In this document: positions 1-34,822 of the stretch, one piece after another
How positions within the stretch are numbered: position 1 is the first letter of the stretch
How the letters are laid out: each line of letters starts with the position of its first letter
Assembly (NCBI GenBank): GCA_017461045.1
Contig: JAFTZJ010000041.1
Coordinates: 1-34,822, forward strand
Reading direction: 5' to 3'
Origin: Lachnospiraceae bacterium
GTDB lineage: Bacteria > Bacillota > Clostridia > Lachnospirales > Lachnospiraceae
Length of the DNA: 34,822 bases
Notes under the pieces: generated by a model
Databases searched by the model: none
What the model was told of the DNA's origin: nothing
What the model saw: the letters and a program-made list of their open reading frames with translations, nothing else
Program-made: the position numbers and the translations under genes

Positions 1-203
1 AGAAGCGGGAATGTTACCCACAAAAACAGGATACTGTCCTCTGCTGCAATGCTTTCCACGGGAAGAGAGAGAATGTCATCGAACTTCATACATGAATAAT
101 GGCAGTCTGCTGATTTTAGCTGACTGCCACGCTCCGAATACAGTATCAAATAACTGCCTGCAATAAGAATTATTACGAGGACTTCAATTAGCACTTTACT
201 CAT
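1..203 (-). CDS. MT-A70-like adenine methyltransferase fragment, runs off the left edge
   Basis: The visible 67 codons start at an ATG preceded by AAAGGAAGAG and stay open to the window edge. Residues about 33-66 match the MT-A70 family of N6-adenine DNA methylases: an HYSCM segment, an ILSLPV segment and an LFLWVT segment in the usual order (family: HYxTM, LPV, LFLWV). The catalytic DPP[WF] motif, which should lie 15-20 residues before HY, is absent. That stretch instead reads as a hydrophobic run (VLVIILIAG, then SYLILY). The remainder of the gene is outside the window. Phages and integrative elements often carry such methylases. I infer a degraded or chimeric remnant; a diverged active enzyme is less likely. 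The family call is fairly secure and the functional state is not. Confidence 0.6.
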   Translation of the reverse strand, partial: MSKVLIEVLVIILIAGSYLILYSERGSQLKSADCHYSCMKFDDILSLPVESIAAEDSILFLWVTFPL

Positions 204-229
204 ACAATCTCTTCCTTTCAAAACAAAAA

Positions 230-286
230 GTAGGACTATATCAGCCAAACGGAATATCTCCGTGTTAAATGCTAATTTAGTCCTAC
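230..286. repeat. Stem-loop H1 of a paired structured element
   Basis: The arm at 230-245 (GTAGGACTATATCAGC) pairs with 271-286 (GCTAATTTAGTCCTAC) at 14 of 16 positions. A smaller hairpin, ACGGA (249-253) with TCCGT (259-263), sits inside it. The arm sequence TAGGACTAAATTAG recurs in the second stem-loop at 430-486, so the two look like copies of one structured unit. The sequence between them (287-429) has further short pairings such as TCAGG (336-340) with CCTGA (349-353), and no gene. It could be a small non-autonomous mobile repeat, operator half-sites, or a structured RNA. I do not recognise the family. Confidence 0.55.
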
Positions 287-429
287 CTAAATAAAACTAT
301 TAAATTGTCACCTCACTTGGGTGCACGAACCACACTCAGGTCATGACTCCTGAATTGCTTGTGCTGTGTTTGAATTTCGGTTTGATTTGTCAGCGCTGCC
401 TTATCTACCGATTAAAATGGTATAAAAAT

Positions 430-486
430 AAGGACTAAATTAGGCACAACCCCTTGATTTTACTGGGTTTCATCTAACTTGGTCCT
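430..486. repeat. Stem-loop H2, related to H1, abutting a truncated regulator
   Basis: AGGACTAAATTAG (431-443) pairs with CTAACTTGGTCCT (474-486) at 12 of 13 positions including one wobble, with AACCC (448-452) and GGGTT (465-469) forming an inner stem. The arm is nearly identical to that of H1. The outer end lies nine bases from the stop codon of the cut-off XRE gene at 495-620. This placement suggests that the element's boundary is where that gene lost its 3' part. Confidence 0.55.
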
Positions 487-494
487 ATTATAAC

Positions 495-620
495 TCAAAC
501 ACCACGTTCCCATTTTGCAAGTGCCTGTCGAGATACATTGATCTTCTCTGCCACTTCTTCTTGTGTCATATTAAAACGTTTCCGCAAAGTAGAAATATTC
601 GTACTAATCATATTTTTCAT
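495..620 (-). pseudogene. Truncated XRE-family (HTH_3) repressor, 41 residues
   Basis: The ATG at 620 follows a good GCAGGAGGT site. The peptide contains a clean XRE helix-turn-helix: STLRKRFNMTQEEVAEKI, then NVSRQALAKWERG. It stops immediately after WERG, where family members continue (usually ES.PD...) through helices 4-5 and a C-terminal domain. The stop lies nine bases from the end of stem-loop H2. A 41-residue protein would lack the last helices of the fold, so this is probably a broken gene. A functional mini-HTH cannot be excluded because the ribosome binding site is intact. Confidence 0.6.
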
Positions 621-749
621 ACCTCCTGCCTTATTATAACATAATCAATTTCTATTTCTATCAACTAATCATAACATTCATGTATATTGTTGTTGTCATT
701 TCATCCTCCGAGTTTGTCAAAAAATAGTAGATATCGCACATTTTCACTT

Positions 750-778
750 CTGTCATCTTTCAACATATTATGTATTAC
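750..778 (+). promoter_or_regulatory. Possible promoter for the lysozyme gene
   Basis: CTGTCA, a 17-base spacer and TATTAC lie about 50 bases before the start codon at 827. The match is moderate. I see no gene or strong structure in the rest of 621-826. Confidence 0.3.
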
Positions 779-826
779 AGCCACATAGCAAGAACTGTTT
801 CATTATGAATACAGAAAGGTGATTCT

Positions 827-2038
827 ATGAAGCGATTATTATCTATAAAATTTATGTTTGCGATAGTTGCACTCCTGCCAATGCTTATCCCGCTTACTTC
901 TGTAAACACATGTCACGCTCAAACCACTTCTACCACACGTATCTATCAGGGAATTGATGTCAGTTCCTTTCAGGGTGATATAGATTTTCAACAGGTGCGT
1001 GAACAGGGCATTGAAGTTGTCTATATCCGTACCGGTGGGGGAAGTGATTTTACAGACCCTGACTTTGAGCGTAATTACGAGCAAGCCAAGGCTGCGGGAC
1101 TTAAGCTTGGATACTATCATTTTGTGACCGCACGAACGACGGATGAGGCACGTGCAGAGGCTGATTTTTTCTATTCCTTAATTGCTGACAAAACGATTGA
1201 TTGCTATCCTGCTATGGATTTTGAGAATTTCTCTGACCTGACGAATTCTGAGATAAATGCCATTGCAAGGGCTTTTATGGAAACCTTGGAAGCACGCCTC
1301 GGCTACACTCCTGCCATTTATACAGATGTCAATAACATTCGAACTCTATGGGATTCGTTCTTTTACCAATATCCACTCTGGGTTGCTGAATATGGAGTTA
1401 GTTCTCCACAGACAATTGGAGGCTGGAGCGACTGGAATGGATTCCAATATTCGGATACCGGTTCCGTTGCAGGAATCAGCGGAGCCGTTGACTTGGATTA
1501 TTTTAAGGATACTATTTTCATCCGACCGGAGGAACGTCCGGAACCATCACCGGAAACACCTACGGAACCGTCACCAAACCCGACAAATCAGACCTACACC
1601 GTGGTTCCCGGCGACACCCTATTCTCCATTGCACGCCGCTACCGTACAACCATTCCGGAGCTTGCTGCTTTAAATGGCATCACCAATCCGAACTTAATCT
1701 ATCCGGGACAGGTGTTACAGATTCCAACCTTCTCATCACCGGTTGCTTCCTATACCGTACGTTCCGGGGATACCCTAAGCTCCATTGCAAGACGTTTCAA
1801 TACCTTCGTAAGTGAACTGGTTTCGTTGAATAACATCAGCAATCCAAACCGAATTTATCCAGGGCAGGTACTACGATTAACAGACTCTGTGGAACGTACC
1901 TTTTACCAAGTAAAATACGGTGATACCCTAAGCAGCATTGCGCGCCGCTTTGATACCACCGTATCTGCATTAGTTGAGCAAAATAATATTGCCAACCCAA
2001 ATCTCATTTTTGTAGGTGAGTTGCTGACTATTCCATAA
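827..2038 (+). CDS. Secreted GH25 lysozyme with three LysM domains
   Basis: This 403-residue exported muramidase is predicted to cleave the MurNAc-GlcNAc bonds of peptidoglycan. A signal peptide spans about residues 1-31. The GH25 barrel spans about 38-232, beginning [11 protein letters not shown]. The family's acidic residues are present: Asp44 in GIDVS, and Asp131/Glu133 in AMDFEN. A Pro/Thr/Ser-rich linker (about 234-255) leads to three LysM repeats (about 257-300, 308-351, 359-403), each with a GDTL[FS]SIARR motif, which should anchor the enzyme to the wall. The start is supported by AGAAAGGTG upstream. The gene converges with the amidase gene and overlaps its 3' end by 11 bases. Roles in wall turnover, competition or autolysis are all possible. 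Confidence 0.93.
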
Positions 2039-3098
2039 GATATCGATCAATACCATTAGCAATTCCGGTTGCTATCTTGTACTGATATTCCTCTGTTGCC
2101 ATCCGGGCATCCTCATCCGGATTGGTCATATATCCCATCTCTACAATAGTAACCGGAACCTGACACCAATTAATGCCGGACATCGAATCGGTTTCCCACA
2201 CATACTGCTGTTTCGCACCTGTGGCTGCCACAAATTCTTCCAATACACAGGTAGACAGTTCTTTGCTTTCTGGGTACAACGCACCATTGTATGGGTTCGA
2301 CGGTGTCTGGCAAATGGTCATAACTCCATTTACACTACTATCCTCTGAACCATTAGCATGAATCCGGATAAAGGCTGCTGCCCCTGCCTGATTCGCAATA
2401 GCGGCACGCTCCGAATTACTCATATCCACATCATGTGAGGTTCGTACCATAATAACGGTATAACCTCTCCGCTCCAATTCTGCCTGTAATTTCTCTGCCA
2501 CTTGAAGATTCAACTCATATTCTGCTAAGCCACTCACACAACCGGCAGTTCCACCGGTTACCTTTGCCTTGGTTTCAGAAGCCCCCGGACCTACCGGTTC
2601 CTGCTCGCTGTTGCCGTATCTCTGGTGTCCTGCATCAATTACAATTAAGCGTCCGTCTCCGGTAATTGCCGGTGCAGTTGTTGCCGGTGCTTCAGTAGTC
2701 GGAGGTTCTTCTCCAACTACACAAAGGTATTCGCTGGCAACATAGAACTTCTGCCCACCAATGGTAATGGTACTCCATTCTCCGTCATCATAGACACGGG
2801 TCACTTCCTGATTAACAGACAACTGTCCATGAATATCACTTTCTGTTGTAGGCAGCGTCCGAATATTCACTACCTCAATGGCATATACCTGCTCCGATGG
2901 AATTTCATATGCTTCTTCCGTATCCTCTTCTGTCTGATCTTCTGTCAATTCACTACTTGCATCTGTGGTTCCGTCACTTGTCTCCTGCCGGATACCATCC
3001 TCCTTAGATGTATCATTTCCCGGGTCTGCTGTTTTTCCACAGGCACATAAAATTGTAAATGCTAAGACCATGAATATGGCAATCACTCTCTTTTTCAT
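2028..3098 (-). CDS. N-acetylmuramoyl-L-alanine amidase lipoprotein (Amidase_3) with SH3-like domain
   Basis: This 356-residue lipoprotein has a lipobox LCAC (Cys20), a Thr/Glu/Asp-rich linker (about 28-68), a bacterial SH3-like domain (about 70-128; NIRTLP... and ...FYVASEYL) and a zinc-dependent Amidase_3 domain (about 150-355). The expected zinc and catalytic residues are visible: His158 in DAGH, Glu193 in LAEYELN, His247 in RIHANG and Glu320 in VEMGYMTN. It should cut the amide bond between the glycan and the stem peptide. The start has GGAGGAGAC upstream. The convergent lysozyme gene suggests a small wall-remodelling locus, but the two genes cannot share a transcript. Confidence 0.92.
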
Positions 3099-3137
3099 TT
3101 GTCTCCTCCGATTCTTGTATTCCTTCTTGATTTTAAA

Positions 3138-3146
3138 ATTATATCA
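3138..3146 (-). promoter_or_regulatory. Extended -10 promoter for the amidase gene
   Basis: On the minus strand the sequence reads TGATATAAT, a consensus TATAAT preceded by TG at the extended -10 position. It lies about 40 bases upstream of the amidase start. No good -35 is seen, which is normal for this promoter class. Confidence 0.5.
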
Positions 3147-3285
3147 TAGTCCACACCTAAATGCACGTATTACCACTAGTCATCCTCTTTTGAAAGTGTT
3201 AGAATAAAACATGCTTACTTATAATAATAGCATAGCAAGCATAAATGATTGATTTTTAGCCAATAACATGAATGAGGTGATTACC

Positions 3286-3816
3286 ATGAAATTAAAATTA
3301 GTAACTCTATTTTTAACCATATTTAGCATCTGCTTTTTAACCGGTTGCATGAATAGTTCCGAAACGAAACCACTTTACTATGACGAATTATCCATTGGAG
3401 ATACCGCTCCGGATTTCACTGCCAACTTGGCAGATGGCAGTACATTTACACTTTCTGAACATAGCGGAAGTGTTGTGTTAGTGAATTTCTGGGCTACCTG
3501 GTGCGGTCCTTGTGTAGGAGAAATGCCGGCCTTTGAATGGCTGGATGCAGATTATGGAGACGAGGTTGTCATACTGGCTGTTAACTGTATGGAGGATGAA
3601 AACACCGTAGACCAGTTTATCTCTTCTAATGGTTATACCTTCCCGATTGCCTATGATACCGCCGGTGAAATCAGCACGAAATATCCATCTACCGGCATTC
3701 CTTATACCGTAGTAATTGACGGTGATGGAATCATCCGGAATATTTATGTGGGAGCATATACCGCAGAGGCACAGTATCAGGAATACAAATCTGCTATCGA
3801 CGAAATACTTCCATAG
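3286..3816 (+). CDS. TlpA-like thiol-disulfide oxidoreductase lipoprotein
   Basis: The 176-residue exported thioredoxin-fold protein has an N-terminal signal ending in lipobox LTGC and then an AhpC-TSA/Redoxin domain with the active site WATWCGPC. A GIPYTVV segment carries the conserved cis-proline. I place the start at 3286 because GAGGTGA at 3274-3280 is correctly spaced for it; an ATG 18 bases earlier lies in front of that site. It should reduce protein thiols or peroxides outside the membrane. The next two genes encode a small CXXC membrane peptide and a membrane polyferredoxin, which plausibly feed it electrons. A TATAAT at 3230-3235 with a weak -35 may be its promoter. Confidence 0.9.
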   Translation: MKLKLVTLFLTIFSICFLTGCMNSSETKPLYYDELSIGDTAPDFTANLADGSTFTLSEHSGSVVLVNFWATWCGPCVGEMPAFEWLDADYGDEVVILAVNCMEDENTVDQFISSNGYTFPIAYDTAGEISTKYPSTGIPYTVVIDGDGIIRNIYVGAYTAEAQYQEYKSAIDEILP

Positions 3817-3887
3817 ACGAGATACATTTTTACGTGGAGCAGTTTCACAATAAGTAGCTTTAGCACACAAATCAGGAGGTCCGTATC

Positions 3888-4031
3888 GTGACATTTATTC
3901 GAAAACATATGGGAAAAGGAATACTCATTATAGCCGTTGCTTTCCTCATTATCGGCATTGTGCAAGGAGGCTTTCATGACACCATAGCGAAAGCAATTCG
4001 CATCTGTCTGGAATGTATTGGTATCGGATAA
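3888..4031 (+). CDS. CD1871A-family CXXC-motif membrane microprotein, 47 residues
   Basis: This short gene uses a GTG start preceded by a strong AGGAGGT site at 3875-3880. The peptide has a basic N-terminus (RKHMGKG), one membrane helix (ILIIAVAFLIIGIVQGG) and a C-terminal ICLECIGIG with a CLEC redox motif. It resembles the CXXC microproteins annotated as the CD1871A family in Clostridia, which I recall as sitting between a thioredoxin-like protein and a 4Fe-4S membrane protein, exactly the arrangement here. I infer that it relays electrons or thiols between those partners. No biochemical role is established to my knowledge. It ends 20 bases before the next start. Confidence 0.8.
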   Translation: MTFIRKHMGKGILIIAVAFLIIGIVQGGFHDTIAKAIRICLECIGIG

Positions 4032-4051
4032 TAACGAAGGAATTATATAAA

Positions 4052-4858
4052 ATGAAACGAAAACTCATTCAAGTCATCTGTGCAATTCTATATAACTGCA
4101 ATCTAATTGGTTTTGCCAAAGGCAGTATCTATCAGGGACCGATTAAAGGTGCCTGCGTTCCGGGACTGAACTGCTATTCCTGTCCGGGAGCCATTGCTTC
4201 CTGCCCTCTAGGCAGCCTTCAATCTGCATTGGTTTCCAGCAAGTATAAATTTCCCTACTATATATTAGGGTTGCTGCTCCTATTCGGTGTACTGTTGGGA
4301 CGAGTAATTTGTGGCTTTTTATGTCCATTTGGTCTCATTCAGGAGTTGCTGTACAAAATCCCTACACCAAAATTGAAAAAGAATTGTTTTACACGAATTC
4401 TTTCTTATTTGAAATATGTAATTTTAGTTGTATTTGTAATCATGATTCCGATTGTTTTGTTAGAACCGGGATTTTGCAAGTACATTTGTCCGGCAGGCAC
4501 ATTAGAAGCCGGAGTCCCTTTGGTTATTATGAATGAACCACTACAAGCATTGACCGGAAACTTATTTATCTGGAAAGTAGCATTGCTAATTTTGTTCATA
4601 ATTGCCGCTGTATTTATCTTCCGAAGTTTTTGTCGGTTTATCTGTCCCCTTGGCGCCTTCTATTCCTTTTTCAACCGGATAGCCATGGTTCGTATCAAGG
4701 TTGACGAGGATAAATGCGACCACTGCAATGCCTGCATACATCATTGCAAAATGGACATCCAAAAAGTAGGCGACCACGAATGTATTCAGTGTGGGGAATG
4801 TGCAAAGCATTGCCATACCTGCGCGATTTCATTTCGAAAAAAGAATATTGAATCCTAG
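4052..4858 (+). CDS. Membrane-bound 4Fe-4S polyferredoxin (NapH/MauN-like)
   Basis: The 268-residue integral membrane protein has about four membrane helices and repeated membrane-proximal cysteine motifs of the NapH type: CYSCPGAIASCPLG (41-54), CGFLCPFG (87-94), CKYICPAG (142-149) and CRFICPLG (194-201). The C-terminus carries two classical 4Fe-4S ferredoxin motifs (Cys222/225/228/232 and Cys244/247/250/254). Such proteins pass electrons between cytoplasm and membrane. The start at 4052 has GAAGG about ten bases upstream; a reading from 4013 would overlap the microprotein. As third gene of the operon it probably supplies reducing power to the CXXC peptide and the TlpA-like lipoprotein. That job is inference. 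Confidence 0.87.
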   Translation: MKRKLIQVICAILYNCNLIGFAKGSIYQGPIKGACVPGLNCYSCPGAIASCPLGSLQSALVSSKYKFPYYILGLLLLFGVLLGRVICGFLCPFGLIQELLYKIPTPKLKKNCFTRILSYLKYVILVVFVIMIPIVLLEPGFCKYICPAGTLEAGVPLVIMNEPLQALTGNLFIWKVALLILFIIAAVFIFRSFCRFICPLGAFYSFFNRIAMVRIKVDEDKCDHCNACIHHCKMDIQKVGDHECIQCGECAKHCHTCAISFRKKNIES

Positions 4859-4876
4859 CCCATGATTTGTTAGTAT
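4848..4876 (+). promoter_or_regulatory. Likely promoter of the pyruvate kinase gene
   Basis: TTGAAT, a 17-base spacer and TAGTAT. The -35 overlaps the end of the polyferredoxin gene and the -10 is about 30 bases before the pyruvate kinase start. It would let the glycolytic gene be expressed separately from the redox operon. Confidence 0.55.
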
Positions 4877-4907
4877 ATGGAATGAGGTGTCAGGAAGGAG
4901 AATGACT

Positions 4908-6320
4908 ATGCGTAAAACGAAAATTATTTGTACTATAGGACCAGCTTGTGAAAACGAAGAAACATTAACTGAGATGTGTAAAGCCGGAATGAATGTGGCA
5001 CGACTGAATTGCTCACACGGTACACACGAGGACCATCAGAAAAAAATTGATTTGATTAAGAGCGTGCGTGAGAAGTTAGGACTTCCAATCGCAATTATGT
5101 TAGATACCAAAGGACCGGAATATCGTATCCGCACCTTTAAGGAAGGGAAAGTTACCTTGCAGGAAGGTGCAACCTTCACCTTTACAACCGATGATATTGT
5201 AGGCGATGAAACACGGGTATCTGTAACCTACAAGCACTTAATTGAAGAATTAGCCGTTGGCGACACCATTTTGGTAAATAACGGTCTGGTTATTTTCCGT
5301 GTTGATAAAATAGAAGGAACCAACGCAATCTGTACAGTATTGTCCGGTGGTGTTCTGTCAAATCAAAAGAGTATGAACTTCCCGAATCGAGTATTCGAGC
5401 AGGAATTCTTAAGCGAACAGGACAAGGAAGATTTATTATTCGGAATTAAGAATGAAGTTGATTTTGTAGCTGCTTCCTTCGTATCAACAAAGGCAGATAT
5501 GCAGGTCTTACGGGATTTCTTAGATGCAAATGGCGGTTCTGACATTGATGTAATTGCTAAAATCGAGAATCGCTCCGGTGTAGACCACATTGACGAAATC
5601 TGTGAATTAGCAAACGGCATTATGGTTGCCCGTGGTGACTTAGGTGTGGAAATTCCATTTATGGAGGTTCCGTCTATTCAGAAATATCTGATTAAAAAAT
5701 GCCGATTACTTGGAAAGCGTGTAATCACTGCAACCGAAATGTTAGAATCCATGATTCAGAATCCGCGTCCGACCCGTGCAGAGATTTCTGACGTAGCCAA
5801 TGCGGTATATGATGGCACTTCTGCTGTTATGTTATCCGGCGAAACAGCTGCAGGTAAGCATCCGGTAGAAGCAGTCAAGAACATGGCAGAAATTGCAGAA
5901 TTCACTGAACAGAGAATTGATTATCATCATTGGTTCTCTTCTACTGATTTTGAAATTCGCAGCAACTTAGATGCAGTTTCTCATGCAACCTGTGCTATGG
6001 CAATTGATATCAAGGCAAAGGCAATCGTGGTAAGTTCCTTAACCGGTAACACTGCCCGAATGGTAAGCCGGTTCCGTTGTCCGGTAGATATCATCGGTAT
6101 GACAACTTCTGAGCGTGCATGGAGAAAGTTGAACATGAGCTGGGGTGTTACACCTGTATTAAGCGATGCCTTCCCATCTATTGAGGTTGTATTCTACCAT
6201 GCAGTACAACAGGCAAAAGAAGTGTTCCATTTACAATCCGGTGATAATGTAGTATTAACCGGCGGTCAGATTAATGGTCAGAGCGGAAATACGAATATTA
6301 TTAAAGTAGAATCTGTATAA
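4908..6320 (+). CDS. pyk: Pyruvate kinase
   Basis: The 470-residue protein converts phosphoenolpyruvate and ADP to pyruvate and ATP, the last step of glycolysis. The (beta/alpha)8 core is recognisable from RLNCSHG, LDTKGPE, the Mg/K-binding segment MVARGDLGVEI and the signature around TATEMLES...PTRAE. The small B domain is inserted after DTKGPE, and the C-terminal allosteric domain follows VMLSGETAAGKHPVEAV. Length is typical for a bacterial enzyme without the extra PEP-utiliser domain. I choose the ATG at 4908 because AGGAAGGAG at 4892-4900 is seven bases upstream; the ATG at 4902 is too close. It has its own promoter and a strong terminator. Confidence 0.96.
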   Translation: MRKTKIICTIGPACENEETLTEMCKAGMNVARLNCSHGTHEDHQKKIDLIKSVREKLGLPIAIMLDTKGPEYRIRTFKEGKVTLQEGATFTFTTDDIVGDETRVSVTYKHLIEELAVGDTILVNNGLVIFRVDKIEGTNAICTVLSGGVLSNQKSMNFPNRVFEQEFLSEQDKEDLLFGIKNEVDFVAASFVSTKADMQVLRDFLDANGGSDIDVIAKIENRSGVDHIDEICELANGIMVARGDLGVEIPFMEVPSIQKYLIKKCRLLGKRVITATEMLESMIQNPRPTRAEISDVANAVYDGTSAVMLSGETAAGKHPVEAVKNMAEIAEFTEQRIDYHHWFSSTDFEIRSNLDAVSHATCAMAIDIKAKAIVVSSLTGNTARMVSRFRCPVDIIGMTTSERAWRKLNMSWGVTPVLSDAFPSIEVVFYHAVQQAKEVFHLQSGDNVVLTGGQINGQSGNTNIIKVESV

Positions 6321-6339
6321 ATAATTTCAATTCTTTTTG

Positions 6340-6365
6340 AAGGGGCTGTCGCACGACAGCCCCTT
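6340..6365. terminator. Bidirectional terminator between pyk and the S41 gene
   Basis: A perfect 12-bp stem, AAGGGGCTGTCG with CGACAGCCCCTT, separated by only two bases, lies between two convergent genes. T-runs near it are short on both sides (TTTTTG before it on the plus strand; TTC then A-rich on the minus strand). Confidence 0.75.
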
Positions 6366-6374
6366 GTCATCTGT

Positions 6375-7997
6375 TTACTGCATATACTCTATGGCATAAT
6401 TCATAACATAATCCTCGCCTCTCAAAAAGATAGCTTCAACTGCTTTTTCATCAAACGGAATCTGTTCATCCACCTGCAACCGTGCTTTGCCACTCTCATC
6501 GCTGTCAATCCAAATATCCGCATTTTCATCTACTACACAGGTACCGGAAAAAGCAAGCATTCCGTATTCCAATCGGACACTGGTTACTCCCTGTGCCATT
6601 CCGGCAGGTTGTGTCAAACCAATTACCGTTACATTGTCCAATTCCTGAAGAGCATCCAGACAATGATTTGCAGCACTTCCACAGTTACTGTTCGTCAATA
6701 CCACGATTTCTCCATCTTCCCATAGATTTTCTCCCGAAATAGAATATGTATTCAAAATCTCATGTTCCCCGGTAGCTTCGTTATAGGCACCATCAGCTGC
6801 CCAGAAGATTTCTCCCTCAGCCACCAAGGCAACGATTGCCTGTGCCATCTTGGTAGAACCACCGCCATTATTGCGTAAGTCAATAATTAACTTCGTTGCT
6901 CCTGCATCCCGATACGGAATCAACTGTTCCCGTAAGCTTGCCTGTAAACTGCCGTAATCGGAGCTTGCTGATGTTTCACTACTGAATTCCATCATGTTCG
7001 TATTCAAAACGATAATATCATCATTTATAGCAGTTACACTAATATTGGCTCTAGGCTCTTTGTAAGTTAGCAATGCCGCCACATCTTCGAAACGTTCAGC
7101 GTAAGAATCCATAGCATCCAGAATTACCGTTTTTTGATTACCGCTTTCATCCAAGAAAGCAACCTGAACCTGTTCTTCACCAATCCCCGCCAGATAGCAA
7201 CCGACATAAAATTCCTGATTATCTACATTACCGCATATGGTGCTTTGATGCATACGCTCTCTACAGGTATCTAACCAGTCATCCGGCTTCTTTCCATTCC
7301 ATTCTACAATCACCGTTCCGGTTCGAATACCCGCTAATTCCGCCTGGCTTCCCGGCTCTACCAACACCGCTACAAATTCTCCGGAATCTAATTGAACCGT
7401 TGCCAGACCGTAATCGTTACCTACGACACGCTCTGTTATAGCCTCCTGCATATCCTCTGCTTCCCGGGGTGCATATCCTACATGAGCATCGTAGAATTCA
7501 TTGCAAAACTGCATCCATGCAATACTATTTGCCACTGCATCCTGTTCCTTCTCCGCTTCTTGAAACAACGGAAGATATTCTTCATACAATTCGTCCCAGT
7601 GAATATTCTTATGTTCAGAAAGGGTATAGTACTCCTTCATGCAAGCAAAGCCCTCTTCGAACTCCGCTACATAGTGAGCTTTTCGGTAGCTGTCAATCAA
7701 ATAGCAGGGTACAATTGTGGTTATACATAGAATTCCCGCTAACACTAAACTCTTTTTCCGAATGGAGACTTTTGTTACAAAGAATCCAAGCCCTGCCAGG
7801 ATACTGCCCAGGTAGATGCCGGTTAGGCACCATTCTGTTCGAAAGAAAATGACATGAAATAAACAGGCTGTCACCGGCATCAAAAAAGCAAGTCTCCAAC
7901 GATTGCTACCGCTTGCACTCTGCCGGTTTAAGCTCCAAAACAAAAACACCAGAGCGATTATACAATCCAATAATAATATCCAATCTTGTATCAGCAT
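6375..7997 (-). CDS. Membrane-anchored PDZ/S41-family peptidase-like protein
   Basis: 540 residues. Three to four membrane helices occupy about residues 5-100. A helical segment (about 110-180, with EFYDAHVGY) resembles the N-terminal part of S41/tricorn-core proteins. A PDZ domain follows (about 192-245; VEPGSQAELAGIRTGTVI), then the S41 domain (about 320-515) with IIDLRNNGGG and the nucleophile region TNSNCGSAANH, in which Ser441 is the likely catalytic serine. The lysine of CtpA-type enzymes is not obvious; the matching region reads GLTQPAGMAQG. Tricorn-type members do not use lysine, so it may be active, or it may only bind peptides. It lies 12 bases after an ABC permease gene and is probably co-transcribed, suggesting a part in envelope or peptide handling. 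Confidence 0.8.
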   Translation of the reverse strand: MLIQDWILLLDCIIALVFLFWSLNRQSASGSNRWRLAFLMPVTACLFHVIFFRTEWCLTGIYLGSILAGLGFFVTKVSIRKKSLVLAGILCITTIVPCYLIDSYRKAHYVAEFEEGFACMKEYYTLSEHKNIHWDELYEEYLPLFQEAEKEQDAVANSIAWMQFCNEFYDAHVGYAPREAEDMQEAITERVVGNDYGLATVQLDSGEFVAVLVEPGSQAELAGIRTGTVIVEWNGKKPDDWLDTCRERMHQSTICGNVDNQEFYVGCYLAGIGEEQVQVAFLDESGNQKTVILDAMDSYAERFEDVAALLTYKEPRANISVTAINDDIIVLNTNMMEFSSETSASSDYGSLQASLREQLIPYRDAGATKLIIDLRNNGGGSTKMAQAIVALVAEGEIFWAADGAYNEATGEHEILNTYSISGENLWEDGEIVVLTNSNCGSAANHCLDALQELDNVTVIGLTQPAGMAQGVTSVRLEYGMLAFSGTCVVDENADIWIDSDESGKARLQVDEQIPFDEKAVEAIFLRGEDYVMNYAIEYMQ

Positions 7998-8009
7998 ACT
8001 CTCACGCTC

Positions 8010-8801
8010 CTAGCTCAAATCGTCATTCTTAAAATAGGTGTAACTTAGCAACACAAGGATTATGGTTCCAATAACCGCAGTAGCAATTGTCATAATGACA
8101 AGTTCAGAAGAAACTGCTGAATTATAAACAATCTGATCCTTTTCATTCAAAAAGAATGTGGTCCACTCTTCAAAATTCAACAAATTCGTACAACAATGGT
8201 TAACGGAAAGCATTGGAGACTCCACCACTGGTGTCAATTCCGGAATCATTTCAACTACCATTCCCAACATCGCTTGTGCATATCCAAATACAAATCCTAC
8301 CAAGAAGGTTACATACATATTCTTTGTCACTATTGTCACGAATACCAACTGACTGACAATACTAACCAGCGTAACAATAACTAAGCTATAACGAAGGACT
8401 ACACCTTCCAAATCCATGGCATCACCCCAGCCCTTTGTAAATGTGATTACAATTACCGGTGCCAGCATAACCGTCATGCAGGCAAAAATACCAGCCAACT
8501 CTGCCACAATCCATCTGCCGAAAAATACCTGTGCTCTGGTATGTCCGGATAGAATCTCATAATTCAAGGTTTTATCTGTAAAATCCACACCCGTAACACT
8601 TGCTACAAATATCAAAACTGCAATCATTCCCATCATGCATGTCATCATACCCATTCCTGCAACATATTCGCTTCCACTCGTATACTCATCCGCATAGAAA
8701 ATGCTCAGTACCACCGACATTACCATACTTATTAAGAAACCGCCCCATGCAAGTTTGTCTCTCAGCAACTGATAAATTTGAGCTCTAATTACATTCCACA
8801 T
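8010..8801 (-). CDS. ABC-2 type transporter permease
   Basis: About 263 residues with six predicted membrane helices and little else. The layout fits the ABC-2/BcrB-type permeases that partner BcrA-like ATPases. I choose the ATG at 8801 because AGGAGG lies eight bases upstream. A GTG at 8810 lies just 3' of that AGGAGG. The gene overlaps the 3' end of the ATPase gene by 17 bases, implying translational coupling. The substrate is not visible in the sequence. By context (two-component system upstream) it may export or exclude an antimicrobial peptide. Confidence 0.82.
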   Translation of the reverse strand: MWNVIRAQIYQLLRDKLAWGGFLISMVMSVVLSIFYADEYTSGSEYVAGMGMMTCMMGMIAVLIFVASVTGVDFTDKTLNYEILSGHTRAQVFFGRWIVAELAGIFACMTVMLAPVIVITFTKGWGDAMDLEGVVLRYSLVIVTLVSIVSQLVFVTIVTKNMYVTFLVGFVFGYAQAMLGMVVEMIPELTPVVESPMLSVNHCCTNLLNFEEWTTFFLNEKDQIVYNSAVSSELVIMTIATAVIGTIILVLLSYTYFKNDDLS

Positions 8802-9720
8802 ATTCTGCACCTCCTATTAAGGTCATATAGTACTGTTCCAACGTGTCTCCACCCATCCGAAGTTCCAATGGCACGACTCCATTCTCATATAAGGTCTGCG
8901 AGATTTTCTTAGTATCCTCCAGCTGCTCATAGAGGTTAATACTTCCGTCTCGTTCCACTTCATATTCCTGCACCTGCAATTTTTCTTGCAAAATAGCAAG
9001 TGCCATAGAATCATTGTCTGTATGAATGTGAAAATGACTGCGACACTCATCTAATAACTGCTGATGGGTCAAGTGCTTGATAATCTGTCCGTGAGCAATG
9101 AATAGATACTCATCACACATTAAGGATAATTCACTCAGAATATGGGAAGAAATTAAAATAGTAGTTTCCTGTTCCTGATTAACCTTCTTAAGTAATTCAC
9201 GAATCTCCACAATTCCTTCCGGGTCTAAACCATTAATCGGCTCATCCAATACCATGATTTCCGGCTTTCCCATCAAAGCATTGGCAAGCCCGAACCGTTG
9301 TTTCATACCAAGGGAGAATTCTTTAATTTTCTTCTTTCCTACATCTGCAAGTCCTACCTGCTCCATTACCTCTTTGATTCTTTCTTTATTCGGAATTCCT
9401 TTTTGCAGCCTCTGCTTTTCCAGATTCTCCCATGCAGTTAAATCCTGCTTTGCATAAGGTGTTTCAATCATGAAGCTCATACGTTCTCTCGCCTTTGCTA
9501 ATTCTTGATGTGTAGTGCCACCCAAAATCTGCATGGTGCCTACCGTCGGCATAATCAAACCACCCAAACTCTTCATTATGGTTGTTTTACCGGCTCCATT
9601 CGGACCAATCAAGCCACAAATCCGGCCCTTTTGAATCCGAAAGCTCGCCTTGTTCACGACAACCTGTTTCTTATACTTTTTCGTCAATTCCTTGACTTCA
9701 ATGACAAATTCTTCGCCCAT
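8785..9720 (-). CDS. ABC transporter ATPase, BcrA/bacitracin-type
   Basis: The 311-residue nucleotide-binding subunit has Walker A GPNGAGKTT, a signature FSLGMKQR (a variant of LSGGQ common in BcrA/NatA-like members), Walker B IMVLDEP followed by INGLDPEG, and the switch His in ISSHILSEL. The C-terminal 90 residues form the extra domain typical of the bacitracin-resistance branch. It pairs with the next permease gene. AAAGGATGG precedes the start. It lies downstream of a two-component system but is separated from it by a terminator and its own probable promoter, a common layout for peptide-antibiotic detoxification modules. Confidence 0.9.
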   Translation of the reverse strand: MGEEFVIEVKELTKKYKKQVVVNKASFRIQKGRICGLIGPNGAGKTTIMKSLGGLIMPTVGTMQILGGTTHQELAKARERMSFMIETPYAKQDLTAWENLEKQRLQKGIPNKERIKEVMEQVGLADVGKKKIKEFSLGMKQRFGLANALMGKPEIMVLDEPINGLDPEGIVEIRELLKKVNQEQETTILISSHILSELSLMCDEYLFIAHGQIIKHLTHQQLLDECRSHFHIHTDNDSMALAILQEKLQVQEYEVERDGSINLYEQLEDTKKISQTLYENGVVPLELRMGGDTLEQYYMTLIGGAEYVECN

Positions 9721-9749
9721 GTACTGCCATCCTTTCTATACCCCCTACG

Positions 9750-9777
9750 TTACTACATTCCATTCCGAATGTGTCAC
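9750..9777 (-). promoter_or_regulatory. Probable ABC-operon promoter with embedded inverted repeat
   Basis: On the minus strand GTGACA, a 16-base spacer and TAGTAA lie about 30 bases before the ATPase start. Within the spacer is a perfect inverted repeat, ACATTC (9755-9760) with GAATGT (9767-9772). It is a possible operator, perhaps for the neighbouring response regulator; that link is inference. Confidence 0.4.
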
Positions 9778-9810
9778 GCATGTTATTTCGTTAATCCTAA
9801 TTTAAAATGA

Positions 9811-9853
9811 AAAAATAAAGAATTCCTTAAGTTCTAAAAAATTCTTTATTTTT
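9811..9853 (-). terminator. Terminator of the two-component operon
   Basis: AAAAATAAAGAATT and its exact complement AATTCTTTATTTTT form a 14-bp AT-rich stem around 9825-9839, followed on the minus strand by TTCATTTT. The histidine kinase stop codon lies within the stem. Confidence 0.65.
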
Positions 9854-10769
9854 CTTTTCGATTATCCTGATTTATGCATTTGCATTGTAACCGAATGACC
9901 AATTCATCTGCTTCCATCCGGGCACTTACATCTGCTCCCTGCTTCTGTGCCAAAAGCTTCACAATATATAAGCCAAGACCGGTACCGGTTTTACTTCTGG
10001 AGGTATCTGCCATATAACTTCGGTCAAATAAATGTTCTACATCAATGGTTGGATGGCCTGCGATTGCATTACTGAATTCCACGATACAGGCTTCTCCTTC
10101 TTCCATCAGACGAACCGTAAATCGTTCCTTCCCGTACTTGAAAATATTACCAAGTAGATTGCCGAAAATACGCTCCAGCAATTGCCCATTACCTTCCACA
10201 AATACCGTTTTCTCCGGCAAAAAAATCTCCGGCTCCAATTGATGTTCCCGAATCAATATTTCCTGCTGTAAAATGAATTCCAGCAATACATTTGTGAGAT
10301 TAATTGCATTCACTTCAACAGGTGAATCGTCACTTTCTAACAAAGCCAGTTCAAAGAATTCATCCATCATGGTCTTTAATTCTTCTGTCTTTGCTTCACA
10401 GATTTCCAGGTATTTGTGCCCCCGCTCATTGAGTTCTCCAACCTGTTCTATCATTTGCAGATTCCCTTTCACTACCGTTAAAGGCGTTCGCAAATCATGG
10501 GCAATATCTGAGATTCCTTGCTTCACTGTTGCTTCCTGCTGCTGATTTCTACGCTTCAAATCAGTTTGATAATCCAGATTGTAGTTACATTCTTTTGTTA
10601 GTTCCGTTAAGTCTGCGTCAAGCAACTGAACACGAATCTGCTTATTATAGGATTCCTGCCGATTCGATTTCAATTCCTTGGTAATTCCACGAATTTGATT
10701 CTTCATCAGCAACAGATACGCTAATAATCCTATGCACACCAAACTTAATATTACGATTGCTATTATCAT
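9846..10769 (-). CDS. Sensor histidine kinase with a single short membrane anchor
   Basis: 307 residues. One N-terminal membrane helix (about 1-22) with almost no extracellular part is followed by a coiled coil (about 25-85), then the HisKA box with the phospho-accepting His91 in AHDLRTPLT and an HATPase domain (N-box NLLGNIFKYG; G2 box GTGLGLYIVK). The lack of a sensing domain fits kinases that respond through a partner membrane protein such as a transporter. The start overlaps the response regulator stop by four bases (ATGA), with GGAG upstream. It should phosphorylate the OmpR-type regulator encoded just before it and, by context, govern the adjacent ABC genes. Confidence 0.9.
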   Translation of the reverse strand: MIIAIVILSLVCIGLLAYLLLMKNQIRGITKELKSNRQESYNKQIRVQLLDADLTELTKECNYNLDYQTDLKRRNQQQEATVKQGISDIAHDLRTPLTVVKGNLQMIEQVGELNERGHKYLEICEAKTEELKTMMDEFFELALLESDDSPVEVNAINLTNVLLEFILQQEILIREHQLEPEIFLPEKTVFVEGNGQLLERIFGNLLGNIFKYGKERFTVRLMEEGEACIVEFSNAIAGHPTIDVEHLFDRSYMADTSRSKTGTGLGLYIVKLLAQKQGADVSARMEADELVIRLQCKCINQDNRKEK

Positions 10770-11479
10770 TTCTTCTCCGTCTTCTCTGCTAACCGATAGC
10801 CAATTCCCCAAACTGTTTCGATGTATTCTTCTCCACCGTCTGCCTTCTTCAACTTACTCCGCAGGTTGCTCATGTGAACATTCAATGTGTTATCTTCATA
10901 GTAATATGGTTCCTGCCAAATAGTCTCATAGATATTCGCTTTGGAAAAGGTCTTCTTGGGATATTCCAAAAACAACTGCAAAATTGCCAGTTCCTTTGCC
11001 GTCAACGAAAGAGCCTTACCATTCATCGTTGCGGTTTTACCATCAATATCCAGTATCAAGTTCTTGAATTCTAACTGCTTGCTACCCAGTTCTTCCAGCT
11101 GCTTTGCTTCCATCTCACTTCGCCGTAAAACGACTTCCATTCGCACCAGAACTTCATTCAAATCAAAGGGCTTCAATATATAATCATCTGCCCCCATCCG
11201 TAGCACTTCCAATCGGGTTTCCATACCGGATTTTGCTGATAAGCAAATGACCGGCACATTGGAACGAGTTCGTAAGTCCTGAATTAAGTCATTACCACTT
11301 TTATAGGGCAGCATCAAGTCCATTAAAACAATGGTGTACTCCTTGTTCTGTAAACAGGCTGCCGCCTCTCTTCCATTGTAAGCGCACTCTACCTGATAAT
11401 CGTTTTCAGATAAAAATGCCGCCAGCAAGTCGCTGATTTCCTTATGATCTTCTACAATTAATACTCTTCGTTCGCTCAT
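10766..11479 (-). CDS. OmpR/PhoB-family response regulator
   Basis: 237 residues. The receiver domain (about 4-115) has the acidic pair Glu10/Asp11, phosphoacceptor Asp54 in VLMDLMLP, a conserved switch residue in CLSAKSG, and Lys103 in ILKPF. A winged-helix DNA-binding domain follows (about 140-232; LTAKELAILQLF ... NVHMSNLRSKL ... ETVWGIGYRL). It is co-transcribed and translationally coupled with the histidine kinase. The nearby BcrA-type transporter operon is the natural target. Confidence 0.94.
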   Translation of the reverse strand: MSERRVLIVEDHKEISDLLAAFLSENDYQVECAYNGREAAACLQNKEYTIVLMDLMLPYKSGNDLIQDLRTRSNVPVICLSAKSGMETRLEVLRMGADDYILKPFDLNEVLVRMEVVLRRSEMEAKQLEELGSKQLEFKNLILDIDGKTATMNGKALSLTAKELAILQLFLEYPKKTFSKANIYETIWQEPYYYEDNTLNVHMSNLRSKLKKADGGEEYIETVWGIGYRLAEKTEKK

Positions 11480-11525
11480 TTTTCATCCTTATTCTTGTAC
11501 GAATTCTATTACATACCTTTCATTT

Positions 11526-11554
11526 ATCATAATATACAAACCTTAAATCCACAA
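11526..11554 (-). promoter_or_regulatory. Promoter of the two-component operon
   Basis: On the minus strand: TTGTGG (11549-11554), a 17-base spacer and TATGAT (11526-11531), about 45 bases before the response regulator start. It diverges from the promoter of the EF-Tu-like lipoprotein gene. Confidence 0.5.
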
Positions 11555-11578
11555 CTAAAATCGTAAGAATATATTAGG

Positions 11579-11607
11579 TTGACACACTGTTTTATCTATG
11601 CCAAAAT
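11579..11607 (+). promoter_or_regulatory. Promoter of the EF-Tu-like lipoprotein unit
   Basis: A consensus TTGACA, a 17-base spacer and CAAAAT. The -10 is four of six. Transcription would begin about 50 bases before the ATG at 11663. Confidence 0.5.
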
Positions 11608-11662
11608 TGTTTCATATGAAGGGATTTTATTTACGAAAATTCCTATTTCGAGGAGGATTATT

Positions 11663-12433
11663 ATGAAGCAGAAGTTATTATGTTTATTGCTGGCAACCAG
11701 TACGCTGTGTCTGCTTACCGCTTGTGGTGACAAGAAGCAGCCGGATACAACCGAAGCTAATCCTGGGGAGGCAATTGTCGGAGAAGAAATCCGAACCAAC
11801 AATGCGGATATTACAGAGGTTAATAATGAATTACTTGCTGACGCACAGGCATATATTTTGATGGACGATGCATTTACTATCAGCGGAAAAGGAACCATAA
11901 TTACCGGTTTCTGTTACAATCAACCATTCCCGGTAGATACGGAAGTAGATATTTTCCATCCAAACCAGCGTGTAGAGACCACCTTAACCTATGTGGACGA
12001 TAACGGCGAGGAATTGGACGAATTACCACTTGGCGGTAGCTGTGGTTTTATGTTAGACGGCATTGGCAAAGATGGCGTAGGAAAATATGATTTGGTTGTA
12101 TTAAAGGGAGAAGGTGTTCTGACCAATAAGATTACCGGTTCCTTTGTTATTTCTACCTTTGCTGCTAAGGAAGACATTCCTTCATTAGTCGGTTCCGAAG
12201 TAACAATGGGTTATTTCTCTACTTTCGCTAACGTTACTTATGACGGCGTAATCGATACCGTAGTTGGTGCAAACGGAGAAGATATTAATGATTTGAACCC
12301 GGGCGATGTTGCAATCGTAACCATTACATTAAATGAGGAAATTCCAATGGTGCGGGGCACAGAGATATTCTATCAGACAGCAAATGGAATCGCTGATTCT
12401 GCTGCTTGTATTGCATCACCAGTAGAAGAGTAA
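11663..12433 (+). CDS. Exported lipoprotein made of EF-Tu domain II and III-like barrels, no GTPase domain
   Basis: 256 residues. A signal peptide ends in lipobox LLTAC (Cys21), followed by an acidic linker. Residues about 63-149 match EF-Tu domain II: DDAFTISGKGTIITG corresponds to EDVFSISGRGTVVTG of E. coli EF-Tu, and GFMLDGIGKDGVGK to GVLLRGIKREEIER. Residues about 153-252 match domain III: LNPGDVAIVTITLNEEI corresponds to VMPGDNIKMVVTLIHPI, and the last strands align too. No G1-G5 GTPase motif exists, and none would fit between the linker and domain II. So this is a surface lipoprotein with a translation-factor barrel pair, not an elongation factor. Function unknown. AGGAGGATT supports the start at 11663. 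It is followed by a zinc-ribbon membrane protein gene, probably in one unit. Confidence 0.85.
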   Translation: MKQKLLCLLLATSTLCLLTACGDKKQPDTTEANPGEAIVGEEIRTNNADITEVNNELLADAQAYILMDDAFTISGKGTIITGFCYNQPFPVDTEVDIFHPNQRVETTLTYVDDNGEELDELPLGGSCGFMLDGIGKDGVGKYDLVVLKGEGVLTNKITGSFVISTFAAKEDIPSLVGSEVTMGYFSTFANVTYDGVIDTVVGANGEDINDLNPGDVAIVTITLNEEIPMVRGTEIFYQTANGIADSAACIASPVEE

Positions 12434-12477
12434 AATCTGTAACTTATAAACCATTCATTATACATAAGGGGATTCAA

Positions 12478-13713
12478 ATGATACTATATTGTGCAAATTG
12501 CGGTGATGCGTTACTTTTTAATCCATCACTTGGAAAAATGGAATGCCTAAGCTGTGGGGCCCTCTTTGACGCCAACGAAGCATCCGCAGAATATACAGAA
12601 AATGATACTGCCACAAATCCGACAACGGAACGCTTATGCAAACCGGATGTATTATCGAAAGAAGCTACAGACAAACTTGTTACACCAAATACAGAGGGTG
12701 AAACAATGGAATGTAATATTTACTCTTGTACTGCCTGTGGTGCGGAACTGATGATAAATGGTGTGGAGTCTTCCACTTTTTGTGCCTACTGCGGACAACC
12801 AACCATCGTATTCAATCGGGTATCCTCAGAAGCAAAACCCAAATACATCATTCCATTTTCTATTACAAAGGAACAAGCAGTAGCAGCCATTCGCAACCGT
12901 TTTAAAAAGGGCCTTGTGATACCTAACGAAATCAAGCACTTTGACATTGAACGGGTTCGGGGAATCTACATACCTTTCTGGTTATATGACATCCACTATC
13001 ACGATGCACAATATCTAAGAGGAACGGTTGGTAGTGGCAAAAGCAAGCGTACAAAATACTTCTTCCGGGAAGCCGAATGTAATTTCAAGCGTTTAACATT
13101 GGACTCTTCTAAACAGCTAAGCGATGAAAGTTCTCAGCGTTTGGAACCATACGATACCTTTGCGGTACAGCCTTTTGATATCGGATATTTATCCGGATTC
13201 TATGCGGACCGCTACGACATGTCAAAAAAGAACACCGAAAGTCTGGCATTATCCCGGGCAAAGCTGCTATTTGATAACCAAGTAAAAAGCACAGTACGGG
13301 CAAGCAATGTTCAAATTATGAAATGCAATCCGAAGCGTACAATTAAGAACGTGGATTATGCATTATTCCCTGCCTGGTTTTTGACTTTTCGCTATAAAGA
13401 CCAACCACATACTATCTTAGTAAACGGGCAAACCGGCAAGGTGGTAGGTGCGGTTCCGTTCCACAAAGGCAAGGTAACCGGAATCTATTTAGCAATCAGT
13501 GCAGGACTTTCTTTTATATCCTCTCTATTTGCTATCTCTTACCTTAGCGGAGATCCGGAAGAGCCGGGCAAAATGATTGCATTGATGATTATGTTATCGA
13601 TATTCTGCTTTATAACAGGCAAAGCAATCTTCGGAAAAATCAAGAAAAATATCGGATTAACCACTGCAAAGGATATGAATCGTTTTGTGAAGAATAGACA
13701 GGAGGGAATGTAA
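12478..13713 (+). CDS. Zinc-ribbon membrane protein with four CxxC knuckles
   Basis: 411 residues. Four CxxC pairs make two zinc ribbons: CANC (5-8) with CLSC (23-26), and CTAC (84-87) with CAYC (102-105), joined by a Thr/Glu-rich linker. A conserved-looking central domain follows (about 115-330; KPKYIIPFSITKEQA, IYIPFWLYDIHY, NVDYALFPAWFLTF, VNGQTGKVVG). Two membrane helices lie near the C-terminus (about 340-363 and 370-392). Proteins of this layout are usually annotated as TFIIB-type zinc-ribbon proteins of unknown role. AGGGGA supports the start. It lies 44 bases after the EF-Tu-like lipoprotein gene and is followed at once by a small membrane protein. Confidence 0.8.
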   Translation: MILYCANCGDALLFNPSLGKMECLSCGALFDANEASAEYTENDTATNPTTERLCKPDVLSKEATDKLVTPNTEGETMECNIYSCTACGAELMINGVESSTFCAYCGQPTIVFNRVSSEAKPKYIIPFSITKEQAVAAIRNRFKKGLVIPNEIKHFDIERVRGIYIPFWLYDIHYHDAQYLRGTVGSGKSKRTKYFFREAECNFKRLTLDSSKQLSDESSQRLEPYDTFAVQPFDIGYLSGFYADRYDMSKKNTESLALSRAKLLFDNQVKSTVRASNVQIMKCNPKRTIKNVDYALFPAWFLTFRYKDQPHTILVNGQTGKVVGAVPFHKGKVTGIYLAISAGLSFISSLFAISYLSGDPEEPGKMIALMIMLSIFCFITGKAIFGKIKKNIGLTTAKDMNRFVKNRQEGM

Positions 13714-13714
13714 T

Positions 13715-13897
13715 ATGGTTGTATTTGGAATCATTTTGGGATGCCTTCTTGGTTTCTCTTGTGGATATCTGGTTACTGCCTTTATTGTTCGGGCATCCAA
13801 CAGCCACGGCGATAGCAAGGGAAGCTTCAAAGATTTCTCGATCAATAATTTGTTGATAATTCATGAGGAAAATGGTATACGAAAACCGAGAATTTAA
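13715..13897 (+). CDS. Small membrane protein of unknown function, 60 residues
   Basis: One N-terminal membrane helix (FGIILGCLLGFSCGYLVTAFIV) is followed by a short polar tail ending RKPRI. The ATG is one base after the stop of the zinc-ribbon gene, with GGAGGG about nine bases upstream, so translation should be coupled. It is the last gene before a strong terminator. No family recognised; its position suggests that it works with the zinc-ribbon protein. Confidence 0.7.
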   Translation: MVVFGIILGCLLGFSCGYLVTAFIVRASNSHGDSKGSFKDFSINNLLIIHEENGIRKPRI

Positions 13898-13904
13898 ACT
13901 ACCA

Positions 13905-13937
13905 AGGGTAGGGCTAAATGCCCTACCCTCGTTTTTT
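13905..13937 (+). terminator. Terminator of the EF-Tu-like / zinc-ribbon unit
   Basis: AGGGTAGGGC (13905-13914) pairs perfectly with GCCCTACCCT (13920-13929), followed by CGTTTTTT. The stop codon of the convergent diguanylate cyclase gene lies inside the stem. Confidence 0.88.
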
Positions 13938-15820
13938 ATTCTTATCCAGATACATCTTCTTATCCGATATGCGAATACATTCCTCTAAGTTCGTTTCCGC
14001 CTTTATCTCAAAGATATCGTAACCGTAACTCATTGACAATTGAGCACGTTGCTTGCCGGATTGATTATAGGCTTGTATCTCTGCCTGTACATCTTTCCAA
14101 TAAGCCTCTACTTCTGCTTCGTTTCGCACAGTTCCCATGATGACAAATTCATCACCACCATAGCGCACTACATAATTCTTTCCGGCCTTCTTTTGAAGAA
14201 TGGTTGCTGCCATACTGATAATCCGGTCTCCTTCTTCATGACCAAATTCATCATTGATTTTCTTTAAATTATCCAGGTCTACGAATGATAATTGCATAAG
14301 CATTCGGGACATCAGACACTTCTTCTTAATTTCTGCGAAGAACCGCTCCATTCCAAAACGATTATAGACACCTGTTAAAGAATCCTTAATATACATATCG
14401 TCCAAATGCTTCATGGCAATCTTCAACAAGCTCTCCTGTCTCAGATTCTCAATGGCATCACCCATGCTAATCAACCAACTGATATACAATGGATTCCCCA
14501 TCGGGAACTCACTATCTACCAAAACAAAATATCCAAAATTCCGCTCCAGATAATGCAGTGGCGAGAAGATATACATCTTGGAACGTTCCGTATCGTGGAA
14601 CAAATCATCAAAGGCATAGCGGGCTTCAAATAACGGCTTACTCTTAAATACACCATTTGATAAGCCAGAACGGTTTTTATATTCTGCGTATAAGCAAGCT
14701 TCTCTTCCTGACTCATATCCTCCTGTTCAATTGCATCCAACTCAAACACAGTTTCCGTGAAATTCTCATTTACGCAACAATAGAATTCCGGTGGGTTAAT
14801 CTTCTCCACAAAATCCTTTACAGAGTCAATCCAACCTTTGAAGCCGGTGCCTGACATGATGTTCTTCTCCAGACCAACCATCTGATAAATCAATTTTCGT
14901 TGATATACCTCAACTCCACTCACATAAGTTTTCTGAGACAAATTCATACCGGTCTTATTCTGACATCCGCAGCTTTCGCCATAGACGACTTCATCTGTCA
15001 AATACGTCTCCAACGGTACTTCTTTGCCCTCTAGCACATCGAGAATAATGCTACTTGCTGCTTTACCCAAATCCCGCAAGCGAGTTCGTATGGTTGTTAT
15101 GGTTGGCAAATGATAAACACCTTCCATACTATAGTCATAACCGGTTATAATAACATCCTCCGGCACACGAATCCCCCGTTGGGTAAATATATCACAAATG
15201 GTGATTGCCATTATATCATTGGCACATACCACTGCCTCCGGAAATGGTAAAGTAGAACTCAGTATCTCTTTTGCTGCCAGTTCCGCTCCGGTCACATAGA
15301 AATCTCCGGGACTGGTTCGCTCCGGAACAACCGGAATTCCGTGTTCTGACAACACATCTACATATGCACGGTAACGTTCTTCCCCATCCACATTGCCTTC
15401 TACTCCCTTTACAAAATGGATTTTCTGTATTCCGTGATCCACTACCAAATGTTCCATTAACTTTCGCATTGCGGCATAGCCATTGGAACCTACATGATAA
15501 CAACCCTCGATTTTACAGCCCAGACATACCACCGGACAAGTGAGACCCTTTACTAATTCTTCAACTTTATTTCGATTTGCTTCCACATGAAGGGTATTGG
15601 AAAAAACAATAACGCCATCAAACAAATTCAAATCCGGCAAGTCGATAATATTAATTTCAGCCAGATTATGCCGTACTCTCTCATATGCCCCCGTATACCA
15701 TAGAAAAACAGCAATATTGCAATTATTTTCTTTTCCGTATTCTTCAATGCCTCTCAGCGTCTCTACTTGAGTTTCCGAATCCAAAGCAGTCATTAACACT
15801 GCAATATTCTTGTGTTGCAT
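13923..15820 (-). pseudogene. Frameshifted diguanylate cyclase with LacI-type periplasmic-binding sensor domain
   Basis: Two overlapping frames together encode one protein of about 632 residues. Frame 1 (from ATG 15820, site GGGGGAG) has a LacI/PBP1-like ligand-binding domain without a DNA-binding headpiece (about 1-285; NIAVLMTAL..., VVCANDIMAI, VIITGYDYS), then a helical linker. At TVLAYQ the frame is lost; the other frame resumes NGVFKSKPLF, a linker, and a GGDEF domain with intact RYGGDEFV and DLDNLKKINDEFGH. No RxxD inhibitory site is seen before GGDEF. The whole would be a cytoplasmic ligand-sensing enzyme making cyclic-di-GMP. A single missing A explains the break. It may be a true mutation or a base-calling error; both domains are otherwise undamaged. 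Confidence 0.85.
14656..14658 (-). other. Probable one-base deletion in the diguanylate cyclase gene
   Basis: On the minus strand the codons read GCT TAT CAA ATG GTG. Adding one A to the three-base A run restores GCT TAT CAA AAT GGT GTA (AYQNGV), and the frame then stays open to the GGDEF domain. Confidence 0.75.
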
Positions 15821-15875
15821 GATACTCCCCCATTTCCAATTCTCTAAATGAATTTCTTCCTACTTCATTTATTCT

Positions 15876-15905
15876 ATTGTAACACTTTCCTATAGCCAGA
15901 ATCAA
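15876..15905 (-). promoter_or_regulatory. Possible promoter of the diguanylate cyclase gene
   Basis: On the minus strand: TTGATT (15900-15905), an 18-base spacer and TACAAT (15876-15881). The -35 overlaps the end of the anti-sigma gene. Confidence 0.4.
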
Positions 15906-16744
15906 TATTCCATCATGTTCTTTTGATACTCATTATCGCTGGTTGCATCAAAGCCCTCCGGTAAATACTCCACTGGAATATATTGCGTATAGTCCAAATC
16001 CATATAATAATTACAGAAAATCAACTCCACATATGTAATGGTATTCTCTCGCCCCGGCGTCCGAATTGCATATACAAACCCCTGATAATCATCTGCATAC
16101 ATAGCAATCGGATTGTCTTCTTCCGCAAACCCGGTTACCCCATAATTACCAATATAGTCCGTAGAGTCATAATTCTCTAGCCGACTCTTCTCCACCTCAT
16201 AATCTGCCTCATCATATTCCACTGTTAAGTAGCTAAGATACTGCGCATCCCAAGGATTGTAATACACCATTTTGTATTCCAACACATTCATATCGGTAGT
16301 GATTTCCTCAGGGAAAATGGTTTCATCCATCCCCCATTTGTTTACAAATTCTTCCTCTGCATTCTCACCCATGTAGTCTTCATAATATGCTACATCTGTA
16401 TATTCTTCCACTGATGCCATGGACGAATCCGCTATCAGCAGACCAAAAATTCCCATCCATACAATCGCCTCTGCCGTCATCGAAGCAACTACTGCACCTA
16501 ATACTATCAATATCACCTTCCAAACAGTTTTACGTTTTTTCTTTTGGATATATTTCTGGAAATTCTCTGCCGGTTCTTGTTTTAACTCTAACTGTGGTTC
16601 TGGCATTTTCATTTCAGCGTACTTTTTCTTGCAATTTTCACACTCTATAAAATGCTCCTCAATAAGTTTCTCACTTTTCTCGCTAGCGATTTTTTCCACA
16701 TAAAGTGGCAACAAATCTTGAATTACTTCACAATCTATTTTCAT
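15902..16744 (-). CDS. zf-HC2 anti-sigma factor-like membrane protein
   Basis: 280 residues. The N-terminal zinc-finger segment has the anti-sigma pattern CEVIQDLLPLYVE ... EEHFIECENCKKKY, with His then Cys-x2-Cys. A single membrane helix lies at about 75-105, and an acidic extracellular domain of about 170 residues rich in Asp/Glu/Tyr follows, with no recognised family. Its ATG overlaps the sigma gene stop (ATGA), so the two are translationally coupled. It probably holds the ECF sigma factor at the membrane until an envelope signal releases it. Confidence 0.87.
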   Translation of the reverse strand: MKIDCEVIQDLLPLYVEKIASEKSEKLIEEHFIECENCKKKYAEMKMPEPQLELKQEPAENFQKYIQKKKRKTVWKVILIVLGAVVASMTAEAIVWMGIFGLLIADSSMASVEEYTDVAYYEDYMGENAEEEFVNKWGMDETIFPEEITTDMNVLEYKMVYYNPWDAQYLSYLTVEYDEADYEVEKSRLENYDSTDYIGNYGVTGFAEEDNPIAMYADDYQGFVYAIRTPGRENTITYVELIFCNYYMDLDYTQYIPVEYLPEGFDATSDNEYQKNMMEY

Positions 16745-17241
16745 TGTAGCTCCTCCATTTCTATTCTATTCATTTCATTCTGAATCATTTGTTTTGCACG
16801 ATGATAGGACACACACGCCCAATGCTCTGTCTTTCCAAATATCATTGCAATTTCCTTAAAGGAAAGTTCTCCAAACACTCGCAACGAAAAAATCTCTTTG
16901 TATGGTTCCCGCAATGAATGAAGTACCCTATGAACCCGTATGGCCAATTCTTTATCTACCATAATGTTCATGAAGTTTTTCTCTTCCGATTCAAATACAC
17001 TTAAATCCTTGTCTTCAAATCGCTTTTCTTTGTTCAAATATGTAAAATACAGATTCTTAGCAATGGAACACAGCCACACCCGTATATCCGAATTTCCCTT
17101 GAACTGGTTAATCGATTTGATAGCTCGAAAGAAAGTTTCCTGCGTCAATTCTTCTGCCAGCAATTCATCTGCTGACAAACCACGCAAGAATCGAAAGACA
17201 TCTTCATAATATTGTTGGTAGATTGCTTCCATATCTTCCAT
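16741..17241 (-). CDS. ECF-type RNA polymerase sigma factor
   Basis: 166 residues with both ECF regions: sigma-2 (YQQYYEDVFRFLRG ... ELTQETFFRAI ... IRVWLCSIAKNLYF) and sigma-4 (LREPYKEIFSLRVFGELSF, then KEIAMIFGKTEHWACVSYHR, the recognition helix region). It should direct RNA polymerase to envelope-stress type promoters and be controlled by the coupled anti-sigma gene. AAAGGAGTG favours the ATG at 17241; a GTG 18 bases upstream lies on the 5' side of that site. I did not find a convincing ECF-type promoter upstream, so self-activation is unproven. Confidence 0.92.
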   Translation of the reverse strand: MEDMEAIYQQYYEDVFRFLRGLSADELLAEELTQETFFRAIKSINQFKGNSDIRVWLCSIAKNLYFTYLNKEKRFEDKDLSVFESEEKNFMNIMVDKELAIRVHRVLHSLREPYKEIFSLRVFGELSFKEIAMIFGKTEHWACVSYHRAKQMIQNEMNRIEMEELQ

Positions 17242-17317
17242 TATTTTCACTCCTTTCACTTATAAGACTCATCAAATCGAAAAATATCACAAATTTAATA
17301 GATACAATTTAAATATA

Positions 17318-17366
17318 AATTATCTCCAGATAAAATAATGTGTAATTATTTCATCCGGAGATAATT
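17318..17366 (-). terminator. Long inverted repeat downstream of the chemoreceptor gene, probable terminator
   Basis: AATTATCTCC (17318-17327) pairs with GGAGATAATT (17357-17366), and most of the sequence between them also pairs around a short GTGTA loop. On the minus strand it is followed by TTATATTTAAATTG, which is AT-rich but not a pure T-run. It could also act as an operator for the sigma operon just beyond it. Confidence 0.5.
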
Positions 17367-17404
17367 CGCACATAATAACTATGCCTGTCGTTCATAGGTT
17401 AAAT

Positions 17405-19120
17405 CTATAGAACAAACTTATCTAACATATCACCTAACTCGCCTGCTATTTCCTCATTTACCTTACCGTTGGTATTTGCCATCTGCATTCGTTCATAAAT
17501 ATTATCGGAAACACCTGCAACACTTGCAATACTTGCGGTTTCTTCTTCGATTACCTCCATAATTCTATGGATATGACTTTCAATGGTTTCCATATTCTCT
17601 GACAACTGTTCAGACAGTTCACAGAAACTGTTGAACCGACTCATAAATTCCACAGAATCTGAATGATAAGCCTGCCCTACATCTACCATCTTGTCATAAT
17701 CCTGATAAACAACCTCTTCAATAAATGTAAGCATTTCCTTTGAAATGTTCGTCAATTCGCGAACGGTATCCACAGTAAATTGATTAATATTCTCAATTTC
17801 TTTTGCTGTTAACGCAGTAGAATCTGCCAGTTTACCAACCTCATCTGCAACCACGGCAAATCCACGACCATTTTCACCTGCACGGGCTGCTTCAATGCTT
17901 GCATTCAATGCCAGCATCTGTGTCTGCTCCGAAATATTAATAATATCGTTGGTCAACGCAATAATTTTCGTAATCTCTGCAGAAGCAGCAATTTTCTCAT
18001 TTAATGTTTCCGTGATTCTTCCAACCACTTCCTGCATCTGCTCCTTGGATAGCTGACAAGCCGATTGCACTTCACTTGCAGTACGGCTTACACTATCTGC
18101 ATAACCGGCTCCCTCTATGGTCTGTTCATACAAATCTGCCGACATCTGCTTAATCGTTTCTGCAGCACCTTCAATCTCAATGACTGACTCGTTGGTTTCC
18201 TGCATAGTCTGTGTCATCTCATTTAATGCACCGGAAATCTGGTTCAAATCCTCTGTTGCTTCCTGCAATTCCCGATTAGTCTGATTGGTTGCTTCCTCCA
18301 GCTTTTCACCACTATCCTTCACAGACAACATCATGCTACGCAACTTCACCATAAAGGAATTAAAGCTTGTTGCAACGCTTTCGATTTCATCGCCACTTCG
18401 AATCTGAATTTCCTGTGATAAATCACCTTCTGTACCTGCCAGTTCTTCCATCTTACGATTGATGGTCATAACATTCTTCGCCATTAACTGTCCGGTTAAC
18501 ATAGATACTGCAAACGCCAAAATAATACAAATGATTTCCACAATTACCAGCACCAGTATCATATTCCGGATTTTCTGATTAATACTATCAATGGTACAGT
18601 CAACACCTACAATGGCAACTACCGCACCGCTTTCATCATAAATCGGTGCAAAGGCACTATAAAAGCTTCCCCACTCATCTGTGGTCACTTCATCATCCAT
18701 CGATGCTTCTCCTGCCAAAGCCATATCAATCTTATCGTAGGTCTCATATTCTTCACCAATGGCAGCGCCCTCTTCTGTGTCCGCATCAACCACAAACTGT
18801 ACACTACCATCTACCTGTCGCATGGTATATATGTAAGCCACATCCTCATCTACTAAAAAGCTCTGAAGCTGTGCCAAGACTATATTATAGTCCTCTGTTC
18901 CTTCATCCCCTGGCTGAATACCTGCAATCTGATCTCCATCAATGATTTCCGCTGCGGTCTGTGCCACAGACATAGTCTGAGAACGACTGACATTTAGCAG
19001 ATAATTCCGCATATAAAAAATACTAATTCCACTTATTAATAAGCTAATTACCAATGTAATTAACATAGATGTGAGTGTTATCTTACCACTTAATCGCATT
19101 CCCCGTACTTTTTTCTGCAT
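17405..19120 (-). CDS. Methyl-accepting chemotaxis protein with extracellular Cache-type domain
   Basis: 571 residues. Membrane helix 1 (about 17-37), an extracellular sensor (about 45-185) with Cache-like features ([45 protein letters not shown]), helix 2 (about 187-208), a HAMP linker, and a long signalling domain with the CheW/CheA tip [19 protein letters not shown] then [15 protein letters not shown]. It should tune CheA and flagellar rotation to an unknown small ligand. AGGAGGAATAGGT supports the ATG at 19120. It starts 16 bases after the hybrid histidine kinase gene ends, so the two are probably co-transcribed. Confidence 0.94.
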
Positions 19121-19136
19121 ACCTATTCCTCCTGAC

Positions 19137-21002
19137 TTACTCAAATATAATTTTTTCCAATTGAGAATCCCCAACCTGTAAATATTTTGCCAGCAGCTCT
19201 TCCATCTGCTTCATGATAATCGGCTTTGCCAAATAATCCGTAAATCCTTCCTGAATATAGCGTTCCCGACTGTCTGCTACTACATCTGCTGTTAACATGA
19301 TAACCGGAACCCCATCGCACAAGTGTCTCTCCTGTAATATATGCATAGTCTCGATTCCATCCATCTCCGGCATCATATTATCCAAAAAGATTAAATCAAA
19401 CTTCTGCTGTTCCAACACCTCGATACATGCCGCACCGCTACTTGCCTCCACAATCTGTACCTGAGTAGGCTGGAGTAGCATACGAACCACTTTTCGATTT
19501 ATTGGATTATCATCAACCACCAATATTCTTGCCTTTGGTGCCACAAAATGCAGGGCGGACATTTCATCCTCTCCGCCTCTTTGCATACGCTTCTGGAAAT
19601 CTCCCATTGGTTGAGCATTCACGATTTTCTGGCGAATCACAAAAGAGAATGTACTACCATTTCCGTATTCGCTTTCAATTTCAAGGTTGCTGTCCATAAG
19701 CTTCAAGAGATTCTGGGAAATGGTCATACCCAGACCAGTGCCTTCCACCTCTCTGTTCTTGGTTACATCCAATCTCTGATATGCATTATAAATGACTTTT
19801 ATGTCTTCTTCTTTAATTCCGATTCCGGTATCACGAACCACATAACGGACATTTGCATATTCCTCATCCGCTGTATATGTTACATCTAAGGAAACCGTCC
19901 CGGATTCCGTATACTTTACACTATTTGAAAGAAGATTTAACAACACCTGACGAATTCGCTTATCATCTCCATGCATTTCGCACGGAATTGATTCATCAAC
20001 ATTAAACTGCAATTCCAAGCCCTTACTTTGAGCCTTTACCTTTGTTATATTATACACATCGTTCAAAAGTGTGCTGACTGCATATTCCACTTCCACGATT
20101 TCCATCATTCCGGATTCGATTTTAGAAGAATCCAAAATGTCATTAATAATATCTATCATTAACAAGGATGAATCATGAATATCATTGGCATATTGCCGCA
20201 CTTTTTCATCCTTACTTTCCCGCAGAATCATTTCATCCATACCCAAAATCGCATTAATTGGGGTTCGCACTTCATGAGAAACATTGGCAAGAAAACGGCT
20301 CTTTGCCTGATTGGCTTTCTCCGCTTCTTCCTTTGCTTGTGCCAGTTCTTCCGTTAAGCGCGCCTTTTCTACACTTCCGCTAACAATTCTCTGTATACTA
20401 TTACAGATTACAGCGAAGGCAATATAAACCAAGCAGCGTGGTAACACAAAGAACAGTGTCAGGGAAAAGAATGGATTGCTATTCACCTCATTCAAAATAA
20501 AAGTTCCGTTTTCAATATAAGCACGTCGTGGTAAGGTTGTCAGTAATACCATGTTGGCATCACAAAGCCCCAGATAATATCCCCCAAACACTACAATAAT
20601 CGTACTAATTACGGTCAAAATGTATACATAATACATGACCTTTTTTGAAGAATAGAGGGTCGCATACAAGAAGGGCAGTAACGCTACCAACACCACATGA
20701 TAGGTAATGGTAACACCCATAATCGTAAACACAGCCACTACACAAAATAAGATTAGATACTTTAGCTTTTCATTGGTTAAAGGGACATACTGTGTTAATA
20801 CGAAAACAAACAGATAAATAATAACAGAAGGAACAAAACCTGCTGTCATTACATCGTAGTCGATGATAAATATATTTAACATATCTAACACATAGGCAAG
20901 CACATAGATAAGCATGGTTATCTCAAAGCACTTCAAAACATATTTGTTTGCTATGTATTCCTTATTCTCTATGTACGTCGATATATCATCAACCTTGTTC
21001 AT
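19137..21002 (-). CDS. Hybrid sensor histidine kinase / response regulator
   Basis: 621 residues. About six membrane helices occupy residues 25-205, a short coiled coil follows, then HisKA with His243 ([14 protein letters not shown]), HATPase ([27 protein letters not shown]) and a C-terminal receiver with Asp541 ([12 protein letters not shown]) and Lys593 (DYLAKP). There is no separate ligand-binding domain; the helices themselves are probably the sensor. No HPt protein is encoded nearby, so the phosphorelay partner is elsewhere. AGGAGAATG supports the start. It is followed by a chemoreceptor gene, suggesting a shared sensory role. Confidence 0.93.
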
Positions 21003-21063
21003 ACTACATTCTCCTGACTTTCACTTACAACTTATATGCTTGCCGAAACACTCCCAAACGACA

Positions 21064-21115
21064 AAACTCGAATTCAGGGTACGTCATTTAGACATATTCC
21101 CCCAAATTCGAGTTT
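21064..21115 (-). terminator. Inverted repeat after the ABC operon, probable terminator
   Basis: AAACTCGAATT (21064-21074) pairs perfectly with AATTCGAGTTT (21105-21115). On the minus strand it is followed by TGTCGTTT. The loop is long (30 bases), so termination strength is uncertain. Confidence 0.5.
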
Positions 21116-21162
21116 AACAGATTTTTTGCAATATTACTATTGTTTTTTAATTCACCTTAGTT

Positions 21163-21924
21163 TTATTTCACATCTTTTTTCATTTTCATTTGGAACACAA
21201 TCACTGCCAGTACATACACAACCAAACCACAGGCAACCGTCCAAATTAAATGCTCCCAAAGTTGCTCCGTATTCTCGCGGAATGGCAGCTTTGCCAAAGA
21301 CACTCCGTGATAGAACGGCAACACATTGGCCACCTTCTTAATAATTCCACCTAAACCGTCAATATCCATCCAGATACCGCCAACCATACCGGTTACGGTA
21401 ATAATAATCGAGCAAAGTCCCGGTGCCGCCTTCTCGCCAACAACGCTTCCAAACAGAATGCCCACACCTGCAAATAACAACACTGAAGGGAATAAAGCAA
21501 GCATTGACAGTAATATATCACCAATTGCAAAGGTGTAATCCGTACAAAGACCAACGATAAAAGACGCGATAAAACAAATCGTCATCTGTACCAGACCTAA
21601 AATGCAGATTGGCAGTGTATATCCTATTATGTAATCCACCGGTTTCATCGGGGATGCATACAATCTTAACAAGAGCGCTGTTGAGCGGTCCTTGGACACC
21701 TGAATACTGGTAAAGAGCATTACAAATGTCAAACCAAAATACGCAATTCCCGGTCCCAGATTCTCGATATGAAACACTGTCATATTTGCCTGTGCCGGAA
21801 TGCTGTTATCTACGATGCTCATAATTACCAGCATAACCAATGGGAAACCAAGACAGAAAATGTAACTGATTGGGTCTCTCATAATCTCTTTAATTGTTCG
21901 TTTTGCAAATACTATACTTTTCAT
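21163..21924 (-). CDS. ABC-2 family transporter permease
   Basis: 253 residues with about six membrane helices and the ABC-2 features of drug or lipid exporters (an N-terminal RTIKEIMRDPISYIF amphipathic segment, KDRSTALLLRLYASPM coupling segment, GVGILFGSVVGEK). It starts one base after the ATPase stop and forms the exporter with it. The LytTR/DUF3021 genes upstream suggest regulated export, possibly of a toxic compound or peptide; the substrate is unknown. Confidence 0.86.
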   Translation of the reverse strand: MKSIVFAKRTIKEIMRDPISYIFCLGFPLVMLVIMSIVDNSIPAQANMTVFHIENLGPGIAYFGLTFVMLFTSIQVSKDRSTALLLRLYASPMKPVDYIIGYTLPICILGLVQMTICFIASFIVGLCTDYTFAIGDILLSMLALFPSVLLFAGVGILFGSVVGEKAAPGLCSIIITVTGMVGGIWMDIDGLGGIIKKVANVLPFYHGVSLAKLPFRENTEQLWEHLIWTVACGLVVYVLAVIVFQMKMKKDVK

Positions 21925-21925
21925 A

Positions 21926-22651
21926 TTACATTCCCTCCACGATTTTAATAAATGCTTCTTCCAGATTCTCTGCTCCGGTCTGCCCTTTTAATTCTTCCAA
22001 AGTTCCCACTGCTTTCAAATCACCCTTTGCCATAATAGCAATCTCGTCGGACAGGGCTTCTGCTTCTTCCATGTAGTGTGTGGTTAAAATAATCGTAATC
22101 TTACCTTTTAAGGCTTCGATTTCTCTCCAAAGCTCTCTTCTTGCAAGTACATCCAAGCCAAGAGTAGGCTCGTCCAGGAACAGCACCTTCGGTTCCGTAA
22201 TCAATGCCATAGCAATACTCAGTTTTCTTTGCCAACCGCCGGACAAGGTCTTTGCCTTACTGTTCTCCACTTCCTGCAAAGAAAATTGTTCCATCATCTG
22301 TTCTGTCTTTTCCTTTGTCTTCGCCTTATCAAAACCATAAATGCCTGCAATAAACTCCAAATTCTCACGAACAGTAAGGTTCGGTGCAACGGAGGTTTCC
22401 TGCGGAGACAAATTCACTACCTTTTTCACTTCCTGTAAACTGTCATGAATACTATATCCCATTACGGAGGCATCTCCGCCATTTGGGGTTGTTAAGCCTG
22501 TGAGCATACGGATGGTGGTGGTCTTTCCTGCACCATTTACACCTAAAAATGCAAACAAGCTTCCTTCCTTTACTTTCAAATCCAAGTCATTGACTGCAAT
22601 CTTACTTCCAAATTCTTTTCGCAGGCCCTTAATTTCAATACTATATTCCAT
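21926..22651 (-). CDS. ABC transporter ATPase
   Basis: 241 residues. Walker A GVNGAGKTTT, Q-loop NLSPQETSVAP, signature LSGGWQRKLSI, Walker B VLFLDEPTLGLD and the switch His in LTTHYMEEAE. It is close to the DrrA/daunorubicin-type ATPases. AAGGAGG supports the ATG at 22651; an earlier in-frame ATG at 22675 precedes that site. It is the third gene of the LytTR-DUF3021-ABC operon. Confidence 0.93.
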   Translation of the reverse strand: MEYSIEIKGLRKEFGSKIAVNDLDLKVKEGSLFAFLGVNGAGKTTTIRMLTGLTTPNGGDASVMGYSIHDSLQEVKKVVNLSPQETSVAPNLTVRENLEFIAGIYGFDKAKTKEKTEQMMEQFSLQEVENSKAKTLSGGWQRKLSIAMALITEPKVLFLDEPTLGLDVLARRELWREIEALKGKITIILTTHYMEEAEALSDEIAIMAKGDLKAVGTLEELKGQTGAENLEEAFIKIVEGM

Positions 22652-22682
22652 CTTATATCCTCCTTCATTTTCCATCCATCAT

Positions 22683-23141
22683 TTATGCAGCTGCCGAATT
22701 CTGCTTTTCTTTTAGTTTCTCATTGATTTCCTGTACATCTCTTCTACATAGCTTGTATTGAATTCCCCAACAGATTCCGTAGGTCACTACAATACTCAAT
22801 ATTCCCGAAATCATTGATGTAGCGTACTTATGAAAGCCCCACAGGTAACACGCTACCGGAATCCAGGTTGCCAGCATTAAGGCAAGATAAATGAGACTTT
22901 GAATTATTAACCCGGGCCGTTTCCACTCCAGGATAAAGGTTCCGCCGGATGCCACACCACTAATCACACCGATTAATAACAACTGAATTCCATACGCAAC
23001 AACCACATTATCAAATCGTGCCATATGCTCCGGCAACATACTGATTGTATTCATAGTCACCATAACAATCAGGTGTATCACCATTGATATTGCAATGGAA
23101 TAACAAAAACCATTTATAAAACGAATCATAAAATTCTTCAT
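22683..23141 (-). CDS. DUF3021 family membrane protein
   Basis: 152 residues with four membrane helices and a short basic, charged tail (KLCRRDVQEINEKLKEKQ). The pattern and its place directly after a LytTR gene match DUF3021 proteins, which are typically inhibitory membrane partners of LytTR regulators (known for HdrM/BrsM-like systems of streptococci). I infer that it restrains the LytTR protein until a signal arrives. AGGAGG supports the start. Confidence 0.78.
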   Translation of the reverse strand: MKNFMIRFINGFCYSIAISMVIHLIVMVTMNTISMLPEHMARFDNVVVAYGIQLLLIGVISGVASGGTFILEWKRPGLIIQSLIYLALMLATWIPVACYLWGFHKYATSMISGILSIVVTYGICWGIQYKLCRRDVQEINEKLKEKQNSAAA

Positions 23142-23150
23142 ATAAACCTC

Positions 23151-23588
23151 CTATAGTAATACTTCTTTGATTTTACTTACATATCTTCTGGAAACGTAGG
23201 TTTCATCCTGATTTCTCATATACATCTTAATGGTTCCTACATGACTCATATCCAGTTTCTCAATCTGCTGAATGCTTACGATTTCCGAGTTGGAAATCCG
23301 GACGAAGCCTCTGTCCTTCAGAAGTTCTTCCAACGTGTAAAGCCGTTCCTTTACCTCATAGCAATCGTCCTTGGTTCGAATGAATACCTTCTTACTTTCC
23401 GAATAAATTCGAATAATCTGAGAGGGCACCACCACTCTGGACTCCTGCCCCTTCTGGACTTTAATTCTCGTATCCAGAAGATTCTCTAAAGTCTTATGTA
23501 CCTCCATAAGTTCCGGACTTTTCTCCTTATTACAAAGATGAATTTCTGCTTCTTTGTATTTTTCCTGTATATCAAATTTGATCTTCAT
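23151..23588 (-). CDS. LytTR-family DNA-binding regulator
   Basis: 145 residues. There is no receiver domain. The C-terminal LytTR domain (about 45-145) has the family landmarks IIRIYSESKKVFIRTKDD, LYTLEELLKDRGFVRISNSEIVS and ETYVSRRYVSKIKEVL. AAGGAGG precedes the start. It heads an operon with DUF3021 and ABC exporter genes and probably activates its own promoter under control of the DUF3021 protein. Confidence 0.9.
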   Translation of the reverse strand: MKIKFDIQEKYKEAEIHLCNKEKSPELMEVHKTLENLLDTRIKVQKGQESRVVVPSQIIRIYSESKKVFIRTKDDCYEVKERLYTLEELLKDRGFVRISNSEIVSIQQIEKLDMSHVGTIKMYMRNQDETYVSRRYVSKIKEVLL

Positions 23589-23624
23589 GGTTCCTCCTTA
23601 TTACCTGTTCCGTTCCTAATTTGC

Positions 23625-23652
23625 ATTATATGGGTTTCTTAAAAATAATCAA
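23625..23652 (-). promoter_or_regulatory. Promoter of the LytTR-ABC operon
   Basis: On the minus strand: TTGATT (23647-23652), a 16-base spacer and a consensus TATAAT (23625-23630), about 40 bases before the LytTR start. Confidence 0.6.
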
Positions 23653-23672
23653 TGGATTTGAGACATCTGGTC

Positions 23673-23689
23673 GTCCGGGACGGACGGAT
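23673..23689. promoter_or_regulatory. Possible operator: GTCCG-GGA-CGGAC palindrome
   Basis: A perfect 5-bp inverted repeat with a 3-base spacer lies about 20 bases upstream of the -35. It is extended on one side to CGGACGGAT (23681-23689), and the complement of that 9-mer also occurs at 32221-32229 near the other LytTR operon's promoter. GC-rich symmetric sequence in an AT-rich intergenic stretch fits a regulator site. Assignment to the LytTR protein is inference. Confidence 0.4.
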
Positions 23690-23691
23690 GG

Positions 23692-23731
23692 CAAAATAAA
23701 ACTCAGCTTCCTGATGATTCAAGAAGCTGAG
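23692..23731 (-). terminator. Terminator of the first HD-GYP gene
   Basis: CTCAGCTTC (23702-23710) pairs perfectly with GAAGCTGAG (23723-23731), followed on the minus strand by TTTTATTTT. Confidence 0.85.
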
Positions 23732-23749
23732 ATATAATACTTTTAGAAT

Positions 23750-25099
23750 TTACTCTCCAATTGTAATGATGTTTTGCTTGATTAATTTGATTAAATGTTC
23801 CACCACTTCCGGATCGAATTGCTTACCCTTATTATTCTCCAATTCCTCCAATATAACCTCTCTGGTTAACCGCGGGCGATAACAACGATTACTATTCATG
23901 GCATCCAAGGAATCCGCAACGCATATAATTCTTGCTATTAACGGAATGTTCTCTCCGCTTAATCCATGTGGATATCCCTTGCCATCGTATCGTTCATGAT
24001 GATATAAGGCACCCAAATCAATACCTTCAATAGAAGAAAAATCTCGCAACATTTTTTCACCATAAATGGTATGACTCTTAATTACTTCGTACTCTTCGTC
24101 TGTCAACTTGCCCGGCTTCAGCAATATATTTACCGGGACGGAAATCTTTCCGCAATCATGCATTAATGCTATGTAATAAATACGATTACACTCCCGCTGG
24201 GAATATCCCATTTCCTTTGCCAAAGCGTATGAAATCTTAGCAACCCGTTCGGAATGTCCCTTGGTGTTCGGGTCCTTGGCTTCTACGAAATTAATAAAGG
24301 TCTGAATTGACTGTTCAATAATACGAGCATCATGTTCCTGCTGCTTTAATAACTTGCGAACCCGAATCTGGGATAGCAGCAATGCAATCAAAAGCACAAT
24401 CCAGATTCCTTCCAAAACCACCAGTGCATCAAAGTACGGCTCCACCCATGGATTCCGCTCTAAATGATAATGGAAGGTTGCTGTATCGAAATTCGTAATG
24501 TAATCTAACTCTGCATCCGGAATGTATACGATAAAACCAATCAATGCAGTGCAGTTTACTTCTTCCCCTTCCTGCTGGGGTACCAACGGCATCTCGTTAA
24601 AGCTTTTATTCGGATGATAAATGAACCGATCTCCCGGATTCATGGCAATCATCGGTCCTGTATGGTCAATGTAATGATCCAGTTCAATTCCGCTGTCCTT
24701 AAATTCCCGTAAATCCAATTCCTGTACCAGTTCGGAACCACTTGTTGTCTGATAAAACTCCAAGGTTCCATTCCATGCATTATTCAACCACATGTACTCC
24801 GGTATATACAGCTCCATGGACCAATTCGTAATGGTGGCCTTGGATGTATTGGTCAAGGTAAGCTCATAAATGGTTCCCACACTCTGACCATGCAATTCAT
24901 TGCCTGCATCATCATAGATTGGGTCCTTATTCCAAGCACCGGCATCTCCGCCTCGCGGTTGAATCACCGCCGTAAAGTCTTGCAATACATATGCTTCTCC
25001 ATTGTATTCACCATCCGACAGCTTTACCGTATGCATCTGCTCATTGTCATACTGCACCCATGTATAAAACCAACAATTGCACCCATTGTCACAATACAT
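23750..25099 (-). CDS. HD-GYP cyclic-di-GMP phosphodiesterase with extracellular CBM2-like domain, N-terminus frameshifted
   Basis: The longest frame gives 449 residues. An extracellular domain (about 35-215) has a carbohydrate-binding (CBM2-like) pattern: YELTLTNTSKATITNWSMEL, LNNAWNGT, and a late GFIVY strand. A membrane helix (about 224-243) leads to an HD-GYP domain (about 262-445) with MHDCGK and the diagnostic HHERYDGKGYP. It should degrade cyclic-di-GMP in the cytoplasm in response to an outside cue. The first 13 residues of this frame (Cys/Trp-rich) are not a plausible N-terminus. The natural signal anchor lies in another frame just upstream (25057-25149), so the gene seems to have lost one base. 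A paralogue lies at 28075-29268. Confidence 0.85.
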   Translation of the reverse strand: MYCDNGCNCWFYTWVQYDNEQMHTVKLSDGEYNGEAYVLQDFTAVIQPRGGDAGAWNKDPIYDDAGNELHGQSVGTIYELTLTNTSKATITNWSMELYIPEYMWLNNAWNGTLEFYQTTSGSELVQELDLREFKDSGIELDHYIDHTGPMIAMNPGDRFIYHPNKSFNEMPLVPQQEGEEVNCTALIGFIVYIPDAELDYITNFDTATFHYHLERNPWVEPYFDALVVLEGIWIVLLIALLLSQIRVRKLLKQQEHDARIIEQSIQTFINFVEAKDPNTKGHSERVAKISYALAKEMGYSQRECNRIYYIALMHDCGKISVPVNILLKPGKLTDEEYEVIKSHTIYGEKMLRDFSSIEGIDLGALYHHERYDGKGYPHGLSGENIPLIARIICVADSLDAMNSNRCYRPRLTREVILEELENNKGKQFDPEVVEHLIKLIKQNIITIGE

Positions 25100-25149
25100 G
25101 CAACAATCAATGCAATCAACGTAATCTTTTCTTTACTCACTTTTCTCAT
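25057..25149 (-). other. Out-of-frame N-terminal membrane anchor of the HD-GYP gene and frameshift site
   Basis: From ATG 25149 the minus strand encodes MRKVSKEKITLIALIV followed by ACIVTMGAIVGFIHG, a typical basic-plus-hydrophobic anchor. It then leaves frame at the GGG run (25057-25059 on the plus strand as CCC). One extra G would give GFIHG-VQYDNEQ and join the main frame. Confidence 0.7.
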
Positions 25150-25184
25150 ATTGTCTCAAGCCTTTCTATACTACATCATTACCA

Positions 25185-25202
25185 GGGACAATTGGGACAA
25201 TT
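25185..25202. repeat. Tandem 9-base repeat GGGACAATT x2 in the HD-GYP leader
   Basis: Two exact adjacent copies lie just downstream of the -10 of the HD-GYP promoter. This could be a regulator site covering the transcription start; two copies alone are weak evidence. Confidence 0.4.
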
Positions 25203-25204
25203 TC

Positions 25205-25233
25205 ATTATACTATAATAGTTTATGATTCACAA
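25205..25233 (-). promoter_or_regulatory. Promoter of the first HD-GYP gene
   Basis: On the minus strand: TTGTGA (25228-25233), a 17-base spacer and a consensus TATAAT (25205-25210). The -35 lies within the last codons of the NifX-like gene. Confidence 0.6.
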
Positions 25234-25625
25234 TGATGATTTCCGCCACAACCATGCTCACCACAAGTATGCCCCTGTTGATGTTCATGTCCGTGGTGAT
25301 TGCATTGTACATTTGGATTAAATTCTAATTTCCCTGCAATAAATGCTTCTACAGCAGCATCTGCGGAACCGGACACACCACCATATAACTTAATTCCATT
25401 TTCAGCCAATGCCATTTGTGCACCAGCACCAATGCCACCGCAAATCAAAATATCAATCCCCTGTTGATTTAATAATCCTGCTAATGCGCCATGTCCACTT
25501 CCATTAGAATCTACAATTTCAGACGAAAGAACTTTTCCATCTTCTACCTCATACACCTTGAATGCTTCTGTATGTCCAAAATGCTGAAATACCATTCCAT
25601 TTTCATATGTCACTGCTACTCTCAT
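25221..25625 (-). CDS. NifX/NifB-type dinitrogenase iron-molybdenum cofactor-like protein with His/Cys tail
   Basis: 134 residues. Residues 1-100 match the NifX/NafY/NifB-C cofactor-carrier fold: MRVAVTYENGMVFQHFGHTEAF, DILICGGIGAGAQMALAENGIKLYGGV, ADAAVEAFIAGKL. The last 27 residues are rich in His, Cys and Gly (HHGHEHQQGHTCGEHGCGG), a likely metal-binding tail. Stand-alone members occur widely in anaerobes without nitrogenase, so a general metal or Fe-S cluster handling role is more likely than nitrogen fixation. AAGGAGACAAT supports the start. It lies 49 bases after the SulP gene and may share its transcript. Confidence 0.88.
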   Translation of the reverse strand: MRVAVTYENGMVFQHFGHTEAFKVYEVEDGKVLSSEIVDSNGSGHGALAGLLNQQGIDILICGGIGAGAQMALAENGIKLYGGVSGSADAAVEAFIAGKLEFNPNVQCNHHGHEHQQGHTCGEHGCGGNHHCES

Positions 25626-25674
25626 ATATTGTCTCCTTTTTTGTTTTAAATTTACTATCTAATTCTTGATACGG

Positions 25675-27801
25675 TTATTCCTTATTCGCTTTTGCCATAT
25701 GTTCTCGAATCTCAACCATGCGCTGATAATACTCCGGGTGTTGTGCCTTCAAATGTGCTTCAATTTCCTCTCGATGACGTTTCAAAATCTCTAACGCTTC
25801 TGGACTGAGATGATTAATTTTCTTCTCTATAATTCGTCTACGCTGTTCAATGCGTTCCTCTATCTCCTCAATATCATCATAACCTTGCTCTTCCAGTTCT
25901 GTCAAATGGAACTCCAGTCGTTCCAATAATTCGTCTTCATCAAACAATCCCATGCTACCCCAGGAAACATCATGCTCTGCTTCCATAATACTTTCCATAC
26001 TATGATCTTTCGTATGTACAAGCTTGTCTGCAACCTCCGTTGCAAGCTGTTCCATTTTCTCTTCCGCACCTTCACCAAAGGCCCACTCAAACTCTGCCAA
26101 ACGCTCATTGGCTTCTACATATTCATACACTGTATCATTTTCTACACCGACTAACGGATATGGTTTGGTAACACCTGCTGCCCGCAACGCGAGAGAAATG
26201 GTCCGTCGTACCACACCTTCTTCAATCAGACTACCTGCTCCATACATACGCAACTGGTCATTTACTGTACCCACATGCTCCGTTATATAGAAATGAATTC
26301 CTTTTTCACATAGATTCCGGTTTAGAATTAACAGTCGTTCTGCTGCTGTCATATCAATATTACCAATACCTCTGGCATCTACAATCACCTGCTTGGTATC
26401 TGCTTCGATTGCATTTTCAATATCCTGCTGAAAGGTATTGATATTTCCAAAAAACAAGTTACCACTAAAACGATAAATGATAGTCTGCTGAATTGGTTTT
26501 GCATTCCGGTTCCGCTTCAATGTATAGAAATCTTCATGTCCCGGTATCACACCCAGAAATGCCTTCGGTGGAACTACTGCACGAATAATTACTGCTACAA
26601 AGGACAACATAGTACCGATAATCACACCATAAATGGTTCCCAACAGTAACACTCCCAAGAATGCCGCCATGAAAATCAAAAATTCATTCTTATCTGATTG
26701 CCAAGTCGTCTTTGCCACACCGAATTCAATAATTCCGATTAAAGCAGCAATTACAATTCCGGTTAAAACCGGCACCGGCAGATAGGACAATAAATTCGTT
26801 CCAAACAGCAACACAAGAACCATTGTAAGGGAGGCAGTTATGGACATGACCTGGGATTTGCCGCCGTACTGGTCAGCAATACCCGTTCTGGATACACTTC
26901 CGTTAATAGGACAACAGCCTACCAATGCACCTGCCGCATTTCCCACTGCATAGGCCAGCACTTCCCGATTATTCTCTATCTTATAATTGTATTTCATTGC
27001 ATAATTATTTGCGGTCAATAAGGTCTGTGCCACAATTACCAACGCAATGGTAAAGGATAGCATTACAATGTCTTCTCCGTATTCCATGAGAACATCTATC
27101 TTTGGCAAATGAATACTTGGCAAACCGCCTTCCACCTTCGGAAGCAAGGCAACACCGTATCTCTCTAAATCCAGAAAAATTCCAAGACAGGCTCCTGCCA
27201 CCAGCATCACAACAGACATTGGGAACTTCGGAAACCACTTTTTGAACAGAAGAATTACTACAACTGTTCCAAGACCAAGTCCAAGGGATAACCAATTGAA
27301 ATTCTTTGTTTGCTCACAGATGTTAATAATCAGCGCAACCAATTCTCCGGTTCCGGCACTTCCTCCAAAGAGCTTCGGCAATTGCATCAGTATAATTGTG
27401 CAACCAATGCCGGATATAAATCCACCCATAACCGGCTTGGAAATATAGTTTACCAGCTTGCCGGCTTTTACAAAATAAAAGACCAGTAGCCAACAAGCAG
27501 TTGCTATACTAATTATAGGTACCAATTCCATAGCTTCTTCCGAACCTGATGCAATACCAAAGCTTGCCAAGGCACCACCTACCAATGCTGCCGGAGTTGC
27601 ATCTACACCAAAAATCAATTGCGGAGATGAAGTCAGTAATCCATATAACAAAATTGGAAATACCGAGCCATATAATCCATACACAGCCGGCAAGCCTGCT
27701 ACCTGTGCATAGCCCATGGAAATCGGAATGGACACCAATGCCACTATAATACCTGCAACGATATCCTTTATTAAATTATCCTTGCGAATTTGCGGTTTCA
27801 T
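25675..27801 (-). CDS. SulP-family anion transporter with STAS domain and long charged C-terminal extension
   Basis: 708 residues. Residues about 10-410 form the SulP membrane domain, with ALVSIPISMGYAQVAGLPAVYGLYGSVFP and later GSVSRTGIADQYGGKS. A STAS domain (about 437-540; VIVDARGIGNIDMTAAERL) follows. Members carry sulfate, bicarbonate or other anions; the substrate is not set by sequence alone. The last 155 residues are unusual: a Glu/Arg/Lys-rich, coiled-coil-like tail (ELLERLEFHLTELEEQG, EEIEERIEQRRRIIEKKIN), making the protein longer than typical 500-600 residue bacterial members. AGAGGTAG supports the start. A NifX-like gene follows. Confidence 0.92.
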   Translation of the reverse strand: MKPQIRKDNLIKDIVAGIIVALVSIPISMGYAQVAGLPAVYGLYGSVFPILLYGLLTSSPQLIFGVDATPAALVGGALASFGIASGSEEAMELVPIISIATACWLLVFYFVKAGKLVNYISKPVMGGFISGIGCTIILMQLPKLFGGSAGTGELVALIINICEQTKNFNWLSLGLGLGTVVVILLFKKWFPKFPMSVVMLVAGACLGIFLDLERYGVALLPKVEGGLPSIHLPKIDVLMEYGEDIVMLSFTIALVIVAQTLLTANNYAMKYNYKIENNREVLAYAVGNAAGALVGCCPINGSVSRTGIADQYGGKSQVMSITASLTMVLVLLFGTNLLSYLPVPVLTGIVIAALIGIIEFGVAKTTWQSDKNEFLIFMAAFLGVLLLGTIYGVIIGTMLSFVAVIIRAVVPPKAFLGVIPGHEDFYTLKRNRNAKPIQQTIIYRFSGNLFFGNINTFQQDIENAIEADTKQVIVDARGIGNIDMTAAERLLILNRNLCEKGIHFYITEHVGTVNDQLRMYGAGSLIEEGVVRRTISLALRAAGVTKPYPLVGVENDTVYEYVEANERLAEFEWAFGEGAEEKMEQLATEVADKLVHTKDHSMESIMEAEHDVSWGSMGLFDEDELLERLEFHLTELEEQGYDDIEEIEERIEQRRRIIEKKINHLSPEALEILKRHREEIEAHLKAQHPEYYQRMVEIREHMAKANKE

Positions 27802-27847
27802 ATTCTACCTCTAAACTTTATTTAGGAATATTGTAACATATATTGCT

Positions 27848-27874
27848 ATTATAAAGAAACCTTCTTCATTGCAA
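27848..27874 (-). promoter_or_regulatory. Possible promoter of the SulP gene
   Basis: On the minus strand: a consensus TATAAT (27848-27853) preceded by TTGCAA (27869-27874) with a short 15-base spacer, about 50 bases before the start codon. Confidence 0.4.
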
Positions 27875-27901
27875 TCTTTTCATAGAATTTGGGATAAACT
27901 T

Positions 27902-27939
27902 TACCTACTACTTCGACTCTTATCTTCGGCTAGTAGGTA
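27902..27939. other. Hairpin of unknown role upstream of the SulP promoter
   Basis: TACCTACTA (27902-27910) pairs perfectly with TAGTAGGTA (27931-27939). It lacks a T-run on either side, so it is not a clear terminator. The stretch 27940-28020 contains no gene that I can support. Confidence 0.4.
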
Positions 27940-28022
27940 TGTTTGTGTTCTGCAGATTTGTGTCGTGCTTACAAATAACATAGTAGCAGACAACTCGAGC
28001 ATCCAGGCTTCGATTCCCCATA

Positions 28023-28058
28023 AAAAAAGGAACTGCTTGTTGCCAAACAATTCCTTTA
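28023..28058 (-). terminator. Terminator of the second HD-GYP gene
   Basis: On the minus strand a 14-bp stem, AAAGGAATTGTTTG with CAAGCAGTTCCTTT (two G-T wobbles), encloses a GCAA tetraloop and ends in a T-run (TTTTAT). Confidence 0.85.
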
Positions 28059-28074
28059 CATACTATATTCAATT

Positions 28075-29268
28075 CTAGATATAATCCTTTATCAACTCAT
28101 CTGCTACGCCTTCATTGATAATATCCAGCATATAAGCAACCACTTCCGGATCAAACTGCGTTCCTGCGTTGGTCTCAAGTTCGCTCTTAATCTTTTCTAT
28201 CGGAAGCTTCTTTCTATAACATCTGTCACTATTCATGGCATCATAGGCATCTGTTACACACAAAATACGACCTACCAAAGATATGTCTGTTCCCTTCAAC
28301 TTATTCGGATATCCGGTTCCATCATATCGTTCGTGATGCTGAAGAGCACCATTCTGAATTCCCGGGATTGCAGTGAAGTTCTTAAGAATATCTGCTCCTA
28401 CCTTGGTATGAGATTCGATAACCGCTCTTTCATCAGCAGTTAATTTAGTTGGTTTCTTAAGTATACTATCCGGTACACCCAGTTTACCGCAATCATGTAA
28501 AAGACCTATATAAAAGTAATTCTGAACTTCTTCCTTTGAAAGTCCCATTCGACTCGCAATTTCCTTCGTGTAGATAGCTACCCGTTGAGAATGTCCGTGC
28601 GTATATGGATCCTTCGCATCGATAAAGGATACGAACGTATCAATGGTCTGATGTACGATTTTCTGATCTCTCTTATGTCTTCGCTTGTAACTAATCAAAC
28701 AAATCTGTACCGCAATATAAGAAACTACTGCTATCAACCAAATTCTCTGAAGTGTTTGAAGGAGGCTATAACCGTCTGTATCCTTCATTTCCTTTTCAAA
28801 GTATCCAGATATCTGAATATGGTCAAACTCTAAAAGCTGTTTGGATATACATATAAATCCATAAGTCTGCTGATCATTCGGCTCCACTTCAATATTGTAA
28901 TCCATTGGTGTTATGGTAAGCGTATCCCCTTCATATGTATGAACGCCATTCCAAAGACTATCAATATTACCTTCCTGTGGCATATCCAATACGAGTTTCC
29001 AGTCACGAAATACATACTCACCTGTATTCATTATGACTCCATCATATTGAGCACCTACTATGGGATCTCTATTTTCATCCCAATCATTCCATTGCTGCGA
29101 AATATCCATAGTAATATTGATAGCATCATTCGACGATATGCCATTCTCTATGGTAATCGCAACTTCCGTATTATTAAATTCTTCAACTTCCTTCTCTAGT
29201 TGCACAAAGCCGAACTGAATCAGCAAAATCAAAACAACAAAAAGAATCGGAATCCATATTTTTTTCAC
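28075..29268 (-). CDS. HD-GYP cyclic-di-GMP phosphodiesterase with extracellular CBM2-like domain
   Basis: 397 residues from a GTG start (GGAGG 11 bases upstream). An N-terminal membrane anchor (KKIWIPILFVVLILLIQFGF) is followed by an extracellular domain (about 30-160) with a clear CBM2-like pattern: FRDWKLVLDMPQEGNIDSLWNG, DYNIEVEPNDQQTYGFICI. A second membrane helix (about 178-200) precedes an HD-GYP domain with LLHDCGK and HHERYDGTGYP. It should hydrolyse cyclic-di-GMP in the cytoplasm in answer to an extracellular, perhaps polysaccharide, cue. The same architecture occurs at 23750-25149, so the two are paralogues. This copy is intact and has its own promoter and terminator. Confidence 0.9.
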   Translation of the reverse strand: MKKIWIPILFVVLILLIQFGFVQLEKEVEEFNNTEVAITIENGISSNDAINITMDISQQWNDWDENRDPIVGAQYDGVIMNTGEYVFRDWKLVLDMPQEGNIDSLWNGVHTYEGDTLTITPMDYNIEVEPNDQQTYGFICISKQLLEFDHIQISGYFEKEMKDTDGYSLLQTLQRIWLIAVVSYIAVQICLISYKRRHKRDQKIVHQTIDTFVSFIDAKDPYTHGHSQRVAIYTKEIASRMGLSKEEVQNYFYIGLLHDCGKLGVPDSILKKPTKLTADERAVIESHTKVGADILKNFTAIPGIQNGALQHHERYDGTGYPNKLKGTDISLVGRILCVTDAYDAMNSDRCYRKKLPIEKIKSELETNAGTQFDPEVVAYMLDIINEGVADELIKDYI

Positions 29269-29300
29269 AATATATGATACCTCCACTCACCTTAAGTACC

Positions 29301-29329
29301 ATATTACAGTTTTTTCTGACAAGTTGCAA
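29301..29329 (-). promoter_or_regulatory. Promoter of the second HD-GYP gene
   Basis: On the minus strand: TTGCAA (29324-29329), a 17-base spacer and TAATAT (29301-29306), about 30 bases before the GTG start. Confidence 0.55.
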
Positions 29330-29344
29330 TAGGTTAGATGCTAT

Positions 29345-30010
29345 TTAATAGTCTTCCCATGCATCTTCATCATCTTGAAAAGCATCATACGCTTCATCCA
29401 TATTGTAGAAATCCTTTTGATAATCTTCGTAATATCCATCCAAATCATAATCGTCAGGATCAATTTCCTCAGTATTCCAATTATAGTACCCGGCTGTTTC
29501 TTGCCGATATTGCAATCTCTCCTCCGTACCCTCATAATGCAACGAACAGTAATCTGCGCCACTGCGTTTCGTATTATTGCATCCTTCCATTTCACAAGAG
29601 TTCCAACTCTTCGGCGATGATGTGTTATTATCAAAATCCACCGCAGTCGTAGATGTTACTTCCCTTCTTGCATCCGAATCTTCTTTTTCTTCCCGTTCCC
29701 ATTCGATTGCCCAATTCTCATAACCTCCGCCCCATTCAGATACACTAAATGCAAAGGGCAGTAAAACAAGAAAGGCAATGCCTACAATTCTTGTATAAAG
29801 GGCGTACTTCTCCCTCTTTTCTTCCCGTATGTGAGGATCATGGAATATTTCCACTCTCTTTTCTAAAATCATTTTCACAACGAGGTAAGTACCGCCAAAT
29901 GCAAACAAAAAGTTCAGAAACGAAACTTCAATCTGGGTAACAAGCGAAAAAACAACCATATTTACGCTATACATATAAGCCATCATTAAAAAAAGTACAA
30001 CTAAAACCAT
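29345..30010 (-). CDS. Membrane protein of unknown function with a Cys/His zinc-type motif
   Basis: 221 residues. Three hydrophobic helices (about 1-25, 28-46 and 72-90) precede a polar region. This contains CEMEGCNNTKRSGADYCSLH, a C-x4-C-x10-C-x2-H arrangement that resembles a small zinc-binding knuckle. The last 60 residues are highly acidic and tyrosine-rich (DDYDLDGYYEDYQKD). No family recognised. GGGAGATGG supports the start, and it has its own extended -10 promoter, so it is probably a single-gene unit. Topology of the motif (inside or outside) is unclear. Confidence 0.72.
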   Translation of the reverse strand: MVLVVLFLMMAYMYSVNMVVFSLVTQIEVSFLNFLFAFGGTYLVVKMILEKRVEIFHDPHIREEKREKYALYTRIVGIAFLVLLPFAFSVSEWGGGYENWAIEWEREEKEDSDARREVTSTTAVDFDNNTSSPKSWNSCEMEGCNNTKRSGADYCSLHYEGTEERLQYRQETAGYYNWNTEEIDPDDYDLDGYYEDYQKDFYNMDEAYDAFQDDEDAWEDY

Positions 30011-30055
30011 AATAATCCATCTCCCTTCGAAAGCATTACTTCCGCTTACAACTGA

Positions 30056-30064
30056 ATTATAACA
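30056..30064 (-). promoter_or_regulatory. Extended -10 promoter of the zinc-motif membrane protein gene
   Basis: On the minus strand TGTTATAAT, a consensus -10 with the TG extension, lies about 45 bases before the start codon. No good -35 is visible. Confidence 0.45.
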
Positions 30065-30092
30065 TGTTGCCGGGTCATACTATGGCAAATAA

Positions 30093-30533
30093 TCATTCTT
30101 TTACGTTTTTTTGAAATTCCAGCAAATCCTTGGTCATATGCTTTGCCAAATTGTAATTCTGAAACCAATCGATTACATTGACAATCACATAAATCAAGAA
30201 AATACAAACACCTATACTTATAATACTCGGAATATGATCTCCCATATTCTTATCCCCATAAAACACAGCAAACAAAACCAGACCTTCAATTAAAACAAGC
30301 TGAATAGCTTTTCGAACCAATAATTCTCTTATTTTCAACTCCCGCTTGGAGTACATTACAATATTCGGAAGGATTCCAAGGGCTCCATAGATCAACGGCA
30401 TTAAAAACACCTCATACCCAAAAAGCCGTTCCGGATCCATGGTAAATCCCAACACGAAAACCGCCACATTCACCAGGGTAACTATTGCAAAAAATGAGCG
30501 CAGACACGCCAATATAAATTCCTTTCCGTGCAT
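30093..30533 (-). CDS. DUF3021-like four-helix membrane protein
   Basis: 146 residues with four membrane helices and a charged C-terminal tail (AKHMTKDLLEFQKNVKE). Its size, topology and position directly after a LytTR gene (TAATG stop/start overlap) match the DUF3021 partner at 22683-23141, although direct sequence similarity is modest. I infer that it is the membrane inhibitor of the preceding LytTR regulator. Confidence 0.65.
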   Translation of the reverse strand: MHGKEFILACLRSFFAIVTLVNVAVFVLGFTMDPERLFGYEVFLMPLIYGALGILPNIVMYSKRELKIRELLVRKAIQLVLIEGLVLFAVFYGDKNMGDHIPSIISIGVCIFLIYVIVNVIDWFQNYNLAKHMTKDLLEFQKNVKE

Positions 30534-30979
30534 TAGGACACACCACCTTTCAGTGCATTTTTCAGTGCAGGCACATATTTTCTGGAAATAATAATTTCCT
30601 CACCGTTTTTCAAAACCGCAGTCAGACGTCCGTTGAGTGCCGGTTTAATTGACTTCACCTTCATCAAATTCAAGAGCAACGACTTGGATACCCGAAGAAA
30701 ATACTTTTCCTTCAAAACTTCCTCCAGTTCGTAGAGCCGCTGCCGGGTTTCGTAAACCTGCTTTATGGTATACAGAAAAACCTTCTCATCTACCGCCTCA
30801 ATATAACAGATATCCGTCACCGGAACTTCATACTGTTTCCCTTCCTGAATGCCGCTCAACTGTCCTTGTCTTGATTTGACAAAGGCAACAATTTCCCGCA
30901 CTTCCTCCGACACCTCATGGCAACGAATCTCCATCTGCTCCGGCTGTTCACTTGACACTTTAATTACTTTTAGTTCCAA
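30533..30979 (-). CDS. LytTR-family DNA-binding regulator (second copy)
   Basis: 148 residues. A LytTR domain spans about 45-146 (TDICYIEAVDEKVFLYTIKQ, LYELEEVLKEKYFLRVSKSLLLN, IIISRKYVPALKNAL). There is no receiver domain. The best start is a TTG at 30979, two bases after the hydrolase stop, with AGGAG 11 bases upstream. The gene is coupled to the DUF3021-like gene that follows. Two direct repeats upstream of this operon's promoter are the likely binding sites. Confidence 0.87.
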   Translation of the reverse strand: MELKVIKVSSEQPEQMEIRCHEVSEEVREIVAFVKSRQGQLSGIQEGKQYEVPVTDICYIEAVDEKVFLYTIKQVYETRQRLYELEEVLKEKYFLRVSKSLLLNLMKVKSIKPALNGRLTAVLKNGEEIIISRKYVPALKNALKGGVS

Positions 30980-30981
30980 TT

Positions 30982-32112
30982 CTAATAACTCTCCTGAATT
31001 GTTAATTCGCCTTCACCCTTCAAATAATAATCGAAGTAATTCCGGACAACTTCATTCATATTCATAATGCACTCCGTTGGGTCCACTTCTCCAACCCCCA
31101 GCATGCTTGCCAAAGGTGGTGAAAACAACGGCAAATCCGTAAAATTCATATGGGCACTTCCAACAAAATAAGTATACTGACTATCCTTGGCATTTGCAAT
31201 AACCACGTTATTTACATAAAGTGCCTCTACCTCTTCACATTCCTGATGATGTAATTCACTGTTAACCGACAATAAAGGAATCGGATATTCTTCCTCATAA
31301 AACTCATATTCACCATTTTCATAGGCCAACTCTTCTCCAAGCATGGTGCCATCCAAATCAATTACAGCGTCAATATCATCTCTGGTTCTTCCCATGGTTA
31401 CACTGCTGGCGCCTCCAAGAGAATGTCCCATCAAGCCAATCGTTTCCGTGTCAGTCATAGCCAAAATATCAAGAATCGTCTTGCCGGTAGTTTCATCAGC
31501 AACATACCAATTCGTCTCAGACAATTGTGCTGTTTCTTTCGCTTCTTTCACTGTATCGATTACAAAATTCATATCACCCAACCGCAAATCCATCCATTCA
31601 TGGGATAAGGTAATGGTTTCTGTTTCACTGGCCTTTCCGTCACTAACACGCATAACATCCTGAATAAATGTAGGGTCCACAGTAATTGTTTTCCCGGTTG
31701 TATCCTTAGTAAAGAAGGAATGATAAGGGTGGTCTAAACTGATTACCACATAACCATTACTTGCAAGCTCCATATATGTAGATGTGTTACTTTGATAATA
31801 ACCGAAGGCACCGTGAGAAAAAATAACCAAAGGACAATTCTCCGTTTCGCCTTCCTCCAGAACCGGATAGTAAAAATACGCCGGAACTTCCCGATAACTA
31901 CCATCGGTTTCAAAAGTCTCGATACGATTGTCGTCAATCAATATTGCTGATGTCTGTGCCACTTCATAAGGGCCCGTTGTAGGAAGTCCGTTATAATCTG
32001 CAAAAAGAAGCTTCGGGACAAGAGCAATTGCCAAAGCTATAAGTGCAATCACACTCGCTATAATAATCAATGGGATGCATATTTTCTTGTTCATTTTCTT
32101 GGTTTCCTTCAT
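30982..32112 (-). CDS. Membrane-anchored alpha/beta hydrolase, PAF-acetylhydrolase-like
   Basis: 376 residues. A basic N-terminus and one membrane helix (about 10-33) precede an alpha/beta hydrolase domain: oxyanion-loop region FSHGAFGYY (98-106), nucleophile elbow GHSLGG with Ser231, a probable acid in VIDLDG, and His321 in GSAHMNF. The layout resembles platelet-activating-factor acetylhydrolase and related dienelactone-type esterases. Whether it acts on lipids, peptides or drugs is unknown. I chose the ATG at 32112, preceded by AAAGGAATGG. Upstream in-frame ATGs would place the start within the promoter. It is the first gene of the second LytTR operon, so its level is probably set by that regulator. 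Confidence 0.85.
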   Translation of the reverse strand: MKETKKMNKKICIPLIIIASVIALIALAIALVPKLLFADYNGLPTTGPYEVAQTSAILIDDNRIETFETDGSYREVPAYFYYPVLEEGETENCPLVIFSHGAFGYYQSNTSTYMELASNGYVVISLDHPYHSFFTKDTTGKTITVDPTFIQDVMRVSDGKASETETITLSHEWMDLRLGDMNFVIDTVKEAKETAQLSETNWYVADETTGKTILDILAMTDTETIGLMGHSLGGASSVTMGRTRDDIDAVIDLDGTMLGEELAYENGEYEFYEEEYPIPLLSVNSELHHQECEEVEALYVNNVVIANAKDSQYTYFVGSAHMNFTDLPLFSPPLASMLGVGEVDPTECIMNMNEVVRNYFDYYLKGEGELTIQESY

Positions 32113-32143
32113 ATTGTTCACCATTCCTTTCGTTGATAAGGTG

Positions 32144-32172
32144 ACTATAAAAGATTTGAAAAATGAATACAA
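32144..32172 (-). promoter_or_regulatory. Promoter of the hydrolase-LytTR operon
   Basis: On the minus strand: TTGTAT (32167-32172), a 17-base spacer and TATAGT (32144-32149), giving a leader of about 25-30 bases before the hydrolase start. Confidence 0.65.
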
Positions 32173-32182
32173 TAGCTTCGGG

Positions 32183-32213
32183 GGTAAGATGCAAAATGCG
32201 ACGGTAAGATGCA
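32183..32213. promoter_or_regulatory. Two direct repeats upstream of the -35, likely LytTR binding site
   Basis: GGTAAGATGCA occurs exactly at 32183-32193 and 32203-32213, a 20-base period, ending about 10 bases from the -35. LytTR proteins classically bind two roughly 9-base direct repeats about two helical turns apart, upstream of a weak -35. The 9-mer ATCCGTCCG follows at 32221-32229; its complement is found upstream of the other LytTR operon. Confidence 0.6.
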
Positions 32214-32303
32214 GTTATGCATCCGTCCGCCGCATATTTTCCTTCTTAATATCTTTACTATTCTTGGTCAGGTATAGCATTGTATGGTTACAAACATAAT
32301 TTC

Positions 32304-33524
32304 CTAGCGAATACCGTATTTCTCAATAATGTAGTCCATGTCTTTATCGCCTCTGCCGGACAAGTTAATTAATACAGAGCCCTTGCCCATCTTCTTTGCC
32401 AGCTTCATTCCATATGCCACCGCATGAGAACTTTCGATAGCAGGAATAATACCCTCCATTCTGGACAATTCGAAGAACGCATCTACGGTTTCTTCATCAT
32501 TTACCACATCGTATTTTACTCGTCCCATGGTATGCAGGAATGCATGCTCCGGACCGGAGGATGGGTAATCCAAACCGGATGCTACGGAATAAACCGGTGC
32601 CGGTTCTCCATTCTCATCCTTTAACATAATACTGTTAAATCCATGCATAATTCCTTCTTCGCCATAGGTCAGACTTGCCGCATGATCACCCAAGGTTGCA
32701 CCTCTTCCCAATGGTTCAACACCGTATATCTCAACCGGATCATTTAAGAATCCTGCGAACATTCCCATTGCATTGGAGCCACCGCCTACACATGCTACAA
32801 CCGCATCCGGAAGTTCTCCTGTCATCTTCAGGAACTGCTCTCTTGCCTCAATTCCGATTACACTTTGAAAATCACGTACCATCATAGGGAATGGATGTGG
32901 GCCTAATACAGAACCAATACAATAAATAGCATCCTTATACTCCTTGCAATATGCATCAAAGGCCGCATCTACCGCTTCCTTTAAGGTTGCCAGACCTTCT
33001 GTTACCTCGATAACTCTGGCACCTAAAATCTTCATTCTTGCCACATTTGGTGCCTGCTTCTTGATATCCACCGCACCCATATAAATGTCACATTCCATAC
33101 CGAAATATGCTGCTGCCGTTGCCAATGCCACACCATGCTGACCGGCTCCGGTCTCTGCGATTACCTTTTTCTTACCCATGTATTTTGCAAGCAATACTTC
33201 ACCCATGCAGTGATTGAGCTTATGTGCTCCTGTATGATTTAAGTCTTCTCTCTTTACATACAACTGCACACCGGTTCCGATTTTGTCAGACAACCGCTCC
33301 AAATGTGAAATCGGAGTCGGTCTTCCCTGAAATTCCTTACGAATTCTACGCAACTCATTGATAAATCTTCTGGACTTACAGATTGTCTGATAAGCCTCTG
33401 AAATTTCGTTCATAGCCACCTGTAATTCCGGTGAAACATATGAGCCACCAAATTTACCGTAATATCCATTTTCATCCGGATAATTCTTTAAGTATGTGTC
33501 AAAATCAACATTATTAATATTCAT
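32304..33524 (-). CDS. trpB: Tryptophan synthase beta chain, orphan trpB
   Basis: 406 residues. TrpB condenses indole (normally delivered by TrpA) with L-serine using pyridoxal phosphate to make tryptophan. The PLP-lysine is Lys102 in [10 protein letters not shown], the acid-base Glu lies in AETGAGQHG, and the phosphate loop is VGGGSNAMG. The ATG at 33524 is favoured because GGAGG at 33533-33537 is eight bases upstream. The ATG at 33539 overlaps this site. No trpA or other trp gene lies beside it, so it may salvage free indole or serve a dispersed pathway. Regulation is unusually elaborate: a T-box leader with a UGG specifier, then a short leader ORF with tandem Trp codons. Confidence 0.95.
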
Positions 33525-33577
33525 TCTATTTTCCTCCATTTATAAAATACTTTTTGGTCTTATTATTACTTATTCTT

Positions 33578-33616
33578 CTACCGGCGCAAGCGCCACCAAT
33601 TCTTCATTCTTATCAT
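33578..33616 (-). CDS. Leader peptide MIRMKNWWRLRR with tandem tryptophan codons
   Basis: A 12-codon ORF lies between the T-box terminator and trpB. It has a strong ribosome site (AAGGAGG; GGAGG at 33624-33628) seven bases before its ATG. Codons 7 and 8 are both TGG (33593-33598). A GGCGC/GCGCC hairpin overlaps the codons just after them. The stop is about 40 bases before the trpB ribosome site. The layout recalls the tryptophan-codon leader peptide of Bacillus subtilis rtpA, which also follows a Trp T-box. I infer ribosome-stalling control of trpB. No peptide evidence is available. Confidence 0.6.
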   Translation of the reverse strand: MIRMKNWWRLRR

Positions 33617-33680
33617 AACATATCCTCCTTATCGAACCACATGACAGTTTCATTCTTATGTTTCGGTCAGGGAATCGTCC

Positions 33681-33724
33681 AAATAAAAACGTCCTTGACA
33701 GAACAGTGCTCTCTGTCAAGGACG
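33681..33724 (-). terminator. Intrinsic terminator of the trpB T-box leader
   Basis: CGTCCTTGACAGA (33690-33702) pairs perfectly with TCTGTCAAGGACG (33712-33724), followed on the minus strand by TTTTTATTT. It is the regulated terminator of the T-box: uncharged tRNA should stabilise the antiterminator and block it. Confidence 0.92.
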
Positions 33725-33985
33725 AATAGCTCTTATCTAAGACACTCTATCCGCGGTGCCACCTTGATTCACGTAATATTACGTGCACTTTACAGGATAC
33801 CCACATATCCCCGGCATGTGACGTCTGCCTGCCACGTCGCAGAATACTCAGTATGGTTCATACCTTTGACTGCGCCCTCAGCGGTCCATTTGACAACTTG
33901 TTTCTCACCTGACTCTCACCAACACAGGCTCTCTGTAAAGGCATCATTGCCGTTATCTCCGCGTCAACGGTTTCATTATTAACAT
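33681..33985 (-). ncRNA. T-box riboswitch (tRNA-Trp) of trpB
   Basis: The transcript from about 33985 has a T-box stem I: base TTGAC paired with GTCAA, an AGAGAGCC segment, a GGTGAGAG segment, and a specifier region AATGGACC whose codon is UGG (33886-33888), followed by CTGAGGGC. The antiterminator carries the invariant T-box sequence AAGGTGGCACCGCGG on the minus strand (about 33751-33766). A strong terminator follows. UGG is the tryptophan codon, in agreement with trpB as the controlled gene. High uncharged tRNA-Trp should permit read-through. Confidence 0.93.
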
Positions 33986-33991
33986 GAGGAA

Positions 33992-34020
33992 ATTTTACTC
34001 CTATTGTTTTAATTTGTCAA
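33992..34020 (-). promoter_or_regulatory. Promoter of the trpB leader
   Basis: On the minus strand: consensus TTGACA (34015-34020), a 17-base spacer and TAAAAT (33992-33997). This is one of the best promoters in the window; it places the start near 33985. Confidence 0.8.
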
Positions 34021-34027
34021 CCTAGTT

Positions 34028-34552
34028 TTATAAAAACGGCTCTCGGGGAAGGTTGCTATTGTATGCCTTTTCCGTACGTTCATCAAATAATACCCATTCC
34101 ACTAAATCGAATTTGTCCTCATTTTCTCTTAAAAATTCGGCAACAGTGCTTATAGCTATCTTTGCTGCTAATTCCAAGGGAAAATGATAAACACCGGTTG
34201 AAATAGATGGAAATGCAATGGTTCTTATGCCATGTTCCATAGCAAGCCTCATAGAATGATTATAGCAATCCGCAAGCAACTTCTCTTCATTCCTGTTTCC
34301 GCCATTCCATATAGGACCCACTGTATGAATAACGTAATCGCAAGGCAGATTGTATGCCTTCGTAAGCTTTGCCTGTCCGGTCTCACAGCCTCCAAGCAGA
34401 CGGCATTCAGCTAAAAGCTCCGGCCCCGCAGCTCTATGAATTGCTCCATCTACACCGCCGCCACCAAGCAATGACGTATTAGCCGCATTTACAATTGCCT
34501 GAACACCTAATGGTTTTGTTATATCGCCTCTAACTGTTTTTATTAAATACAT
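34028..34552 (-). CDS. Macro-domain protein (ADP-ribose binding / de-ADP-ribosylation)
   Basis: 174 residues, essentially a complete macro domain. It has [31 protein letters not shown] and [13 protein letters not shown], the three ligand loops of the MacroD/YmdB type. Such proteins bind ADP-ribose and often hydrolyse O-acetyl-ADP-ribose or remove ADP-ribose from acidic residues. I chose the ATG at 34552, preceded by AAGGAGG at a good distance. It lies 18 bases after the acetyltransferase gene and is probably co-transcribed with it. Confidence 0.92.
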
Positions 34553-34570
34553 AGGGTGCCTCCTTATCAA

Positions 34571-34822
34571 TTACTGCAACACGATTTTCATATTATGATA
34601 CTTGGCTACAACATCCTCAAAACCAACCGATTTGTATAGCGAATATCCATCCTCAGTTGCTTTTAATTCAATAATGCTCACGCCTTCTGCTTTGGCATCT
34701 TCCAACATCATAGTCATTAATTTCTTTGCATAACCATTATTCCGATATTCTGGCATCGTATAAACATTTAAAACAGTTCCCGTTTTTCCTGTAATAAATG
34801 ATGGACTCATCGGTTTTTCTAC
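34571..34822 (-). CDS. GNAT-family N-acetyltransferase, C-terminal part, runs off the right edge
   Basis: 83 codons are visible; the frame stays open to the window edge. The sequence shows the core acetyl-CoA-binding part of a GNAT fold: VLNVYTMPEYRNNGYAKKLM (beta-4 and the R/Q-x-x-G-x-G/A loop, here RNNGYA), an amphipathic helix, IIELKAT, then YSLYKSVGFEDV. The first half is missing, so the substrate cannot be guessed. The gene leads into the macro-domain gene. Confidence 0.85.
   Translation of the reverse strand, partial: VEKPMSPSFITGKTGTVLNVYTMPEYRNNGYAKKLMTMMLEDAKAEGVSIIELKATEDGYSLYKSVGFEDVVAKYHNMKIVLQ

Follow-up and report, generated by a model that had tools for sequence, protein, structure and literature searches.

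The predicted lipoprotein and its neighbour

The window, that is the whole stretch of 34,822 nucleotides from a Lachnospiraceae bacterium that was analysed, carries a gene for a predicted lipoprotein that contains domain II (D2) of the translation factor EF-Tu, probably followed by domain III (D3), and has no GTPase (G) domain (Table 1). The reading frame begins with an ATG at 11663 preceded by the ribosome site GAGGAGG, and its stop ends at 12433, which bears out the frame and start given in the original prediction. The promoter-like site upstream of the gene is weak, since there are 10 such sites in the window and 8.0 would be expected from shuffles.

Table 1. Positions of the features in the window and of SLH-anchored EF-Tu proteins at other loci
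Feature	Position	Strand	Basis
Promoter-like TTGACA-17-CAAAAT, TG ahead of second hexamer	11579..11607	+	consensus scan, 10/12 matches
Gene for the predicted 256-residue lipoprotein; EF-Tu D2, probable D3, G domain absent	11663..12433	+	profile and PDB searches
Predicted type II signal peptide, residues 1-20, lipobox cysteine C21 (11723-11725)	11663..11725	+	lipobox patterns
Acidic linker, residues 22-58	11726..11836	+	read from sequence
EF-Tu domain II-like region, residues ~59-150, motif DDAFTISGKGTIITG	11837..12112	+	shuffles, NCBIfam, PDB
Probable EF-Tu domain III-like region, residues ~151-256	12113..12430	+	weak by itself
YdjG-like zinc-ribbon gene, 44 bases downstream of lipoprotein gene	12478..13713	+	homology; helices and ribbons by eye
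SLH-anchored EF-Tu D2/D3 protein(s)	L163:6853-8499	-	
SLH-anchored EF-Tu D2/D3 protein(s)	L173:7371-10897	-	
SLH-anchored EF-Tu D2/D3 protein(s)	L177:2537-6715	+	
SLH-anchored EF-Tu D2/D3 protein(s)	L178:1150-2586	+	

The N-terminus has the make-up of a lipoprotein signal, with a basic n-region and a hydrophobic stretch ahead of a cysteine. The G+LPP-type and PS00013-type lipobox patterns, in what we take to be their accepted form, both match at C21, directly behind the residues LTA; when residues 1-35 were shuffled, 7 of 10000 shuffles fitted the former. The lipoprotein signal that had been proposed is thus upheld as a prediction. The mature protein has 41 acidic and 11 basic residues and no strong hydrophobic segment, the best 19-residue hydrophobicity mean being 0.95. 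Neither the whole protein nor either half alone has a Pfam match at E<=10, and no SLH domain was found. Elsewhere in the window there is a second lipobox protein (3268-3816, + strand), which by eye is thioredoxin-like (WATWCGPC), and the gene after it (4013-4858) encodes what appears by eye to be a membrane protein with ferredoxin-type cysteine motifs.

No terminator-like site was seen between the lipoprotein gene and the zinc-ribbon gene behind it, and the two possibly share a transcript. Zinc ribbons and C-terminal membrane helices were read by eye in the product of the second gene, whose Pfam zinc-ribbon matches are all below cut-off; at 31% identity (1e-48) it is homologous to the zinc-ribbon protein encoded at the Acetivibrio locus described below. 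The name YdjG-like was set by this homologue and by the neighbours of the family rather than against the Bacillus subtilis YdjG sequence, and it is supported by the TPM and Band-7 genes that lie near the zinc-ribbon genes of relatives (15 and 10 of 39 loci, respectively). At the window the zinc ribbon was found alone, and not the TPM and Band-7 set of a ydjG-ydjH-ydjI-type operon; nor were TPM or Band-7 genes seen in the stretches fetched for the four loci whose zinc ribbons are nearest to that of the window (L053-L056). None of the 39 other zinc-ribbon loci of relatives has a D2 module.

EF-Tu domain II and probable domain III in the protein

Sequence comparison makes the assignment of domain II secure. 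Models of D2, D3 and D2D3 were built from 23 EF-Tu D2D3 sequences of relatives. The D2 model gives 30.3 bits with the window protein, a score reached by none of 200 shuffles (best 7.1), and the D2D3 model gives 32.0 bits (best shuffle 5.9), while hhalign with the EF-Tu models assigns probabilities of 92.4% to the whole, 95.3% to D2 and 3.2% to D3. Four NCBIfam EF-Tu models match with E-values of 7e-9 to 7e-8 (31.6-34.9 bits), of which three cover residues 60-234 and the fourth 60-156; that these scores lie far below the full-length cut-offs of 449-522 is expected, because there is no G domain. By the NCBIfam models bacterial EF-Tu (7e-9) is nearer to the protein than EF-1alpha (0.0033) and SelB (0.019) are; its best PDB match is EF-Tu (7.7e-8), and its identity to EF-Tu is 21-26%. 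Only the signal peptide and linker precede D2, and the G domain with its GHVDHGK P-loop is not present, as had been claimed. Compared with EF-Tu (TIGR00485 / NF000766), the protein has in common the D2 motif D-x-F-x-I-x-G-[RK]-G-T-[VI]-x-T-G, the probable D3 and the C-terminus, but differs in its lipobox, its missing G domain, its charge and its altered pocket.

Domain III is likely to be present, although it is less clear than domain II and its match by sequence alone comes near to chance. The EF-Tu D3 model alone gives 5.5 bits, which was reached by 2 of 200 shuffles (best 9.0), and in a second round 4 of 300 shuffles reached the score with the EF-Tu model, 7 of 300 with a combined one, and 234 of 300 when the model was built from three exported SLH proteins. 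Second-round hhalign probabilities for this half were 0.3% and 0.1%, and EF-Tu was not among the matches when the C-terminal half alone was searched against PDB. The D2D3 alignment continues to residue 234, a stretch of the form PGD...T.tL...I.M..G is in register with EF-Tu D3, and the end of the protein coincides with the EF-Tu C-terminus. The D3 half also ranks first of 71 scored segments, the other 70 coming from further lipobox ORFs (84 segments had been taken from these, and 14 were left without a score). The original prediction held that nearly every strand of domains II and III can be matched, and described a lipoprotein of both domains without a GTPase domain; this stands for the predicted lipoprotein, for D2 and for the missing G domain, whereas the match to D3 is weaker than claimed and that domain is probable only.

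EF-Tu barrels are binding surfaces for the aminoacyl end and stem of tRNA, for EF-Ts and for the G domain. Ten residues of D2 are taken by us to form the aminoacyl-adenosine pocket (Thermus numbering), and three of these (D227, F229 and I231) are identical in the window protein, five are conservatively changed, R274 is replaced by G and N285 by S, so that the pocket is not that of EF-Tu. Among 11 EF-Tu rows R274 is altered in two and N285 is kept in all. The net charge of residues 58-256 is -24, as against -7 to 0 in the 23 EF-Tu D2D3 sequences. The altered pocket and strongly acidic surface make tRNA binding by the window protein unlikely, and the missing G domain together with the predicted export excludes a canonical role in translation.

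Relatives and other EF-Tu barrel proteins

No ortholog was found in seven congeners, where the matches in five genomes are frames of EF-Tu length and one further match (L021) covers the signal peptide alone. At E<=1e-8 only the window's own copy was recovered from 397 family genomes and from 341 class genomes. Thirteen further matches in 295 order genomes at 1e-6, with frames of 398-431 amino acids, were rejected as orthologs, eight being EF-Tu by P-loop and D2 motif and five (L025, L026, L027, L030 and L031) by length only; the family, order and class samples overlap one another. The matches listed for the family search at E<=0.01 span 308 of the 397 genomes, and weaker relatives could lie beyond them. 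The short frames read at this threshold were L003 (G033) and L059 (G259), of which L059 was rejected as a cut EF-Tu; the reading left aside short frames at contig ends (G412, G109, G186) and near contig starts (such as G275, G212, G263 and G385). Frames of 636-649 amino acids with D2 and a GHVDHGK start were set aside as SelB, which we presume them to be. Scans of genome contigs and viral contigs with exact short peptides of the window protein, which reach close relatives only, gave no relatives, and none of the matching phage (four, including a Moraxella phage region) or plasmid (eight) records, some of them annotated as EF-Tu, covers more than 80% of the query. No EF-Tu of the window genome itself, which is 67.5% complete, matched at E<=1. 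In the sister genomes G001 and G006 the counterpart of the zinc-ribbon gene (64% identical) adjoins what is presumably an AAA ATPase gene, and the response regulator adjoins a gene that we take to be PilT-like; since these flanking genes occur there in other contexts and without the lipoprotein, the lipoprotein gene lies at a synteny break.

Free-standing EF-Tu domain II occurs in other small proteins of about 110-130 amino acids with no visible signal peptide (L003:1495-1869 on the - strand, L081-L086, L116/L125 and L117/L124). The L003 protein matches PF03144 with 33.6 bits and has close relatives in 7 of 299 family genomes. The L003 family, L116 and L117 are like the window protein in having D2 on its own, and differ from it in that neither an export signal nor D3 was seen. 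Other unusual forms of EF-Tu were also met. One EF-Tu gene (G228, L100:3481-4953, - strand) has a tandem second copy of domain II, which is either a real duplication or an assembly error; on a short viral contig (L109:2473-3543), probably a chimeric assembly, an N-terminus that by eye is capsid-like continues in frame into the C-terminal half of EF-Tu; and a viral-classed contig of 92 kb (L113, IMGVR_UViG_3300028840_008180) carries a complete, divergent EF-Tu in frame 2347-3561.

Genome contigs were scanned with a degenerate DNA pattern encoding D-x-F-x-[IV]-x-G-K-G-T-[ILVF]-x-T-G, and three loci matched. Two encode small D2-only proteins with no signal peptide, which are more distant relatives of L003, one in an Erysipelotrichaceae MAG and the other in an Oscillospiraceae MAG. 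The third, in Acetivibrio sp. MSJd-27 (Clostridia), encodes a protein of 542 residues in which SLH (8e-14), D2 (3.9e-12) and D3 (1.1e-7) are all above the Pfam cut-offs; it has a signal-peptide-like start by eye, no G domain, and an Ig-like end of 23.6 bits, below the cut-off of 30. This protein also has a weak D2 match (0.0014, 18.6 bits, cut-off 100) to Pbp11 (NF041207), which is tRNA-binding by its NCBIfam name and which we take to be archaeal and intracellular; a literature search gave no paper naming Pbp11 among the matches listed.

SLH proteins with EF-Tu D2 are found in at least 6 of 109 genomes around Acetivibrio sp. MSJd-27 (G996, itself counted), a lower bound because nine frames of 629-650 amino acids and a few of 307-467 lie outside the reading. 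Two of the genomes, G996 and G1082, are not independent, the D2D3 of their SLH proteins being 99% identical. G1015 has two tandem SLH proteins with D2D3, G1048 has two with D2 and G999 one with D2, while G1002 shows one D2 end at a contig start, with no N-terminus visible. SLH is above cut-off in all seven EF-Tu-module proteins with visible N-termini. The modules correspond to GTP_EFTU_D2 (PF03144), whose cut-off is reached by six of seven (in the G999 protein the score is 20.5 bits against 30.3), and GTP_EFTU_D3 (PF03143), whose cut-off is reached by three of the four proteins with D3 (24.6 against 27 in the second G1015 protein).

These proteins have in common with the window protein a predicted export signal (signal peptides by eye in the SLH proteins), an EF-Tu D2 with or without D3, no visible G domain and, in three of the six genomes, a YdjG-like gene nearby. 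They differ from it in having an SLH wall anchor rather than a lipobox, in their Ig-like parts and in a sequence closer to EF-Tu. Although predicted to be extracellular, L163, L173a and L173b retain 8, 9 and 9 of the ten pocket residues, respectively; in the D2-only SLH proteins these residues are mostly altered. The D2D3 net charge is -25 in L173a, -21 in L173b and -5 in L163, which is not unusually acidic. The window protein scores 32 bits with the EF-Tu model (23 sequences) and 18 bits with the SLH model (3 sequences), and a tree of D2 places it on a long branch of unresolved position; the exported groups may therefore have arisen separately. It had been suggested that a dedicated exported version of EF-Tu would be a new class. 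The finding of SLH-anchored EF-Tu D2/D3 proteins elsewhere gives this idea independent support, since dedicated forms with predicted export signals also exist outside the window; such a class may have more than one origin.

In G996, G1082 and G999 the SLH-EF-Tu gene has both a TPM gene and a zinc-ribbon gene of YdjG-like kind in its neighbourhood, and Band-7 genes are close to it in G996, G1082 and G1002. At the Acetivibrio locus, as in the window, the zinc-ribbon gene is the next one downstream. A DUF4428 gene is near it in five of the six genomes, standing alone in G1048, and the G1015 contig stops just past its SLH-EF-Tu pair. Judged from gene order, and noticed after the fact, the link with envelope stress is good where the SLH proteins are concerned and no more than suggestive at the window gene.

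Possible function of the predicted exported barrels

YdjI and PspA of B. subtilis are described as being brought to the membrane by YdjG and YdjH, themselves membrane proteins (PMC8581546). A survey of Psp systems gives zinc ribbon, TPM and band-7 proteins as a PspA partner set, and 'EF-Tu' does not occur in its main text (PMC11237479). We suggest, with a probability of about 0.55, that the window protein is an EF-Tu-derived barrel lipoprotein that serves envelope maintenance as a module binding protein or wall outside the cytoplasm. What this builds on, namely the lipobox, domain II, the absence of a G domain and the gene order, can be read from the DNA itself. The lipoprotein would be exported and lipidated at C21, and the short acidic tether would hold it at the outer face of the cytoplasmic membrane. 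Its folded part would be the D2 barrel, very likely with a degenerate D3, freed from the GTPase domain. Because the tRNA contacts are altered and the surface is strongly acidic, the barrel would most likely be a module that binds protein or wall polymer outside the membrane. The YdjG-like neighbour of the window gene, together with the Psp-type genes found beside those for the SLH proteins, suggests a partnership with envelope-stress proteins of the YdjG/YdjH/YdjI kind; a barrel outside the membrane that bound some envelope component while contacting YdjG/H-like membrane proteins would fit.

It is possible, though less probable, that D2 alone derives from EF-Tu and that the C-terminal 105 or so residues are unrelated, in which case the lipoprotein would have a single barrel, as do the SLH proteins with D2 only. 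The weak shuffle statistics for D3, the lack of an EF-Tu match for the C-terminal half in PDB or Pfam and the existence of several exported proteins with D2 only are in keeping with this, but the alignment in register, the shared C-terminus and the first rank among the scored segments favour two barrels. A decaying, functionless piece of EF-Tu behind a signal peptide is improbable; such an origin might explain why the gene is an orphan at a synteny break, but a young fragment would have stayed EF-Tu-like, whereas 256 codons remain open at this low identity, the start signals are good, and the GC and GC3 contents (0.427 and 0.379) resemble those of nine other window genes.

As regards ligands, extracellular EF-Tu is treated in a review as a moonlighting protein that adheres to host extracellular matrix and has no secretion motif (PMC6822514; see also PMC5593925 for adhesion). 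The window protein likewise would put EF-Tu barrels outside the cell, but does so as a separate gene with its own export signal rather than as the whole translation factor. A dedicated adhesin whose barrels bind host matrix or mucin in the same way is nevertheless unlikely, as 236 mature residues would be short for a membrane lipoprotein to cross the wall, and nothing specific points to host adhesion; the neighbours of the SLH proteins, and more weakly that of the window gene, point to envelope stress instead. A role outside the cytoplasm in scavenging or sensing aminoacyl ends or nucleic acid, by means of what is kept of the pocket, is the least probable of these alternatives. It would agree with the three identical residues in the window protein and with the nearly complete pockets of L163, L173a and L173b, but not with the loss of R274 and of the invariant N285 or with the charge of the window barrels.

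Beyond the binding module in envelope maintenance that we favour for the window protein, it is tentatively proposed that Clostridia moved the EF-Tu barrel pair outside, perhaps more than once, as a lipoprotein here and with SLH in the Acetivibrio MSJd-27 group, and that in both it could act from outside the cytoplasm as the binding arm of an envelope-stress apparatus of Psp/Ydj type with zinc-ribbon, TPM and Band-7 inner parts. Exported pieces of EF-Tu appear to be a kind of surface protein that has been overlooked. No paper on them appeared among the matches listed in a literature search of titles and abstract openings that included few subscription papers. If this is correct, genes for EF-Tu barrels alone behind export signals would represent a dedicated extracellular version of these domains, and would provide clean material for asking about barrel ligands apart from translation. 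They would also supply an outer part to an envelope-stress operon of Psp type in which the way that YdjG/H sense their stimulus is called unclear (PMC8581546).
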